DNA from: Mesorhizobium sp.
Lineage (GTDB): Bacteria > Pseudomonadota > Alphaproteobacteria > Rhizobiales > Rhizobiaceae
Length of the DNA: 64,000 nucleotides
NCBI GenBank assembly: GCA_004017535.1
Contig: SAJS01000014.1
Coordinates: 1 to 64,000, forward strand
Reading direction: 5' to 3'
Part shown: one piece after another, positions 1-64,000 of the stretch
How the letters are laid out: every line of letters starts with the position of its first letter
How positions within the stretch are numbered: position 1 is the first letter of the stretch
Translations under genes and position numbers: made by a program
The notes under the pieces: model-generated
The model's database searches: none
What the model saw: the letters and a program-made list of their open reading frames with translations, nothing else
Told to the model about the DNA's origin: nothing

Positions 1-72
1 CGAAAACCCTTCTGCGGGCCTTTTGAAAAGCTCCATTAACACACCGAGCCCGACTCCGCCTCCCGTGCAAAG

Positions 73-130
73 TCCTCCTTGTGGGAGAAGGTGGATCGGC
101 GCGCTAGCGCCGAGACGGATGAGGGGCGCT
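73..130. repeat. Intergenic palindromic repeat, 'TTGTGGGAGAAGG...GATGAGGGGC' type
   Basis: A TTGTGGGAGAAGG half is followed by a small hairpin (GGCGC-GCTA-GCGCC) and a GATGAGGGGC tail. Related units occur at 22748-22890, 32964-33011 and 61880-61907. I see no open reading frame in bases 1-151; this repeat is all they hold. Elements of this kind are common between genes in Mesorhizobium. Confidence 0.6.
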
Positions 131-151
131 CCAGCTTGGCGCAGCCGTTGC

Positions 152-964
152 TCAAGCCTTGCCCGGCACAGTCCTGATCACCGTGCCCCACGGGTCTTCC
201 CGCGAAGTCTCATCCTTCACATTATCCGAGCGCATCTCGACCCAGGCGAGGCCCGAGCGGGACGGATCGCGACGGCCGGCGCCGGCGCTTTGCCAGGCAT
301 TGGCGCCGATATGATGGTGGTAGTGGCCGGACGACAGGAACACCGCCTGGCTGCCATATTTGGCGACGGTATCGAAGGCGAACTGGTCATGCCACCAGGC
401 TTCCGCATCCTCGGGCCGGCCGACGCGCAGATGCACATGGCCGACAATGGTGTTTTCGGGCGCGCCCTGCCAGCCGGCATCGCCCGCCGGCACGCTGCCC
501 ACCACCGCCGGCAGGTTCAGCCGCTCGGTCGCCATGGCGACCTTGTCGCCATTCCATTTCCAGTCCTGTGGACGGCGGTCGGCATAGATCTCGATGCCGT
601 TGCCTTCCGGATCGGTCAGATAGAGCGCCTCGCTGACCAGATGGTCCGAGGCGCCTTCTATGCCGATACGGTTGGCGGCAGCGTGGCTGATCCAGCGGCC
701 AAGGTCCGCTCGCGACGGCAACAGGAACGCGGTGTGGAAAAGGCCGGCGCTGCGCGGATCGTCGGGCTTTGCCGAAGCGTCCTGTTCAAGCACCAGCAAT
801 GGCCGGTTGGCGGCGCCAAGCGTGATCGCGCCATCGGCGCGGCTCAATTCCTGCAGGCCGACCACCGCGCGATAATAGGCGGCAAGGCTTTCGGCATCGC
901 GCGCCTTCAGCCCGACACGCGACACGCTGACCGGGGTGGTCGCGGCAAAAGGCAGTTCGCTCAT
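152..964 (-). CDS. VOC-superfamily protein, two-module extradiol-dioxygenase/glyoxalase type
   Basis: A 270-residue protein with two vicinal-oxygen-chelate modules, about residues 11-130 and 172-265, the layout of CatE-like catechol 2,3-dioxygenases. Candidate metal ligands are the His in LFHTAF (residue 77) and the Glu in GIEIYADRRP (residue 125) of the first module, and the HVHLR His pair (176/178) with an HYHHH stretch in the second. The ATG at 964 was chosen because GGAGAG lies just upstream; a longer frame to 1063 has no comparable site. The substrate cannot be read from sequence, and the protein could equally be a metal-binding isomerase or a resistance-type VOC protein. It is divergent from the hydrolase at 1158. 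Confidence 0.85.
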   Translation of the reverse strand: MSELPFAATTPVSVSRVGLKARDAESLAAYYRAVVGLQELSRADGAITLGAANRPLLVLEQDASAKPDDPRSAGLFHTAFLLPSRADLGRWISHAAANRIGIEGASDHLVSEALYLTDPEGNGIEIYADRRPQDWKWNGDKVAMATERLNLPAVVGSVPAGDAGWQGAPENTIVGHVHLRVGRPEDAEAWWHDQFAFDTVAKYGSQAVFLSSGHYHHHIGANAWQSAGAGRRDPSRSGLAWVEMRSDNVKDETSREDPWGTVIRTVPGKA

Positions 965-1157
965 CAAACTCTCCGTTCGGGCGGCACCTATTCCCCAAAT
1001 GGGAGTTCCAGGCCGCCAGCTCTTGTTCCCTCTCCAAATCGTCGATTGCGATCGTTCACACAAGAGAGCAAGAACCGAACAAGTTGTTCACAATTTCGAC
1101 CTCAGCGATATTGGCGACAGGGTTGCAGGCGAGAAGGCCGCTCGCTACATCCGCGTC

Positions 1158-1715
1158 ATGAAAGTCAAAGACGCAGATATCCTGATCGTGCCGGGCTATA
1201 CCAATTCCGGCCCCGAGCACTGGCAGACCCGCTGGCAGTCGAAACTGTCGACGGCGCGCCGGGTCGAGCAGGCGGAGTGGACCAAGCCCGTGCGCGAGGA
1301 TTGGACGGCGAGCGTGGCGAACGCCGTCAACGAAGCTGAGCGGCCCGTGGTGCTCGTTGCCCATTCGCTTGGCGTCACGGCCGCGGTGCAGGCCATCCCG
1401 CAATTCAGGAAGCCCGTCGCCGGCGCCTTCTTCGTCGCGCCGCCGGATGTGTCCAATCCGGAAATCAGGCCGAGGCACCTGATGACCTTCGGTCCTTATT
1501 CGCGCGATCCCCTGCCCTTCCCATCGATCGTGATCGCCAGCCGCAACGATCCGTTCTGCGCCTTCGAGGTCGCCGAGGACATTGCCGCCGCCTGGGGATC
1601 GCTTTTCATCGACGCCGGCGAGGCCGGCCATCTCAACCACGACGCCGGCTTCGGCCCGTGGCCGGAGGGTTCGATGACCTTCGCCAAATTCCTGACGGAG
1701 CTGAAGCAGCCCTAA
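1158..1715 (+). CDS. RBBP9/YdeN-family small alpha/beta hydrolase
   Basis: A 185-residue single-domain serine hydrolase. The N-terminal VPGYTNSGPEHWQ block is characteristic of the RBBP9/YdeN family (DUF1234). The likely catalytic triad is visible: Ser70 in VAHSLG, Asp131 in ASRNDPF and His158 in GEAGHLN. There is no signal peptide or membrane segment, so it should be cytoplasmic. The frame is open upstream to 936, but the family N-terminus begins at MKVKDADILIV, so the ATG at 1158 is used. It converges on the aldolase at 1724 with an 8-base gap. The physiological substrate is unknown for most members. Confidence 0.85.
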   Translation: MKVKDADILIVPGYTNSGPEHWQTRWQSKLSTARRVEQAEWTKPVREDWTASVANAVNEAERPVVLVAHSLGVTAAVQAIPQFRKPVAGAFFVAPPDVSNPEIRPRHLMTFGPYSRDPLPFPSIVIASRNDPFCAFEVAEDIAAAWGSLFIDAGEAGHLNHDAGFGPWPEGSMTFAKFLTELKQP

Positions 1716-1723
1716 GGCCAATC

Positions 1724-2497
1724 TCAAGAGTCGATGGAATCCCGCATGCTCTTCAACAGGGTCTTCGCGCCGAGCGAGATCAGCGTGTGGTCCGAGCCCA
1801 TGGCGAGCAGCCGATAGCCCATTGACACGACGCGGCCGGCAATTGCCGGCTCGATGACGTAGATCGCCGCATGCTTGCCGGCCTCTCGCGTCCGCTCGGC
1901 GATCGTAGCGACCGTCTCCATCATGCTTTCCAGCGTCGAATTGACGGTCGTTCCGTTCGACCAGGCGATCGAGAAATCCGACGGGCCGACGAAGATGCCG
2001 TCGATGCCGGGCGTGTCGAGGATGCCGTCGAGCGCCTCGAATGCCGCGCGCGTCTCGACCATCGCGAAGGCCATGGTGCGCTGGTTTGAATCGCGCAGCC
2101 ATTCGGCGTGGTCGCCCTTGCCGTGGCGCGGGAACGCGTAAGTCGGCCCCCAGGAGCGCTCGCCCATAGGCGGATATTTCATCGCGGCGGCGAACTGCCG
2201 TGCGTCGGCCACCGAGTTCACCATCGGCGCGATCACTGCCTCGGCGCCGAAATCGAGCGCGCGGCTCGCCATGTCGAAGCGCCCGACCGGAATGCGCACC
2301 AGCGCCGGCTTATTGGCGGCCAGCACCGGCGCCAGGCCGCGCAGCACGCTGTCCTCGTGGTGGCCGCCATGCTGCATGTCGAGGGTGACGGCGTCGAAAT
2401 CCTGCTTGGCTATGATTTCCACCGTCAGCGCGTCCGGCACCCCCGACCAGGCGGTGAACAGCGTTTCGTCGGCGACCAGGCGGGATTTGAGCGACAT
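1724..2497 (-). CDS. HpcH/HpaI-family class II aldolase
   Basis: A 257-residue TIM-barrel aldolase of the HpaI (4-hydroxy-2-oxo-heptane-1,7-dioate) and 2-dehydro-3-deoxyglucarate aldolase family, which makes or breaks 2-keto acids from pyruvate and an aldehyde using a divalent metal. Family positions visible are DMQHGGHH (40-47), the Arg in ALVRIPVG (about 68), the metal-binding Glu in MVETRAAFE (148) and the Asp in VGPSDFS (174). Length is normal. No aromatic or sugar-acid degradation genes stand next to it, so the acceptor aldehyde cannot be inferred; it appears to be a stand-alone gene. Confidence 0.88.
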   Translation of the reverse strand: MSLKSRLVADETLFTAWSGVPDALTVEIIAKQDFDAVTLDMQHGGHHEDSVLRGLAPVLAANKPALVRIPVGRFDMASRALDFGAEAVIAPMVNSVADARQFAAAMKYPPMGERSWGPTYAFPRHGKGDHAEWLRDSNQRTMAFAMVETRAAFEALDGILDTPGIDGIFVGPSDFSIAWSNGTTVNSTLESMMETVATIAERTREAGKHAAIYVIEPAIAGRVVSMGYRLLAMGSDHTLISLGAKTLLKSMRDSIDS

Positions 2498-2547
2498 CGG
2501 ACCTTCCTTGATGACAACCCGCAGTTTCAGCCGGAAACGACGGCAAA

Positions 2548-2581
2548 GGCAAAGAAAAACCGCCCGGTTTGGCCGGGCGGT
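2548..2581 (-). terminator. Intrinsic terminator of the zeta-subunit gene
   Basis: Read on the - strand, a 9-bp GC-rich stem (ACCGCCCGG / CCGGGCGGT) with a 5-base loop is followed by TTTTTCTTT. It lies 26 bases beyond the stop of the gene ending at 2607 and upstream of the aldolase start. Confidence 0.8.
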
Positions 2582-2606
2582 CGATTGGTCCAGCTAGAAT
2601 CCGGCC

Positions 2607-2927
2607 TCAGGCATTCTTGATCTGCTCGATGGCCTGGGCCATCAGCTCGTCCATGGTGCGGCGGATCTGATGGTCGGACTGGTTGACGCCGGCGGCATCG
2701 AAATCCTTGCGAATCTTGCGGAAGACGTCGTGGTCGCCCGCCTCCTCGATATCGGAGACCACCACTTCCTTGGCATAGGCCTCGGCGTCTGCGCCGGATT
2801 TGCCCAGCTTCTCGGCGGCCCAGAGGCCAAGGGCCTTGTTGCGCCGTGCGGCGGCCTTGAAGCGAAGTTCCTCGTCGAAGGCGAATTTGCGCTCAAAGCC
2901 CTCTTCGCGGTCTTTCATGCTGCTCAT
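2607..2927 (-). CDS. DUF1476 protein, F1-ATPase zeta (inhibitor) subunit family
   Basis: A 106-residue, highly charged, helical protein of the DUF1476 family. Members in Paracoccus and other alphaproteobacteria bind the F1 part of ATP synthase and, in some species, block ATP hydrolysis through the N-terminal segment. The sequence shows the characteristic start MSSMKDREEGFERKFAFDE, followed by the RRNKALGLWAAEKLG block. The ATG at 2927 has GGAGGG at good spacing, whereas the next Met (2918) does not. In rhizobia this gene commonly sits next to purC, as here, divergently. How strongly it inhibits in this organism cannot be told from sequence. Confidence 0.85.
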   Translation of the reverse strand: MSSMKDREEGFERKFAFDEELRFKAAARRNKALGLWAAEKLGKSGADAEAYAKEVVVSDIEEAGDHDVFRKIRKDFDAAGVNQSDHQIRRTMDELMAQAIEQIKNA

Positions 2928-3114
2928 GACGTCCCTCCGATCAATCCGATTCGCGTTCGCGGTGAATATGTGTGATGGGCAAGCACAAATCAAAAGGCCG
3001 CGACCCGGTCAATATACTTCGTCGCATGCTGCGCTGCGGCATTTCAGTCCCGAAAGCGGTTGATTCGCCGGATTTGGCGATTGAGCAAACCAGGCGATTG
3101 CGATAACACCGGCA

Positions 3115-3142
3115 TTGAACGCCACCGTCGCCATACTAATTT
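3115..3142 (+). promoter_or_regulatory. Candidate purC promoter
   Basis: TTGAAC (3115-3120), a 16-base spacer and TAATTT (3137-3142) lie 61 bases before purC. The -35 is good and the -10 is poor. No purine riboswitch or PurR-like palindrome was recognised in 2928-3202. Confidence 0.3.
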
Positions 3143-3202
3143 AGGCAGACGGACAGGAACCGGTCATTTGCCGCCTGCCCGCAGACCCAGAGAAAAAATC
3201 AG

Positions 3203-3997
3203 ATGAAAAATCGCCGCCGCATCTACGAAGGCAAGGCCAAGATCCTCTATGAGGGACCTGAGCCCGGGACGCTGATCCAGTTCTTCAAGGACGACGCGAC
3301 CGCCTTCAACAAGAAGAAACATGAAGTGGTCGATGGCAAGGGCGTGCTCAACAACCGCATTTCCGAGCACATCTTCAACCACTTGAACCGCATGGGCATC
3401 CCGACCCACTTCATCCGCCGGCTCAACATGCGCGAGCAGTTGATCAAGGAAGTCGAGATCATCCCGCTCGAGGTCGTGGTGCGCAACGTGGCCGCCGGCT
3501 CGCTGTCCAAGCGCCTCGGCATCGAGGAAGGCACGGTGCTGCCGCGCTCGATCATCGAATTCTATTACAAGGCCGATGCGCTCGACGATCCGATGGTGTC
3601 GGAAGAGCACATCACCGCCTTCGGCTGGGCGAGCCCGCAGGAAATCGACGACATCATGGCGTTGGCCATCCGTGTCAACGACTTCCTTTCCGGCCTGTTC
3701 CTAGGCGTCGGCATCCAGCTTGTCGACTTCAAGATCGAATGCGGCCGCCTGTTCGAGGGCGACATGATGCGCATCGTCGTCGCCGACGAGATCTCGCCCG
3801 ATTCCTGCAGGCTGTGGGATGTCGCCACCCAGGACAAGCTCGACAAGGACCGCTTCCGCCGCGACATGGGCGGCCTGGTCGAGGCGTATCAGGAAGTCGC
3901 CCGCCGTCTCGGCATCATCAACGAGAACGAGCCGCCGCGCCCGACGGGTCCGGTCCTCGTCGCCTCTTCCGATGCGCCCAAGGGCCTGAAGCACTAA
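3203..3997 (+). CDS. purC: Phosphoribosylaminoimidazole-succinocarboxamide synthase (SAICAR synthase)
   Basis: A 264-residue enzyme of de novo purine synthesis that condenses CAIR with aspartate using ATP. Seen at the N-terminus are [14 protein letters not shown], the nucleotide-binding region, and FKDDATAFN. The [17 protein letters not shown] substrate-loop signature and a C-terminal [16 protein letters not shown] block follow. This is the single-domain bacterial type, with no fused PurE. It leads a run of purC-purS-purQ with gaps of 61 and 2 bases, so the three are probably co-transcribed. A short hairpin, CCTGCC/GGCAGG near 4010-4026, sits between purC and purS. Confidence 0.97.
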
Positions 3998-4058
3998 TAC
4001 CGACCGGCCTGCCGGGAAATGGCAGGTCCACCGCCCGATCCATCACTTAGGAGTATCG

Positions 4059-4298
4059 ATGAAAGCCCGCATCACCGTGACCCTCAAGAACGGCGTTCTC
4101 GACCCGCAGGGCAAGGCGATCGAGCATGCGCTGTCCGGCTTGGGCTTCGACGGCGTCGGCCAGGTTCGCCAGGGCAAGGTGTTCGACATCGAGCTTACCG
4201 GAACCGACAAGGCCAAGGCCGAAGCCGATCTCAAGGCTATGTGCGACAAGCTTCTGGCAAACACGGTGATTGAGAATTACGCGGTGGAGATCGCCTGA
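4059..4298 (+). CDS. purS: Phosphoribosylformylglycinamidine synthase, PurS subunit
   Basis: A 79-residue small subunit of the three-part FGAM synthase (PurS, PurQ, PurL) used by Gram-positive and alphaproteobacteria in place of the large single-chain PurL. PurS dimers bridge the glutaminase PurQ and the synthase PurL and help pass ammonia between them. Seen are the start [20 protein letters not shown] and the [11 protein letters not shown] strand, both family hallmarks. A GGAG stands 7 bases before the ATG. Only two bases separate it from purQ, which suggests translational coupling. Confidence 0.96.
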
Positions 4299-4300
4299 CA

Positions 4301-4969
4301 ATGAAATCAGCCGTCGTCCTCCTGCCTGGCCTCAACCGCGACCGCGACATGATCGCGGCGCTGACCAAGATTTCCGGCCAGGCGCCGGCGACCGTCTGGC
4401 AGACCGACACAGAAATCCCCGATGTCGACCTGATCGCCATCCCTGGCGGCTTCTCCTTCGGCGACTATCTGCGCTGCGGCGCGATCGCCGCACGCATGCC
4501 GGTGATGCGGGCGGTCGCCGAAAAGGCAGCCAAGGGCGTGCCCGTTATCGGCGTCTGCAACGGCTTCCAGATCCTGGTCGAGGCGGGCCTTCTGCCCGGC
4601 GCGCTCATGCGCAACGCCTCGCTGAAATTCGTCTGCCGTCAGGTGAAGCTCGAGATCGCCAACGCCAACACCATGTTCACCCGGCACTACAAGCCGGGGC
4701 AGATCATCCGCTCACCGGTTGCACATCACGACGGCAACTACTTCGCCGACGCCGAGACGCTCGCCCGGCTCGAAGGCGAAGGCCAGGTCGTGTTCCGCTA
4801 TGCGGAAGGCACCAATCCCAATGGCTCGATCAACGACATTGCCGGCATCGTCAACGACAAGGGCAATGTGCTTGGCCTGATGCCGCATCCTGAAAACCTG
4901 ATCGAAGCGGCGCATGGCGGCAATGACGGCCGGGCGCTGTTCGAAAGCGCCCTCGGCATCGCGGCTTGA
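4301..4969 (+). CDS. purQ: Phosphoribosylformylglycinamidine synthase, PurQ glutaminase subunit
   Basis: A 222-residue class I glutamine amidotransferase that supplies ammonia for FGAR to FGAM conversion. The nucleophile is Cys86 in GVCNGFQIL, and the His/Glu pair is in MPHPENL (residues 196 and 198). [13 protein letters not shown] is the PurQ-specific oxyanion region. Length matches stand-alone PurQ. It follows purS by 2 bases, whereas its synthase partner purL is about 3 kb downstream on the same strand, behind a MocR regulator and other genes. Confidence 0.97.
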
Positions 4970-5008
4970 TCCTTTAATATGCTATCGGAACGCTGGGGCG
5001 GACTGACC

Positions 5009-5419
5009 ATGAGACTGACGATCGCTCGCCTTGCTCTCCTGGCCGTCTCCGGGCTCGCCTTGGCTTCGTGCCAGTCCAGCCCCAAGACGACGCCTGTTGC
5101 CTCAGGCAAGAGCGCCTCGCTGCTTGCAATGGAACAGGTCGCCATCTCGGCGCATAAATGCTGGATCGCCAGCAAGGATCCGGCCTTCAAGGCCTATCAA
5201 ATGGCCAACGAGCTCAACTCCTACAGCGGCACGCCGCGCTTCCTGCTGGTGCCCGCCAAGCATTATGGCGGCAAGCCGCTGCTGGTCGTGCAGGCGCAGG
5301 GCAACTCCAGCCGCGTCGACGTCTTTGGGCCACTGATGAACGAGTCGCTCGGCGCGCGCATCAGCGCGGACATCGCCCGCTGGCAGGCAGGCAACCCGTC
5401 CTGCGCGGCTGCTGCGTGA
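5009..5419 (+). CDS. Small putative outer-membrane or periplasmic lipoprotein
   Basis: A 136-residue protein starting MRLTIARLALLAVSG, a typical type II signal peptide ending in the lipobox LAS-Cys21. The mature part begins with a Ser/Thr/Pro-rich linker, then a globular domain with no motif I recognise (HKCWIASKDPAFKAYQMANE; VFGPLMNESLGARI). Mature cysteines in HKCW and NPSC could form a disulphide. The ATG at 5009 is preferred over an upstream ATG at 4979 because the signal peptide starts there and GGGGCGGA precedes it. It follows purQ by 39 bases and is probably read through from the purine operon. Function unknown. Confidence 0.8.
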   Translation: MRLTIARLALLAVSGLALASCQSSPKTTPVASGKSASLLAMEQVAISAHKCWIASKDPAFKAYQMANELNSYSGTPRFLLVPAKHYGGKPLLVVQAQGNSSRVDVFGPLMNESLGARISADIARWQAGNPSCAAAA

Positions 5420-5426
5420 ACCTGCC

Positions 5427-6089
5427 ATGAGCCGGTTCCTGCAGATGGCGGGACTGGTTATCGGGCTTATCGGGCTCTTCTTGCAGGCCGCGATCACCAT
5501 TCCGGCGTCGATGGCCGCCGGGCGCAGCCTGCTTGGCTCGATCGTCTTTCTCTTCAGCTTCTTCACCATCTTGACCAACGTCGCCGCCGTGATGGTGCAT
5601 GCTTCGCTGCTGTCGCCCACCGGCTATGCCTGGTTTCCGGCCTTCGCAGGGCCGCGGATGCGAACCGGCGTGGCGGTGTCCATCACGCTGGTCTTCATCG
5701 TCTACGCGACCGTGCTGGCACGGCTTTGGCAACCCCAGGGCCTGTTCCTGCTTTGTGACATCCTGCTCCACTATGTCACGCCGTTCATCTTCGTCGTGTG
5801 GTGGCTCACTTCGGGCGCCGACGGCAGCACGCGCTGGCGCGATATCTCCTGGTGGATGATCTATCCGCTCGCCTATCTCGCCTACGCGCTGATACGCGGG
5901 TACTTCGCCGGCGAAGTACCCTACCCGTTCCTCGACGTGGCCAAGAATGGCGCGGCCAGCGTCGCCGTTTCGGCTGTGGCCGTCACCACCCTGTCCATCG
6001 GTTTGAGCGTGGTTGCCGTGCTGATCGATCACGGCATCGGCCGGCTGCGGGGAAAATCCGCAACCCGCGTCCAATCGGGCCGCCGATAG
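5427..6089 (+). CDS. Pr6Pr-family integral membrane protein
   Basis: A 220-residue protein with about six hydrophobic segments and few charged loops. The pattern (FFTILTN after segment 2, LLHYVTPF in segment 4, WWMIYPLAYLAYALIRG in segment 5, and YPFLDV before the last) is that of the Pr6Pr family, six-transmembrane proteins of unknown role. It starts 7 bases after the lipoprotein gene and is likely in the same transcript. The stop codon TAG is the first three bases of a palindromic repeat copy (6087-6133). No transport motif or cofactor-binding motif is apparent. Confidence 0.8.
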   Translation: MSRFLQMAGLVIGLIGLFLQAAITIPASMAAGRSLLGSIVFLFSFFTILTNVAAVMVHASLLSPTGYAWFPAFAGPRMRTGVAVSITLVFIVYATVLARLWQPQGLFLLCDILLHYVTPFIFVVWWLTSGADGSTRWRDISWWMIYPLAYLAYALIRGYFAGEVPYPFLDVAKNGAASVAVSAVAVTTLSIGLSVVAVLIDHGIGRLRGKSATRVQSGRR

Positions 6090-6133
6090 AGCAATTCCAG
6101 GAAAAGTGTGAGCGGTTTTCCTTCCGGAATTGC
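6087..6133. repeat. Palindromic repeat family A, copy 1, with an adjacent hairpin
   Basis: TAG followed by GCAATTCC ... GGAATTGC, an inverted repeat enclosing AGGAAAAGTGTGAGCGGTTTTCC. Other copies are at 18858-18908, 30240-30287, 56631-56673 and 59756-59799. A second hairpin (TCACCGTTT-CTGTG-AAACGGTGA, 6157-6179) follows directly and may be part of the same mosaic or serve as a transcription end. Confidence 0.85.
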
Positions 6134-6193
6134 GCAAAAACAACGGGATAGGGCGTTCACCGTTTCTGTGAAACGGTGAGACGCGCTAGGTCA

Positions 6194-6442
6194 TCACTCC
6201 CAGAATGACCTGATGCCTTCGCGGTGGGCGTCGCAGCGCGAGATGCCGATATCCTTGAGCTGCTCGTCCGTCATCTCAAGCAGTGTGAGGCGGCCGCGCC
6301 GACGCTCGAGCATGCGGTCGATCTGCCTGGCGACGGAACGGAGCACAACCACCATCCGGCCGACAAAGCCGCGATGGGCCAAGGGCTCGGCCTGCGCGCC
6401 AAAAGCCGGGCGACCATAGCGAATTGTATCAATTGTATCCAT
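6194..6442 (-). CDS. DUF1127 small protein
   Basis: An 82-residue protein with a C-terminal DUF1127 domain (about residues 38-78: RQIDRMLERRRGRLTLLEMTDEQLKDIGISR). In alphaproteobacteria some arginine-rich DUF1127 proteins affect phosphate, carbon or RNA metabolism, but most are uncharacterised. The ATG at 6442 opens a MDTIDTIRYG start that is encoded by a tandem 9-base repeat (see 6422-6534). It is divergent from the MocR-type regulator at 6534, which may control it. The predicted protein is basic and cytoplasmic. Confidence 0.8.
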   Translation of the reverse strand: MDTIDTIRYGRPAFGAQAEPLAHRGFVGRMVVVLRSVARQIDRMLERRRGRLTLLEMTDEQLKDIGISRCDAHREGIRSFWE

Positions 6443-6534
6443 TGTCGTTCTGCCTTGTCTCGATTGTACCTTTCCAATCGCGGGCTCGGTATGAATTGAC
6501 TCTTCGCGCGGTGCAATATAGAAAATTGTCACCA
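6422..6534. promoter_or_regulatory. Divergent control region with ATTGTAYC direct repeats
   Basis: AATTGTATC occurs twice in perfect tandem (6422-6430, 6431-6439), then ATTGTACC (6463-6470) and a weaker AATTGTCACC (6525-6534). MocR/GntR regulators usually bind direct repeats of this size, often next to their own gene. A weak promoter for the + gene (TTGACT 6496-6501, TATAGA 6517-6522) would start the transcript within a few bases of the ATG at 6534. Operator function is an inference. Confidence 0.4.
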
Positions 6535-7943
6535 TGACAAATTGGCTCCCTGACCTCTCCACTGGCTCCGGCCCGCTCTATCAGCGCCTTGCTGACAGCA
6601 TTGAGTCAGATATCGACAAGGGCGTCATCGATGCCGGTGCAAAACTGCCGCCGCAGCGCGACCTCGCCTATGACATCGGCACGACCGTCGGCACCATCGG
6701 CAGGGCCTATCAGTTGCTGCGCGAACGCGGTCTGGTGAGCGGCGAGGTCGGTCGCGGCACCTATGTGCTCGGCCAGCGCGGCGAAGCCCCGAAACCTGAC
6801 GTCGAACCTGGCTTGCAGGGCACACGCCCCATCGACGCGCCGAGCGGCAAGCTGCGCTTCGACAGCACCGCCGCGCCCGATGTCGGCCAGGGCGCTGTGA
6901 TCGCCGACATGCTGGCGCACACGGCGCAGGAGCACCCGCACGAAATCTCGAGCTATACGCGTGATTTTCCCGAACGCTGGTACGAGGCGGGGAGCCGCTG
7001 GCTGGCCCGCAACGCCTTCCGCCCCTCCCCCGATTCGATCGTGCCTACGCTGGGCACCCATGCCGCGGTCATGGCGGCGATCGCGGCGCTGACCATGCCC
7101 GGCGACTACGTGGTCTTCGAGCATCTCACCTATTCGCAGATCGCGCGCAGCGCCGGGCTGATCGGGCGACGCATCGCTCTGGTCTCGACCGACGACAACG
7201 GCATCGACCCGGATGATTTCGAGCGCGTCTGCGCCCAGAAACACCCAAAGGTGATGTTCCTGATGCCGACCGCGAAGAACCCGACACTGGTGACATTGTC
7301 GGCGGAGCGGCGGCAGGCGATCGCGCGGATCGCGCGCGAGTACAATGTCGCGCTGATCGAGGACGACCTTTACGGCGAGCTCACCGACGATCCGACGCCG
7401 TTGCTGGCCGAATATGCGCCCGAGCGCACCATCGTCGCCGGCGGCCTGTCGAAGTCGGTCGCCGCAGGCGTGCGCGGCGGCTGGCTTTCCTGCCCGCCGG
7501 CCTACCGCCACCGCATCCGTGTCGCCCATAAGATGCTGACCGGCGGCCTGCCCTTCTTGCTGGCCGAGGTCGGCACGCGGCTGGTGATGTCGGGCCAGGC
7601 AGGCGATATCCGCAAGCGCTGTATTACCGAAATCCAGGCTCGCCTTGCCATCGTGCGGGACGTGCTGGCGGGGTTCGACGTCAAGACGCGGGACAACGTG
7701 CCCTTCCTCTGGCTGACCTTGCCCGACCCATGGCTGTCCGGCACCTTCAAGAACGCCTGCCTGGCGCAAGGCGTGCTTATCGACGACGAGGACGAGTTCA
7801 AGGCCGGCCGCTCCGAGCAGGTGTTTCACGGCGTGCGCTTCGGCGTCTCGCAACCGCGGCAAAGCAAGGACGTCGCCGGCGGCGTCGCCGTCATCCGCCG
7901 CCTGCTCGACGAAGGCCGCGCCGGCTACGACAGTTTTTCCTGA
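6534..7943 (+). CDS. MocR-family transcriptional regulator (GntR HTH plus aminotransferase domain)
   Basis: A 469-residue fusion of an N-terminal GntR winged helix (about residues 12-78; [26 protein letters not shown]) with a fold-type I aminotransferase domain (about 110-460). PLP contacts visible are [15 protein letters not shown] and the Schiff-base lysine in GLSKSVAAG. Such proteins sense an amino compound through PLP and activate or repress a neighbouring gene. The immediate divergent neighbour is the DUF1127 gene; no PLP-salvage or amino-acid gene is adjacent, so the ligand is open. No Shine-Dalgarno is visible before the ATG, and the mRNA may be leaderless. Confidence 0.9.
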
Positions 7944-8089
7944 TAGAGCCCACGGGCTCGGGGCGCCCACCGCGCCGGCAAGGGCAGTTTTCCGGCATTT
8001 TCGTCATCCGATGGGGTGTATCGCGCGAAAAGCTTGCGATAAGAGGAGGACTCGAAACTCCCCTCTCCCACGGACAAAAATCGCCGCTC

Positions 8090-10321
8090 ATGACCATTTC
8101 CAATTCCGTGCCGATCACCCCTGAGCTCGTCGCCGCGCACGGGCTGAAGCCCGACGAGTACCAGCGTATCCTCGACCTGGTCGGTCGCGAGCCAAGCTTC
8201 ACCGAACTCGGCATCTTCTCGGCGATGTGGAACGAGCACTGCTCCTACAAGTCCTCTAAGAAATGGCTGCGCACCCTGCCGACCAGCGGTCCGCAGGTCA
8301 TCCAGGGCCCGGGCGAGAATGCAGGCGTGGTGGACATCGGCGACGGCGACTGCGTCGTCTTCAAGATGGAGAGCCACAATCACCCGTCCTACATCGAGCC
8401 CTATCAGGGCGCCGCGACCGGCGTCGGCGGCATCCTGCGCGACGTCTTCACCATGGGCGCGCGGCCGGTCGCGGCGATGAACGCGTTGCGCTTCGGCGCG
8501 CCGGATCATCCCAAGACCCGGCATCTGGTGGCCGGCGTGGTTTCGGGCGTCGGCGGTTACGGCAATTCCTTCGGCGTGCCAACGGTCGGCGGCGAGGTCA
8601 ATTTCGACGCCCGCTACAATGGCAACATCCTGGTCAACGCCTTCGCGGCGGGCCTTGCCAAGACCAACGCCATCTTCCTGTCTCAGGCCAAGGGCGTCGG
8701 CCTGCCGGTGGTCTATCTCGGCGCCAAGACGGGACGCGACGGCGTGGGCGGCGCCACAATGGCTTCGGCCGAGTTCGACGACAAGATCGAGGAGAAACGC
8801 CCGACCGTGCAGGTCGGCGATCCCTTCACCGAAAAATGCCTGCTGGAAGCCTGCCTCGAGCTGATGGCTTCCGGCGCCGTCATCGCCATCCAGGATATGG
8901 GCGCGGCCGGCCTGACCTGCTCTGCCGTCGAAATGGGCGCCAAGGGAGACCTCGGCATCGAGCTCGATCTCGACAAGGTGCCGGTGCGCGAGGAGCGCAT
9001 GAGCGCCTATGAGATGATGCTGTCGGAAAGCCAGGAACGCATGCTGATGGTGCTTCGCCCCGAAAAGGAAAAGGAAGCCGAGGCGATCTTCTGCAAATGG
9101 GGGCTCGACTTCGCAATCGTCGGCAAGACCACCGACGATCTGCGCTTCCGCGTCATCCACCAGGGCGACGAAGTCGCCAACCTGCCGATCAAGGAGTTGG
9201 GCGACCAGGCGCCGGAATATGACCGCCCCTGGGTCGAGACGAAAAAGCCGGCGCCGCTGGCCGCAAACGATGTGCCGAAGGCGGATGTCGCGGATGCGGT
9301 GCTGAAAATGCTGGGAGGGCCGGATCTCTCCTCGCGCCGCTGGGTGTGGGAGCAATACGACACGCTGATCCAGGGCAATTCGCTGCAGCTTCCGGGCGGC
9401 GATGCCGGGGTTGTGCGCGTCGAAGGCCATCCGACCAAGGCGCTCGCTTTCTCCTCCGACGTCACGCCGCGCTACTGCGAAGCCGACCCTTACGAAGGCG
9501 GCAAGCAGGCCGTGGCCGAATGCTGGCGCAACCTGACCGCCACCGGCGCGCTGCCGCTCGCCGCCACAGACAACCTCAATTTCGGCAATCCGGAACGGCC
9601 CGAGATCATGGGCCAGTTCGTCGGCGCCGTTAAGGGCATCGGCGATGCCTGCCGCGCGCTGGGCTTCCCGATCGTCTCCGGCAATGTCTCGCTCTACAAC
9701 GAAACCAATGGCCGCGGCATCCTTCCGACGCCGACCATCGGCGGCGTCGGGCTGATCGCCGACTGGTCGAAGATGGCGCGCATCGGCTTTGCCGCCGAGG
9801 ACCAGATGATCGTGTTGGTCGGCGCGCCGCCGAGCTGGGGCAGTCATCTCGGCCAATCCGTCTATATGCGCGACCTCCACGGCCGCGCCGACGGTCCGCC
9901 GCCGCCGGTCGATCTCGCGCATGAAAAGCGCGTCGGCGACCATGTGCGCTCGCTGATTGCATCCGACATCGTGACCGCCGCGCACGACATCTCCGACGGG
10001 GGCCTGGCGATAGCGCTGGCCGAAATGGCGATGGCTTCCGGCATCGGCGCCAGCATCCCGGGGCTCACCGGCACCGATCCGATCCCGGTCTGGTTCGGCG
10101 AAGACCAGGGCCGCTACCTGCTGACGCTGTCGATCGATCCGCAAAGCGGCGAATGGGACCGAATCTGCGAGGAGCAAGCCAAGCTCGGCATCTTCGCGCC
10201 TTGGATCGGCACCACGGGTGGCAGCACGCTGAAACTCGGCGATGCCCGTGCGATCCCGGTGAGCGAGCTGAAGGCCGCCCATGAAGGCTGGTTCCCGCGC
10301 TTCATGGACCAGGCGAGTTGA
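8090..10321 (+). CDS. purL: Phosphoribosylformylglycinamidine synthase, PurL synthase subunit (small type)
   Basis: A 743-residue ATP-dependent synthase that works with PurS and PurQ to make FGAM in purine synthesis. Seen in order are the linker [15 protein letters not shown] with its conserved His, the ATP/FGAR site [21 protein letters not shown], the first PurM-like half with [10 protein letters not shown], and the second half ([29 protein letters not shown]). It lacks the glutaminase domain of the 1300-residue type. The frame is open upstream, but the ATG at 8090 matches the family N-terminus; no strong Shine-Dalgarno is seen. The stop overlaps the start of the next gene. Confidence 0.96.
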
Positions 10322-10842
10322 CCAAGCTGACTGCGAAGGCGCTGATCGCAGTCGTCTTCTGGCCTTCGCTGTTCTTCTTCTGGTTCCTCGGCCCGTTCGT
10401 GCTGTTCCTGCTGTCGACCACCCCGAGCGAGGTGTGCGCACGGCTGGAAACCCGCGCGGAGTTCCTGGCCGCGGCCAACGGTGCGCTGCCGATGCTCGTC
10501 GTGCAGACCCTGATCTATGCCATTCCGATCGTCTGCCTCGTGCTGTGGAACAGGCTTTCTCCGGAGCCGGCGCGGGCAAGGCACATCGCGACCTGCATCA
10601 AGCTCTTCGCGGTCGCCACAGTGATCGGGGCGGTTTGGGACTATGGCTCGTCCCTGATCTGCGACGGTTATGGCCAACCCTTCTTCTCGCCCGCGTGGCG
10701 AATGACGAGCTATCTTCCGATCGTCGGCCTGCTGATCAACATCCCACTCTATGTACTCACCTTCAGCCTCGGCCGCTCCTATTCGACCCGCGATGACATC
10801 ACCGAAGACGGCGTGGTCCATTCGAAGCAGGACAATTCTTAA
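10318..10842 (+). CDS. Small multi-pass membrane protein, TTG start overlapping purL stop
   Basis: A 174-residue protein with four hydrophobic segments (about residues 8-33, 57-80, 91-112 and 128-150), two cysteines in extramembrane loops (EVCARLE and LICDGYG) and a polar, acidic C-terminal tail. No family recognised. The reading frame begins with TTG inside the purL stop (TTGA, 4-base overlap), and no in-frame ATG comes before residue 59, so coupled re-initiation after purL is the simplest reading. Function unknown; the reading frame and composition look real. Confidence 0.65.
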
Positions 10843-10950
10843 GACGCTGTCGCGGACGGAACGGCTTCAATCCGGACCGGAAAGGCTTTAGGCTCGCGAG
10901 TCAGATCATACCGGTGCCGCCTAGCTGCCCGTTTGAGACAGGATTTTGCC

Positions 10951-11184
10951 ATGGCAATGGATGCCCACGACATCGAAAAACTGATCAAGGAAGGCATTCC
11001 CGACGCCAAGGTGACGATCCGTGATCTCGCCGGCGACGGCGACCATTACGCGGCCGAGGTCGTTGCCGAAAGCTTCCGGGGCAAGAGCCGTGTCCAGCAG
11101 CACCAGATGGTCTATGACGCGCTGAAGGGCAATATGGGCGGCGTGCTGCACGCGCTGGCGCTGCAGACCAGCGTCCCGGACTGA
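10951..11184 (+). CDS. bolA: BolA-family protein
   Basis: A 77-residue single-domain BolA protein. Seen are [20 protein letters not shown], the [11 protein letters not shown] strand and the helix-turn region [18 protein letters not shown], with an invariant His for cluster binding to glutaredoxin. BolA proteins form [2Fe-2S]-bridged heterodimers with CGFS monothiol glutaredoxins and act in iron-sulphur trafficking or sensing. The next gene on the same strand encodes exactly such a glutaredoxin, a pairing conserved across alphaproteobacteria and mitochondria. The ATG at 10951 has ACAGGA upstream. Confidence 0.93.
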
Positions 11185-11336
11185 ACGCTGCCACCCTCTC
11201 AGGCTTGGCCCAAAACCGCGTTATCCCTTGCGCCATTCAAGTAGCGTCACGGCTAACGTCTTGTTTCAGCCACCCTATGGGTTTATTTGAAGGACATGCT
11301 TCGAGCCTGACTCCCACAGGCATGAAAGGATTGTCC

Positions 11337-11672
11337 ATGACCGGCATCAGCGACTACATCGACAATGAAGTGAAGAGCAACGACGTCGTGCTCTTCATGA
11401 AGGGTACCCCGGGCTTCCCGCAATGCGGCTTTTCCGGCCAGGTGGTGCAGATCCTCGATTACATCGGGGCCGACTACAAAGGCGTGAACGTGCTCGACTC
11501 GGCCGAACTGCGCCAGGGCATCAAGGACTATTCCAACTGGCCGACCATCCCGCAGCTCTATGTGAAGGGCGAGTTCGTCGGCGGTTGCGACATCGTGCGT
11601 GAAATGTTCCAGGCCGGCGAGTTGCAGGACTTCCTGGTCGAAAAGGGCGTCAGCGTCAAAGGCGCGGCCTGA
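11337..11672 (+). CDS. grxD: Monothiol (CGFS) glutaredoxin, Grx4 type
   Basis: A 111-residue class II glutaredoxin. The active site is CGFS with Cys30, preceded by KGTPGFPQ. The cis-Pro motif WPTIPQLY and the glutathione-binding [10 protein letters not shown] follow. Proteins of this type coordinate a glutathione-ligated [2Fe-2S] cluster and pass it to BolA or to A-type carriers rather than reduce disulphides. The ATG at 11337 is chosen because AAAGGA stands 8 bases before it and the family N-terminus begins here. It lies 152 bases after bolA and probably shares its role; the suf operon at 31-38 kb supplies clusters. Confidence 0.95.
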
Positions 11673-11827
11673 TTCAATCTTGCTCGCCGGCGGAGGCTAA
11701 CTCTCCGGCCGGCAAGCATCGCCCGGGGCCGCCCCCACCTCGGCAATCATGAACCCGCATCGCGGGGATGAGACGAACCAGCGCGCCGGCCAGCCGGCGC
11801 TTGTTCGTTGAAAGATCGGACTTTGCC

Positions 11828-13096
11828 GTGGACAAGCAGGTAGAAGCGTCGCAACGGGCAAGCAGCTTGCCCATTCCGCGCTGGGAATTCATCGCGCTGT
11901 GCGCAGCGCTGATGGCGCTCAACTCCCTGGCCATCGACATCATGTTGCCGGCGCTGCAGCAGATCGGCGCCTCGCTTGGCGTCGAGAGCGAGAACCACCG
12001 CCAATATGTCATCACCGCCTATATGCTCGGCTTTGGCGGCGGACAGCTTTTGTTCGGGCCCATTTCGGATCGCTTTGGACGCCGCGCGCCACTGGTCTTT
12101 GGCTTGGTCGTCTATGTCGTGGCCGCGGCTGCCGCCGCCATAGCGCCCAGTTTCGCCCTGTTGCTGACCTGCCGTCTGATCCAGGGCATCGGCGCGGCTG
12201 CGACCCGCGTCATCGCCGTCTCGATCGTGCGCGACACGTTCGAAGGCCGGCGTATGGCCGAAGTGATGTCGCTGATCTTCATGGTGTTCATGGCCATCCC
12301 CGTCATCGCGCCCGGCATCGGCCAGTTCGTCATGCTGTTCGCCACCTGGCACTGGATTTTCGTGACCATGGCCATCGGCGCGCTGATCGTTTCGACCTGG
12401 GCTCTGCTGCGCCTGCCGGAGACGCTGCATGCGGAATATCGCCGGCCGCTCACGGTTAGCTCGGTCGTCGGCGGCTTCCGCATCGTGCTCACCAACCGGC
12501 TCACGCTTTGCTATGCCTTCGCCAGCACATTCATCTTCGCCGCCATGTTCGGCTTCATCAGCTCAGCGCAGCAGATATACATCGACATCTTCCATGTCGG
12601 CGAATTGTTCCCGCTGATTTTTGCCGGTGTTGCCGCCGTGCTTGCCTTCTCCAATTATCTGAATTCGCGGCTGGTCGGACAGATCGGAATGCGCCGCCTG
12701 TCGCAGGGCGCGCTGCTCATCTTCCTGTGCATCAGCCTTGCCTGGCTGGTCGTTTCGTTGGAGATGCAGATGCCGCTCTGGCTCTTCATCACCTTCTTTG
12801 CCGGCGCGATGCTGCCGTTCGGCGGTCTTGGCGCGAATTTCAACGCTCTCGCCATGGAGCCGCTCGGCGAGCTCGCCGGGACGGCGGCCTCCATCCTGGG
12901 CTTCATGCAGACTTTTCTCGGCGCCCTGATCGGCGCGGCGATCGGCCAGGCCTATAACGGCACGGTCACGCCTCTGGCCGCCGGCTTCTGCAGCGTCTCG
13001 GTTGCCGCCTTGCTGATGATCCTGATCGCCGAGCGGGGCAGGATGTTCCAGCCCCATAATCCCCCTGTTTCGGGGCATGTCACCGATTTGCACTAG
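11828..13096 (+). CDS. Bcr/CflA-family multidrug MFS transporter
   Basis: A 422-residue, 12-segment major facilitator protein of the DHA1/Bcr-CflA type, predicted to expel drugs or metabolites with protons across the inner membrane. Hallmarks: DIMLPALQQIGASLG in helix 1, GPISDRFGRRAPLVFG (motif A) between helices 2 and 3, and RLIQGIGAAATRV (motif B) in helix 4. The start is uncertain: a GTG at 11828 (VDKQVEASQ) is used; an ATG at 11768 adds 20 poorly conserved residues and has only GCGGGG directly against it. The substrate cannot be inferred. It stands alone between grxD and the phosphatase gene. Confidence 0.88.
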   Translation: MDKQVEASQRASSLPIPRWEFIALCAALMALNSLAIDIMLPALQQIGASLGVESENHRQYVITAYMLGFGGGQLLFGPISDRFGRRAPLVFGLVVYVVAAAAAAIAPSFALLLTCRLIQGIGAAATRVIAVSIVRDTFEGRRMAEVMSLIFMVFMAIPVIAPGIGQFVMLFATWHWIFVTMAIGALIVSTWALLRLPETLHAEYRRPLTVSSVVGGFRIVLTNRLTLCYAFASTFIFAAMFGFISSAQQIYIDIFHVGELFPLIFAGVAAVLAFSNYLNSRLVGQIGMRRLSQGALLIFLCISLAWLVVSLEMQMPLWLFITFFAGAMLPFGGLGANFNALAMEPLGELAGTAASILGFMQTFLGALIGAAIGQAYNGTVTPLAAGFCSVSVAALLMILIAERGRMFQPHNPPVSGHVTDLH

Positions 13097-13144
13097 ATTG
13101 CTGCTGTCTGGCCGGGGGGTCGCCGGCGCGCGCGCGGTCTATTC

Positions 13145-13972
13145 CTATTCAGCCCAGAGCTCGCGACGCAGCTCTTCCCAGCTGTGCTTGTCCGGCGCGA
13201 CCAGGAGGCCGCCGTCGACATGCGACGGCACGTAGGCGCTGCCGTCGACGCGCGCGACATGGCCGCCGGCTTCCTGATGGATCAGCGCGCCCGCCAGATG
13301 ATCCCAGGGCATCAGCTTGTTGTAGAGCACGAAATGCGCGTGGCCGCTCGCAAGCAGCCGATATTCATGCGCCGCGCATCGATAGGCGAATTGCGACAGC
13401 GTCTTGGTCTGGTTGCGGGCGAGCCGCGAGCGCTCAGGCTCTTCGAGGAACTGCCAGGAAACCGCGCCGGTCATCTGCGACATCGGCACCGGCGCCGCGA
13501 CGCGGACCTTCTCCAGCGCGCCATGCGCGTGGCGGATATGGCTGCCCGCGGCCTTGGCGCCGATCAGCCAATCCTTGCCGACCGGATCGTGGATAATGCC
13601 GGCGACGGTCTCGCCATTGACGACGACGCCGGCCATGACGCCGAACAGCGGCACGCCGGAGGCGAAGTTGAAAGTGCCGTCGACCGGATCGATGACGAAG
13701 GCAAGCGCGGCATCGCCAAGGCTCGACAGCAGCGCCGGATTGTCGGAGCAGGCCTCCTCGCCGACCACCATGGCGTCGGGATAGCGCTCGCGCAGCCGGG
13801 CGGTGATCAACCTTTCGGCGTTGACGTCCGCCTCGGTGACGAGGTCGGCGGCGGATGTCTTCTGGCGCACGTCGCCCTCGCCCAGCCGGCGGAAACGCGG
13901 CATGATCTCGGCCGTGGCCGCTTCGGCAAGAAGGTCGGCCAGCCAGTCGATCGCGCGGTCGTCAAATGTCAT
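13145..13972 (-). CDS. Inositol-monophosphatase-family protein
   Basis: A 275-residue Mg-dependent phosphatase of the IMPase/SuhB/CysQ superfamily. Metal-site motifs are all present: VGEEA (Glu), DPVDGTFNFASG (Asp pair) and PWDHLAGALI (C-terminal Asp). Members hydrolyse inositol phosphates, histidinol phosphate, fructose bisphosphate or PAP; this sequence lacks features I would use to choose among them. The N-terminus RLGEGDVRQKTSAADLVTEAD is typical. It is transcribed away from ttcA's repeat-filled upstream gap and converges on the transporter gene. Cytoplasmic; no signal peptide. Confidence 0.88.
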   Translation of the reverse strand: MTFDDRAIDWLADLLAEAATAEIMPRFRRLGEGDVRQKTSAADLVTEADVNAERLITARLRERYPDAMVVGEEACSDNPALLSSLGDAALAFVIDPVDGTFNFASGVPLFGVMAGVVVNGETVAGIIHDPVGKDWLIGAKAAGSHIRHAHGALEKVRVAAPVPMSQMTGAVSWQFLEEPERSRLARNQTKTLSQFAYRCAAHEYRLLASGHAHFVLYNKLMPWDHLAGALIHQEAGGHVARVDGSAYVPSHVDGGLLVAPDKHSWEELRRELWAE

Positions 13973-13999
13973 CGGAAATGTCTCGTCCTGGGTTCGTGC

Positions 14000-14050
14000 T
14001 AGAGCATGATGCCGAAAAGTGTGAAGCGGCTTTCGGACGACATCATGCTC
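14000..14050. repeat. Palindromic repeat family B
   Basis: TAGAGCATGATGCCGAAAAG ... CTTTCGGACGACATCATGCTC: an inverted repeat (GAGCATGATG / CATCATGCTC) with an inner CCGAAA/TTTCGG arm. Only one full copy is seen here. Its inner text (AAAGTGTGAAGCGG) resembles family A, so the families may be related. Confidence 0.75.
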
Positions 14051-14074
14051 TACTTCTTTGATTTAGAGCCGGAT

Positions 14075-15690
<1,616 letters not shown>

Positions 15691-15833
15691 CGCATTCCCT
15701 TTCAAAACAATATACCCGGAACCCCATGGCTCCGGGCGAAGGAAACGCGCCCTCCTCTGGCCTCCGTTTTTGAGACCTGACAGGGTTTCCCACGCAAAGC
15801 GACGGAAAACCCACGGGACACGTCAAAAGAAAC

Positions 15834-15893
15834 CACCGGGCGTCGCCACCCGGTGTTGGTGGGGCTGTTAAACACAGATTTAACCGCTGTCAA
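15834..15893 (-). promoter_or_regulatory. rpsD upstream promoter candidate and leader hairpin
   Basis: On the - strand TTGACA (15893-15888), a 17-base spacer and a poor -10 TAACAG (15870-15865) precede a hairpin CACCGGG-TGGCGACG-CCCGGTG (15855-15834) followed by GTTTCTTTTG. The hairpin would open the transcript, some 145 bases before the rpsD ATG. It could be a leader attenuator, a 5' stabilising structure or an unrelated terminator. The rest of 15894-16061 shows nothing recognised. Confidence 0.4.
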
Positions 15894-16061
15894 GCTTGTG
15901 GCTGGCGGCATTGAGGGCAAGCCTATACCATTCCTGCGTTGCATGCGGCGCTGGATGTGGCGGAAAGTTGCATGCCGGCGGCATCGGGGGCGGATGCGGC
16001 GTCTTCGGATGCGAACGCCCGCACATGATGAAGCGACTGGAGCAGAGGAGTGCGAATTCCC

Positions 16062-16265
16062 ATGAAGAAACTCTTCCTTACCCTGACCGGAGCCGCCGTC
16101 CTGGCCGGGTCTATGGCGGTCATGACGCCTGAACCGGCCATGGCCAGGCATTGGCACGGCCACAAGCAGGTGTGCCGCGTCGTGGTGAAGAAAAGAGTCG
16201 TCTGGCGCCACGGCCACCGCCATGTCGTTCGCTACAAGACGAAGCACTGCTGGTGGCGACGCTAG
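16062..16265 (+). CDS. Small secreted basic protein
   Basis: A 67-residue protein with a clear signal peptide (MKKLFLTLTGAAVLAGSMAV, cleavage probably after AMA) and a mature part of about 38 residues rich in His, Arg, Lys and Trp, with two cysteines (QVCRVV and KHCWWRR) that could pair. Small exported proteins of this kind are frequent in rhizobia and are uncharacterised. The ATG at 16062 is used because it opens the signal peptide; AGAGGAG is 11 bases upstream. It has its own terminator at 16291-16317. Metal or nucleic-acid binding is possible but not shown. Confidence 0.75.
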   Translation: MKKLFLTLTGAAVLAGSMAVMTPEPAMARHWHGHKQVCRVVVKKRVVWRHGHRHVVRYKTKHCWWRR

Positions 16266-16290
16266 CCTTCTTTCGACAAGACCTCGACGG

Positions 16291-16317
16291 AAGCCCGCGG
16301 CCACCGCGGGCTTTTTT
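16291..16317 (+). terminator. Intrinsic terminator of the small secreted protein gene
   Basis: A 10-bp stem AAGCCCGCGG / CCGCGGGCTT with a CCA loop followed by TTTT, beginning 25 bases after the stop codon at 16265. Confidence 0.88.
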
Positions 16318-16334
16318 CCATCCGATCTCGCGAC

Positions 16335-16517
16335 CTATGACTTCTTGCTGGGTAGGTCCTTGCGCTTGGTCTCGGCGAATTCCTCGAGCTGCTTCTCGCT
16401 CATCGAATCGTACATCTCGCGCGACGCGCCTTTAAGCTCGCTCTTCTTGGTCTCGCCGCGCTTGGCGGAAAGCGCTGCGCCGGCTGCCTTTTGCTGGGCT
16501 TGCGATGTGGCGGGCAT
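16335..16517 (-). CDS. DUF3008 small protein
   Basis: A 60-residue, lysine- and glutamate-rich helical protein of the DUF3008 family, starting MPATSQAQQKAAGAALSAKR and ending in EFAETKRKDLPSKKS. The GETKKSELKGASREMYDSM segment is the conserved part. AAAGGAG stands 7 bases before the ATG at 16517. Proteins of this family are abundant, soluble and of unknown role, sometimes linked to stress in rhizobia. It is divergent from the RNB nuclease gene (146-base gap) and its end faces the terminator of the small secreted protein. Confidence 0.8.
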   Translation of the reverse strand: MPATSQAQQKAAGAALSAKRGETKKSELKGASREMYDSMSEKQLEEFAETKRKDLPSKKS

Positions 16518-16662
16518 GGCTGTCTCTCCTTTGCTGCGGGAAAAACGCGGAGGCTCTGCAGCAGTTCCAACACATCCCCGGCGTCGGTAGTCAGTCGGCC
16601 ATCCCCGGGCGATTTTCCTTCGCAGACTTCCCGCGTCCGGGACGCCAGTGTAGGACAACGGC

Positions 16663-18048
16663 ATGAAATCGCTGACCGATCCCTCACAGGCCCTCTCCAC
16701 TGGCCTCGCGAAGATCCGCACCGAGTTCCACGTGCCGGACGGATTTCCGCCGGAGGTGATGGCCGCGGCGGAAGCGGCGGCCAGGCGTGGACCCAGCCAG
16801 CATGCCGACCGCACCGCGATGCCTTTCGTCACGCTCGATCCGGCGAGCTCCACCGATCTTGATCAGGCCTTTTCGATCGAGGCGAGCGGCGGCGACCTTC
16901 TCTTGCATTATGCCATTGCCGACGTGCCCTGGTTCGTCGAGGACGGCGACGCGATTGATCTCGAAGCCTGGAACCGAGGTGAGACGCTTTATTTGCCGGA
17001 CGGCAAGGCCGGGCTTTACCCGCCGGTGCTTGCCGAGGCCGCGGCGAGCCTGTTGCCCGATGGACCCCGCCCGGCGGTCATCTTCACGATCAGGGTTGCC
17101 GGGGACGGCGCGGTGAAGCTGGACGGCGCGGAGCGCGCCATTATCCAAAGCCGCGCCAAGCTCGCCTATGACAGCGTGCAACCCTCCGACGTTCCGGCCG
17201 GCTTCGCGGAACTGGCGCGGCGCATGGCGGCCAACGAAGAGCGTCGCGGTGCTTCGCGCGTCGACCCGCCCGAGCAGGAGGTGGAAAGGCTCGCCGACGG
17301 CACGTTCCGGCTTTCGTTCAGGCCGCTGCTGCAATCCGAACAGGACAATGCAGCACTTTCGCTGGCCGCCAATATGGCGATCGCCGACGCCATGCTGGCG
17401 CACAAGACCGGGCTGTTCCGGGTGATGTCGGGGCCTGATGCCTCCAAGGTGCAAAGGCTGCGCAGCGCGGCGCAGGCGCTCGGCCTGTCCTGGCCGGCCT
17501 CCACCAGCCTGCGCGACTATCAGCGCACGCTCGATCCGGCCGATCCAAAACAGGCGGCGCTGATGCTGGAAATCCGCCGCGCGGGCAACGGCGCGTCCTA
17601 CCAGCCCTATCAGCAGGGCGTCATCCCCTGGCATGATGCGATGGCCGCAACCTATGCGCATGCCACCGCGCCGCTCAGGCGGCTGGCCGACCGCTACGTC
17701 GTGCGCTGCGCGCTGGCAATCGCCAACGGTCAGCCCGTGCCGCAGGCGGTCAGCGACGCCTTCGCCAGATTGCCGAAGGTGATGGGGCGCGGCGATGCCC
17801 GAGCCTCGCAGATCAACCATGCGGCCATCGACCTTGCCGAGGCGGTGATGCTCAAAGGACACGAGGGTGAGACGTTCAAGGCCGTCGTCACCGACTTCGT
17901 CGATCATGGCGTGCGCGCACAGCTTGCCGACATGCCTGTCGTCGCCAACGTGAAAGCCTCCGGGCTCAGGCAGGGCGACGATCTCAGGCTGAAACTGGTC
18001 TCGGCCGATCCGGATCAGCGCAGCATCGTCTTCGAGACTGCCGTCTAA
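16663..18048 (+). CDS. RNB-domain exoribonuclease, RNase II/R superfamily, short form
   Basis: A 461-residue protein made almost wholly of an RNB catalytic domain (about residues 50-390) with a short C-terminal S1-like end ([16 protein letters not shown]). N-terminal cold-shock domains of RNase II and RNase R are missing. The metal site is [11 protein letters not shown]: Asp59, Asp65 and Asp67 are kept, but the fourth Asp of the RNase II motif is Gln68, as in some actinobacterial relatives. [13 protein letters not shown] is the RNA-binding Arg motif. Probably a 3'-5' exoribonuclease acting on structured or small RNAs. Its stop overlaps the convergent murI stop by 4 bases. Confidence 0.88.
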
Positions 18049-18851
18049 CGCGCGGTCAGTCCAAATCCCTGGATCAGTCGCCTGGTGGCGAAATCGACAT
18101 TGCCGGAAGTGAAGACGGCAAGATCGGGCTCGCTGTCGCTGGATATTTCTGCGACTGGTTCAAGCAGAGACATGGCGCGCCGGGCGATCGCTTCGGCTGG
18201 ATCGATCCAGTCGACCGGCCAGGGTGCCGTCTTGCGCATGCGGTTGACGAGAAACGGATAATGCGTGCAGGCAAGCACGACGATATCGGTGCGGTTGCCC
18301 TCGCGCTCGATGAAACAAGGCGCGATTTCGGCGCGCACGGCTTCTTCATCGACGAAGCCCTGGCGCATATAGATCTCGGCCAACCCCGCCAGCCTATCGC
18401 TACCGACCAGGCGCACATGGCATTTCTGCGCCCACTTGCTGATCAGGTCGCGCGTGTACTGGCGTTTCACCGTGCCGGGTGTCGCCAGCACGGAGACGAG
18501 GCCGGATCGCGTGCGCTCGGCCGCCGGCTTGATTGCCGGCACGGTGCCGACAAAGGGATGGCCGGGGAATGTCTCGCGCAGCGCCTCGATCACCAGCGTC
18601 GAAGCGGTGTTACAGGCAATGACCGAGATCGCCGGCTGCAGGCGGTCGAGCAATTTGCCGAACAGCGTGAGGATGTGATCCTTGAGCGCCGGCTCTTCCC
18701 AGGCGCCGTAAGGAAAAGCCGCGTCGTCGGCGACATAGACGAAGCGGCGATCGGGCATCAGCACGCGCGCCTCGCGCAGCACGGTCAGCCCGCCGACGCC
18801 GGAATCGAACATCAGGATCGGGCGCTGGCTTGATCGATCAGTCATTGTCAT
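18045..18851 (-). CDS. murI: Glutamate racemase
   Basis: A 268-residue cofactor-independent racemase that makes D-glutamate for peptidoglycan. The two catalytic cysteines lie in VIACNTAST and VLACTHYPF, and the N-terminal [11 protein letters not shown] carries the conserved Asp-Ser. The ATG at 18851 (MTMTDRSSQ) is used; the frame runs on to 18917 but enters palindromic repeat A, which is unlikely to be coding. The gene stands between two divergent/convergent neighbours with no obvious operon partner. Confidence 0.95.
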
Positions 18852-18857
18852 CCGGTC

Positions 18858-18908
18858 ATAGAGCAATTCCAGGAAGAAAGTGTGAAACGGTTTTCCGTCC
18901 GGAATTGC
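18858..18908. repeat. Palindromic repeat family A, copy 2
   Basis: TAGAGCAATTCC ... GGAATTGC, with two or three inserted bases (AGGAAGAAAGTGTGAAACGG) relative to the copy at 6087. It lies 7 bases upstream of the murI start, so it would be in or next to the murI promoter. Confidence 0.85.
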
Positions 18909-19026
18909 GTCAAACAAAGAGAGGCGGCAGGTCCGTAATTGGACCGCAGGCGCTTCTATCGCGAATGATCTTGGTCTTGAAGAGGCGAATGCGAGCAGCT
19001 TTTGCGCAGCTGTCTCGCAGGATCGC

Positions 19027-19632
19027 TCATATGCCGCGCTTGCCGAAGCCGGCGGGGCGCGGCCGGCCGAAGGGCTGCGGCGCGGGCGGAACGCGGGGAG
19101 TTGCAGCGGCAGCCGCGGCGCGTGGTGCGGCCGGCACAGCGGCGCGTGCAGTGCGCGCCGGTGCCGGCAGCGGACCGTCGAAGTCGAACGCGTCGGTCAA
19201 TTCATCGATGTTGCTGCCCGCGACGGGTTTCGCCCAGAGGATCGTGCACCAAAGTCCGAATATCGAAAGTCCGAGCAGGTTCAGCCCGCCCGGAATGCTC
19301 TCGGGATCGTCGAATTTGGCGACCAGCAGCACGCCCGCCTGCAGAAGGGCATAGACGGCGGAAAGGGCGATATAGGCCCACAGGATCCACCGGCGTCCAT
19401 TCGCGTCGCGGCTGCGGCGCGAGGCGATGTTGCCGCGCAGCGCGACAAAGATGAGCGAGGCAATCAGGACTGCGCCCGCCATGCCCTGCCGCGCCGGGCT
19501 AGGCCCTGAATTGATCAGTCCTTCGAAACCGATCGTGCCGACAATGCAGACAACGATCACCACGGCTTCGGCAACAGCAAGACCGAGAGAGTAAAGGAAA
19601 AAGCGCAGCCGGCCAATATTGGACGTAAACAT
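19027..19632 (-). CDS. Inner-membrane protein, DUF805-like, with Pro/Ala-rich tail
   Basis: A 201-residue protein with four hydrophobic segments (about residues 10-34, 48-65, 84-104 and 117-134) arranged as in DUF805 membrane proteins ([10 protein letters not shown] start, [31 protein letters not shown]). After [15 protein letters not shown] comes a disordered tail of about 45 residues rich in Ala, Pro and Arg that ends in [19 protein letters not shown] site precedes the ATG. The tail probably faces the cytoplasm. Function unknown; family assignment is tentative. Confidence 0.7.
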
Positions 19633-19713
19633 GTGCCACCCTCACTATTGCAGCAAGGATGAGGCACAACAGAATAAAAAACGGTTACTTCAAATGCTCA
19701 TAGCTTATGGATT

Positions 19714-20562
19714 TTAACTTTCTTCGTCTTTGGCGCGACTTCGCGCGGCCGCCGGCAGCCGCCTCGGATCATCCCCAGGCGAGCCATCGCCGCGCGGCAT
19801 GGCCGGCGAGAACCGGTCGAGCGAGGAGATGATGCCGCGCAGAACCTTCAGTTCCGGCTCGGCAAAGCCCGCGCGCGTCAATACGGCGCGCAGATTGTCG
19901 ACCATCTTCGGCTTCTTTTCCTCAGGACGGAAGTAGCCGCGCGCCTCCAGCGCGTTCTCCAGATAGGCGAACAGGCTGTGCAGTTGCTCCTTGGTCGCCG
20001 GCACCAGCTCCGGCCCGGAGAAATTGGTCTCAGTCTCGTCGGCAAGGCCGGATTTCATCCATTCATAGGACATCAAAAGCACCGCCTGCGCGATGTTGAG
20101 CGAGGAGAACCCGGGATCGACCGGAAAAGTGACGATCTCGTCGGCGAGCCCGACCTCGTCATTATAGAGGCCGAATCGCTCGCGCCCGAACAGGATGCCA
20201 GTGCGCTGGCCCGCCTCGACGCGTGCCCTGAGCGCCCTGCCCGCTTCCACCGGCCCGCGCACAGGCTTGAAGCCGTCGCGCTCGCGCGCCGTCGTGGCGA
20301 AGACGAAGTTCAGGTCGGCAACGGCCGACGCCAGGTCGTCGAAGACCCGGGTGGCGTCGATGACATGATCGGCACGGCTGGCGGCCGCGCGCGCCTTCTC
20401 GCTCGGCCAGCCGTCGCGCGGATTGACCAGCCTGAGCTCGGACAGGCCGAAATTCGCCATGGCACGGGCGACCATGCCGATATTCTCGCCGAGCTGCGGC
20501 TCGACCAGGATGATCGCCGGTCCGGCGGAGGCGGCGTTGTCTGTATCTTCGGTGGCTGGCAT
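19714..20562 (-). CDS. trmJ: tRNA (cytidine/uridine-2'-O)-methyltransferase TrmJ
   Basis: A 282-residue SPOUT methyltransferase that 2'-O-methylates position 32 of tRNAs with S-adenosylmethionine. Motif 1 is EPQLGENIGMVARAMANFG, motif 2 LFGRERFGLYNDEV, and motif 3 SSLNIAQAVLLMSYEW, the knot region; a helical C-terminal extension typical of TrmJ follows. The ATG at 20562 begins the family N-terminus; no good Shine-Dalgarno is visible. It is divergent from icd. With TtcA at 14-15 kb the window holds two enzymes that modify the same tRNA position, 32. Confidence 0.92.
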   Translation of the reverse strand: MPATEDTDNAASAGPAIILVEPQLGENIGMVARAMANFGLSELRLVNPRDGWPSEKARAAASRADHVIDATRVFDDLASAVADLNFVFATTARERDGFKPVRGPVEAGRALRARVEAGQRTGILFGRERFGLYNDEVGLADEIVTFPVDPGFSSLNIAQAVLLMSYEWMKSGLADETETNFSGPELVPATKEQLHSLFAYLENALEARGYFRPEEKKPKMVDNLRAVLTRAGFAEPELKVLRGIISSLDRFSPAMPRGDGSPGDDPRRLPAAARSRAKDEES

Positions 20563-20770
20563 GGCTGTGGGTAACCGGGGTTTGCGGCGTTCGGGCGTCC
20601 CCTGCCACATTCGGACCGGAAAATGAAGCATTCACAACGGCGGCACACGTCCATCCCGACGCGGATCGTGGTTTGCGCGCCGAAAAAGCCTTTGATATAC
20701 GCTCCGCATCCCCGGCCGAAACCATGCGGGCAAGGCCGTCCAGATCCCCCAGCAACGAGGCACTCTTTCC

Positions 20771-21982
20771 ATGGCGAAGATCAAGGTGGCGAACCCGGTC
20801 GTCGAGCTCGACGGCGACGAGATGACCCGCATCATCTGGCAGTTCATCAAGGACAAGCTGATCCACCCCTATCTCAATCTGAAGCTTGAATATTACGACC
20901 TCGGCATCGAGCACCGCGACGCCACCAACGATCAGGTGACGATCGACTCGGCCAACGCCATCAAGAAATGGGGCGTCGGCGTGAAATGCGCGACGATCAC
21001 CCCCGACGAGGCGCGCGTCGAGGAATTCAAGCTGAAGAAGATGTGGAAGTCGCCCAACGGCACCATCCGCAACATCCTCGGCGGTACCATCTTCCGCGAG
21101 CCGATCATCATGAAGAACGTGCCGCGCCTGGTGCCGGGCTGGACCAAGCCGATCGTCGTCGGCCGTCACGCCTTCGGCGACCAGTACCGCGCCACCGACT
21201 TCCGCTTCCCCGGCAAGGGCAAGCTGACGATCAAGTTCGTCGGCGAGGACGGCCAGGTGATCGAGCACGAGGTCTATGACGCTCCGGGCGCCGGCGTGGC
21301 AATGGCCATGTACAATCTCGACGAGTCGATCCGCGAGTTCGCCCGCGCCTCGCTGAACTACGGCCTGCTGCGCAATTTCCCGGTCTACCTGTCGACCAAG
21401 AACACCATCCTCAAGGCCTATGACGGCCGCTTCAAGGATATCTTCCAGGAGGTCTACGAGAAGGAATTCGAGGCCGAGTTCAAGGCAAGGAAACTCTGGT
21501 ACGAGCACCGCCTGATCGACGACATGGTCGCTTCGAGCCTAAAATGGTCCGGCGGCTATGTCTGGGCCTGCAAGAACTATGACGGCGACGTGCAGTCCGA
21601 CACCGTGGCGCAGGGCTTCGGCTCGCTCGGCCTGATGACCTCCGTGCTGATGACGCCGGACGGCAAGACGGTGGAAGCGGAGGCCGCGCACGGCACCGTC
21701 ACCCGCCACTATCGCCAGCACCAGAAGGGCGAGGAAACCTCGACCAATTCGATCGCCTCGATCTTCGCCTGGACGCGCGGCCTCGCCCACCGCGCCAAGC
21801 TCGACGACAATGCCGAGCTGAAGCGCTTCGCTGAGACGCTGGAGAAGGTCTGCATCCAGACCGTCGAAAGCGGCTTCATGACCAAGGACCTGTCGCTGCT
21901 GATCGGCCCCGACCAGCCGTGGCTCTCCACCACCGGCTTCCTCGACAAGATCGACGAGAATTTGCAGAAGGCAATGGGGTGA
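20771..21982 (+). CDS. icd: NADP-dependent isocitrate dehydrogenase, homodimeric eukaryote-like type
   Basis: A 403-residue TCA-cycle enzyme converting isocitrate to 2-oxoglutarate and producing NADPH. It belongs to the subfamily shared with mitochondrial and cytosolic eukaryotic IDH, not the E. coli type: [20 protein letters not shown] at the N-terminus, GTIFREPI and the [20 protein letters not shown] phosphate-binding block. Rhizobia use this type. Length is normal. A GAGG lies about 12 bases before the ATG. It is followed 85 bases later by a GST gene on the same strand. Confidence 0.97.
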
Positions 21983-22067
21983 GGAGCGGTGCGCGAAGCG
22001 CATGAAAAGCCCCAAAATGGGCTTTTCAAGCGACGAACGCCCGGAGCCATAGCGTAGGGCCGGGCCA

Positions 22068-22694
22068 ATGAAAAAGCCGATCCTCTATGGCGCCGACTAT
22101 AGCGTTTACGTCCGCATCGCGCGTATGGCGCTGGAGGAGAAAGGCGTCGATTACGACCTGGTGCCGCTCGACATCTTCGCCGCCGAGGGCATTCCGACCT
22201 GGTATCTGGAGCTTCACCCGTTCGGCCGCATCCCAGCCTTCGAGCATGACGGCTTCCGACTCTACGAGACCGGCGCCATCGCGCGTTATGTCGACGAAGC
22301 CTTCGATGGTCCGGCGCTGCAACCGGTCGACGCCCGCGGCCGCGCCAGGATGAACCAGATCATCGGCATGCTCGATGCTTATGGCTACCGCGCCATGGTC
22401 TGGGATGTGGCGGTCGAGCGGCTGGAAAAGGCGCAGCCGGATGAGAAGCTGATCGCCGGCGGGCTCCGCCAGGCCGAGACCGTGCTCAAGGTCCTGACAA
22501 CGCTGAAGGCAAGAGGGCCCTGCCTGCTTGGCGAGCAACTGACGCTGGCCGACCTGCACGCGGCGCCGATCATCGCCTATTTCCTCAAGGTCGAGGAAGG
22601 GCGCGATCTCTTGGCACGGTTTGTGGAAATCCGGGATTGGTATGCGCGCGTCGCTGATCGTGAGAGCTTTGTGCGGACTGAAAAGGTCGCTTAG
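22068..22694 (+). CDS. Glutathione S-transferase family protein
   Basis: A 208-residue two-domain GST: thioredoxin-like N-terminal domain (LYGADYSVYVRIARMALEEKGVDYDLV, then HPFGRIPAFEHDGFRLYETGAIARYVDE with the cis-Pro and the Glu-Thr glutathione contacts) and an all-helical C-terminal domain with LTLADLHAAPII. The active-site residue of the first helix is probably Ser12 or Tyr11. Cytosolic; may act in detoxification or as a glutathione peroxidase. The substrate is unknown. It follows icd and could be read through from it. Confidence 0.9.
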   Translation: MKKPILYGADYSVYVRIARMALEEKGVDYDLVPLDIFAAEGIPTWYLELHPFGRIPAFEHDGFRLYETGAIARYVDEAFDGPALQPVDARGRARMNQIIGMLDAYGYRAMVWDVAVERLEKAQPDEKLIAGGLRQAETVLKVLTTLKARGPCLLGEQLTLADLHAAPIIAYFLKVEEGRDLLARFVEIRDWYARVADRESFVRTEKVA

Positions 22695-22747
22695 GCCGAG
22701 TGAATTTCCTCAACGTCGGCGCCGCCCCTCATTGCCCTGCCGGCCAT

Positions 22748-22890
22748 TTCTCCCCGTAAACGGGGAGAAAGAAGCGGTTGCAACAACCGGCGCCTTTCCT
22801 GCACCGCTGACCATTGGCGAGAGCCGCGATAGCAGCCCCTTCTCCCCGTTCAACGGGGAGAAGATGGCGGCAGCCAGATGAGGGGCAGCG
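22748..22890. repeat. Intergenic repeat, two 'TTCTCCCCGT-ACGGGGAGAA' palindromes
   Basis: TTCTCCCCGT-AA-ACGGGGAGAA (22748-22769) and CTTCTCCCCGTT-C-AACGGGGAGAAG (22839-22863), the latter followed by ATGGCGGCAGCCAGATGAGGGGC. The pair fills the convergent gap between the GST and alaS genes and could also end transcription in both directions. Confidence 0.8.
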
Positions 22891-22935
22891 CTGACCTCGC
22901 AGAACTAGGAACCGGCCTACGCTAAGCCAACCAGC

Positions 22936-25605
22936 TTAAGCCGCCTCGAGCGCCGCCTTTACCGCTGCGATCGCATCATTGGCCTTGGAGGCATCCGGGC
23001 CGCCGGCTTGCGCCATGTCGGGACGGCCGCCGCCGCCCTGCCCGCCAAGCGCGGCGGACGCGACGCGGACGAGATCGACAGCGCTGAAGCGGCCGGTCAA
23101 ATCGTCGGTGACACCGACGACCACGCTTGCCTTGTTGTCCTCGCCGGCGCCGACAAAGACGACCACGCCGGAGCCGAGCGTCTTCTTGCCGGCATCGGCC
23201 AGTGGCTTCAGGTCCTTCGGCGCCACGCCGGAAACTGCCTTGCCAAGGAAGCCGACGCCTGCGACCGTCTCATTCGCAGCCGGCGCGTCGGCAACGGCCG
23301 AGCCGCCGCCCAGCGCCAGTTTCTTGCGCGCCTCGGTCAGCTCCTTTTCGAGTTTCTTGCGCTCTTCGAGCAGCGCCTCGACACGCGACGGCACATCGGC
23401 CGGCGAAATCTTCAGGGTCGCCGCCGCAGCCTTCAGGCGCTTGTCCTGTTCGTCGAGATGCCTGCGTGCCGCCTCGCCGGTCAGCGCCTCGATGCGGCGC
23501 ACGCCAGCCGCGACAGCACTGTCCGAGAGAATGCGAACCAGGCCGATATCGCCGGTCGACCTGACATGCGTGCCGCCGCAAAGCTCGACCGAATAGGGCC
23601 GGTTGGCCTTGGCGCCGTGCAGGCCGGTGCCCATCGACACGACGCGCACCTCGTCGCCATATTTCTCGCCGAACAGCGCCATCGCGCCCTCGGCGATGGC
23701 GTCGTCGACCGACATCAGCCGCGTCGTCACCGGGCTGTTCTGCACGACGATCTCGTTCGCCATGCGCTCGACCTCCTCGAGCTCGTCAGCCGAGATCGGC
23801 TTGTTGTGCGAGATGTCGAAGCGCAGGCGATCGGGCGCGACCAGCGAGCCCTTCTGCGCGACATGGGTCCCCAGCACCTCACGCAGCGCCTCATGGATGA
23901 GATGCGTCGCGGAATGGTTGGCGCGCAGCTTCGAGCGACGGGCATGGTCGACCTTGAGCTCGACGGCGGCACCGGTCTTCACCGTGCCTTTGACCACTTT
24001 GCCCAGATGCACGAACAGACCGTCGGCCTTCTTCTGGGTGTCGGAAATCTCGATCGAGAAGCCGTCGCCGGAGATGACGCCGGTGTCTCCCATCTGGCCG
24101 CCGGATTCGCCATAGAACGGCGTCTGGTTGACGACCACAGCGATCGCATCGCCCTGAGAGGCGCTGTCGATCGTCTTGCCATCCTTGACCAACGCCTGGA
24201 CGATGCCTTCCGCAGCTTCAGTCTCGTAGCCGAGGAACTCGGTCGCGCCGGTCTTTTCGCGCACCGAGAACCAGACCGTCTCGGTCGCGGCCTCGCCCGA
24301 GCCCGCCCAATGCGCGCGCGCCTCGGCCTTCTGCCGCTCCATCGCGTCGGTGAAGCCGGCGATGTCGACCGAGATGCTGCGCTGGCGCAGCGCATCCTGC
24401 GTCAGGTCGAGCGGGAAGCCGTAGGTGTCGTAGAGCTTGAAGGCCGTCTCGCCGTCCAGCATGTCGCCGGCCTTGAGGGTCTCGGTCGCGTCCGAAAGCA
24501 GACCTAGACCACGCACCAGCGTCTTGCGGAAACGTGTTTCCTCGAGCTTCAGCGTCTCGGTGATCAGCGCCTCTCCGCGCACCAGCTCGGGATAGGCCTG
24601 GCCCATCTCGCGCACCAGCGCCGGCACCAGCTGCCACATCAGCGGTTCCTTGGCGCCGAGCAGCTGCGCATGGCGCATGGCACGGCGCATGATGCGGCGC
24701 AGCACATAACCTCGGCCTTCGTTGGACGGCAGCACGCCATCGGCCACCAGGAAGGAGGATGAGCGCAGGTGATCCGCAATCACGCGGTAGGACGCGACGT
24801 TCTCCGAATTTGGCCCCTGGCCGAGCGCCGAGGACGCGACATCGATCAGGTGCTTGAACAGATCGGTCTCGAAGACGCTTTCGACGCCTTGCAGAATGGA
24901 GGCCATGCGCTCCAGCCCCATGCCGGTGTCGATCGAGGGACGCGGCAGGTCGATGCGCTCTTCCTTCGTCACCTGCTCATACTGCATGAACACCAGGTTC
25001 CAGAACTCCAGGAACCGGTCGCCGTCTTCTTCCGGGCTGCCGGGCGGGCCGCCCCAGATATGCTCGCCGCGATCGATGAAGATCTCCGAGCAGGGACCGC
25101 ACGGGCCGGTGTCGCCCATCGCCCAGAAATTGTCGGAGGTCGGGATGCGGATGATGCGGTCGTCCGAGAAGCCGGCGATCTTCTTCCAGTAAATCGCCGC
25201 CTCATCGTCGGTGTGATAGACGGTGACGAGCAGCTTGTCCTTCTTCAGGCCGAAACCCTTGGTGATCAGGTTCCAGGCAAGCTCGATCGCGCGCTCCTTG
25301 AAATAGTCGCCGAACGAGAAATTGCCGAGCATCTCGAAGAAGGTGAGATGACGCGCGGTGTAGCCGACATTGTCGAGATCGTTATGCTTGCCGCCGGCGC
25401 GCACGCTCTTCTGCGCGGTCGCCGCGCGCGAATAGGAGCGCTTCTCCAGGCCGGTGAAAACGTTCTTGAACTGCACCATGCCGGCGTTGGTGAACATCAG
25501 CGTCGGATCGTTGCGCGGCACCAGCGGGCTGGAGGCGACGATCTCGTGGCCCTCCTTGCGGAAGTAGTCGAGGAATGTCGACCGGATGTCGTTCACGCCA
25601 CTCAT
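22936..25605 (-). CDS. alaS: Alanyl-tRNA synthetase
   Basis: An 889-residue class II synthetase that charges tRNA-Ala. Class II motif 1 lies near [16 protein letters not shown] and motif 2 near [19 protein letters not shown]. The editing domain has the zinc-type motifs [13 protein letters not shown] and [17 protein letters not shown]. The C-terminal C-Ala domain ends with [16 protein letters not shown]. The ATG at 25605 ([15 protein letters not shown]) has AAGGCAG upstream. It stands downstream of recA on the same strand, separated by a repeat and the recA terminator, a neighbourhood conserved in rhizobia. Confidence 0.97.
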
Positions 25606-25723
25606 TGCACACTGCCTTTTTCGCAAGAACCGCCGGCCCGGCCGGCGGCAAATGGGCTCTGATATTTCAGAGATAGATGGGCCTTTTAGCGATAGCTCTT
25701 GAGCCTGTCCAGAAACACGGAGT

Positions 25724-25830
25724 TAAAGCACGTCTCCCGAAAGTGGGAACCGGTTTCGGGGATAAAGACATGCGTAAAACCAAAGACCTAAAGCGCATGG
25801 AGCGAATCTGAAACATCGCGACGCGCTTTA
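25724..25830. repeat. Composite palindromic repeat family C, copy 1
   Basis: Three parts: a TAAAGCACGTCTCCCGAAAG arm pairing with TTTCGGG, a GATAAAGACATGCGTAAAA linker, and a TAAAGCGC ... GCGCTTTA hairpin around ATGGAGCGAATCTGAAAC. The near-identical copy is at 53307-53411. Together with the recA terminator it fills the 432-base gap 25606-26037; nothing else is recognised there. Confidence 0.85.
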
Positions 25831-25865
25831 GGCCAATTCCGTCGGCCGCTCGACGCTACCCGAAA

Positions 25866-25894
25866 CGCAAAACCGCCGGCGCGAAGGCCGGCGG
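25866..25894 (-). terminator. Probable recA terminator
   Basis: On the - strand, GCCGGC-rich 8-bp stem (CCGCCGGC / GCCGGCGG) with a 6-base loop and a TTTTGCGTTT tail, about 140 bases after the recA stop. Confidence 0.65.
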
Positions 25895-26037
25895 CTCGGG
25901 GTACGCAGTACTCAAGAACGCGATTACATAAGCATAACCAAATAGACCAGGATTGTGGCCGAACTCCGGCTAAGCCGACGAATTGCTTTCGCACAATCCA
26001 GAACAGGAGACCGCTGCGCGAACTTCCTGGAACCGGA

Positions 26038-27135
26038 CTACATGGCACCGGCTTCGTCCCCGAAACCGTCGTCCCCGCCTTCGGAGCCGCCATTCTCGAG
26101 GAATTTCTCGGCGATCAGCCCTGCATTCTGCCGAAGCGCCATCTCGATCTCGCGTGCCGTGTCGGGATTGTCGCGCAGGAACAGCTTGGCGTTCTCGCGA
26201 CCCTGGCCGAGACGCTGCGAATTATAGGAGAACCAGGCGCCCGACTTCTCGACCACGCCGGCCTTGACGCCGAGATCGACTAGCTCGCCGGTCTTGGACA
26301 CGCCCTCGCCATACATGATGTCGAACTCGACCACCTTGAAGGGCGGGGCCAGCTTGTTCTTGACCACCTTGACGCGGGTCTGGTTGCCCACGACCTCGTC
26401 GCGGTCCTTGACCGAGCCGATGCGGCGGATGTCGAGGCGCACCGATGCGTAGAATTTCAGCGCGTTGCCGCCGGTCGTGGTCTCGGGCGAGCCGAACATG
26501 ACGCCGATCTTCATGCGGATCTGATTGATGAAGATGACCATGGTGTTGGAGCGCGAGATCGAGGCGGTCAGCTTGCGCAGCGCCTGGCTCATCAGGCGGG
26601 CCTGAAGACCGGGCAACGCGTCGCCCATCTCGCCCTCGATTTCAGCGCGCGGCGTGAGAGCCGCGACCGAATCGACGACCAGCACGTCGATGGCGCCCGA
26701 ACGCACCAGCGTGTCGCAGATTTCCAGCGCCTGCTCGCCGGTGTCGGGCTGCGAGATCAGGAGGTTCTCGAGGTCGACGCCGAGCTTGCGGGCATAGACC
26801 GGATCGAGCGCGTGCTCGGCATCGACGAAGGCGCAGATGCCGCCCTTCTTCTGGGCTTCCGCAACCGTATGCAGCGCCAGCGTCGTCTTGCCCGAGCTTT
26901 CCGGCCCATAGATCTCGACGATACGGCCACGCGGCAGGCCACCCACGCCGAGCGCGATATCGAGACCGAGCGAGCCGGTCGGTACGGTTTCGATCTCGAC
27001 TGCCTGCTCGTTGGCGCCGAGCCGCATGATCGAGCCCTTGCCGAAAGCGCGCTCGATTTGCGACAGCGCCGCGTCCAGAGCCTTTGATTTGTCCACTGCC
27101 TTATCCTCTACAAGCCGCAAAGTATTCTGAGCCAT
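26038..27135 (-). CDS. recA: Recombinase A
   Basis: A 365-residue DNA-strand-exchange ATPase that also triggers LexA self-cleavage in the SOS response. Walker A is GPESSGKT (residues 77-84), Walker B lies in [10 protein letters not shown], and loops L1/L2 are in [12 protein letters not shown] and the [18 protein letters not shown] region. The acidic C-terminal tail ends in [13 protein letters not shown]. Length is normal for the group. Its promoter carries a LexA box (27194-27208) over the spacer and -10, so it should be damage-inducible. alaS follows downstream, after a terminator. Confidence 0.98.
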
Positions 27136-27190
27136 GATACATCACCCCTTGGTCGTCAATGAAGGCCGGACAATCCGTGATCCCTGCCGT

Positions 27191-27219
27191 TTTGTACCTT
27201 TTTTGTTCTCATTTGGCAA
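27191..27219 (-). promoter_or_regulatory. recA promoter with alphaproteobacterial LexA box
   Basis: On the - strand TTGCCA (27219-27214), a 17-base spacer and TACAAA (27196-27191). Within it lies GAAC-N7-GTAC (27208-27194), one base from the GAAC/GTTC direct-repeat LexA operator of alphaproteobacteria. LexA bound here would cover the -10. Confidence 0.8.
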
Positions 27220-27415
27220 GGGGATACAACCAACTGAAAAATAATCAACATCCGGATTTGTTCTATTTTTGTCTCACCAGGGCTAGTGCGGGGCACAACC
27301 ACTGGTCCAGAAGAGATTTCGATGTCCGGCCGTCCGAATCGCGACCCGATTGCAGGGCGACCCGGGGAAATCTAGTGTGCGCAGCCGCACGATCAATGAA
27401 AGTCAGCGACCCGAA

Positions 27416-28369
27416 ATGCCGACATCCCCAACTATCCTGGCCCCAACGATCCTGGCCTTGGGCGGCGCCCATATCGACCGGCGCGGCCAGGTTTCGGGCA
27501 CCTATGTGCCGGCAGCCTCCAACCCCGGCATGATGCGCGAGGATGTCGGCGGCGTGGTTTTCAACGCGCTGCGCAGCGTGGTGAAGCGTGGCGTGTCGGC
27601 CTCGCTGATGTCGGTGCGCGGCGGCGACGCGGCGGCGGACACGGTTGCCTCGGCGATCGACAACGCCGGGATCACGGACCTCTCGGTGGTGTTCCTCGAC
27701 CGTACGACACCGAGCTACACGGCGCTGATCGACGCAGAGGGCGAATTGATCGTCGGATTGGCCGACATGGCGCTCTATGATCTCGCCTTTCCCAAGCAGA
27801 TCAGGCGTTCCAAGGTGCGCGAGGCCATCGCCGCGGCCGACGCCATCCTGTGCGACGCCAACCTGCCAACCGCGGCGCTGGAACGCCTGGTGGCGCTCGC
27901 CGGCAGCCGCCCGGTTTTCGCCATCGCCGTCTCGCCGGCCAAGGTCGTTCGGCTGGCGCCGTTGCTCGGGAATTTGTCGTTGCTCTTCATGAACCGCCGC
28001 GAAGCCGCCGCGCTGGTCGGCGCCGAAATGTCAGGAGAAGCCCTTGTCGACGCGCTCAGGCAGGTCGGCCTGAACGCCGGCGTGATCACGGCCGGCAGCG
28101 CTCCGGTGCTGGGCTTCGACGACGCCGGCATCTTCGAAATCGCCCCACCCACGCCGCGCCGGGTCGCCGATGTGACCGGCGCCGGCGATGCGCTGACCGG
28201 CGCGACGGTCGCCGCCCTGCTGCACGGCCTGCCGCTGCGCGCCGCACTGCGCGAGGGCGTCGCGACGGCAATGCTCGCCATAGAAAGCGCCGAGGCCGTG
28301 CCGTCCCTTACGACCGCCAATTTCACGCAGGCGCTTGCCCTTGTGCCGGAGGCACGGGAGGTGGCATAG
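27416..28369 (+). CDS. psuK: PfkB-family kinase, probable pseudouridine kinase
   Basis: A 317-residue ribokinase-fold sugar kinase. The N-terminal substrate part has LGGAHIDRRGQVSG and NPGMMREDVGGVVFN; the C-terminal anion hole and catalytic Asp are in DVTGAGDALTGATVAAL. Pseudouridine kinase phosphorylates pseudouridine at the 5' position during RNA-turnover salvage. The assignment rests mainly on the adjacent psuG (40 bases downstream), the standard partner. The ATG at 27416 is used; the frame is open further upstream and the Shine-Dalgarno is weak. No psuT-like transporter is adjacent. Confidence 0.85.
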   Translation: MPTSPTILAPTILALGGAHIDRRGQVSGTYVPAASNPGMMREDVGGVVFNALRSVVKRGVSASLMSVRGGDAAADTVASAIDNAGITDLSVVFLDRTTPSYTALIDAEGELIVGLADMALYDLAFPKQIRRSKVREAIAAADAILCDANLPTAALERLVALAGSRPVFAIAVSPAKVVRLAPLLGNLSLLFMNRREAAALVGAEMSGEALVDALRQVGLNAGVITAGSAPVLGFDDAGIFEIAPPTPRRVADVTGAGDALTGATVAALLHGLPLRAALREGVATAMLAIESAEAVPSLTTANFTQALALVPEAREVA

Positions 28370-28409
28370 GGCCACCGACAATCTACTTCCTCCTTGTCGG
28401 AGAACAGCT

Positions 28410-29327
28410 ATGACGCCGGAAACCGCCCGCCCCTTCGTCGATGTCCACCCGCCCGTTGCGGAGGCCCTTGCCGCCGGCCGGCCCGTGGTGGCGCTGGAAT
28501 CCACGATCATCACCCACGGCATGCCCTACCCCGACAATGGCGCCATGGCGGCCAAGGTCGAGCAGATCATCGCCGATGCCGACGCCGTGCCGGCGACGAT
28601 CGCCGTGGTCGACGGCCGCATCAAGATCGGCCTCTCCGACGGCGAACGCGAATCGCTCGCCATGACGGGCGACGCCATGAAGCTGTCGCGCGCCGATCTC
28701 GGCTTCGCGGTCGCCCAAAAGCGCACGGGCGGCACCACGGTTGCGGCCACGATGATCGCCGCGCATATGGCCGGGATAAAGGTGTTCGCCACCGGCGGCA
28801 TCGGCGGCGTCCACAAGGGCGCCGAAAAGAGTTTTGATATCTCGGCCGACCTCGACGAGCTGGCGCGCACGCCGGTCGTCGTCGTCTCGGCCGGCGCCAA
28901 AGCGATCCTCGACATCGAAAAGACGCTGGAAGTGCTCGAAACACGCGGCGTGCCGGTCATCGGCCATGGCAGCGAAACGATGCCCGCCTTCTGGTCCAGG
29001 CAGTCGCCCTTCCGCGCGCCTCTGACGCTGCAGGCGCCTGAGGACATCGCCCATTTCTACCGCACGCGCCAGGCGTTGGGTCTGGGCGGCGGCATTCTGG
29101 TCGCCAACCCTGTGCCGCAGAATGACGAGATCCCGGCTGACGAAATGGCCGGCTATATCGAGGCCGCGCAGAAGGCGGCCCAGGCGCAGAACGTCAGCGG
29201 CAAAGCGGTGACGCCATTCCTTTTGTCGAAGATCCTGGAACTCACCGGCGGCCGCAGCCTCAAGACGAATATAGCGCTGGTCGAGAACAATGCGCGGCTG
29301 GCGGCGGAGATAGCAAAGGCGCTGTAG
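28410..29327 (+). CDS. psuG: Pseudouridine-5'-phosphate glycosidase
   Basis: A 305-residue enzyme that splits pseudouridine 5'-phosphate into uracil and ribose 5-phosphate. Signature blocks visible: VVALESTIITHGMPYPDN near the N-terminus, the FAVAQKRTGGTTVAATM region, FATGGIGGVHKGAE with the catalytic Lys region, and SAGAKAILDIEKTLE. Length is normal. GGAG stands 8 bases before the ATG. With the preceding kinase it forms a complete two-step salvage route for pseudouridine from RNA turnover. It converges on the TfoX-like gene, with 3 bases between the stops. Confidence 0.95.
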   Translation: MTPETARPFVDVHPPVAEALAAGRPVVALESTIITHGMPYPDNGAMAAKVEQIIADADAVPATIAVVDGRIKIGLSDGERESLAMTGDAMKLSRADLGFAVAQKRTGGTTVAATMIAAHMAGIKVFATGGIGGVHKGAEKSFDISADLDELARTPVVVVSAGAKAILDIEKTLEVLETRGVPVIGHGSETMPAFWSRQSPFRAPLTLQAPEDIAHFYRTRQALGLGGGILVANPVPQNDEIPADEMAGYIEAAQKAAQAQNVSGKAVTPFLLSKILELTGGRSLKTNIALVENNARLAAEIAKAL

Positions 29328-29330
29328 CGC

Positions 29331-29654
29331 CTATTTCCCCGCCCGCCGTCCCGCCTCGTAAGCCCGCCGCGCCCACACGGCCATCTCGTCGGGATCGTCG
29401 AACGCCTCGTCCGGCACGCTCCAATAGGGCATCGCCACCGCCTTGCCGTGGCGCGAGCCGGTATAGGTCCACTGGCTGCAGCCGGCGGCCTCGAAATCGG
29501 GCATGGTTTCCGCGTCCGCCTTGAGCATCAGCTCGCCGCGCACCACCACCGCGACGATGACGCCGTCGCAATAGATACCCTTGCCGCCGAACAGTTTGCG
29601 GATGCTGATCGGGCCGAGGCTTTCGAACAGTTCTTCGAGGCGCGTATTATCCAT
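29331..29654 (-). CDS. TfoX N-terminal-domain protein
   Basis: A 107-residue protein consisting only of the TfoX N-terminal domain (LEELFESLGPISIRKLFGGKGIYCDGVIVAVV, then DELMLKAD-like and MPYWSVPDEAFDDPDEMAVWARRAYE blocks). In gammaproteobacteria full-length TfoX/Sxy regulates competence; stand-alone N-terminal domains are widespread in rhizobia with no known role. No DNA-binding motif is evident. The single Cys (YCDG) is not in a motif. The start at 29654 is the only good ATG. Confidence 0.85.
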   Translation of the reverse strand: MDNTRLEELFESLGPISIRKLFGGKGIYCDGVIVAVVVRGELMLKADAETMPDFEAAGCSQWTYTGSRHGKAVAMPYWSVPDEAFDDPDEMAVWARRAYEAGRRAGK

Positions 29655-29744
29655 GGCGCGATCATCTCACCGGCCATCGGCCTTGTCATCGCCGCAACCA
29701 AAGGCATGCTGACAGGTTGAGACCTGGAAAACGGAGTTCCCGTC

Positions 29745-30242
29745 ATGCCTGTCCTGCTCAAAGGCTCCTGTCGCTGCGGCGCCGTCCACTTCGAGGTGGA
29801 AAGCCATACGCCGGTGCCCTTCATGCTCTGCTACTGCTCGATCTGCCGCAAGCAGCAGGGCGGCGGCGGTTTCGCCATCAATCTCGGCGCCGACTACGAA
29901 ACGATGAAAATCAGGGGCAGGCGCAGCCTCGGCGTCTACCGCGCCGAGATCGAGGACGACGAGCATCCGCATTGCGAGGTCTCGACCGGCGAGCGCAATT
30001 TCTGCCGCAAATGTGGCTCAGCGCTCTGGCTCTACGACCCGACCTGGCCGGAGCTTGTCCATCCCTTCGCCTCGGCCATCGACACCGATCTGCCGAAACC
30101 GCCGGAGAAGGTGCATTTGATGCTGAAATACAAGGCGAATTGGGTCGAGCCGGTGGTCGGCAAGAAGGACAAGGTCTTCGAGGTCTATCCAGAGGAATCG
30201 ATCGCCGACTGGCACAGGCGCACGGGCATGTGGGTCGATTAG
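29745..30242 (+). CDS. GFA/CENP-V-family zinc protein
   Basis: A 165-residue protein of the glutathione-dependent formaldehyde-activating (GFA) family. Zinc ligands are seen as CRCGAVHFEV, CYCSICRKQQGGGG and FCRKCGSALW. Members of this fold include Gfa of Paracoccus, which joins formaldehyde to glutathione, but most are uncharacterised. The protein has no signal peptide. A GGAG lies 9 bases before the ATG. Its stop codon TAG is the first three bases of a degenerate family A repeat, as at 6087. Confidence 0.88.
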   Translation: MPVLLKGSCRCGAVHFEVESHTPVPFMLCYCSICRKQQGGGGFAINLGADYETMKIRGRRSLGVYRAEIEDDEHPHCEVSTGERNFCRKCGSALWLYDPTWPELVHPFASAIDTDLPKPPEKVHLMLKYKANWVEPVVGKKDKVFEVYPEESIADWHRRTGMWVD

Positions 30243-30287
30243 AACAGTTCCAGCACAACTGCCCATCGGTTTTCCGCCCGGAACTGC
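30240..30287. repeat. Palindromic repeat family A, degenerate copy 3
   Basis: TAGAACAGTTCC ... GGAACTGC with matching inner text CGGTTTTCCGCCC. Compensatory changes keep the outer arms paired (CAGTTCC/GGAACTG), so selection or gene conversion on the palindrome is suggested. Confidence 0.7.
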
Positions 30288-30320
30288 GTCAAGACAACCA
30301 TCTGGCGACAGGAGGCCGAA

Positions 30321-30779
30321 ATGAACATTACTACGCACAAGAAATTCAAAGGCGATCGTTTGATGCCTTGGGGCAAGGGCACCGTTGTCTCGGACGCGAA
30401 GGGATATGTTTTTCTGTCCGGCAACACCGCCACCGTCGACGACTACGATCCGTCGAAACATCAGGGCGGCGCAGTCGGCGACGCCGCCGCGCAGTGGCGC
30501 GAAATCCTCGCCAATATCAAAGCGGATCTGGAAGAGCTTGGCAGCTCGCTCGACCATCTGGTCAAGGTGACGTTCTACGTCAAAGGGCCTTTTCCGTCCG
30601 GCGGCGTTCTCAGCTCACCCAACTTTCGTCTGGACGTGCTGGACGAATTCTTTGCCGAACATTGCCCGAAGCACTGCAGCTACAACAACCCGCCGCCATC
30701 GGAAGTGATCGGCGTCGCTGCGCTGGCGCAGCCCGATCTTGTTGTTGAGCTTGTCGTCATTGCCGTGCTGCCGGACTGA
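30321..30779 (+). CDS. RidA-family protein
   Basis: A 152-residue protein of the YjgF/YER057c/UK114 (Rid) family, with VFLSGNTATVDD, an ANIKADLEELGSSLDHLVKVTFYVKG core and a C-terminal LVVELVVIAVLPD strand. RidA enzymes hydrolyse reactive enamines or imines from PLP enzymes; longer Rid subgroups have other or unknown roles. The canonical active-site Arg (as in 'RxxV' before the last strand) is not evident here, so deaminase activity is uncertain. A perfect AGGAGG precedes the ATG by 6 bases. Converges on sufA. Confidence 0.82.
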   Translation: MNITTHKKFKGDRLMPWGKGTVVSDAKGYVFLSGNTATVDDYDPSKHQGGAVGDAAAQWREILANIKADLEELGSSLDHLVKVTFYVKGPFPSGGVLSSPNFRLDVLDEFFAEHCPKHCSYNNPPPSEVIGVAALAQPDLVVELVVIAVLPD

Positions 30780-30801
30780 GCGGAAGCGCCGGCGGGCTTG
30801 G

Positions 30802-31182
30802 TCAGGCCGAGGCGCGCGCCTCAGCCAGCGCCTTGAGATCGGCCGGCTTCAATTCTACGGATTCGCCGCAGCCGCAGGCTGAGCTCTGGTTCGGGTTCTT
30901 GAAGGTGAAGCCGGTGCGCAGCGTCGTCTGCTCGAAATCCATCTCGGTGCCAAACAGGAAGAGCGCGGCTTCCGGCGCGACATAGACATGCGCGCCGTCG
31001 CGCTCGATGTGGTCATCCTTGACGTTCGGCTCGGTCACCAGATCGATCGTGTATTCCATGCCGGCGCACCCCCCCTTCTTGATGCCGAGGCGGATGCCAT
31101 GCGCGTTGTCACGCGTTGCGACGATCTCGCGCACGCGGTCGGCGGCCTTTTCGGTCATCGTGATGACGGCGAAGCGTCCCAT
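30802..31182 (-). CDS. sufA: A-type iron-sulphur carrier SufA
   Basis: A 126-residue HesB/IscA-family protein that accepts an Fe-S cluster from the SufBCD scaffold and passes it to client proteins. The three cluster cysteines are visible: KKGGCAGMEY and SACGCGES. The ATG at 31182 follows AAGGA by about 8 bases. It is the last gene of the suf cluster, 102 bases after sufT. Acts in the cytoplasm; clients in this window may include TtcA. Confidence 0.92.
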   Translation of the reverse strand: MGRFAVITMTEKAADRVREIVATRDNAHGIRLGIKKGGCAGMEYTIDLVTEPNVKDDHIERDGAHVYVAPEAALFLFGTEMDFEQTTLRTGFTFKNPNQSSACGCGESVELKPADLKALAEARASA

Positions 31183-31284
31183 GTTTTTCCTTCTCCATTC
31201 CATGCAGGTTCAAGGCCCGCCGAATGATTCTCACCTAAAATGGTGAAGTTTTACCCGAGGCGCAAGTGCGCCAGCCTGTGCCTG

Positions 31285-31683
31285 CTAGTACCAACCCACC
31301 GCGACCTGCGCCTCTTCCGACATGCGGTCGGGCGTCCACGGCGGATCGAACACCATGTTGACCTCGACACCGGAAACGCCTTCGACGGCGCCGACGGCAT
31401 TCTCGACCCATCCGGGCATTTCACCGGCCACCGGGCAGCCCGGCGCGGTCAGGGTCATGTCGATCTTGACCGAACGGTCGTCCTCGATGTCGATCTTGTA
31501 GACAAGGCCGAGCTCATAGATATCGGCCGGGATTTCCGGATCGTAGACCGTCTTCAGCGCCGAGACGATGTCATCGGTCAGCCGCGCCAACTCGTCGGCG
31601 GGGATCGCCGAGGCGGAGACGATGCCGTTGCCGGCCGTTTCCGAAGCAGTCTCTTGGGTCGCGCTCACATCGTTCATCATCAT
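31285..31683 (-). CDS. sufT: SUF-associated DUF59/MIP18-family protein SufT
   Basis: A 132-residue protein with a MIP18-type domain (LKTVYDPEIPADIYELGLVYKI, then LTAPGCPVAGEMP with its conserved Cys, and NMVFDPPWTPDRMSEEA). Members help maturation of Fe-S proteins. The N-terminal 40 residues are variable and rich in Ala/Thr. The start is ambiguous because GTG-ATG-ATG-ATG stand in tandem (31686-31675), the sufS stop TGA lying inside them; the choice changes at most three residues. Translation is probably coupled to sufS. Confidence 0.88.
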   Translation of the reverse strand: MMMNDVSATQETASETAGNGIVSASAIPADELARLTDDIVSALKTVYDPEIPADIYELGLVYKIDIEDDRSVKIDMTLTAPGCPVAGEMPGWVENAVGAVEGVSGVEVNMVFDPPWTPDRMSEEAQVAVGWY

Positions 31684-32924
31684 CACCCGAAGAACTTTCG
31701 CGCCTTTTCCAGCGCCTCGGCCAAAGCGTCGACTTCGGCCCTGGTATTATACATGCCGAACGATGCCCTGCATGTGGAGGTGACGCCGAAGCGTTTCAAC
31801 AGCGGCTGGGCGCAGTGGGTGCCGGCGCGGACGGCAACGCCCTGCCGGTCGATCACCATCGACACGTCATGGGCATGGATGCCCTGCAATTCGAACGAGA
31901 TGATGGCTCCCTTGCCGGGCGCGTCGCCGAAGATCCGCAACGAGTTGATCGCCCGCAGCCGCTCATGCGCATAGGTCTTGAGATCCGCCTCGTGCGCCGC
32001 GATGCGCTCGCGGCCCACCTTTTCCATGTAGTCGAGCGCGGCGCCCAGTCCGATCGCCTGCACGATCGGCGGCGTGCCAGCCTCGAAGCGGTGCGGCGGC
32101 TCGTTATAGGTGACGATGTCCTCCGTCACCTCCTCGATCATCTCGCCGCCGCCCATGAAGGGCCGCATCTCTTCCAGCCTGTCCTTCTTGCCGTAGAGCA
32201 CGCCGATGCCCGACGGGCCGTAGACCTTGTGACCAGTGAAGACGAAGAAATCGCAGTCGAGATCCTGCACGTCGATCGGCATGTGCACCGCGCTCTGGCT
32301 ACCGTCGACCAATACCGGAATGCCGCGCGCATGCGCGATGCGCACGATCTCCTTGATCGGCGTCACCGTGCCCAGCGCATTGGACATCTGCGTGATGGCG
32401 ACGAGTTTCGTGCGCGAGGTCAGCCGCCTTTCGAAATCCTCGATGTGGAAGGCGCCGAGATCGTCGACCGGCACCCAGACCAGCTTGGCGCCCTGCCGCT
32501 CGCGGATGAAATGCCAAGGCACGATGTTGGAGTGGTGCTCCATGATCGACAGCGCGATCTCATCGCCCTCGCCAATCCGCGGCATGCCCCAGCCATAGGC
32601 GACCGTGTTGATCGCCGAGGTGGTGTTGGAGGTGAAGACGATATTGTCGGTGCTCGGCGCGTTCAAAAACCGCTGCACCGACTTGCGCGCATTCTCATAG
32701 GCGTCGGTCGCGGCGTTCGACAAAAAATGCAGGCCGCGATGGACGTTGGCGTATTCCTGGGAATAGGCGTGCTGGATGGTGTCGAGCACCACCTGCGGCT
32801 TCTGCGCCGAAGCGCCATTGTCGAGATAGACCAGCGGCTTGCCATAGACCTGGCGCGACAGGATCGGGAAGTCGCGGCGTATCGCCTCGACGTCGTAGGG
32901 GGTGGTCTCGATCTTCTGGTCCAT
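31683..32924 (-). CDS. sufS: SufS-type cysteine desulfurase
   Basis: A 413-residue group II cysteine desulfurase that takes sulphur from cysteine for SUF cluster assembly. Seen are YLDNGASAQKPQVV, the PLP lysine in FTGHKVYGPSG, and the catalytic cysteine in AGTHCAQPLLKRFG near the C-terminus. The ATG at 32924 is chosen for the AAGGA upstream; an in-frame TTG at 32945 is less likely. No sufE is adjacent; the sulphur acceptor is presumably SufB directly or a SufE elsewhere. Its stop overlaps sufT. Confidence 0.95.
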   Translation of the reverse strand: MDQKIETTPYDVEAIRRDFPILSRQVYGKPLVYLDNGASAQKPQVVLDTIQHAYSQEYANVHRGLHFLSNAATDAYENARKSVQRFLNAPSTDNIVFTSNTTSAINTVAYGWGMPRIGEGDEIALSIMEHHSNIVPWHFIRERQGAKLVWVPVDDLGAFHIEDFERRLTSRTKLVAITQMSNALGTVTPIKEIVRIAHARGIPVLVDGSQSAVHMPIDVQDLDCDFFVFTGHKVYGPSGIGVLYGKKDRLEEMRPFMGGGEMIEEVTEDIVTYNEPPHRFEAGTPPIVQAIGLGAALDYMEKVGRERIAAHEADLKTYAHERLRAINSLRIFGDAPGKGAIISFELQGIHAHDVSMVIDRQGVAVRAGTHCAQPLLKRFGVTSTCRASFGMYNTRAEVDALAEALEKARKFFG

Positions 32925-32963
32925 TTCCAAGTCCTTGCCGGTCAAGGCCGCGATCCTTCCAAC

Positions 32964-33011
32964 ACCCGTCCGAGCTTCGCTCGGCCACCTTCTCCCACAA
33001 GGGGAGAAGGT
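32964..33011. repeat. Intergenic repeat within the suf operon
   Basis: CCGAGC-TTC-GCTCGG followed by CCTTCTCCC-ACAA-GGGGAGAAGG: two small hairpins of the repeat family seen at 73-130. It lies between sufD and sufS and could trim or pause the operon transcript. Confidence 0.7.
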
Positions 33012-33017
33012 TAGGCG

Positions 33018-34289
33018 CTAGCCGTGCGTCGAAAACCAGCCGTCGAGCCGCTCTTCGAGCGCCTCGACCAGCGCCTCGTCGTCCAGTTCCTCGATCACTT
33101 CGGCTACGAACGCCTTCACCAGAAGGCCCCGCGCCGACTTTTCGTCGATGCCGCGCGCCATCAGGTAGAACAGATGGTTGTGGTCGATCTCGGTGACGGT
33201 CGCGCCATGGCCGCAGACCACGTCGTCGGCGAAGATTTCCAGCTCCGGCTTGGTCGAGAACTCTCCGTCATCCGACAGAAGCAGCGTGTTGCAAGCCATC
33301 TTGGCGTTGGTCTTCTGCGCATATTGATGCACGTTGATGCGGCCCTGGAAGACGCCGCGCGCCTTGCCGGTCACCACGTTGCGGATCACTTCCGTGGACG
33401 TCGTGTGCGGCACGGCATGGTCGAGCACCATGGTGGTGTCGGTATGCGTGTCGCCGGCAAGAAGGTTGATGCCGCGCAGTTTGAAATCGGCGCCCTCGCC
33501 CGTCGTCCTGACGATGACCTCCTGGCGAACCAGTCTGCCGCCGGCATTCATCACGAACAGCGTCAGCTTGGCATCCTTGCCGATATGCGCCTTGAACTGG
33601 GCGAGATGCGTGGCCGTGTCCGGCTGCTCCTGCACGATCAGCCAGGTCACTTCCGCGCCGTCGCCGACCACGAGCTGACTGACCGACGAGGCCAGCGCCT
33701 CGTCGCCCTCGCCCGTCTGGCGCTCGACGATTATCGCCTTGGCGCCGGCCCCGACACGCGCCAACAGCCGCACATGCGACTGGCCGCCGGCCTGCAAATT
33801 CTGCAATTCGACCGGCTTTTCGAGCTCGGCGCCGTCAGCAATATCGACGAAATAGCCGTCGGCGACAAAGGCCGTGTTCAGCGCGCCGATCGCGTCGTCG
33901 TCGCCATAGGGATCGAGCCCCGGCGCAACGCTGCCGTCGGTCAGCTTCTCCGACAAGCGCTGCACCGTGACGCCTTCGAGCTCCGGCAGCTTCGTCTGTG
34001 AGACTCCGTTCAGCACAGGCAGCACGGCCGACCCTTCAAGAACCGGCGCAAGTGCCCTGGCCACGGCGTCTGCCTCGAAGGCCGGCACGTTGGTCAGCAG
34101 CCGGCGCAGGTCCGTATAGTGCCAGGATTCGACGCGCCGCGTCGGCAGGCCATGCTTGATCGCCTCGATCGCGTCGTCGCGCTTGACCATCACCGCGCCG
34201 TCGCCGGGCAGTTGCGACAGCCGCTCGCCAAAGGCGTCGATCAGCGCCGTCTCGGCCAAGGTCCGCTGGGGCTGTGCATGCATGTTCAT
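33018..34289 (-). CDS. sufD: Fe-S cluster assembly scaffold subunit SufD
   Basis: A 423-residue beta-helical protein that, with SufB and the ATPase SufC, forms the SufBC2D scaffold. Seen are the N-terminal ESWHYTDLRRLL, and the conserved C-terminal NHLFYLMARGIDEKSARGLLVKAF block with FADDVVCGHGATVTEID, which includes the His thought to bind iron. The ATG at 34289 is preferred (GAGG 8 bases upstream); an ATG at 34313, one base past the sufC stop, would add eight residues. It directly follows sufC. Confidence 0.94.
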   Translation of the reverse strand: MNMHAQPQRTLAETALIDAFGERLSQLPGDGAVMVKRDDAIEAIKHGLPTRRVESWHYTDLRRLLTNVPAFEADAVARALAPVLEGSAVLPVLNGVSQTKLPELEGVTVQRLSEKLTDGSVAPGLDPYGDDDAIGALNTAFVADGYFVDIADGAELEKPVELQNLQAGGQSHVRLLARVGAGAKAIIVERQTGEGDEALASSVSQLVVGDGAEVTWLIVQEQPDTATHLAQFKAHIGKDAKLTLFVMNAGGRLVRQEVIVRTTGEGADFKLRGINLLAGDTHTDTTMVLDHAVPHTTSTEVIRNVVTGKARGVFQGRINVHQYAQKTNAKMACNTLLLSDDGEFSTKPELEIFADDVVCGHGATVTEIDHNHLFYLMARGIDEKSARGLLVKAFVAEVIEELDDEALVEALEERLDGWFSTHG

Positions 34290-34314
34290 GACTTTTGCCT
34301 CGACCGCTCCCATC

Positions 34315-35070
34315 TCACGCGGCTTCGCCGATCACACCGGCATAGCCGTTGGCCTCGAGATCGAGCGCCAGCGACTTGTCGCCCGACTTGATGACCTGGC
34401 CCTTGTAGAGCACGTGCACCGAATCCGGCACGATATGCTCCAGCAGGCGCTGGTAGTGGGTGATGACGACGATGGCGCGCTCCGGCGAACGCAGCGCGTT
34501 GACGCCATCGGACACGATCTTCAGCGCGTCGATATCGAGGCCGGAATCGGTCTCGTCGAGCACGCAGAGTTTTGGTTCCAGCAGCTTCATCTGCAGGATC
34601 TCGGCGCGCTTCTTTTCGCCGCCGGAGAAGCCGACATTGAGCGGCCGCTTCAGCATGTTCATGTCCATGCTCAGCGAAGCCGCAGCTTCCTTCACGCGCT
34701 TGAGGAACTCCGGCACCTTGAGCGGCTCCTCGCCGCGCGCCTTGCGCTGCTCGTTCATCGCCACCTTCAGGAATTCCATGGTCGCCACGCCCGGTATCTC
34801 CATCGGATACTGGAAAGCGAGGAAGATGCCGGCGGTGGCGCGCTCGGCCGGATCCATTTCGAGGATCGACTGGCCGTTATAGAGGATGTCGCCCTCGGTC
34901 ACCTCATAGTCCTCGCGGCCGGCGAGGATGTAGGACAGCGTCGACTTGCCCGAGCCGTTCGGACCCATGATAGCCGCGACCTCGCCGGCTTTCACCGTCA
35001 GATTCAGGCCGCGAATGATCTCGGTGCCGTCATCGACGATGCGGGCATGCAAATTCTTGATCTCAAGCAT
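34315..35070 (-). CDS. sufC: SUF system ATPase SufC
   Basis: A 251-residue ABC-type ATPase that drives shape changes of the SufBCD scaffold in the cytoplasm; it is not a transporter. Walker A is GPNGSGKST, the signature is the SufC form VGFSGGEKKRAEILQM, and Walker B is CVLDETDSGLDIDAL. AGGAAG precedes the ATG. It stands 26 bases after sufB and ahead of sufD. Confidence 0.97.
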   Translation of the reverse strand: MLEIKNLHARIVDDGTEIIRGLNLTVKAGEVAAIMGPNGSGKSTLSYILAGREDYEVTEGDILYNGQSILEMDPAERATAGIFLAFQYPMEIPGVATMEFLKVAMNEQRKARGEEPLKVPEFLKRVKEAAASLSMDMNMLKRPLNVGFSGGEKKRAEILQMKLLEPKLCVLDETDSGLDIDALKIVSDGVNALRSPERAIVVITHYQRLLEHIVPDSVHVLYKGQVIKSGDKSLALDLEANGYAGVIGEAA

Positions 35071-35096
35071 AGTTTCTTCCTGAATAACTTTTGCGG

Positions 35097-36617
35097 TCAG
35101 CCGACCGAACCCTCAAGGCTGATGCCGATAAGCTTCTGCGCCTCGACGGCGAATTCCATCGGCAGTTGCTGGATGACGTCCTTGACGAAGCCGTTGACGA
35201 TCAGCGCGATCGCTTCCTCTTCTGGGATGCCCCGCTGCATGACGTAGAACTTCTGGTCCTCGGAGATCTTCGACGTCGTCGCCTCGTGCTCGAACTTCGC
35301 CGTCGCGTTCTTGGCTTCCATGTAAGGCACGGTGTGCGCGCCACACTGGTCGCCGATCAGCAGCGAATCGCAATTGGTGAAGTTGCGCGCGTTGGCCGCC
35401 TTGCGGTGCGCCGAGACCTGGCCGCGATAGGTGTTCTGCGAGAAGCCGGCGGCGATGCCCTTGGAGATGATGCGGCTCGACGTGTTCTTGCCGAGATGGA
35501 TCATCTTGGTGCCGCTATCGACCTGCTGATAGCCGTTCGACACCGCGATCGAATAGAATTCGCCCGAGGAATCGTCGCCGCGCAGGATGCAGCTCGGATA
35601 TTTCCAGGTGATGGCCGAACCCGTCTCGACCTGCGTCCACGAGATCTTCGAGCGGTCGCCGCGGCAGTCGCCGCGCTTGGTGACGAAATTGTAGATGCCG
35701 CCCTTGCCCTCGGCGTCGCCGGGGTACCAGTTCTGCACCGTCGAATATTTTATCTCGGCATCGTCGAGCGCGATCAGCTCGACCACCGCGGCATGCAGTT
35801 GGTTCTCGTCGCGCTGCGGCGCCGTGCACCCTTCGAGATAGGAGACGTAAGCCCCCTCCTCGGCGATGATCAGCGTGCGCTCGAACTGGCCGGTGTTCTT
35901 CTCGTTGATGCGGAAATAGGTCGACAGCTCCATCGGGCAGCGCACGCCCTTCGGCACGAAGACGAAGGAACCGTCGGTGAATACGGCCGAATTCAGCGTC
36001 GCGTAGAAATTGTCCGAGGTCGGCACCACGGAGCCGAGATATTTCTTGACCAGTTCCGGATGCTCGCGGATCGCTTCCGAGATCGAGCAGAAGATGACGC
36101 CCGCCTTGGCGAGCTCTTCCTTGAAAGTGGTGACCACTGAAACCGAATCGAACACGGCGTCGACCGCGACGCGGCCGGACTTGTAGACGTTGTCGCCTAT
36201 CTCCGCTTCCTCGTCCGCCGCCGCGGGTTTCTGGACGCCGGCCAGGATTTCCTGCTCCTTGAGCGGAATGCCGAGCTTTTCATAGACCTTGAGCAGTTCG
36301 GGGTCGACTTCGCTCAGCGACTTCGGCCCCGGCGTGCTCTTCGGCGCGGCGTAGTAATAGATGTCCTGGAAGTCGATCTTCGGATAGTGGACGCGCGCCC
36401 AGGTCGGCTCTTCCAGCGTCAGCCAGCGCCGATAGGCCCCCAGACGCCATTCCAGCATCCAGTCCGGCTCATCCTTCTTGGCCGAGATGAAGCGAATGAT
36501 GTCCTCGCTCAGGCCCTTCGGGGCCTTGTCCATCTCGATCTCTGTCTGGAATCCATATTTATACTGGTCGACGTCGATCTTTCGGACTCGATCGATCGTC
36601 TCCTGCACAGCAGGCAT
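35097..36617 (-). CDS. sufB: Fe-S cluster assembly scaffold subunit SufB
   Basis: A 506-residue core scaffold on which the Fe-S cluster is built. Seen are the N-terminal [42 protein letters not shown], the cysteine of [20 protein letters not shown] (a proposed sulphur acceptor) and [18 protein letters not shown]. Length is that of alphaproteobacterial SufB. GGAG lies 8 bases before the ATG. A 190-base gap separates it from the upstream nifS-like gene, so an internal promoter is possible; none was convincing. Confidence 0.97.
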
Positions 36618-36807
36618 AAGCGTTCTCCATCCACGCCGGGGTCAAGGCCCGGCAGTTTTCAAACTATGGCACCGCTGTGACCGCATCCCGGCAGGGGTGC
36701 GCAGCGGAGTAAGCTCCATATAGTGCGTATCCGCCGGAAAATCACCCGGCCAGGACAAAACGCACCACTCTACCAGGCCGCAGGGCCTGAATTCGTCGTC
36801 GCCGCCG

Positions 36808-37968
36808 TCAGGCGGCTTCTTCCTTGCCCGCCCGGCGCGCGACGATCCCCGCCAGCGCGGCCCGGAAGGCCTCTATCTCCTCGGCGCCGGTCGCGCGGCC
36901 GATCGAGACCCGTAAGGCGCCCAGGCTGTCGCCATGGCCCATCGCCTTCAGCACATGGCTTGGCCCGACCTTTCCCGACGAGCAGGCCGAGCCCGCCGAC
37001 AGCGCGATGCCGGCAAGATCGAAAGCGATCTGCGCCGTCTCGGCCTTGACGCCGGGAATAGCGAAGAATGTCGTGTTGGCAAGCCTCTGAGCGCCATTTC
37101 CGAAGATTTCCGCGTCCGGCGCCAGTTCGGTCACGATGGCTTCGACCTCGTCGCGTCGGCGCGCAACGGCGTCCATGCCGTCGAGGCCGGCAAGTGCTGC
37201 CCGCGCGGCGGCGCCGAAACCGGCGATGCCGGCGACGTTTTCCGTGCCGGCGCGATGGCCCTTCTCCTGGCCGCCGCCATTGACCAGCGGCCGCGGCATC
37301 ATCAGGTCGGACGCGGCGACGATCGCGCCGATGCCCTTGGGACCGCCGATCTTGTGGGAGGACAGGATCAGGTAATCGGCATAAGCGCCTGACATATCGA
37401 GCGGAATCCGCCCGGCGGCCTGCACGGCGTCGACGACCAGCACCCCGCCGGCGGCCTTGACGATCTCGGCGATGCGACCGACCGGCTGGACAACGCCAGT
37501 CTCGTTGTTGGCGGCGTGGATCGCCACCAGCGGCAGGCCGGCTGCCTTGTCATGCTGGGCAAGCGCGGCAGCAAGCGCTTCGATATCGGCGATGCCGTTG
37601 CTGTCGACGCCGATCCTCGTCACCTGCGCCGGCGCGAAGCGCCCGCCATTGAGGACGCAGGGATGGTCGGCCTCAGAGACATAGAGATGGCTCATGCGGA
37701 TGGCGCCGCGCCCCATCTGCCAGTCCGGCGTAAGCAGCGTCGAGGCGGCTTCGGTGGCGCCGCCGGTGAAGACGACATGCTCGGGCTTGGCGTTGACCGC
37801 CCGCGCCACGTCGCGCCGCGCATCCTCGACCAGCCGGCGCGCGGCGCGCCCCTCGGTATGGACCGACGACGGGTTGGCGGCATCGAGCGCGGCGACCATC
37901 GCCGACCGCGCTTCCGCAATGAGCGGCGCGCTGGCGTTGTAGTCGAGATAGGCGCGGGTTGCGGCCAT
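36808..37968 (-). CDS. NifS/IscS-type cysteine desulfurase (first gene of the suf operon)
   Basis: A 386-residue group I cysteine desulfurase, distinct from SufS. Seen are YLDYNASAPL, the HANNETGVVQPV block, the PLP lysine in LSSHKIGGPKG and the mobile catalytic loop SAGSACSSGKVGPSHVL. It heads the suf operon, as in other rhizobia, where it is often called nifS-like or iscS. Having two desulfurases in one operon suggests different acceptors, for example SufBCD for SufS and tRNA thiolation or an alternative route for this one. Its promoter carries the Irr-type box. Confidence 0.92.
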   Translation of the reverse strand: MAATRAYLDYNASAPLIAEARSAMVAALDAANPSSVHTEGRAARRLVEDARRDVARAVNAKPEHVVFTGGATEAASTLLTPDWQMGRGAIRMSHLYVSEADHPCVLNGGRFAPAQVTRIGVDSNGIADIEALAAALAQHDKAAGLPLVAIHAANNETGVVQPVGRIAEIVKAAGGVLVVDAVQAAGRIPLDMSGAYADYLILSSHKIGGPKGIGAIVAASDLMMPRPLVNGGGQEKGHRAGTENVAGIAGFGAAARAALAGLDGMDAVARRRDEVEAIVTELAPDAEIFGNGAQRLANTTFFAIPGVKAETAQIAFDLAGIALSAGSACSSGKVGPSHVLKAMGHGDSLGALRVSIGRATGAEEIEAFRAALAGIVARRAGKEEAA

Positions 37969-38101
37969 TTTCGCTCAGTTCGTCCTTCCGCCAACTATCC
38001 CGCGAGGATAGCGCGTTATTTCCTTGAAATTGCAAGGCAAGCCGTCCTATTTACCCGGCTTGCGGCGCGGGCGGCCGGACCATCGGGTTTCGGCCTCCCA
38101 G

Positions 38102-38151
38102 TTTTGAACAATTCTAAACTAGCTTCTAGGAAGACGCTCGCCCGGCGTCAA
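38102..38151 (-). promoter_or_regulatory. suf operon promoter with Irr-type (ICE) operator
   Basis: On the - strand TTGACG (38151-38146), a 17-base spacer and TAGAAG (38128-38123), then the near-perfect inverted repeat TTTAGAA-TTG-TTCAAAA (38118-38102), which would overlap the transcription start. TTTAGAA-N3-TTCTAAA is the form of the iron-control element bound by Irr in rhizobia. One arm position differs from symmetry. Confidence 0.65.
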
Positions 38152-38235
38152 GGCCACAGAAGGTTTGGGGCCGCAGGACAGTTAGGCCCGAACGAGTTCC
38201 GGGCTAGCGCATTCATATGCCACGTGGAGTATTTT

Positions 38236-38910
38236 ATGCCTGAGGTCATTTTCGCCGGTCCGGCTGGTCGCCTGGAGGGACGTTATCAGCCCTCGAAGGA
38301 AAAGAGCGCCCCGATCGCCATCGTGCTGCACCCGCACCCGCAATTCGGCGGCACGATGAACAACAAGATCGTCTACGACCTCTTCTACATGTTCCAGAAG
38401 CGCGATTTCACTGTGCTGCGCTTCAATTTCCGCGGCATCGGCCGCAGCCAGGGCGAGTTCGACCACGGCACCGGCGAATTGTCGGACGCGGCCGCGGCGC
38501 TCGACTGGGTGCAGTCGCTGCATCCGGATTCCAAGAGCTGCTGGGTCGCCGGCTATTCCTTCGGCTCATGGATCGGCATGCAGCTTCTGATGCGCCGGCC
38601 GGAGATCGAGGGCTTCATCTCGGTCGCGCCGCAGCCCAACACCTATGATTTCTCCTTCCTAGCGCCCTGCCCGTCATCCGGCCTGATCATCCATGGCGAT
38701 GCCGACAAGGTGGCGCCGCCCAAGGACGTGCAGGGGCTTGTCGACAAGCTGCACACGCAAAAGGGCATAACCATCACGCAGAAGACGCTGCCCGGCGCCA
38801 ACCATTTCTTTGCCAATGATTCCGAGTTGCTCATTCAGGAATGTGCCGACTATCTCGACCGTCGGCTGGCGGGCGAGTTGGCCGACCCGAGACCGAAGCG
38901 CCTGCGCTAA
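38236..38910 (+). CDS. Alpha/beta hydrolase of the bacterial dienelactone-hydrolase-like (YitV/'CocE-like') type
   Basis: A 224-residue cytoplasmic serine hydrolase. Seen are HPHPQFGGTMNNKIV near the N-terminus, the strand FNFRGIGRSQGEFDHG, the nucleophile Ser in GYSFGSWIG, the acid in IHGDADKVAPP and the His in PGANHFF. This arrangement is common in a conserved proteobacterial family with no assigned substrate. GTGGAG precedes the ATG at 38236 by 7 bases. It is divergent from the suf operon and shares the gap that contains the Irr-type box, so it might also respond to iron. Confidence 0.87.
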   Translation: MPEVIFAGPAGRLEGRYQPSKEKSAPIAIVLHPHPQFGGTMNNKIVYDLFYMFQKRDFTVLRFNFRGIGRSQGEFDHGTGELSDAAAALDWVQSLHPDSKSCWVAGYSFGSWIGMQLLMRRPEIEGFISVAPQPNTYDFSFLAPCPSSGLIIHGDADKVAPPKDVQGLVDKLHTQKGITITQKTLPGANHFFANDSELLIQECADYLDRRLAGELADPRPKRLR

Positions 38911-38937
38911 GCGGGAAAGCTGCACAGTCGAAGAGCT

Positions 38938-39807
38938 TTAATGGGTTGAGGTCCGGTCGGCGCCGATCTCGCCGCCTTTGACCGGGCCGGGCATCGAAAC
39001 CCTGCCTCTCGGCGCGCGGGAGGGCGCCAGCCGGAATGTCCGTTTGCGCACCGGCAGCTTCGCGCTTGTCTGGCCGAAGATGAAACCGAGCCGGGCGAAC
39101 ACCAGCCCCGAGGCAACAGCGAATCCCAGCCCTAAGCCGAAGCCGGCGATCGTGTCGCTTGGATAATGCGCGCCGACGAAGACGCGTGTCGAGGCGATGC
39201 AGGCGGTGACCGCCAGCGCGATATACCAGCGCCGCGGGAACAAAAGCAGCAGGATGCCGAAGACCGCTCCCATTGTCGTGGCATGGCCGGACGGAAAGCC
39301 GGCAAAGCGCGCGTCCATGGCGAAGGGATGCAGCGACAGGACGCCGAAATCGTTGAAATAGAGCGGCCGGGCGCGGCCGATGCCGTATTTCAACAGGTTC
39401 ACCGCAAGACCGGACAGACCGGCAGCGCAGAGCACCAGGAAGGCGAAGCAGGTCCAGTTGTAGACCAGCATCCGACGCTGCCGGGAAAGGCCGCGCCAAT
39501 CCGTCAAATTGGCGGCGACGAGGCAGAGCGCTGACGGAATGAGGTACCACCCGCCGAGGCCGAACTGCGTGAAGAAATCGGTGAAGCGCACGAAGCCGGG
39601 TGACCATTCGCCGCGCATCTCGCCCGCCCCGGAGTCGAGGCGCAGGAAGACCGCCACGGTGAGCAGCGCCCAAGCTATGAGCCAGACGCTCCATAGGATT
39701 CGCGGATAGCGCGCCGGCCGTACGGCAAAGCGCCGCATCACGATCGACATCGTGTCGCGGAAATTGCCGAGCGAGCGGCGGTAAAGGGCAAGGGGCGCGG
39801 CGGACAT
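38938..39807 (-). CDS. PAP2-family membrane phosphatase
   Basis: A 289-residue inner-membrane lipid phosphatase with about six transmembrane segments. The PAP2 signature is complete: KYGIGRARP, FPSGHATTMG and STRVFVGAHYPSD, giving the periplasmic catalytic His pair. The C-terminal 45 residues are cytoplasmic, Arg/Pro-rich and unusual. Possible substrates are undecaprenyl diphosphate, phosphatidic acid or the 1-phosphate of lipid A (LpxE-like). It is 47 bases downstream of an ArnT-like glycosyltransferase on the same strand, which favours an envelope-lipid role. The start could also be the Met at residue 20. Confidence 0.88.
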   Translation of the reverse strand: MSAAPLALYRRSLGNFRDTMSIVMRRFAVRPARYPRILWSVWLIAWALLTVAVFLRLDSGAGEMRGEWSPGFVRFTDFFTQFGLGGWYLIPSALCLVAANLTDWRGLSRQRRMLVYNWTCFAFLVLCAAGLSGLAVNLLKYGIGRARPLYFNDFGVLSLHPFAMDARFAGFPSGHATTMGAVFGILLLLFPRRWYIALAVTACIASTRVFVGAHYPSDTIAGFGLGLGFAVASGLVFARLGFIFGQTSAKLPVRKRTFRLAPSRAPRGRVSMPGPVKGGEIGADRTSTH

Positions 39808-39854
39808 GGCTTTGGCGCGAGTCTATAGGGGCATTCGATGCGCGAGGCTATTCA

Positions 39855-41498
39855 TCACGGCGCCACCCGGTAAAGCCCGAGCGATAGCTTGTCTCCTGAC
39901 GAATAGTTGATGCCGTCGATCTCGGTCAGCCGCTTGGCCGATTTGCCCTGGGCGGTCAGCACATCGGCAAGCTTCTGCTCGTCCTTGATCGAAGCCAACC
40001 CAAGCGCGCAGGACGGATCATTGAGCAGATGCCGCGCCACGCCCTCGACGTCGGTGAGCACGGTCTTGGTGCCGACCAGGAAGACCAGGCTCGGCTCCTG
40101 GAATTTCGCTGAGGCGAGCACGGTGCTGTCGCAAAGGCGGTTGGCGTCGACCGCGGTCTTGATCGCGGGGCTAAGCCAGATCGGCTTCAGCGACGGCGCG
40201 ATGACGCCGAACAATAGGCTGAAGGTGATCCCGGCGCCGACCGCGATCGCGGCGATGCGGCCAAGCGGCACCTGCAACTGCCTGGGAAAAGCGAGATAGC
40301 CGGTGACCAGAGCGGCGATCGCCGCCGGTATGCTCCACCAGGAGAAGGTCTTGGTGAGATAAAGAGGCGCGCCGACGCAGACCACGGCAAGGCCGATCGC
40401 CACCACGGCAAGGCCGAAAGCCGTCGCCCACCACAGCCATGTCTGCCAGCGCTTCAACGGCGCGTTGGCCTGGTCCGCCGGCAAGGTGAGCAGCCAGCCG
40501 ATCAAAAGCGCCATGCCCGGATAAGCCGGCATGACATAGTGCGGCAGCTTGGTCGGGATCGCCTCGAACACCAACCAGAACGGGATGTACCAGGCCAGGC
40601 AGAAGCGCAGGCGCGGATCGTCCCAGAACCGGTTGATCGCCTGCAGCCCGGCGCCGACAGCGATCAACCCGAACGGCCACATGAACAGCGAGTAGGTGAG
40701 CATATAGAAGCCGGGCGGCAGGCCGTGCGATTCCTCGCCCTGCGCCACCTTGTTCAGCATGTCCTTGCCCACTGCTTCCTGGAAGAAGGCGCCGCCGCTC
40801 TTCCAGGTGATAAGGATCAGCCATGGCAGCACGATCACGAGCACGATCAGGACGCCGCGCACCAGCTTCATCTTCGGCAGCCAGCGCCAATCGCGGTCGA
40901 AGGCAATAAGCGCCGCGGCCGTGAGCAGCGACAAGAGCGGCGAAACCGGACCCTTGATCAGGATGCCCAACCCTTGCGCGATCCAGAAGATCCACGGCAG
41001 ATGCCCGGGTACCGGTTCATTGCGCTTGGCTGCGATATAGACCTGGGCCAACGCGCCCTGCGCGATAACGCAGCAGGCGAGAAGCATCGCGTCGGTCTTG
41101 GCGTCGCGTCCCTCGAAGGCGGTGGCGAAGATCGCCGCCATCATCAGGCCGGCGGCGAGCCCGGCATTGGCGCCGAAGAGCTTTGTCCCGGTCCAGCCGA
41201 TGCCGACGACCGCGATCGCGATGCCCAGCATCGAGACCAGGCGATAGACCCAGATCGGCGCCGCGGCCCCCTCGCCGCTCAGCGCCACCGCCGCCGACTG
41301 CAGCCAGTAGATGCCGATCGGCTTCTTGTAGCGCGTGACGTCCTGCAGGCGTATGTCGACATAGTCGCCCGTCTCGACCATCTGCTTGGTCGCCTGGACG
41401 AAGCGGGACTCGTCGCGGTCCACCGGCGGCAGGCCGGCCAGCCCGCTGACGGTCATGACGATGCTGAACAGAAAGAGGAGAATGTAGTTCCTGTTCAT
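39855..41498 (-). CDS. ArnT-like (GT83/PMT-family) lipid-linked glycosyltransferase
   Basis: A 547-residue inner-membrane glycosyltransferase of GT-C fold with about 11-12 hydrophobic segments and a periplasmic C-terminal domain of about 110 residues. The first periplasmic loop carries PPVDRDESRFVQATKQM with the catalytic acidic residues, followed by YKKPIGIYWLQ, both typical of ArnT and of the rhizobial galacturonosyltransferases RgtA-F. These use a polyprenyl-phosphate sugar donor to decorate lipid A or core. The adjacent PAP2 phosphatase suggests a combined lipid A modification. The donor sugar is not readable from sequence. Confidence 0.85.
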   Translation of the reverse strand: MNRNYILLFLFSIVMTVSGLAGLPPVDRDESRFVQATKQMVETGDYVDIRLQDVTRYKKPIGIYWLQSAAVALSGEGAAAPIWVYRLVSMLGIAIAVVGIGWTGTKLFGANAGLAAGLMMAAIFATAFEGRDAKTDAMLLACCVIAQGALAQVYIAAKRNEPVPGHLPWIFWIAQGLGILIKGPVSPLLSLLTAAALIAFDRDWRWLPKMKLVRGVLIVLVIVLPWLILITWKSGGAFFQEAVGKDMLNKVAQGEESHGLPPGFYMLTYSLFMWPFGLIAVGAGLQAINRFWDDPRLRFCLAWYIPFWLVFEAIPTKLPHYVMPAYPGMALLIGWLLTLPADQANAPLKRWQTWLWWATAFGLAVVAIGLAVVCVGAPLYLTKTFSWWSIPAAIAALVTGYLAFPRQLQVPLGRIAAIAVGAGITFSLLFGVIAPSLKPIWLSPAIKTAVDANRLCDSTVLASAKFQEPSLVFLVGTKTVLTDVEGVARHLLNDPSCALGLASIKDEQKLADVLTAQGKSAKRLTEIDGINYSSGDKLSLGLYRVAP

Positions 41499-41730
41499 TG
41501 CGGGAACTCGTCCGATCTGAAACTGCGGGATGGCCCCGTCGCGGCGCTCGGGATGTGTTACCCTTGCGAGGGCGCCTCATTACGCGAGCAAAAGGCATGA
41601 AGCAAGGATATGCGGCCTCGCTGCAAATGACGCAAAACCGGAAACCACTTTTGCTGATCGCGCTTGGATGCTAAACGCGCGCCTTCATATCAAGCATGGC
41701 CAAGTGCCCGGCGACCTCCAGGAAGAACAA

Positions 41731-42984
41731 ATGTCCGCCTTCAAATCCGATTTCCTGCGCATCATGAGCGAGCGCGGTTTCATCCACCAGATTTCGGACG
41801 AATCCGCCCTCGACCAGCTTTTCGCCAAGGAAACGGTAAGCGCCTATATCGGCTTCGACGCCACCGCCCGGAGTCTGCATGCCGGATCGCTGATCCAGAT
41901 CATGATGCTGCACTGGCTGCAGCAGACGGGCCACCGCCCGATCGCGCTGATGGGCGGCGGCACCTCAATGATCGGCGACCCGTCCTTCAAGGACGAAGCG
42001 CGCAAGCTGCTCACCCCGCAGGACATCGAGGACAATCTCGTCGGCATCCGCCGCAATTTCGCGCCTTACCTGAAGTTCGGCAGCGGCCCCGGCGACGCGG
42101 TCATGGTCAACAACGCCGACTGGCTCATGGAGATCAACTACGTCAATTTCCTGCGCGACGTCGGCCGGCACTTCTCCGTCAACCGCATGCTCGCCTTCGA
42201 CAGCGTGAAGCTCAGGCTCGACCGCGAGCAGTCGTTGTCCTTCCTCGAATTCAACTACATGATCCTGCAAGCCTACGACTTCGTCGAGCTCTACAAGCGC
42301 GTCGGCTGCCGGCTGCAGATGGGCGGCTCGGACCAGTGGGGCAACATCGTCAACGGCATCGACCTGGGCCACCGCATGGAGGGCGTGCAACTCTTCGCCA
42401 TGACCACGCCGCTGCTCACCACCTCGTCCGGCGCCAAGATGGGCAAGTCGGCCTCGGGCGCGGTCTGGCTCGACGGCGACATGCTGAGCCCCTACGAATT
42501 CTGGCAGTACTGGCGCAACACGGAGGACGCCGATGTCGGCCGCTTCCTGAAGCTTTACACCACGCTGCCGCTGGACGAGGTGGCGCGGCTGGAAAAGCTC
42601 GGCGGCTCGGAAATCAATGAGGCGAAGAAAATCCTCGCCACCGAGATCACGGCCGTGCTGCACGGCCGCGAGGCGGCCGAGACGGCAAGCGAGACGGCGC
42701 GCAAGACCTTCGAGGAAGGCGCGCTCGCCGACACGCTGCCCAGCGTCGAAGTCGCCAAATCGGACCTCGAAGCCGGGATCGGCATCCTGGCGCTGTTCGT
42801 AACAGCCGGGCTGGCCGGCTCGAACGGCGAAGCCCGCCGCCATATCCAGGGTGGCGCGGTGCGCATCAACGACCAGCCCCTGACCGACGACCGGCGCATC
42901 GTCACGTCCCAGGACCTCGGCCCGGAAAGCGTGGTGAAGCTCTCGCTCGGCAAGAAGAAACACGTGCTGGTGCGGCCGATCTGA
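41731..42984 (+). CDS. tyrS: Tyrosyl-tRNA synthetase
   Basis: A 417-residue class I synthetase that charges tRNA-Tyr. The HIGH-like motif is HAGSLIQ, the tyrosine-specific region [17 protein letters not shown], and the KMSKS-like loop [12 protein letters not shown]. The C-terminal S4-like domain ([22 protein letters not shown]) binds the tRNA. The ATG at 41731 ([17 protein letters not shown]) follows AGGAAG; the frame is open further upstream but not conserved. It stands alone, divergent from the glycosyltransferase gene. Confidence 0.97.
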
Positions 42985-42992
42985 TCGGCCGC
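42972..42992 (+). terminator. Hairpin spanning the tyrS stop, possible terminator
   Basis: GCGGCCGAT-CTG-ATCGGCCGC, a perfect 9-bp stem overlapping the last codons and stop, followed by GCGCCTTCTC. The T-run is weak. A CCGGAAACCGCTTTTCGGG repeat fragment (43020-43038) comes next. Confidence 0.35.
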
Positions 42993-43047
42993 GCCTTCTC
43001 GATCGCCGTCCTTCCAGAAAACCGGAAACCGCTTTTCGGGATCAAGT

Positions 43048-46000
43048 TTACCGGTACTCGAAGATCGAGCGAAATATACCGGGCGCCACCACGGACAGCG
43101 GATTGACGTTGAGGGTCGGCTTGTTGGCATTGCCGCGCAGCCGGTAGGTGACGCCGATCAGGCCGCGGTCGCGTCCGTTGCCGAGCAGCGGCCCGAACAG
43201 CGGCAATTCGCCGAAGATGCGGTTCAGCCCGTAGACCGGCATGAAGGTGCCGGTCATGTCCATATTGTTGTTCGGATCGTAGAGCGTTCCCTGGAAGGTC
43301 GTGCCGATACGCGGGCCACGCAGCAGGCCATTCGCCAGCCTCAGATAGCCGGACCCCTTGTCGATCTCGGCGAAGCCGCGCTCGAACTGCACCCTGGACG
43401 TATCGATATTGCCCTTGACGGCCTCGTTCAGGCTGCGTGTATCGCCGGCCGGCGTCGTCGACACGATCGAGGCGAGCTTGGGTTCGTTGACGACATAGAA
43501 GTTTCTGGCATCCACCTGCCCCTTCATCGGCCCGTCGGCGGCGCCGGAAAGCGACAGCGTGATCGCGCCGCCCTCCATATGCTCGTAGACGTTGAGGAAA
43601 CGCAGGATCGCGCCGGCATCGGCCGACTTCACCCTGAGCACCCGGCCGCCTTCGCTGGTGGTGTTGTTGATCGTGATCGGGGCGCCCGAGCTTGCCGCGG
43701 CGGTGACGTTGAGCCCGTTCACGCGCGATCCGGCCGCGCTGTATTCGAGCTTCAGATTGGAAAGCACCTCGTCGTGGAAACCGGTCAGCGAAGCCACATC
43801 GGCGCTCACCGAGATCGCGTTGCTGCCGGCACCCTTGGTAGCGGTGTCGACATCGGAGGTGAACTGCTTGATCAGCGAGCGGGCGTCGAGCGACGCGCCG
43901 CTGACGTCGACGGCGTAGCTCTTGCCGGCACGCTTGACCGAAACGGCGACGTCGTCGCCCCGGTTCAACGCAACTTTGCTGAAGCGGGCCGCCGACAACG
44001 CGCCGTTGACCAGCGTCACATTGCCGTCGATCGAAAAGCTCTTTCCGTCGAGCGCGAAATCCGACAGCGTGGTGGTGCTGCCGGACTTCGCCATGTTGAA
44101 AGCGACCTTGGCCGGAATGCCGGCACCCTTGCTCCAGCCCGCCCAGGGAATGTCGAGCCTGGCATTGGTCAGGTCCGCCGAGACCTGCTGGGCGTCCTCG
44201 CCGCTCTTGTCGATCGCCACCTTGATGGTTCCCGAAAGCAGGTCCGACAGCCCAGGCATGCTGGCGTTGCGCGTCTTGTCGTCGAGGATCAACGTGACCT
44301 TGCGGCTGCGCGCCGGCCCGTCATCGGCAAGCGGTTCGACCAGATCGAGCTCGGCCGGGATGCCGTTGAGCTTGGCCTCCGCCGAAATCACCGCCTGCTT
44401 TGGCCCCACTGTTATCGAGCCATCCGCCCCCGTCACTGTCTGGTCTTCGAACGGCTTGGCTAAGGACAGATCCTGATAGTCGAGGGAAACCAGCCAATCG
44501 AGCTTCGAGGTGTCCATGCCCTTCGTCAGCGGAATGTCCGCCCTGACGTGGCCGGTAACCGTGCCGGACAGGTCCTCGGGCGCCAGCCCGACATGGCGCA
44601 TGGCATTGATCGGCTCGTAGGAGGCAAGCTCGGCGATCGCCGGCGCCTCACCCGCGACGTCGATGTCGAGCCCGCCGACCACGATCGGTCGATTGGCATT
44701 CTTGATCGTCAGCGCCCCGCCGCTTGCCGCCACGGTGCGGCCGCTCGGCATGTAGACGCTGCCCGACGAGAGCGCGATGTCAACATCGTTGCCGTGAAAG
44801 GCGACGACTCCGACGGCGTCGCGGACCGGGGGGATACGTCCGGCAGTATCGAAGCGCGATCCCTCGATCTGGAAACGGCCGAACACTTCGTCGCCGGTAA
44901 GCGGCACGCCATTGTGCAGACGCCCCGGCGCCACCTGGAACTGCAGGTTGGCGTCGGTGACGGTCCCACCGAACAGGTTGCCAAGCACCCAAAGCCGCGC
45001 ATTGCGGGCCGAAAACCATGGCCACAATTGCTTCACATGCGAGACCGGCATGTCGTGAACGTTGAGCGACAGCGACACGCCCGGAGGACCGTTGTCGACG
45101 AAGGCGACGGTGGCCGCGCCCAGTACCTCGCCCGATCCGCCGGACCGGACGCCTATCTGCTCGGCGACAAGCTTGCGGCTCTTCGGCTGGTAGACGCCCG
45201 CGATGCGGGCCAGGAACTGAAGCGCCGGTTCGGGCGATTCCGAAGGCGCCAGCGTCGAGCCGTCGCTGGTCAGGTCGTAGCGGTATGCGGGCTCCTCCCC
45301 GGCGGCTGCCGGCTTCGGTCCGATCGACCCGGCAAAGTCGAAGCTGGAGCGACCGTTCTTGATCAGCAGCCGGTCGACCGAGATCTTGTTCGAGCCGGCC
45401 ATCAGCGTGGCATCGGCTTCGACGTCGACAGGCAGCAGCCCGCGTTCGTCCAGGTCGAGCACGGAACCGGTGAGCGAGAGCGAGGCCGCCAGCCGCGACG
45501 GCCTGTCGCCCGACGCTTCCGAGCCCGAAAGCTTCAGCGCGATTGAACCCAGTCTGGCGCCATCGGCCGCCGTGGCAGCCTCGGTCGAACCACCCACGCC
45601 GGAGTTTCCCGCGCCTTCTATCTCGATGTTGGCATCCAGCGAGGCGATCCGCCTTGCGGTCGCATCGCGGGTCGCGGTTGCGGTCAAAGTCGCGTGCCGG
45701 CCGTCGACATCGGCATCGTAGGAGAACTGCATGCGCCCGGTACCGGTCTGCGCGACGGTTGCCGAGGTGACGGTCACGCGCTTGACGAGCCCTGTGTCCG
45801 GCAATTCGAACTCGACGTTGTGCAAATCGATCTGGCGTATCGAGTCCTCGCGCACGGTATCCAGCGCGTCGTTGACGCTTGCGAACGCGGCCGCCGACAC
45901 TTTCTCCGGATCGACGAGCCCGTTCTCGTTGCGTAGCGCCGTCGTCCAGTCGCCGCCGCCCGAAGGCATGGCCGCCACGACGATGTGGGCGTTAGAAAAC

Positions 46001-46503
46001 CTGGCGCTGGTCAGCCGGACATCGCCCGAAAGCAGCGGCAAGAGGCGCATGCCGAAACGCACCCGCCCGATATCGGCCATCGGCTTGCCGTCAGCCGCCT
46101 TGAGGCTGACATCGTTCACCTGCAGGGCAATGAAGCTCGATCCGTCCAGCGTCAACCGCGCCGCGCCGACGGTGACATTGACATCGATGCCTGCCAGCTT
46201 CTCGATGGCGGTCTCCGCCTCGGCCCGGAGCCGTTCCGTGCCGATGCCCGAGGCCCCCAGGACATAGACGCCCGCCGCCGCCAGAAGCACGAGCGCGCAA
46301 AGCCCGGCAAAGACGCGGCCGAGGACGCGGAAGCGCCGCCGCACCACCGCGCGGCCAAGCGGCGGCACGCTGCAAGCGGACGGGAGTTTCGCCAGGTCGG
46401 TGATCTCGTCACGCCTGAACCTGATCTTCTCGTGCTGCGGGTCTTCCTGATCCAAGCAATCTTCCGTTGTGACGAACTCGTCATGGACGAATCCCCGCCT
46501 CAC
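43048..46503 (-). CDS. Large AsmA/TamB-like envelope protein (DUF3971/YhdP type)
   Basis: About 1151 residues: a short cytoplasmic N-terminus, one transmembrane segment (RVFAGLCALVLLAAAGVYVLG, about residues 62-82) and a very long periplasmic repeat-type beta-rich region, ending in an AsmA-like C-terminal part (YLRLANGLLRGPRIGTTFQG, GLIGVTYRLRGNANKPTLNVNPLSVVAPGIFRSIFEY). This is the DUF3971/YhdP layout; such proteins are thought to move phospholipids between the membranes. The start is uncertain: a GTG at 46503 with GGGAG upstream is used; a TTG at 46536 is possible. Divergent from the peroxiredoxin gene. Confidence 0.87.
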   Translation of the reverse strand: MRRGFVHDEFVTTEDCLDQEDPQHEKIRFRRDEITDLAKLPSACSVPPLGRAVVRRRFRVLGRVFAGLCALVLLAAAGVYVLGASGIGTERLRAEAETAIEKLAGIDVNVTVGAARLTLDGSSFIALQVNDVSLKAADGKPMADIGRVRFGMRLLPLLSGDVRLTSARFSNAHIVVAAMPSGGGDWTTALRNENGLVDPEKVSAAAFASVNDALDTVREDSIRQIDLHNVEFELPDTGLVKRVTVTSATVAQTGTGRMQFSYDADVDGRHATLTATATRDATARRIASLDANIEIEGAGNSGVGGSTEAATAADGARLGSIALKLSGSEASGDRPSRLAASLSLTGSVLDLDERGLLPVDVEADATLMAGSNKISVDRLLIKNGRSSFDFAGSIGPKPAAAGEEPAYRYDLTSDGSTLAPSESPEPALQFLARIAGVYQPKSRKLVAEQIGVRSGGSGEVLGAATVAFVDNGPPGVSLSLNVHDMPVSHVKQLWPWFSARNARLWVLGNLFGGTVTDANLQFQVAPGRLHNGVPLTGDEVFGRFQIEGSRFDTAGRIPPVRDAVGVVAFHGNDVDIALSSGSVYMPSGRTVAASGGALTIKNANRPIVVGGLDIDVAGEAPAIAELASYEPINAMRHVGLAPEDLSGTVTGHVRADIPLTKGMDTSKLDWLVSLDYQDLSLAKPFEDQTVTGADGSITVGPKQAVISAEAKLNGIPAELDLVEPLADDGPARSRKVTLILDDKTRNASMPGLSDLLSGTIKVAIDKSGEDAQQVSADLTNARLDIPWAGWSKGAGIPAKVAFNMAKSGSTTTLSDFALDGKSFSIDGNVTLVNGALSAARFSKVALNRGDDVAVSVKRAGKSYAVDVSGASLDARSLIKQFTSDVDTATKGAGSNAISVSADVASLTGFHDEVLSNLKLEYSAAGSRVNGLNVTAAASSGAPITINNTTSEGGRVLRVKSADAGAILRFLNVYEHMEGGAITLSLSGAADGPMKGQVDARNFYVVNEPKLASIVSTTPAGDTRSLNEAVKGNIDTSRVQFERGFAEIDKGSGYLRLANGLLRGPRIGTTFQGTLYDPNNNMDMTGTFMPVYGLNRIFGELPLFGPLLGNGRDRGLIGVTYRLRGNANKPTLNVNPLSVVAPGIFRSIFEYR

Positions 46504-46550
46504 GTTATATCGATGCTCTCCCGCGCGTAACCGCAAACAAGGGCATCGAT

Positions 46551-47018
46551 ATGGCTGATCTCGAGGTGGGCGACGCAGCGCCTCAATTCGATCTTCCGCG
46601 TGACGGCGGCGGCTCCCTCAGTCTCGCCGCGCTCCGGGGCAAGCCCGTTGTACTCTACTTTTACCCGCAGGACGACACCACAAGCTGCACCAGCGAGGCG
46701 ATCGGCTTCTCGCAGTTGAAGCCGGAGTTTGAGAAGGCCGGCGCCGTGGTGATCGGGCTGTCCCCCGATAGCGTGAAGAAACACGACAAATTCAAGGCGA
46801 AGTACGATCTTACCGTCGATCTCGTCGCCGACGAGGAGCGCAAGGTGATCGAGGCCTATCATTTGTGGGTCGAGAAGACGATGTACGGACGCAACTATAT
46901 GGGTGTCGAACGCGCCACCTTCCTGATCGGCAAGGATGGGCGCATTGCCCGCGTCTGGCGCAAGGTGCGCGTCAAGGGCCATGCCGAAGAGGTGCTCGAG
47001 GCCGTGCGCGCGCTCTGA
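46551..47018 (+). CDS. bcp: Bcp-type peroxiredoxin with a single cysteine
   Basis: A 155-residue thiol peroxidase of the Bcp/PrxQ group that reduces hydrogen and organic peroxides. The peroxidatic Cys46 lies in DDTTSCTSEA rather than the usual TPGCTxE. It is the only cysteine in the protein, so there is no resolving Cys within the chain, and an outside thiol such as glutathione or glutaredoxin must regenerate it. Other Bcp features are present: FYPQD, GLSPDS, YGRNYMGVERATFLIGKDG. The ATG is 48 bases from the divergent AsmA-like gene's chosen start. Confidence 0.92.
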   Translation: MADLEVGDAAPQFDLPRDGGGSLSLAALRGKPVVLYFYPQDDTTSCTSEAIGFSQLKPEFEKAGAVVIGLSPDSVKKHDKFKAKYDLTVDLVADEERKVIEAYHLWVEKTMYGRNYMGVERATFLIGKDGRIARVWRKVRVKGHAEEVLEAVRAL

Positions 47019-47059
47019 GCGTCGCCAAAGCCCACCAAAGCAATCGACAATTATGGTCG

Positions 47060-48196
47060 TTACTCGTCTGGTGCCTCGGCCTTCGGCTGCCGCCGCGTCC
47101 TCCAGGATTTCGAACGATGGCTCGCTTGATCGGCCAACGCGGCAAGATGGCCACGCAAACCGCGCGCGCCCATCATGGACGACAGCGTGACTGACTGCGT
47201 GGCGAAGCGCCGCTTGAAATCCTCGCCGCCGCAGAGAAAATCAATCGTGCCAAGGCCACGGTCGAACGACCATTGGATATAGTCAATCATCAGCACCATA
47301 CCCGGCGAGGCGCGCTCGTGTTCGGGATCATAGGTGGTGACGAAAGCCATCATCGTGCCGTGCTGCTCGAAATTGATCGAGACGGCGACGATCGTGTCGT
47401 CGAGCTCCAGCACGAAGATGCGCAACAGCCCGAGATCGGCCAGCACCGAAGTAAGCGCGGCGAGAACCGGCGAGCCCTTATCGAACAGATCCGAGGCGCG
47501 ACCGTGGCGAGCGAGCCAGAGGCGCTTCAACGTCGCGACGCGCTTGAGCACAGGCTCGCGCGGCTCCGCCGCATCCAGCAGCCGGAAACGCAATGCACCG
47601 CTCTCTTCCATGAACTTGCGGCCACGACGATAGTTCTGCCGGCCCTTCTTGGACAACATCTCGAACCATTCCGCCCCACGCTGCCAGGAGCCAGCGACAC
47701 GATAGCTGATTTCAGTGCGGTGATTGGGACGAAGCGCCTTGCCATGAGACGGTTCCAGCAGGGCATGGACACCGGCATCCGGCAGCAGACGGTTGAGATA
47801 GATCAGGTCGAAGCCACCCTGGTCAAAAACATACTGCCAGAGGCGGGAGATCGCCCGCGGGTCGGTGTCAGGTGCAACCAGCGCGTCGCCATAGTCACTG
47901 TGATCCTTCGCCGCCCATTCGAGTATGCGGATGCCGGAACGCCTTAAGGTCGCGAGCGCTATCACGCCATCGAGCCGGTCGCCGTTCCAGGCAAGCCCAA
48001 TCCTGAGCGCGCGCCGCTCCTGCTGCGGGGTGGTGCGCCACCAGGCCGCGATCCAGTCCGGGTGCTGGAAGACAAGCCCGCCAGCCCGCTGCCAGAGCGC
48101 CCTCCAGGCCGGTGCGATCTCGGCCAGGCGCGCCGCCGACGTCACGACTTCGAAGGTGTGTGTCCGCGGGATGGCGAGCACAACGGGACCGTTCAT
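47060..48196 (-). CDS. CelD/BcsL-like GNAT-fold acyltransferase
   Basis: A 378-residue protein of the 'Acetyltransf_6' (CelD/BcsL) family: N-terminal FEVVTSAARLAEIAPAWRALW, then FQHPDWIAAWW, and a C-terminal GNAT half (RQNYRRGRKFMEESG; IFVLELDDTIVAVSINFEQ; GMVLMIDYIQWSFDRGLGTIDFLCGGEDFKRRFA). Relatives occur in exopolysaccharide or lipid clusters, where they may acylate a glycan or amine. The start ATG overlaps the stop of the upstream sterol-desaturase-family gene (ATGA), so the two proteins are translated together and probably act in one pathway. Confidence 0.85.
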   Translation of the reverse strand: MNGPVVLAIPRTHTFEVVTSAARLAEIAPAWRALWQRAGGLVFQHPDWIAAWWRTTPQQERRALRIGLAWNGDRLDGVIALATLRRSGIRILEWAAKDHSDYGDALVAPDTDPRAISRLWQYVFDQGGFDLIYLNRLLPDAGVHALLEPSHGKALRPNHRTEISYRVAGSWQRGAEWFEMLSKKGRQNYRRGRKFMEESGALRFRLLDAAEPREPVLKRVATLKRLWLARHGRASDLFDKGSPVLAALTSVLADLGLLRIFVLELDDTIVAVSINFEQHGTMMAFVTTYDPEHERASPGMVLMIDYIQWSFDRGLGTIDFLCGGEDFKRRFATQSVTLSSMMGARGLRGHLAALADQASHRSKSWRTRRQPKAEAPDE

Positions 48197-49194
48197 GGCC
48201 GTGCCCCGTCCGAGGCTCGCGAGGTGCGTGACCGTGGCTTTCCGGGCCGGATGCGCCTGGCGATATGTCCCCACATCCGCTTCAGTGGCATGACGTAAAG
48301 GCCTGCGAGCGACTGATAGTCGCGCACATCGCGGTCGACCAGCCCGAACTTGAAGTCCTCGTCGGGCCTCGGCACACACAATGTTCCGAAGAGCCGGTCC
48401 CAGAACGAGAAGAGCAGCCCGAAGTTCTTGTCGTAGTGGCGCGGATCGACGCTGTGATGCAACTGATGCCAGTGAGGACACAGGATCAAATGGTTGAGCG
48501 GGCCGAACGAGATCTTGAAATGCGTGTGCCTGACGAAATCCATCATCAGGATGTTACGCATGACATAGACGTTGACGCCAAAAACGGTCAGTTCGACAAG
48601 GTTCAGCGAAATCAGCGACCAGATGCCGAAGCAGAACCCTACGATGATGCCGTCCCAGGCTCGGTTCATCAACTCGTCGAGCGGATGGACCCGATCCTTG
48701 GTGATCCCGACCATCACCTCGGCCGAGTGATGCACCTTGTGCAGTTCCCAAAGCAGTGGATAGCGATGCTGGGCCACGTGATAGAGATAATAGGAAATGT
48801 CGTAGGCGAGGAGCATGCTGACGGTGAAGATCAGGACCGTCAGCGGCCCTGCCGGTCCCTCGGTCAGAGGTGGCTGGAAGTGGAGCAGTGTCGAAAACAG
48901 CCAGTTGGTCCCGTACCCCACCGCGGTGACGAAGACGATTCCGGCGGGCAGCATCAGGAAAGGCATCAGGGCCTTCTTCGTGACCCAGAACAGAAGGTCG
49001 GCCTTCGCGGAGGGATGGGTGATGACCTCACGCGGGATGGCGAACTCGAAAAACTCCTTCCAGCTCTTCTCCTCGACCGTGCGCCAATAGGCCACAAGCG
49101 CGCTGACAAAGGCAGTCAACAGCAAAAGCCCGGTCGCCAGCAGACTGGTGCCCGAAATCTTGTCGAGGATCTTGCCAACCAGATCGTCCAGCAT
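48193..49194 (-). CDS. Sterol desaturase/fatty acid hydroxylase superfamily membrane protein
   Basis: A 333-residue integral membrane di-iron oxygenase. The histidine cluster of the superfamily is complete: HVAQH, HKVHH, a single His in DRVHPLDE, and HWHQLHHSVD. At least four hydrophobic segments are seen. Bacterial members hydroxylate or desaturate sterol-like, hopanoid, carotenoid or ornithine-lipid chains. TAGGA directly abuts the ATG at 49194, so the exact start is uncertain; the frame runs on to 49407 without conserved sequence. It is the first gene of a two-gene unit with the CelD-like acyltransferase. Confidence 0.87.
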   Translation of the reverse strand: MLDDLVGKILDKISGTSLLATGLLLLTAFVSALVAYWRTVEEKSWKEFFEFAIPREVITHPSAKADLLFWVTKKALMPFLMLPAGIVFVTAVGYGTNWLFSTLLHFQPPLTEGPAGPLTVLIFTVSMLLAYDISYYLYHVAQHRYPLLWELHKVHHSAEVMVGITKDRVHPLDELMNRAWDGIIVGFCFGIWSLISLNLVELTVFGVNVYVMRNILMMDFVRHTHFKISFGPLNHLILCPHWHQLHHSVDPRHYDKNFGLLFSFWDRLFGTLCVPRPDEDFKFGLVDRDVRDYQSLAGLYVMPLKRMWGHIARRIRPGKPRSRTSRASDGARP

Positions 49195-49492
49195 TCCTAC
49201 CGCCGCGGTGAATCCCAAACACCAACACGCCTTTACTCGAAAAACGTCAACTAAACGCAATCGAAGACAGTTAAGAAACCCGAGCCTTGCTTTGCGAGCC
49301 ACCAGGCTGCTCCTGGGAGAACATTGGTGTTCATCGCCAAGGATTTCGCCGCATTGCACGTCCTGAGGTTCGCGCAACCTCGTGCCCGTGCCGCGCGCAT
49401 TCGGCACCGCCCGGTCGGCGGCAAAGCTTTGTTAACCCTAATAATATGTAATCAGGCTTGTCGTTGGTCCCCGTAACGAAAGCCTGGTCCCC

Positions 49493-50773
49493 GTGAAACC
49501 AACCGGTCAGTCAGCTGTCTTCGGTAAACGCAAGGAACCGCACACGGTCATTATCGCCCGCGGCAACGAGATAAGGCATTTCACCATCCGCCCCTGGCTC
49601 GCCGCCTTCCTCGGCTCGGCCCTGGCGGCGATCGCGATCGGCTATCTGCTTGCCACGTCCTATCTGGTGTTGCGTGACGACCTGATCGGCGCCACGACGG
49701 CCAGGCAGGCGCGCATGCAGCAGGCCTATGAGGACCGCATCTCGGCCCTTCGTGCCCAGGTCGACCGCATCACCAGCCGCCAGCTTCTCGACCAGCAGCT
49801 GATGGAAACCAAGGTCAGCGAGCTCTTGGCCAGGCAGACCCAGCTCAGCGAGCGCCACGGGCGGCTCGGCCCGATCCTCGAGCGCGCCGAGAACGAGGTT
49901 GGCGACGCGCCGGCGGCAGGCGCCCCGGCGGCCAAACGCGATGAACCTGCAGAGGTCACCGGCAGCCTCTCTCAGGCGCCGACCTATTCCGTCGCATCCT
50001 TGAACGCCGGTGACACCAGGCCCTTCTCGCTCTGGTCGACAAGGTCCGATCCGCTCGATGGCGAAACGGCCGCTGATCGCGCCGACAAGTTGTTCGTCTC
50101 GATCAATGCCTCGCTGAAGGCCATCGAGAGCCAGCAGCTCTCGCGCATCACCACGCTTGCCGACAGCGCCTACAAGAATGCCGATGCCATAACCCAGGCG
50201 CTGGAAACCGCGGGCCTGCCGGTCGACAGCGAGCTCAACAAGAGCGATGTCGGCGGCCCGCTGGTGCCGCTCGATCCCTCGCTGGTTTTCGACAGCAAGG
50301 TCAAGGAACTGGACGAGGCCCTCGACGCACTTGACGGGGTCAAGAAGGAGGCGCGCAAGCTGCCGCTCGCCAACCCCGCCCCTGGCCATCCCGTGACCAG
50401 CCCGTTTGGCGTACGCACGGACCCGATCCTGGGCAGCGCCGCCCTGCACACGGGCATGGATTTCAGGGCGCCGATCGGCATGCCGGCCAAGGTCACGGCC
50501 GCCGGCATCGTCACCAGGGCCGGCTGGGCCGGAGGTTACGGCCGAATGGTCGAGGTCGACCACGGCAACGGCTTTGCCACACGATACGGGCATTTGAGCG
50601 AGATCGACGTCACTGTCGGCCAGAAGCTCGCCGCCGGCGACATCATCGGCAAGACCGGCAGCAGCGGCCGCTCGACCGGTCCGCACCTTCATTACGAGGT
50701 GCGCCACGATGGCGAGGCGGTCGACCCGCTGCGCTTCCTCACTGTCGGCAAGAAGGTCGCGCAATATCTTTGA
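49493..50773 (+). CDS. M23/LytM-family peptidase with transmembrane anchor
   Basis: A 426-residue cell-envelope protein: a cytoplasmic start, one membrane segment (about residues 35-57), a coiled-coil region (about 65-125), a low-complexity linker, a second helical stretch (about 185-290), and a C-terminal LytM domain (about 298-420). The zinc site is intact: HTGMDF with the Asp, and HLHYEV with the His pair. Active enzymes cleave peptidoglycan cross-links, while coiled-coil relatives regulate division. A GTG start at 49493 is used, with no good Shine-Dalgarno. A TTAACCCTAATAATA sequence lies 58 bases upstream. Confidence 0.9.
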   Translation: MKPTGQSAVFGKRKEPHTVIIARGNEIRHFTIRPWLAAFLGSALAAIAIGYLLATSYLVLRDDLIGATTARQARMQQAYEDRISALRAQVDRITSRQLLDQQLMETKVSELLARQTQLSERHGRLGPILERAENEVGDAPAAGAPAAKRDEPAEVTGSLSQAPTYSVASLNAGDTRPFSLWSTRSDPLDGETAADRADKLFVSINASLKAIESQQLSRITTLADSAYKNADAITQALETAGLPVDSELNKSDVGGPLVPLDPSLVFDSKVKELDEALDALDGVKKEARKLPLANPAPGHPVTSPFGVRTDPILGSAALHTGMDFRAPIGMPAKVTAAGIVTRAGWAGGYGRMVEVDHGNGFATRYGHLSEIDVTVGQKLAAGDIIGKTGSSGRSTGPHLHYEVRHDGEAVDPLRFLTVGKKVAQYL

Positions 50774-50800
50774 ACGGCCGATCCGGAGCCTGCCAGTTCA

Positions 50801-52027
50801 CTAAGCGCCGGGATTCTCCGGTCCGGCCAGGTACATCGTTGCCGCCGAAACCAGAGTAAGGACGCCGCTCTTCAACGCCGCCTCGTCGACGCGGAACCTG
50901 GAATGGTGAAGCGGATAGACCGATCCGACCTCCTCGTTGCGGATGCCGAGCCGGAAATAGACCGACGGGCGTTTCTCGCTGTAGTAACCGAAGTCGTCCG
51001 CAATGCTCCATCCAGGCATGTTGAGAGCATTGTCCGCGCCGATGCTGGCCTTGGCGCCAGCCATTATGAGCGCGGCCATACCGGCATCGTTGACGACGCC
51101 CGGCTCGCCCCGATGGATGTCGATCTTAACGCTTGCGCCGTGGCTTGCCGCTATTCCTTCAAGCATCTCACGAAGCCGTCGCCAAGCGCGCTCGCGAGTG
51201 GCGTCGTTGCCGCTGCGGATCGTGCCTTTGAACGCGACCTTGCCGGCAGTGACGTTATAGGCATTGCCGCCATTGATGGCGGTCACCGAGATGACCAGCG
51301 GATCATAGGGATCGGTCTCGCGCGAAACGACCTTCTGCAGCTCGCTCACCATCGAGCAGGCGACAGTCAGCGCGTCTATACCTTCATAGGGCTTTGCCGC
51401 ATGCGCCGCCGAGCCGGTGACCAGCACATCGAACGTGTCGCACGCCAAAGTGTAGGGACCCGGGCCGACGGCGACCTTGCCGGACGGCGTATATGGATCG
51501 ACATGGACGCAGATCGCGGCATCGATGTCGTCGAGAAGCCCCTCCTCGACCACCCGTCGCCCACCGGACGGTTCATCTTCCTCGGCCGGCTGGAAGATGA
51601 GGCGAACGGTTCCGCCGAAACTGTCGCGTGAGCGATTGAGATGCGCGGCGACTGCAAAGCCCATCGCGGCATGGGCGTCATGGCCGCAGGCATGCATCAC
51701 GCCCGGATTTTCCGACGCAAAGTCGACGCCGGACACCTCCTCGATCGGCAAGGCGTCGATATCGGCGCGGATCGCCACCTTGCGGTTCGAAGGCCGGCCA
51801 GTGCCGACGATGTCGACGGTAAGCCCGTAGCCAGCGACGTCGCGGATCTCGGCGATCCCTTCCTTTGCAAGCATCTCGCGCAAATAGCGCTGCGTGCCCG
51901 CCTCCCGGTTCGACAGCTCCGGATGGCGATGCAGATGGCGTCGGATCTCGATCATCCGACCGAGAATTCCGGCATCGATGTCGGGAGCGGCATCGCTCGC
52001 TGAAGACGGCCGGTCAGGCTTTGACAT
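50801..52027 (-). CDS. M20-family amidohydrolase
   Basis: A 408-residue di-zinc hydrolase of the M20D group (hippurate/IAA-amino-acid hydrolase, N-acetyl-diaminopimelate deacetylase). Metal-site motifs are HACGHDAHAAMG, IFQPAEEDEP and CVHVDPYTPSG. The dimerisation lid domain (about residues 190-310) is present. It starts 14 bases inside the end of the M24-like gene and is surely co-translated with it. It probably removes an N-acyl group from a product of that partner. The natural substrate is unknown; N-acetyl-diaminobutyrate is one possibility by analogy with ectoine breakdown. Confidence 0.9.
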   Translation of the reverse strand: MSKPDRPSSASDAAPDIDAGILGRMIEIRRHLHRHPELSNREAGTQRYLREMLAKEGIAEIRDVAGYGLTVDIVGTGRPSNRKVAIRADIDALPIEEVSGVDFASENPGVMHACGHDAHAAMGFAVAAHLNRSRDSFGGTVRLIFQPAEEDEPSGGRRVVEEGLLDDIDAAICVHVDPYTPSGKVAVGPGPYTLACDTFDVLVTGSAAHAAKPYEGIDALTVACSMVSELQKVVSRETDPYDPLVISVTAINGGNAYNVTAGKVAFKGTIRSGNDATRERAWRRLREMLEGIAASHGASVKIDIHRGEPGVVNDAGMAALIMAGAKASIGADNALNMPGWSIADDFGYYSEKRPSVYFRLGIRNEEVGSVYPLHHSRFRVDEAALKSGVLTLVSAATMYLAGPENPGA

Positions 52028-53192
52028 GGATGTCCCGCGGGAATTTCGTCAGCGTCTCGTTGCCGGTTTCGGTCACCAGAATGGTCTCGCTGACCTCGAT
52101 ACCCCATCCGTCCATCCACATGCCCAGGATGGAATGAACGACATTGCCCGGTTGCAGCACCGTCTTGTCGCCAGGCCGCAGGCTGATCGTGTGCTCGCCC
52201 CAATCCGGCGGATAGGCAACGCCGATGGAATAGCCGATGCGCGATTCCTTCTTCAGCCCGTGACGCGCAATGACCTTGCGCCAGGCGGCTTCGACCGCTT
52301 CGGCGGTCGTGCCCGGCCGTACCGTGTCGAGCACCGCATCCATGCCTTCGATCACCGCCTTTGCCGTGTCCGCGACGCGGGTCGGCGTCTTGCCGAGCTG
52401 CATGGTCCTGGCAAGCCCGGCGGCATAGCGGCGGCAGACGCCGGCGAGTTCCAGCGCGATGGTTTCGTCCTTTCCGAAACGCCGGTCGCTCCACATGATG
52501 TGCGGCGCGGAAGCGTTTTCGCCGCCGAGGATCGTCGGCGGCAGCGCCGTGATGTCGCCGGCGAAATCCGGGCTGCCGGCGATCTGCGCCGCCTGGATGG
52601 AAGCAATCGCATCGCATTCGCGCACACCCGGCGCAATGACGTCATAGGCCCGCGCGACCGCCGCCTCGGCCAGTGTCGATGCCTTGCGAAGATAGGCGAT
52701 TTCCGGCTCCGACTTGACCGCGCGGATCCAGTTCACGAGCAGGTCGGCGTCGTGCCATTTGGCGTTGGGCAGTCCGGCGACGAGCCGCGCATGCGCCTTG
52801 GGCGAGAAATAATAGGCTTCGAGCTCGATGCCGATTTGACGGTTGCCCCAGCCCTTGGCGACGATCCAGGCCGCGATCCAGTCCATCGGATGACGGTCGG
52901 CGCGCTGGACATGGTCCTCCGGGAAGCCGACGACGTTTTCCGGCTTCATCCAGGCCGTCAGCAGCCCGCCAGCCGCATCCATGGCGCGGCCGATCCAGAC
53001 AGGCTCCGCGCCCTCGATGGGAACAAGCACCACCTGCGGCGTGTAGAACGACCAGCCGTCATAGCCGGTGATGTAGTGCTGGTTGGCGACGTCGTTGACG
53101 ATCAGGAGTTCGATGCCGCGCCTGGCCATCTCGGCGCGGATTTTTCCGAGCCGCTGCTGGTACTCGGCGCGGGCAAAAGGCAGTTCAATCAT
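52014..53192 (-). CDS. M24-fold hydrolase resembling ectoine hydrolase (DoeA/EutD), metal ligands lost
   Basis: A 392-residue 'pita-bread' protein with creatinase-type N-terminal domain (YITGYDGWSFYTPQVV at 40-54) and M24 C-terminal domain. Canonical M24 metal positions are replaced: Asp to Glu248 and Gly259 in the ALELAGVCRRYAAGLART stretch, the GHG His to Tyr321, and the final Glu to about Ser368. This loss is what is known for ectoine hydrolases, and YDGWSFYTPQ resembles them. The frequent product label, Xaa-Pro peptidase, is therefore doubtful. GGAG precedes the ATG. No ectoine transport or doeB-D gene is adjacent. Confidence 0.8.
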   Translation of the reverse strand: MIELPFARAEYQQRLGKIRAEMARRGIELLIVNDVANQHYITGYDGWSFYTPQVVLVPIEGAEPVWIGRAMDAAGGLLTAWMKPENVVGFPEDHVQRADRHPMDWIAAWIVAKGWGNRQIGIELEAYYFSPKAHARLVAGLPNAKWHDADLLVNWIRAVKSEPEIAYLRKASTLAEAAVARAYDVIAPGVRECDAIASIQAAQIAGSPDFAGDITALPPTILGGENASAPHIMWSDRRFGKDETIALELAGVCRRYAAGLARTMQLGKTPTRVADTAKAVIEGMDAVLDTVRPGTTAEAVEAAWRKVIARHGLKKESRIGYSIGVAYPPDWGEHTISLRPGDKTVLQPGNVVHSILGMWMDGWGIEVSETILVTETGNETLTKFPRDIHVKA

Positions 53193-53306
53193 TTTTTCTC
53201 CTCACCGGACGACCTGGTTCGGGACGCGCCTTGGCTGTCCCTGCCGGTTACCATCGCGGTGGTTTTGACGCCCGGCAATCAGCCAGGACAATGCATAGGC
53301 AGGGCC

Positions 53307-53411
53307 TAACGCATGTCTCCCGAAAGTGGGAACCGCTTTCGGGATAAAGACATGCGTAAAATCAAAACCTAAAGCGCATGGAGCGAATCTGAAAGCTCGC
53401 GACGCGCTTTA
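53307..53411. repeat. Composite palindromic repeat family C, copy 2
   Basis: TAACGCATGTCTCCCGAAAG ... CTTTCGGGATAAAGACATGCG ... TAAAGCGC ... GCGCTTTA. It matches the copy at 25724-25830 over its whole length with few changes. It sits between the M24-like gene and the secreted repeat protein gene. The remainder of 53193-53612 shows no gene I can support. Confidence 0.85.
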
Positions 53412-53612
53412 GCAGGACCCCCAGCATTCTGCCCGACATGGCAACTCCTTTGTCTTGAAAGAGCTGGCGATGGGTGGCGTCATCGCTTTGATGCCTCGAC
53501 GACCACAAGCGGCGAACGGCAAATCGTGCGCACGACCGCCGGCCAGCTATTCATCGCGCATTCAACAGCTTCGCTGTAAGGATGATGGGTGAACCAAAAC
53601 GGGAGACGAATC

Positions 53613-54152
53613 GTGTCCAAAAAACCGATTTTCTTGATTCGAACAGCGTTGGCAGTCATCTGCCTCGTCGGCTTGGCCGCGGCCGCTACGGCCCTGTTTC
53701 CTACCGCCGCGTCGGCGCAGCAGCTGCGGCGATGCGCGAATGAGGGCGGCATTTGCCGCCTGCCCTACCCCACGCAAGTGGTCTACGGCGCGCGCGGTCG
53801 AATGACCTCCCGGTTTTTCGATCGTCGAGCCGTCCCTTGCTCGAATCGCGTTTTTGGCGACCCCGCCCCCGGCCGCGAGAAGGCCTGTTATTTCGTGGCG
53901 CGTGGCGGCGGCTATGGCGATGACAACGATTACGGGGACGGCGATTACGGCTCGCGGCCGGATCGCGGCGAATGGATCGCCTGCGCCAGGGAGGGTGAGT
54001 TCTGCGATTTCCGTGGCCGCGCGATGGTCAGATACGGCGCACGTGGCCAATACACGCAGGATGTCTTCAGGAACGGCGTTCGCTGCGGCAACGACGCTTT
54101 CGGCGACGATCCTGCCCCAGGCGCTCACAAACGCTGCTACGTGAGACAATAG
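53613..54152 (+). CDS. Secreted protein with two tandem cysteine-rich repeats
   Basis: A 179-residue exported protein. After a signal peptide (cleavage near ASA-QQ, about residue 35) come two copies of a unit of about 54 residues separated by a Gly/Asp/Tyr-rich linker (GGGYGDDNDYGDGDYGS). The shared pattern is C-x2-EG-x2-C ... V-x-YGARG ... RxxxxC ... FGD-PAPG-x-x-K-x-CY; each unit has four cysteines, probably two disulphides. A GTG start at 53613 with GGGAGA upstream is used. Similar units occur in lectin-like extracellular modules, but I do not recognise a named domain. Function unknown; binding to glycans is a guess. Confidence 0.78.
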   Translation: MSKKPIFLIRTALAVICLVGLAAAATALFPTAASAQQLRRCANEGGICRLPYPTQVVYGARGRMTSRFFDRRAVPCSNRVFGDPAPGREKACYFVARGGGYGDDNDYGDGDYGSRPDRGEWIACAREGEFCDFRGRAMVRYGARGQYTQDVFRNGVRCGNDAFGDDPAPGAHKRCYVRQ

Positions 54153-54275
54153 CGCCCTGAACCCAATCTTCGACAAGGTGGCGGCCCGCAAGGGCCGCTG
54201 CCGCCTAATAGATCCCCGCACACGCATAAACGCGCCGGATAAGCCGAATTCCCGATCGACGCTGTCAAGGAATAA

Positions 54276-54352
54276 TGGCGCGAGTGACGGGGCTCGAACC
54301 CGCGACCTCCGGCGTGACAGGCCGGCACTCTAACCGACTGAGCTACACCCGC
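54276..54352 (-). tRNA. tRNA-Asp(GTC)
   Basis: A 77-base cloverleaf on the - strand: acceptor GCGGGTG/CACTCGC, D-arm GCTC...GAGT, anticodon stem CCGGC/GCCGG with loop CTGTCAC (anticodon GTC), T-loop TTCGAGC, encoded CCA. All stems pair, with G-U pairs allowed. Confidence 0.96.
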
Positions 54353-54571
54353 GCACTGACGAGCACGTGTCAGCCGTGTTCGTCGTTGGGGCGCTGGATA
54401 AGGGGTTCGTTTGCGGGTGTCAAGCGCGGCATTCAAGCATAACAACAAACAGGAGAAGGTTTTTTGACAACGGCGTCGAGGCTGGGGAAATCTGCCCTGT
54501 GGCGGGCGCACCTGGCCGTTCATTTGCCCTTGCGAACGCGGCCCTAACTGCTTAAAGGTCCGCGCTCAAGC

Positions 54572-54647
<76 letters not shown>

Positions 54648-54795
54648 GTCCGCTGAACAGCTGATGCAGAACGGCGGGAACTGCCTACCGGCTGGCCCGC
54701 GCGAATATCGCGGCTGGCTTGCCAACTGAGAGCCTTCTCGGAACCATTCCAACGTTGTCCCGTTCAGCCCTCGGGTGAAAACCGGGAGAAATCAG

Positions 54796-54999
54796 ATGGC
54801 CGTGAGATGTCGGATTTCCATCGACGATGAGAGGGATGTCGACGAGCTCGCCTTCCAGGAACTGCCGCGGGTCGGCGAAAGCGTGTCGATACCGGTCGAG
54901 GGAACGAACAGGGACCTCCGCGTGCTCCGCGTCGTGCATATGCCCGGCAGCGAGCAAGGCGCAGCGACGATGCTGGAACTGACCAGCAGGATCTTGTAG
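54796..54999 (+). CDS. Small uncharacterised soluble protein
   Basis: A 67-residue acidic protein (MAVRCRISIDDERDVDELAF..., ending LELTSRIL), predicted mostly beta with a two-strand RDLRVLRVVHMPG core and no signal peptide. I do not recognise the family. GGGAGA precedes the ATG at 54796 by 8 bases, and codon use looks like its neighbours. It stands alone between tRNA-Val and the ribokinase gene. Bases 55000-55210 hold only a weak hairpin and no gene. Confidence 0.55.
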   Translation: MAVRCRISIDDERDVDELAFQELPRVGESVSIPVEGTNRDLRVLRVVHMPGSEQGAATMLELTSRIL

Positions 55000-55210
55000 C
55001 CAAGCCACGCGAGATCATTCGCCCAATATGACGCCGGAAGCGATAATCTGGGCCGTGCGCTCGGTGAGCGTCTGGCGCTTCACGAGCGTGGGTTTTTCGT
55101 AAAATTTCTTCATCCTGCCGTTCCGGCGTTGCAAACCAGGAGGATGAACGCGCTCGCTTGAGGAGCGTTCCGGGTCAAGGAGCCGCTAATAAACCGCGTG
55201 GACTACGAGT

Positions 55211-56140
55211 TCATGCCTTCGCCAGTAGCGCCTCGACCTCTTGCAATGTCGGCATCGACGGCGCGGTGCCGGGTCGGGTCACCGAAATGCCGGCGACCGC
55301 GCAGGCGAAGCGCACGGCCTCCAGCGGCTCGACGCCTTTTGCCAGAGCCGCGGCGAGTCCACCATTGAAGGCGTCACCCGCCCCGGTGGTCTCGACCACC
55401 GGGCCGGCATTGACGGCGCCGACATGGTCGGATCGGTCTTTGGTGTGCAGAAGCGCGCCCTTTTCTCCCAGCGTCACGATGACGGCGCCGACGCCCTTGG
55501 CCAGCAGAGCGTCGGCGGCGCGGCGGGCGTCGTCGACCGACGACACCTTGATGCCGGTCAGCCCTTCGGCCTCGGTCTCGTTGGGCGTGACATAGTCGCA
55601 GAGCGTGTAGATGCGGTCTGGCAGGCTTGCCGCCGGCGCGGGATTGAGAATGGTCGTCACCCCTGCCCCACGCGCGATTTCCAGCGCTCTCAACGCCGCG
55701 TCGATCGGCTGTTCGAGCTGGGTGACGAAGACGCCGGCGGAACGAATGAGCTCGGCATGCGCCTCGATGTCTTCGGGCGAGATCAGCATCGCGGCCCCCG
55801 GGCTGACGATGATGGCATTGTTGCCGCTGCCTTCCTCGACGAAGATATAGGCCGCGCCCGTATAGCTGTCCGGCGTGTCGATGACGGCGCTTTTCACGCC
55901 TGCGCCCTTCCAGGTCTGCTTGGCCATATCGGCGAAGGCATCGAGGCCGAGGCGCGTCAGGAAGGTGATGTCGGCGCCAAGCTTGCCGGCCGCCACCGCC
56001 TGGTTCGAGCCCTTGCCGCCCGGCCCGAGCTTGAAGGAATTGCCGAGGATCGTCTCGCCCATGCGCGGCTGACGATCGGCGCGATAGGCGGTGTCGGCGA
56101 CGAACACACCCAGGATCACAACGGGCTTGGGGGCGGCCAT
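55211..56140 (-). CDS. rbsK: Ribokinase-like PfkB sugar kinase
   Basis: A 309-residue carbohydrate kinase. The ribokinase signatures are clear: GPGGKGSNQAVAAGKLGADITFL near residue 45 and the catalytic anion-hole motif TTGAGDAFNGGLAAAL near residue 265. It phosphorylates ribose or a related sugar at the 5-position. It starts 4 bases after the RbsD/FucU-like gene and is the last gene of the - arm (ATPase, mutarotase, kinase). The ATG at 56140 has GGAG 7 bases upstream. The sugar may not be ribose, given the dehydrogenase and isomerase nearby. Confidence 0.92.
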   Translation of the reverse strand: MAAPKPVVILGVFVADTAYRADRQPRMGETILGNSFKLGPGGKGSNQAVAAGKLGADITFLTRLGLDAFADMAKQTWKGAGVKSAVIDTPDSYTGAAYIFVEEGSGNNAIIVSPGAAMLISPEDIEAHAELIRSAGVFVTQLEQPIDAALRALEIARGAGVTTILNPAPAASLPDRIYTLCDYVTPNETEAEGLTGIKVSSVDDARRAADALLAKGVGAVIVTLGEKGALLHTKDRSDHVGAVNAGPVVETTGAGDAFNGGLAAALAKGVEPLEAVRFACAVAGISVTRPGTAPSMPTLQEVEALLAKA

Positions 56141-56144
56141 GTCC

Positions 56145-56597
56145 TTACTCCGCATCCGGCGGCACAACGCCTTTGCGGAAGGCAAAGCAGCCATAGAAGC
56201 GGCGCTCGCCGGTCTGGATCACGCAATAGGCCTTCTTGGAGCGCTCGTAAAAGGCGTAGCGCTCGATCGAGATCATCGGCCAGGGTTTGCCCTCGGCCGC
56301 GTCGATCTCCTTCTGGACCTCCTTCTGCACCGGCGGGATCTCATTCGGCTTACCGACGATCTCCATGCGCGCCGCGGCATCGTTGACGAACGTATCCAGC
56401 GGATAGAGCGACAGCACCGCCTTCACCACGTCGGCCGCCGTCGCATCGATGCGCAAGAGCTTGCCGAGCACGGTTTGCCGCGCCACCGAGTCGGACGGGA
56501 AATTGGTGTCGGCGATGATCAGGTCGTCGCCATGGCCCATCGCCCGCAGCGCCTGGAGCACGTCGGCATTGAGCAGCGGATTGATCCCTTTGAGCAT
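56145..56597 (-). CDS. RbsD/FucU-family sugar mutarotase
   Basis: A 150-residue protein that interconverts anomers of ribose or fucose (RbsD/FucU family). Seen are LKGINPLLNADVLQALRAMGHGDDLIIADTNFPS with the catalytic His in MGHGD, and ERYAFYERSKKAYCVIQTGERRFYG at the C-terminus, the FucU-like active-site strand. The sequence looks closer to FucU than RbsD because of this C-terminal block, which would fit L-fucose or a related 6-deoxy sugar. It lies between the ABC ATPase and the kinase gene. Confidence 0.9.
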   Translation of the reverse strand: MLKGINPLLNADVLQALRAMGHGDDLIIADTNFPSDSVARQTVLGKLLRIDATAADVVKAVLSLYPLDTFVNDAAARMEIVGKPNEIPPVQKEVQKEIDAAEGKPWPMISIERYAFYERSKKAYCVIQTGERRFYGCFAFRKGVVPPDAE

Positions 56598-56630
56598 GGT
56601 TTCCTCCCGGAAGTCTGTGTGCGGTCTGGA

Positions 56631-56673
56631 GCAATTCCAGGAAAAGTGTGAGCGGTTTTCCGTCCGGAATTGC
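56631..56673. repeat. Palindromic repeat family A, copy 4
   Basis: GCAATTCC AGGAAAAGTGTGAGCGG TTTTCCGTCC GGAATTGC, nearly identical to the copy at 6087. It separates the ATPase gene from the mutarotase gene within one transcription unit. Confidence 0.9.
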
Positions 56674-56681
56674 GTAAAGAT

Positions 56682-57740
56682 CTAAAGTCGCTTGCCGGTT
56701 TCGGCGTCGAAGAGGTGGACCTGGTCGAGACGAGGCATCAGCTTGAGCGTGTCGCCCGGCTTGAAGTCGTGACGCTCGCGAAACAGCGCCACCATCTCGC
56801 CCTCGCCGAAGCGCACGAACACCAGGGTTTCCGAGCCGGTCGGCTCGACAACCGAGATCTTGGCCTCGACGCCGTCGGGATGGATCTCCAGGTGCTCCGG
56901 GCGCACGCCGTAGACGACGGCCTGACCATCCTCGCCGGCACTGTTGGCGGGCATCGGAAACGCCGTGCCGGCGATGTCGACGACCGGCTTCTCGCCCTTC
57001 CTCACGGTGCCCTTGAGCAGGTTCATCGCCGGCGAGCCGATAAAGCCGGCGACAAACAGATTGGCGGGCCGGTCAAACAATTCGAGCGGCGCGCCGATCT
57101 GCTCGATGCGGCCGTCGCGCATCACGACAATCTTGTCGGCCATGGTCATGGCCTCGATCTGGTCGTGGGTGACGTAGATCGTCGTGGTCTTCAACCGCTG
57201 GTGCAGTTCCTTGATCTCGGTGCGCATCTGCACGCGCAGCTTGGCGTCGAGGTTGGAGAGCGGCTCGTCGAACAGAAACACTTGCGGATTGCGCACGATG
57301 GCGCGGCCCATGGCGACGCGCTGGCGCTGACCGCCCGAAAGCTGGCGCGGATAGCGCTTGAGATAGGGCGCGAGGTCGAGGATGTCGGCGGCGCGCTTGA
57401 CGCGTTCGGCGACGACGGCCGGATCGGTGCCGCGCAGCTTCAGCGCGAAGGCCATGTTCTGCTCCACCGTCTTGTGCGGATAGAGCGCGTAATTCTGGAA
57501 CACCATCGCGATGTCGCGCTTAGCCGGCGGCAGGTTGTTGACGACGCGGTCGCCGATCGAGATCGTGCCGCCGGAAACCGTTTCCAGCCCGGCCACCATC
57601 CTGAGCAGCGTGGACTTGCCGCATCCTGAAGGGCCGACCAGCACGACGAATTGCCCATCGGCAATATCGACGCTGACCTCATGCAGGACCTTGACGGTCC
57701 CGAACGCCTTGGCCACACTGCTGATCGCGACTTGAGCCAT
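56682..57740 (-). CDS. Sugar ABC transporter ATP-binding protein (UgpC/MalK type)
   Basis: A 352-residue ATPase that powers a CUT1-type carbohydrate importer. Walker A is GPSGCGKST (36-44), signature LSGGQRQRVAMGRA, Walker B VFLFDEPLSNLDAKLR, followed by the MalK-type C-terminal regulatory (TOBE) domain (VYGVRPEHLEI, SETLVFVRFGEGE). GGGGAG precedes the ATG at 57740. It is divergent from the binding-protein gene; its permeases are on the other strand at 59.8-61.9 kb. Confidence 0.95.
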   Translation of the reverse strand: MAQVAISSVAKAFGTVKVLHEVSVDIADGQFVVLVGPSGCGKSTLLRMVAGLETVSGGTISIGDRVVNNLPPAKRDIAMVFQNYALYPHKTVEQNMAFALKLRGTDPAVVAERVKRAADILDLAPYLKRYPRQLSGGQRQRVAMGRAIVRNPQVFLFDEPLSNLDAKLRVQMRTEIKELHQRLKTTTIYVTHDQIEAMTMADKIVVMRDGRIEQIGAPLELFDRPANLFVAGFIGSPAMNLLKGTVRKGEKPVVDIAGTAFPMPANSAGEDGQAVVYGVRPEHLEIHPDGVEAKISVVEPTGSETLVFVRFGEGEMVALFRERHDFKPGDTLKLMPRLDQVHLFDAETGKRL

Positions 57741-57826
57741 CGTCTCCCCTTTATCTTTTGCGGTGAAGCTAGCCATTGCCAGCGGCAACGGCAAGTCGGT
57801 ATCTTATAGTTAAAAAGCCAATCTTG

Positions 57827-57855
57827 TTGACAAGGTAATCGATTACGCGAATAGT
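57827..57855 (+). promoter_or_regulatory. Promoter with LacI-type operator in the spacer
   Basis: TTGACA (57827-57832), 17-base spacer, AATAGT (57850-57855). Inside the spacer lies the perfect 12-bp palindrome GTAATCGATTAC (57835-57846), centred on CG as in LacI/GalR-family operators. A repressor bound here would block polymerase for the binding-protein operon; it may also reach the divergent ATPase gene. No lacI-family gene is in the window. Confidence 0.75.
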
Positions 57856-58019
57856 GGCGAGTGCCAATCCGACGCAGGCCTGTTACCCTGAAATCGGAGC
57901 TCCGGCGACGCAGGGTGGGGTCCCACGTCCCCGTTTGATCGAGGAGAACCGTAGACGTTTGCACGTCCGAGAAATTGGCATTTCAATTCAATCGCTGTTG
58001 TTCTGGGAGGAACCTGTAG

Positions 58020-59696
58020 ATGAGAGTCGACCTATACGAAAAACTGATGCGCGCCGGTGCGAGCCGCCGCGATGTGCTGAAGGGTGCTGCCTCGATGGCC
58101 GCGATCGCAGCTGCGTCCGGTGCCGGGCTCGGCGCGCTGACGAGGCCGGCCGCGGCCGACGATAGTCTGCGTGCGAAAATCCTGCAGATCCCGGGCGTCG
58201 GCAAAGGCCAGCCGACGGATGCCGATTTCCAGAAGGTCGGCGAGCTCTGCCTGGAAGCGACCAAGGCCAATGTCAAGGAAGGCGAGTTCGCCGGTGTCGA
58301 GCTCACCTTCATGGGCCTCAACAACCAGAACCTGCACAACGTGCTGTTCCGTGGTTTCCTGAAGCCATGGGAGGCTTATACGGGCGCCAAGATCAGCTGG
58401 ATCGACCTTGCCCAGGCCGATTACAACGCCCGTCTGCAGCAGTCGATCGCCACCGGCACCGTCGACTTCGACATCATCGAGATGGGCGCGCCCTTCGAAG
58501 GCGATGTCTGCGGCAAGGGCCTCACCTCCGAGATGCCCGACTGGGTCAAGAAGCAGATCGACTTCGACGACCTGGTCAACTATCTCAAGCCGCCGGTCGG
58601 CACCTGGAACGGCAAGCAGTATCGCGTGACGATCGACGGCGACGCGCATAATTTCAACTACCGCACCGACGTGTTCTCCGACTCCGAGCTGGCGGCAGCC
58701 TGGAAGGCGGACAGCGGCGACAAGGCGGGCCTGACGGAGTGGGGCGTGCCCAAGACCTGGCAGCAGGTCCAGGCCGTGACCAAGTTCCTGAAGGGCAAGA
58801 AATTCAAGGGCCAGGACGTCTATGGCTATCTCGACGCGCCCAAGCCCTGGGGCGGTTTCGGCTTCTATTTCCTCGGCAGCCGCGCCACCGCCTATGCCAA
58901 GCACCCCGACGACAAGGCCTGGCTGTTCGACGCCGACACGATGAAGCCGCGCGTCAACAATCCGGCCTGGGTGCGCGCCATCCAGGACGTCATCGACGCC
59001 CTGCCGTCCGAGCCCGCCGACCAGATCAACGCCGATCCGAACACGACCGCCTTCCAGCAGTTCCTGGCCGGCACCGGCTCGATGATCCCCTGGTGGGGCG
59101 ATGTTGGCTCGAACGTGAAGACCAATGACTCGTCGGTCATCGGCGACGTCACCGGCTTCTCGATCCTGCCCGGCTCAGACGATGTGTACAACTCCAAGAC
59201 CGGCAAATGGGACAAGCTCGCCAGCGGCCCGAACTATGCGCCGAACTGCGCCTATCTCGGCTGGGGCGTCTATGTCATGGCCCGCGTCGACAAGGACGAG
59301 AAGAAGAAGAAGGCGGCGTGGTCGGCCGCCGCGCATCTCGGCGGCAAGGACCTGTCGATCTGGACGGCGATGTATCCGTCGGGCTTCCAACCCTACCGCA
59401 ACTCCCATTTCAACATTCCCGAATGGGTAGCTGCCGGCTATGACGAAGCCTTCATCACCTCCTACCTCAAGTCGGAAGGCGATAGCTACAACCATCCGAA
59501 TGCCGCCATCGAGCCGCGCATCCCCGGCATCTTCCAGTACTATTCCGCCGCCGAGGACATCCTGGCCAACACTTTCGCCGGCAAGATGAAGGCGCAGGAA
59601 GGCGCCGATGCCATCGCAGCGGCCTGGGAAAAGCTGACCGACCAGATCGGCCGCGAAAACCAGATCAAGCTCTACAAAGCCTCGCTCGGCATGTAG
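58020..59696 (+). CDS. Tat-exported sugar ABC substrate-binding protein, long form
   Basis: A 558-residue periplasmic solute-binding protein of the family 1 (CUT1) type. The N-terminus has a twin-arginine signal, ASRRDVLKGAASMAAIAAA (Arg16-Arg17), so it is exported folded. The mature part has a typical SBP core (VELTFMGLNNQNLHN; DFDIIEMGAPFEG; PWWGDVGSNVKTND) but is about 130 residues longer than usual maltose-type proteins, like a subgroup seen with sugar and polyol transporters of rhizobia. GGGAGGAA stands 8 bases before the ATG. First gene of the + arm, under the LacI-type operator. Confidence 0.92.
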   Translation: MRVDLYEKLMRAGASRRDVLKGAASMAAIAAASGAGLGALTRPAAADDSLRAKILQIPGVGKGQPTDADFQKVGELCLEATKANVKEGEFAGVELTFMGLNNQNLHNVLFRGFLKPWEAYTGAKISWIDLAQADYNARLQQSIATGTVDFDIIEMGAPFEGDVCGKGLTSEMPDWVKKQIDFDDLVNYLKPPVGTWNGKQYRVTIDGDAHNFNYRTDVFSDSELAAAWKADSGDKAGLTEWGVPKTWQQVQAVTKFLKGKKFKGQDVYGYLDAPKPWGGFGFYFLGSRATAYAKHPDDKAWLFDADTMKPRVNNPAWVRAIQDVIDALPSEPADQINADPNTTAFQQFLAGTGSMIPWWGDVGSNVKTNDSSVIGDVTGFSILPGSDDVYNSKTGKWDKLASGPNYAPNCAYLGWGVYVMARVDKDEKKKKAAWSAAAHLGGKDLSIWTAMYPSGFQPYRNSHFNIPEWVAAGYDEAFITSYLKSEGDSYNHPNAAIEPRIPGIFQYYSAAEDILANTFAGKMKAQEGADAIAAAWEKLTDQIGRENQIKLYKASLGM

Positions 59697-59713
59697 GCTA
59701 TCTCGACCAAGTC

Positions 59714-59744
59714 GCGGCCCGGCGACACCTCGTCGCCGGGCCGC
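59714..59744 (+). terminator. Strong hairpin between binding protein and permease genes
   Basis: GCGGCCCGGCGAC-ACCTC-GTCGCCGGGCCGC, a perfect 13-bp stem 17 bases after the stop codon, followed by GTATTTAT. It may stabilise or partly end the transcript so that the binding protein is made in excess over the permeases. Confidence 0.7.
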
Positions 59745-59755
59745 GTATTTATCCC

Positions 59756-59799
59756 GCAATTCCAGGAAATTTGTGCAGCGGTTTTCCGTCCGGAATTGC
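59756..59799. repeat. Palindromic repeat family A, copy 5
   Basis: GCAATTCC AGGAAATTTGTGCAGCGG TTTTCCGTCC GGAATTGC, directly after the hairpin at 59714-59744 and 30 bases before the permease start. A second stem-loop in the same intergenic gap. Confidence 0.88.
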
Positions 59800-59829
59800 G
59801 TCAAGAAGAAGCGCGAAGAGGCGAGAAGC

Positions 59830-60945
59830 GTGGCTGAGCAGACTTCGACCGCGAATGCGTGGCCGGCAAATCCGGCCGACCTGATCCCGCAAGGCCGCAA
59901 GCGCCTCGGCTGGAGCCTGCTGGCCGTCGCGAGCCTTGCCCTGCTGGCTATCATCGTCGTGCAGATCCTCTACAAGACCGAGATGTCCACGGTCGGCTTC
60001 GATACCTGGCGGCCGGTGATCTATGCCTACATCCTGTGGGGTGCAGCACTTGGTGCCTGGCAGGTGCTGACGCGCGGCGAGGACGGGCAGCGCGCGCTGT
60101 TCCTTTTGCCGGCGCTGCTCTTCACCATCGCCATGGTGATCTTTCCGACGCTGTTCGGCTTCTACATCGCGCTCACCGACTGGAACCTAAGTTCGTTTGC
60201 CGGACGCAGGTTCAACGGCCTCGACAATTTCTGGCAGATGCTGGCCGACCCCTACTACCGCAACGCGCTGTTCAACATGGTGCTCTACGTGCTTGCGGTG
60301 CTGGTGGAATATGTCATCGCCTTCGGCCTGGCGCTGCTGCTCAACGCGCAAATAAGCGCCCGCAAATTCTTCCGCGTCGTCTTCCTGCTGCCGCTGATGC
60401 TGTCGCCGGTCGCCGTGTCCTGGATGGTCGGCAAATCGCTGATGGAGTACCGGTTCGGCCCCGCGGCGACGCTGGCGCGTCATCTCGGCTGGGATAATCC
60501 CGCCTTCTTCTCCGACCCGATCACAGCCCGCATCTCGATCATGATGCTCGATGCCTGGACGTTCATCCCGTTCATGATGATCATGCTGCTCGCCGGCCTG
60601 CAGGCGATGTCGCGCGAGGTGCTGGAAGCCGCCCGCGTCGACGGCGCGACCGCGTGGCAGACCTTCTGGCAGGTCACTTTCCCGCTGATGCTGCCGGTAT
60701 CGGTGACGGCGGTGATCCTGCGCATCATCTTCAAGCTGAAGCTCGCCGACATCATCATCACCCTGACTTCAGGCGGCCCCGGCGGCGCCACCGATTCCGT
60801 GTCGAGCTTCATCTACCGCGAATACCGCGACCGCTCGAACGTCGGCTACGGCACAATGCTCGCCATGGCCTATCTGATCATCATCGTCGTGTTCGTGACC
60901 TGGCTGCTGAAAGTCGCCAGTCGTTTCGTGCGCAACGTCAACTGA
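59830..60945 (+). CDS. Sugar ABC transporter permease (MalF type)
   Basis: A 371-residue inner-membrane permease with about eight hydrophobic segments; the first two segments and a long N-terminal part (to about residue 80) are extra compared with the shortest MalF-type proteins. The ATPase-coupling EAA loop is EVLEAARVDGATAWQTFWQVTFPLM. A GTG at 59830 is used with GAGGCGAGAAG upstream; the frame is open further upstream through repeat A. It follows the binding protein by 133 bases and precedes the partner permease by 8. Confidence 0.9.
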   Translation: MAEQTSTANAWPANPADLIPQGRKRLGWSLLAVASLALLAIIVVQILYKTEMSTVGFDTWRPVIYAYILWGAALGAWQVLTRGEDGQRALFLLPALLFTIAMVIFPTLFGFYIALTDWNLSSFAGRRFNGLDNFWQMLADPYYRNALFNMVLYVLAVLVEYVIAFGLALLLNAQISARKFFRVVFLLPLMLSPVAVSWMVGKSLMEYRFGPAATLARHLGWDNPAFFSDPITARISIMMLDAWTFIPFMMIMLLAGLQAMSREVLEAARVDGATAWQTFWQVTFPLMLPVSVTAVILRIIFKLKLADIIITLTSGGPGGATDSVSSFIYREYRDRSNVGYGTMLAMAYLIIIVVFVTWLLKVASRFVRNVN

Positions 60946-60953
60946 GCGGCATC

Positions 60954-61871
60954 ATGAGCGTCCAGACCACCGACTATACCGTTTCCGAAATCCGCTCGCC
61001 GGCGGCCTTCATCACCAGCCGCGTCTTCATCTATGGCGCGCTCGTCTTCTGGGCATTCGTGTGCCTGTTCCCGATCTACTGGACGATCACCACCTCGTTC
61101 AAATCGGCGGTCGATGTCACGCAAGGCCATCTCATCCCCTTCGTCGACTTCACGCCCGACTGGAAGGGCTGGCGCTCGCTCGGCCTGTCGCCGGATTCGA
61201 TCTTCCAGACCTCGACCGTGCGCGACGAATTCCTCAAGCGCTTCATGAACTCGGTCATCACCTCGGTCGGCGCATCGGCTCTCGCCATCATAATCGGCAG
61301 CCTCGCCGCCTATGGCCTTGTCCGATACCGTTACAAATTCGCCTGGTTCAGGAACGAGGACATCTCCTTCTTCTTCCTGTCGCAGCTCATCCTGCCGCCG
61401 GTCGTGCTGGCGCTCCCGTTCCTGGTGCTCTACCGGGAAGTGGCGCTCCTCGATACGCGGATCGGGCTCGTGCTCCTCTACACGCTTATGGTGCTGCCGA
61501 TCGTCATCTGGATCATGCGCGACCAGTTCAACTCGATCCCTGTCGAATTGGAGGAAGCGGCCTTGGTCGACGGGCTGTCGATCTGGGGTGCGTTCTTCCG
61601 CATCGTCATGCCAATCGCCCTGCCCGGCATGGTCGCCGCCTTCATCCTGGCGATGGTGCTGTGCTGGAACGAGTATTTCTTCGCCGCGCTTCTGACGTCG
61701 ACCGACGCCAAGACCATCCCGGTCATGGTGGCGAGCCAGACCGGCTCGCAAGGCATCAACTGGTGGTCGATGGCAGCCCTGGCCACCGCCGCCATCGCAC
61801 CCCTGGCCATCATCGGCATCGCGCTCGAGCGCTACCTGATCATGGGCATGACGGCCGGCTCGGTGAAGTAG
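60954..61871 (+). CDS. Sugar ABC transporter permease (MalG type)
   Basis: A 305-residue permease with six hydrophobic segments. EAA loop: VELEEAALVDGLSIWGAFFRIVMPIALPG. It begins with SVQTTDYTVSE, a cytoplasmic N-terminus, then a periplasmic loop of about 60 residues after the first segment that is longer than usual. It pairs with the preceding permease and with the ATPase at 56682. It ends 44 bases before the convergent creatininase-family gene, with a palindromic repeat fragment between. Confidence 0.93.
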   Translation: MSVQTTDYTVSEIRSPAAFITSRVFIYGALVFWAFVCLFPIYWTITTSFKSAVDVTQGHLIPFVDFTPDWKGWRSLGLSPDSIFQTSTVRDEFLKRFMNSVITSVGASALAIIIGSLAAYGLVRYRYKFAWFRNEDISFFFLSQLILPPVVLALPFLVLYREVALLDTRIGLVLLYTLMVLPIVIWIMRDQFNSIPVELEEAALVDGLSIWGAFFRIVMPIALPGMVAAFILAMVLCWNEYFFAALLTSTDAKTIPVMVASQTGSQGINWWSMAALATAAIAPLAIIGIALERYLIMGMTAGSVK

Positions 61872-61879
61872 CTGGACCT

Positions 61880-61907
61880 TTCCTTCCCGCCTTGTGGGAG
61901 AAGGAAG
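61880..61907. repeat. Intergenic repeat fragment, 'TTGTGGGAGAAGG' type
   Basis: TTCCTTCCCGCCTTGTGGGAGAAGGAA: one arm pair (CCTTC ... GAAGG) of the repeat family at 73-130, lying between convergent gene ends, where it could terminate transcription. Confidence 0.55.
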
Positions 61908-61915
61908 CACCGCGC

Positions 61916-62659
61916 CTATCCCATCAGGATGGACCTTAAATGATCAAGGATCATGGCGACGCCGATCTTGCCGAGGCCTGCCGAGGCCTCCGCCGCGTCT
62001 TTCGTGTACCAGCCGGTGTTGTCGGCCAAATGCTTCTCGTCCACAGCCTCGGGGCATAGCGCCAGCATCAGCGAGGTTTCGCCTTTGCCGGCATGGTCGA
62101 ACGGGTATTTGCCGTTCATCGCGGCCGGCATCAGCGGGTGCACCTGCACCCAGTTGAAGACGTTCTCGCCTTGGGCATGGCCGGCATAGTAATCGGCCAT
62201 CGTGTTCGACCCCCACCAGCCCTCGCCGCGCTCCTTCTCCAGGAAGCGGAAGATCGCCTGCCGCCCCGCGGTCTTGAAGGCGAGGTCGGTCGGCATGCCG
62301 GCCACGAAATTTTCGGTCTGGTGGTGGATGATGGCGTGGATGTTGCGGAAGCCTATGCGCAACAGCCCGTAGAACAATTCCTCGGCGAATGGCGAAAGCA
62401 CCGGTCCACCGACCTGCACCGAGCCGCTGCCTTCCGGCGCCGCCACCGCATAGCTTGCCGCGCCGTAATAGAAGGGCGGCAGGATGACGAGGTCCCTCTC
62501 CTTCTCGATCAGCTCCACCGTCTTGATGACGGCCAAAGTGTCCATCCCGACCGCCATGTGCTCACCATGGTATTCGAGCACGCCGAGCGGCAGCACGACC
62601 GGCCAGTTCTCCTCGATCGCCTTGCGGATCTGGTGCGGCAGCATCAGTTCGTAGCGCAT
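61916..62659 (-). CDS. Creatininase-family metal-dependent amidohydrolase
   Basis: A 247-residue protein of the creatininase superfamily (creatininase, FAPy deformylase, MftE peptidase). Metal-ligand motif LGVLEYHGEHMAVGMD (Glu29, His31/34, Asp40), then HHQTENFV and GKGETSLML with the C-terminal Glu. Creatine or creatinine genes are absent; the enzyme probably opens a lactam, lactone or amide related to a sugar product. It starts 3 bases after the SIS gene stop; the GGAG Shine-Dalgarno lies within that junction. Substrate unknown. Confidence 0.85.
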   Translation of the reverse strand: MRYELMLPHQIRKAIEENWPVVLPLGVLEYHGEHMAVGMDTLAVIKTVELIEKERDLVILPPFYYGAASYAVAAPEGSGSVQVGGPVLSPFAEELFYGLLRIGFRNIHAIIHHQTENFVAGMPTDLAFKTAGRQAIFRFLEKERGEGWWGSNTMADYYAGHAQGENVFNWVQVHPLMPAAMNGKYPFDHAGKGETSLMLALCPEAVDEKHLADNTGWYTKDAAEASAGLGKIGVAMILDHLRSILMG

Positions 62660-62662
62660 GCC

Positions 62663-63229
62663 CTACTCCATATTGGTGTGCCTGGCGCGCATGGCTTCCG
62701 GCGTCGCATTGGTCAGCGCCTGGAGCCTCAGCACCATGATCTCGAACAACAGGAACAGCGCGCCTTCGAACAGCGAGCCCATTGGCAGCACCGAGCTTCT
62801 TGCCGTGCCCTGGTCGCTGGCCATGGTCTGCGCCGGGACGACCAGCGTGAAGTCGGCGAGTTTCGCCGCGCTGCCTGTCGGTTCGGCCGTCAGGAGCAGC
62901 ACCTTCGCGCCGGCATCGCGGGCAACCCGCATCAAGGTCAGCACCGTGGTGGTCTCGCCCGGCCCTGAGCTCGCCAGGAACACGTCGCCCTGCCCGAGCG
63001 GCGGCGTAGTCATGTCGCCGACCACCGAAACCGGCAGGCCGAGATGATAGAGCCGCATGGCAAAACCCTTCACCTGCAGCGCCTCGCGGCCGCATCCATA
63101 GACGGCGATCCTGCGGGCGCCGGCCAGCATGGCGCAGGCTGCGTCGATCCGGGCTTCATCCGTGCGCGCCAGCACCGCGCCAAGCTCGTCCAGCGCGGTC
63201 GCGAACATGCCGGATCCGGCTTTGCTCAT
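62663..63229 (-). CDS. SIS-domain sugar-phosphate isomerase (6-phospho-3-hexuloisomerase-like)
   Basis: A 188-residue single-SIS protein: ARRIAVYGCGREALQVKGFAMRLYHLG, then GDVFLASSGPGETTTVLTL, the sugar-phosphate-binding Ser cluster, and a C-terminal helical part with LFEGALFLLFEIMVL. Best match by pattern is 6-phospho-3-hexuloisomerase (PHI) of the ribulose-monophosphate route; no hexulose-phosphate synthase is adjacent. A start at ATG 63229 is used; a GTG at 63241 would add four residues. Overlapping reading of the GGTGAG site supports 63229. First gene of a unit with the creatininase-family gene. Confidence 0.8.
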   Translation of the reverse strand: MSKAGSGMFATALDELGAVLARTDEARIDAACAMLAGARRIAVYGCGREALQVKGFAMRLYHLGLPVSVVGDMTTPPLGQGDVFLASSGPGETTTVLTLMRVARDAGAKVLLLTAEPTGSAAKLADFTLVVPAQTMASDQGTARSSVLPMGSLFEGALFLLFEIMVLRLQALTNATPEAMRARHTNME

Positions 63230-63417
63230 GGCATGGCTCACCCTGTCTGCGCGAAGTCGCGTGTCTCTATAGATTCGGCGGCTCGCTGGCCGCGCAAGGC
63301 TTGTTTTTGTTCATGCTACCATTGCGAAAATCGCTGTCCAACGAGCCTCGGCACTTTTGCTGGGCCACCGGCGTGATAGTGTCATGTCAGACAAATCGCT
63401 CCGGGACATCGTCAGAC

Positions 63418-64000
63418 ATGAAGACACGGCACTTCGATCGCATCGGCAATGGCGGCATCACCTTCACCGAACTCGGCTTCGGCACCGCGCCGCTCGGCAA
63501 TCTCTACCGCGCCATCTCCGACGAGGACGCCAATGCCACCCTGGAGGCGGCATGGAAGGCTGGCTGCCGCTACTTCGATACGGCGCCGCTTTACGGCCTC
63601 GGCCTGTCGGAAACCCGCCTCAACCCTTTCCTGCGCGGCAGGAAGCGCGACGACTATGTGCTGTCGAGCAAGGTCGGCCGCCTCATGCGCGTCGCCCCGC
63701 CGGACCAGCGCACCGGCATCGGCAAGTTCTTCGAGACGCCGTCGCGCCGAGAAGTCTACGACTACTCCTATGACGGCGTCATGCGCTCCTTCGAGGCCTC
63801 GCTGGAGCGTCTTGGCGTCGACCGCATCGACATCCTCTTCGTGCACGACGTCGACATCTTCACCCATGGCAGCAAGGAAGCCTCGGATGCCCGTATCGCG
63901 GAGTTCATGTCGTCCGGCTATTACGGGCTGCTTTCGCTGCGCGACCAAGGCGTGATCAAGGCCTTCGGCGGCGGCATCAATGAATGGCAGGTCGCGCAGA
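63418..64000 (+). CDS. Aldo/keto reductase, D-threo-aldose/L-fucose dehydrogenase-like (truncated by window end)
   Basis: The first 194 residues of an aldo/keto reductase; the frame is open at base 64000. The catalytic tetrad is visible as Asp54 and Tyr59 in RYFDTAPLYG, Lys85 in SSKVGR and His143 in FVHD. An insertion around residues 94-118 (APPDQRTGIGKFFETPSRRE...YDYSYDG) is typical of the pyridoxal 4-dehydrogenase/D-threo-aldose 1-dehydrogenase subgroup, which oxidises L-fucose, L-galactose or D-arabinose to lactones. The ATG at 63418 matches the family N-terminus. Divergent from the SIS gene with a 188-base shared gap. Confidence 0.85.
   Translation, partial: MKTRHFDRIGNGGITFTELGFGTAPLGNLYRAISDEDANATLEAAWKAGCRYFDTAPLYGLGLSETRLNPFLRGRKRDDYVLSSKVGRLMRVAPPDQRTGIGKFFETPSRREVYDYSYDGVMRSFEASLERLGVDRIDILFVHDVDIFTHGSKEASDARIAEFMSSGYYGLLSLRDQGVIKAFGGGINEWQVAQ

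Follow-up and report, generated by a model that had tools for sequence, protein, structure and literature searches.

The window, the whole stretch of 64,000 bases that was analysed (contig C5, 1-64000, of the 6.86-Mb genome G000 of a Mesorhizobium sp.), ends inside a locus of nine genes, which fall into four blocks by strand (Table 1). Pfam and NCBIfam profile matches placed all the gene types named in a first-pass annotation at the positions tabulated. The last gene, encoding an aldo/keto reductase (AKR), is cut off where the window ends; its full length (63418-64440, 340 residues) is on the contig, and position 64440 is the end of the locus, just beyond the window. The annotation had suggested that a lactonase, a dehydratase and an aldolase might lie past 64000. 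They are absent there. The AKR gene is followed by an HU-type gene, lon, clpX and clpP, so that no pathway is completed downstream; the completion of a known fucose or ribose pathway, which the annotation had named as counting against its reading, was looked for and did not appear.

Table 1. Blocks, genes and promoter features of the locus, in window positions except where a contig position is indicated
Feature	Position	Strand	Basis or remark
Unit ATPase-FucU-kinase	57740 to 55211	-	
Ribokinase-type PfkB kinase (RbsK-like)	55211..56140	-	TIGR02152; best solved relatives are ribokinases
RbsD/FucU-family mutarotase, FucU side	56145..56597	-	Best solved relative Atu2016 (2ob5), next FucU proteins
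ABC ATPase, UgpC/MalK type	56682..57740	-	511 bits, subfamily cut-off 432
Promoter-like TTGACA-N17-AATAGT	57827..57855	+	Upstream of binding-protein gene
Palindrome GTAATCGATTAC in promoter spacer	57835-57846		Once in genome
Unit binding protein and two permeases	58020-61871	+	
Tat-type solute-binding protein, 558 aa	58020..59696	+	Low-confidence model nearest MalE-type sugar binders
ABC permease, MalF type	59773..60945	+	Pfam/NCBIfam matches
ABC permease, MalG type	60954..61871	+	Pfam/NCBIfam matches
Pair SIS-creatininase	63241 to 61916	-	
Creatininase-family metallohydrolase, own subfamily	61916..62659	-	PF02633
SIS-domain sugar-phosphate isomerase, PHI (HxlB) type	62663..63241	-	TIGR03127
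AKR alone	63418 to contig position 64440	+	
Aldo/keto reductase, aldose-dehydrogenase type	63418..64000, on to contig position 64440	+	PF00248

Importer and promoter region

The ATPase and the two permeases fit a CUT1 importer. The binding protein has no match in Pfam or NCBIfam, and its sequence gave two matches among solved structures, with E values of 0.13 and 0.57. The AlphaFold model of this protein is poor (pLDDT 55), and the Foldseek list obtained with it, in which MalE-type sugar binders are the nearest, supports only the label 'MalE-like'. The twin arginines R16-R17, which we read as a Tat export motif, are unchanged across 21 aligned sequences, a pattern that fits export of the protein by the Tat route. 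In Mesorhizobium sp. AR07 (L191) the binding protein and the permeases are 73, 59 and 72% identical to those of the window and the other six genes are 75-91% identical; the transporter genes look as if they had been swapped in place.

The L-fucose binding protein SMc02774 of S. meliloti, which is adjoined by a putative fucose dehydrogenase gene, was considered as a possible relative. The system resembles the present one in pairing L-fucose uptake with such a gene, but it is assigned to CUT2 in PMC3454389, the source of these statements, and was dropped on that ground.

A -35/-10 pair with a spacer of 16-18 bases is present in 56 of 60 intergenic stretches compared, and the core of the palindrome, which may be a LacI-type operator, in 22. 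An operator common to the two divergent promoters was sought and not found. A GCGA-N3-TCGC repeat lies 5' of SIS/AKR in 12 of 51 loci.

The enzymes

The kinase, whose start is probably at 56140 and not at 56194, scores 311.5 bits against the D-ribokinase model TIGR02152 (cut-off 299.65) and falls below a second ribokinase model, PRK11142 (284.8 bits, cut-off 341). The mutarotase matches RbsD_FucU (PF05025; 124 bits, cut-off 25). Its best NCBIfam model is that of L-fucose mutarotase, NF011949, which it matches with 90.1 bits, short of the cut-off of 141; the D-ribose pyranase model gave 34.6 bits. Mutarotase, ribokinase and importer genes adjoin each other as in the ribose operon (RbsD-RbsK with an ABC importer), but the present locus has a MalK-type importer, a mutarotase of the FucU side, and SIS, creatininase and AKR genes in addition.

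The AKR is related to L-galactose dehydrogenases. Oxidative pathways for L-fucose and D-arabinose employ an aldose dehydrogenase, a lactonase, FucD and enzymes of later steps. The present AKR and FucU-type mutarotase resemble them, and relatives add to the likeness: their loci include a fuconolactonase-like amidohydrolase, and in one case a FucD-like dehydratase is close by. However, the present locus lacks a lactonase, dehydratase or aldolase of known type and the later genes, and has a kinase and a SIS protein. An enolase-superfamily gene elsewhere in the genome (contig C11), for which the name FucD is our presumption, is 63% identical to a relative's protein and reaches no NCBIfam model.

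The SIS protein passes the model of 6-phospho-3-hexuloisomerase (PHI), TIGR03127, narrowly, with 161.2 bits against a cut-off of 160. It keeps the PHI core, and its PMGS..E and MRARHTNME regions are retained in 80 sequences. It thus resembles, by this narrow margin, the PHI (HxlB) of the ribulose monophosphate (RuMP) pathway, but it is probably not an enzyme of that pathway, because no hexulose-phosphate synthase (HPS, HxlA) was found above the cut-off in the genome (best match 21 bits, cut-off 200; 2 of 14 control genomes exceeded it). One paralogue directly adjoins homologues of FucU and the kinase, together with a different transporter (L130), and another sits with a dihydroxyacetone-kinase-family protein and a TIM-barrel protein (L132); these neighbours favour a role that would follow a sugar kinase. 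Relatives with 52-56% identity are found in L134 and L136, where the neighbours, judged by eye, are unrelated to sugar use. The SIS gene is absent from the locus in L211, L213, L214, L215 and L220 (a named copy of L048), which retain the creatininase gene; in the first four of these the gap between the creatininase and AKR genes is 280-333 bases compared to about 760. The gene is present twice in L198.

The creatininase-family protein exceeds the cut-off of PF02633 (92.4 bits against 31.3) and is far below those of three curated models: creatininase TIGR04448 (64.7 against 235), the 3-dehydro-scyllo-inosose hydrolase IolN NF041098 (50.9 against 245) and MftE TIGR03964 (40.5 against 172). It has the same fold as these enzymes and agrees with them at most of the metal-site positions that align, whereas the HHQ(T/S)EN loop and the setting in a sugar locus set the protein apart. 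Its E29, H31 and D40 align with metal-site residues of creatininase, which we number E34, H36, D45, H120 and E122. The HHQTEN loop aligns ambiguously, and residues 115-119 have a pLDDT under 50. The enzyme is a candidate lactonase, or an opener of a lactam or amide, a role to which we attach low confidence.

Among the 29 family loci with an AKR gene, the creatininase and fuconolactonase-like genes occur together in 1, one without the other in 9 and 9, and neither in 10. These numbers hint that creatininase may stand in for the fuconolactonase-like gene, but the pattern is not significant (Fisher p = 0.098), and the two coexist in L048 and L216. In four alphaproteobacterial loci (L223, L227, L228 and L230) the creatininase orthologue is near a sulfatase-family gene, and the transporter was not found in the contig DNA examined. 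The sulfatase-like gene of L228 matches PehA below the cut-off, and L223 and L228 additionally carry a fuconolactonase-like amidohydrolase. Elsewhere the orthologue is directly 3' of a peptide-type ABC operon (L229) or near a Liv-type one (L218), the types being judged by eye. Sugar-polymer hydrolases were not recognised beside the five outlying loci L235, L226, L224, L229 and L218 in a non-exhaustive inspection by eye.

Conservation and longer forms

Conservation was assessed in 297 genomes of the family, representing 109 genera. Genes within loci were counted by tblastn with thresholds set by hand, because gene calling had missed genes in some loci. The binding protein has a match (E <= 0.001) in 206 genomes and a strong match in 64. 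The creatininase gene (E <= 1e-30) occurs in 15 genomes from 8 genera, and all 15 are among these 64. Both genes lie in one locus in 13 of the 15, and on separate contigs in G134 and G087. The naive probability of this association is 2e-11, and 3e-5 when counted by genus, neither value being corrected for ancestry; the association is not a matter of chance.

Named genomes were searched with 14 aligned creatininases, and the best 80 loci by identity were taken, a set that leans to Mesorhizobium. All nine genes are present in 53 of the 59 loci among them that come from Mesorhizobium or near relatives (L157-L215), and lon was seen too in 51 of these 53. The six incomplete loci are either cut by a contig end (L190, L193, L215) or lack SIS (L211, L213, L214, L215). 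In the DNA fetched for the other 21 of the 80, the binding protein was found in 11 loci and all nine genes in 3. In 11 loci of the Mesorhizobium group compared with the window, the median pN/pS is 0.10-0.34 across the nine genes. It is 0.34 for SIS and 0.20 for creatininase, and lies at 0.10-0.18 for the genes of the transporter, the kinase, the mutarotase and the AKR; lon has 0.08. All nine genes are thus under constraint, SIS least.

The gene set has stayed together in dozens of species, so that the locus is very probably one sugar-use system. The first-pass annotation had seen here a single locus that combines phosphorylating with oxidising enzymes; linkage and conservation across relatives bear out this part of its interpretation. 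A lack of creatininase and SIS beside the transporter in relatives would by its own account have spoken against it, and the two do accompany the transporter there. The part that failed is the set of genes that it thought might lie just past 64000. It could not name the pathway, and none of the tests made here matched the locus to a known one. No description of this gene combination was found in open-licence PMC papers searched term by term.

The locus takes longer forms in other genera. It was compared in 60 neighbourhoods of the family, 5 from the window's genus and 55 from other genera, some of them cut by contig ends. Two are from one genome (L048 and L099), and L041-L043 and L103 were left out. 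The 60 neighbourhoods contain AKR (29), FGGY kinase (25), M42 peptidase (24), BtpA (23), SIS (21), creatininase (12) and fuconolactonase-like amidohydrolase (10) genes. Outside the window's genus, genes for an FGGY kinase, an M42 peptidase and BtpA often come after SIS, and BtpA is found in 12 of the 16 SIS loci there. The longest operon has the order creatininase-SIS-FGGY-M42-BtpA, opposite the AKR gene (L087, L092). The present genome has the short form, as judged from the lack of a BtpA match at E <= 1e-10 in it and in G155, G217 and G221.

The M42 and BtpA proteins of L087 are 38% identical to SgcX over 350 residues and 46% identical to SgcQ over 256 residues, so the longer locus recalls the E. 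coli sgcXBCQAER genes. The likeness concerns relatives of the locus and not the Mesorhizobium form itself; the locus of the present genome lacks M42 and BtpA genes. Furthermore, an ABC importer and kinases are found where sgc has a PTS. According to an extract of PMC13343008, the substrate of sgc is not established, the genes are induced on nitrogen-containing carbon sources and sgc mutants have no growth defect.

On the plasmids examined from Agrobacterium vitis and Rhizobium leguminosarum, the importer, FucU and kinase genes are joined to a second half. This half encodes a CUT2 importer, a second kinase, an RpiR regulator and an isomerase-like TIM-barrel protein, and on a Phyllobacterium plasmid it is joined to the importer. 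Its counterpart in the present genome is on contig C1 (L155), with a CUT2 importer and TIM-barrel, RpiR and second ribokinase-like proteins of 69, 70 and 53% identity. In L088, L093, L100, L102 and L139 the second kinase and TIM-barrel genes are near AKR or FGGY-M42-BtpA genes.

Possible functions

Confidence that this is one sugar-use locus is good; it is low for the identity of the sugar. Tentatively, we favour the import of an aldose of D-arabinose/L-fucose configuration, or of a compound holding it, followed by a phosphorylating and an oxidising branch. Uptake of the sugar, or of a small compound containing it, would be through the CUT1-type importer with its Tat-exported binding protein; FucU would provide the correct ring form of the sugar and the ribokinase-type kinase would phosphorylate it. 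SIS would then isomerise the product. Conversion of arabinose 5-phosphate to ribulose 5-phosphate is PHI chemistry with one carbon fewer, and D-arabinose is for this reason the preferred guess; the ribulose 5-phosphate would enter the pentose phosphate pathway. On the oxidising branch, the AKR would convert free sugar to a lactone at the same time, which the creatininase-family enzyme may open, unless it acts on a lactam or amide relative. This configuration would presumably also suit FucU, the AKR, which is near L-galactose dehydrogenases, and the fuconolactonase-type gene found as a neighbour. The sugar and every reaction are what we infer from the computed gene content, conservation, linkage, constraint and absence of HPS above the cut-off.

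Several observations tell against this scheme. The margin of SIS over TIGR03127 is 1.2 bits, the gene is missing from five loci that keep creatininase, and its relatives in L134 and L136 lie among genes that, by eye, are not sugar genes. None of the nine genes encodes a glycosidase, and the model of the binding protein is poor. Creatininase is unneeded in other genera, where 7 of 55 loci have it; it and the amidohydrolase are not mutually exclusive, and four creatininase contigs have a sulfatase gene with no transporter seen. The kinase, by passing the D-ribokinase cut-off, points to ribose. Were the system one for ribose or a riboside, RbsK would be a true ribokinase, as its closest solved relatives also suggest, FucU would act as ribose pyranase, and SIS and AKR would handle side products; this is improbable, since ribose use requires no SIS, creatininase or aldose dehydrogenase and the mutarotase is closer to FucU than to RbsD. 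The conserved PHI-type regions, with no HPS above the cut-off, would also suit a genuine 3-ketose isomerase that converts a 3-ketohexose phosphorylated by the kinase to a 2-ketose 6-phosphate, but the nine genes include no dehydrogenase or hydrolase that would form a 3-keto sugar, and we consider this quite improbable.

A nitrogen-containing sugar conjugate (an aminoacyl sugar, glycosylamide or lactam) as the ligand is a rather doubtful possibility. The creatininase-family enzyme and, in relatives, M42 would cut amides, and the kinase, SIS and AKR would then use the freed sugar. Two amidase-type families do share a cluster in several genera, and this reading also draws on the induction of sgc, which has BtpA and M42 homologues, and on the peptide-type and Liv-type operons beside creatininase genes. 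However, peptide-type ABC systems can carry sugars too, M42 and BtpA are absent from the locus of this genome, and the nine genes include no aminotransferase or deaminase. It is very unlikely that the neighbourhood is accidental, with the transporter-kinase units, the SIS-creatininase unit and the AKR serving separate purposes. The separate transcription units, the failure to find a shared operator and the absence of AKR, SIS or creatininase from many of the 60 loci would agree with this, but the linkage recurs across genera and inside Mesorhizobium.

The novelty of the locus lies in how known enzyme families are combined and in a distinct, unassigned creatininase subfamily; as a system it is of no new type. 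With considerable reserve, it may be proposed that the PHI-type protein acts outside the RuMP pathway, following the ribokinase-like kinase, as an isomerase of D-arabinose 5-phosphate (or of a 3-ketose phosphate), that a sugar lactone or amide is the substrate of the creatininase subfamily, and that the BtpA/M42 version in other genera is an sgc-type pathway. If so, a role would be gained for a subfamily that falls below every curated function model with which it was compared, a PHI-type isomerase would function outside formaldehyde fixation, and laboratory rhizobia and their relatives would be a setting in which to learn the function of BtpA/SgcQ and M42/SgcX, relevant to E. coli sgc. At present it is a well-conserved, uncharacterised nutrient locus that merits listing among undescribed catabolic loci.

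Further left in the window (50801-53192, minus strand) are genes for an M20 amidohydrolase and an M24 protein. The latter scores 456 bits against the ectoine hydrolase DoeA model, below its cut-off of 613, and the two are possibly an ectoine-type degradation pair. Genes for tRNA-Asp (54276-54352, minus strand) and tRNA-Val (54572-54647, plus strand) are immediately left of the locus.
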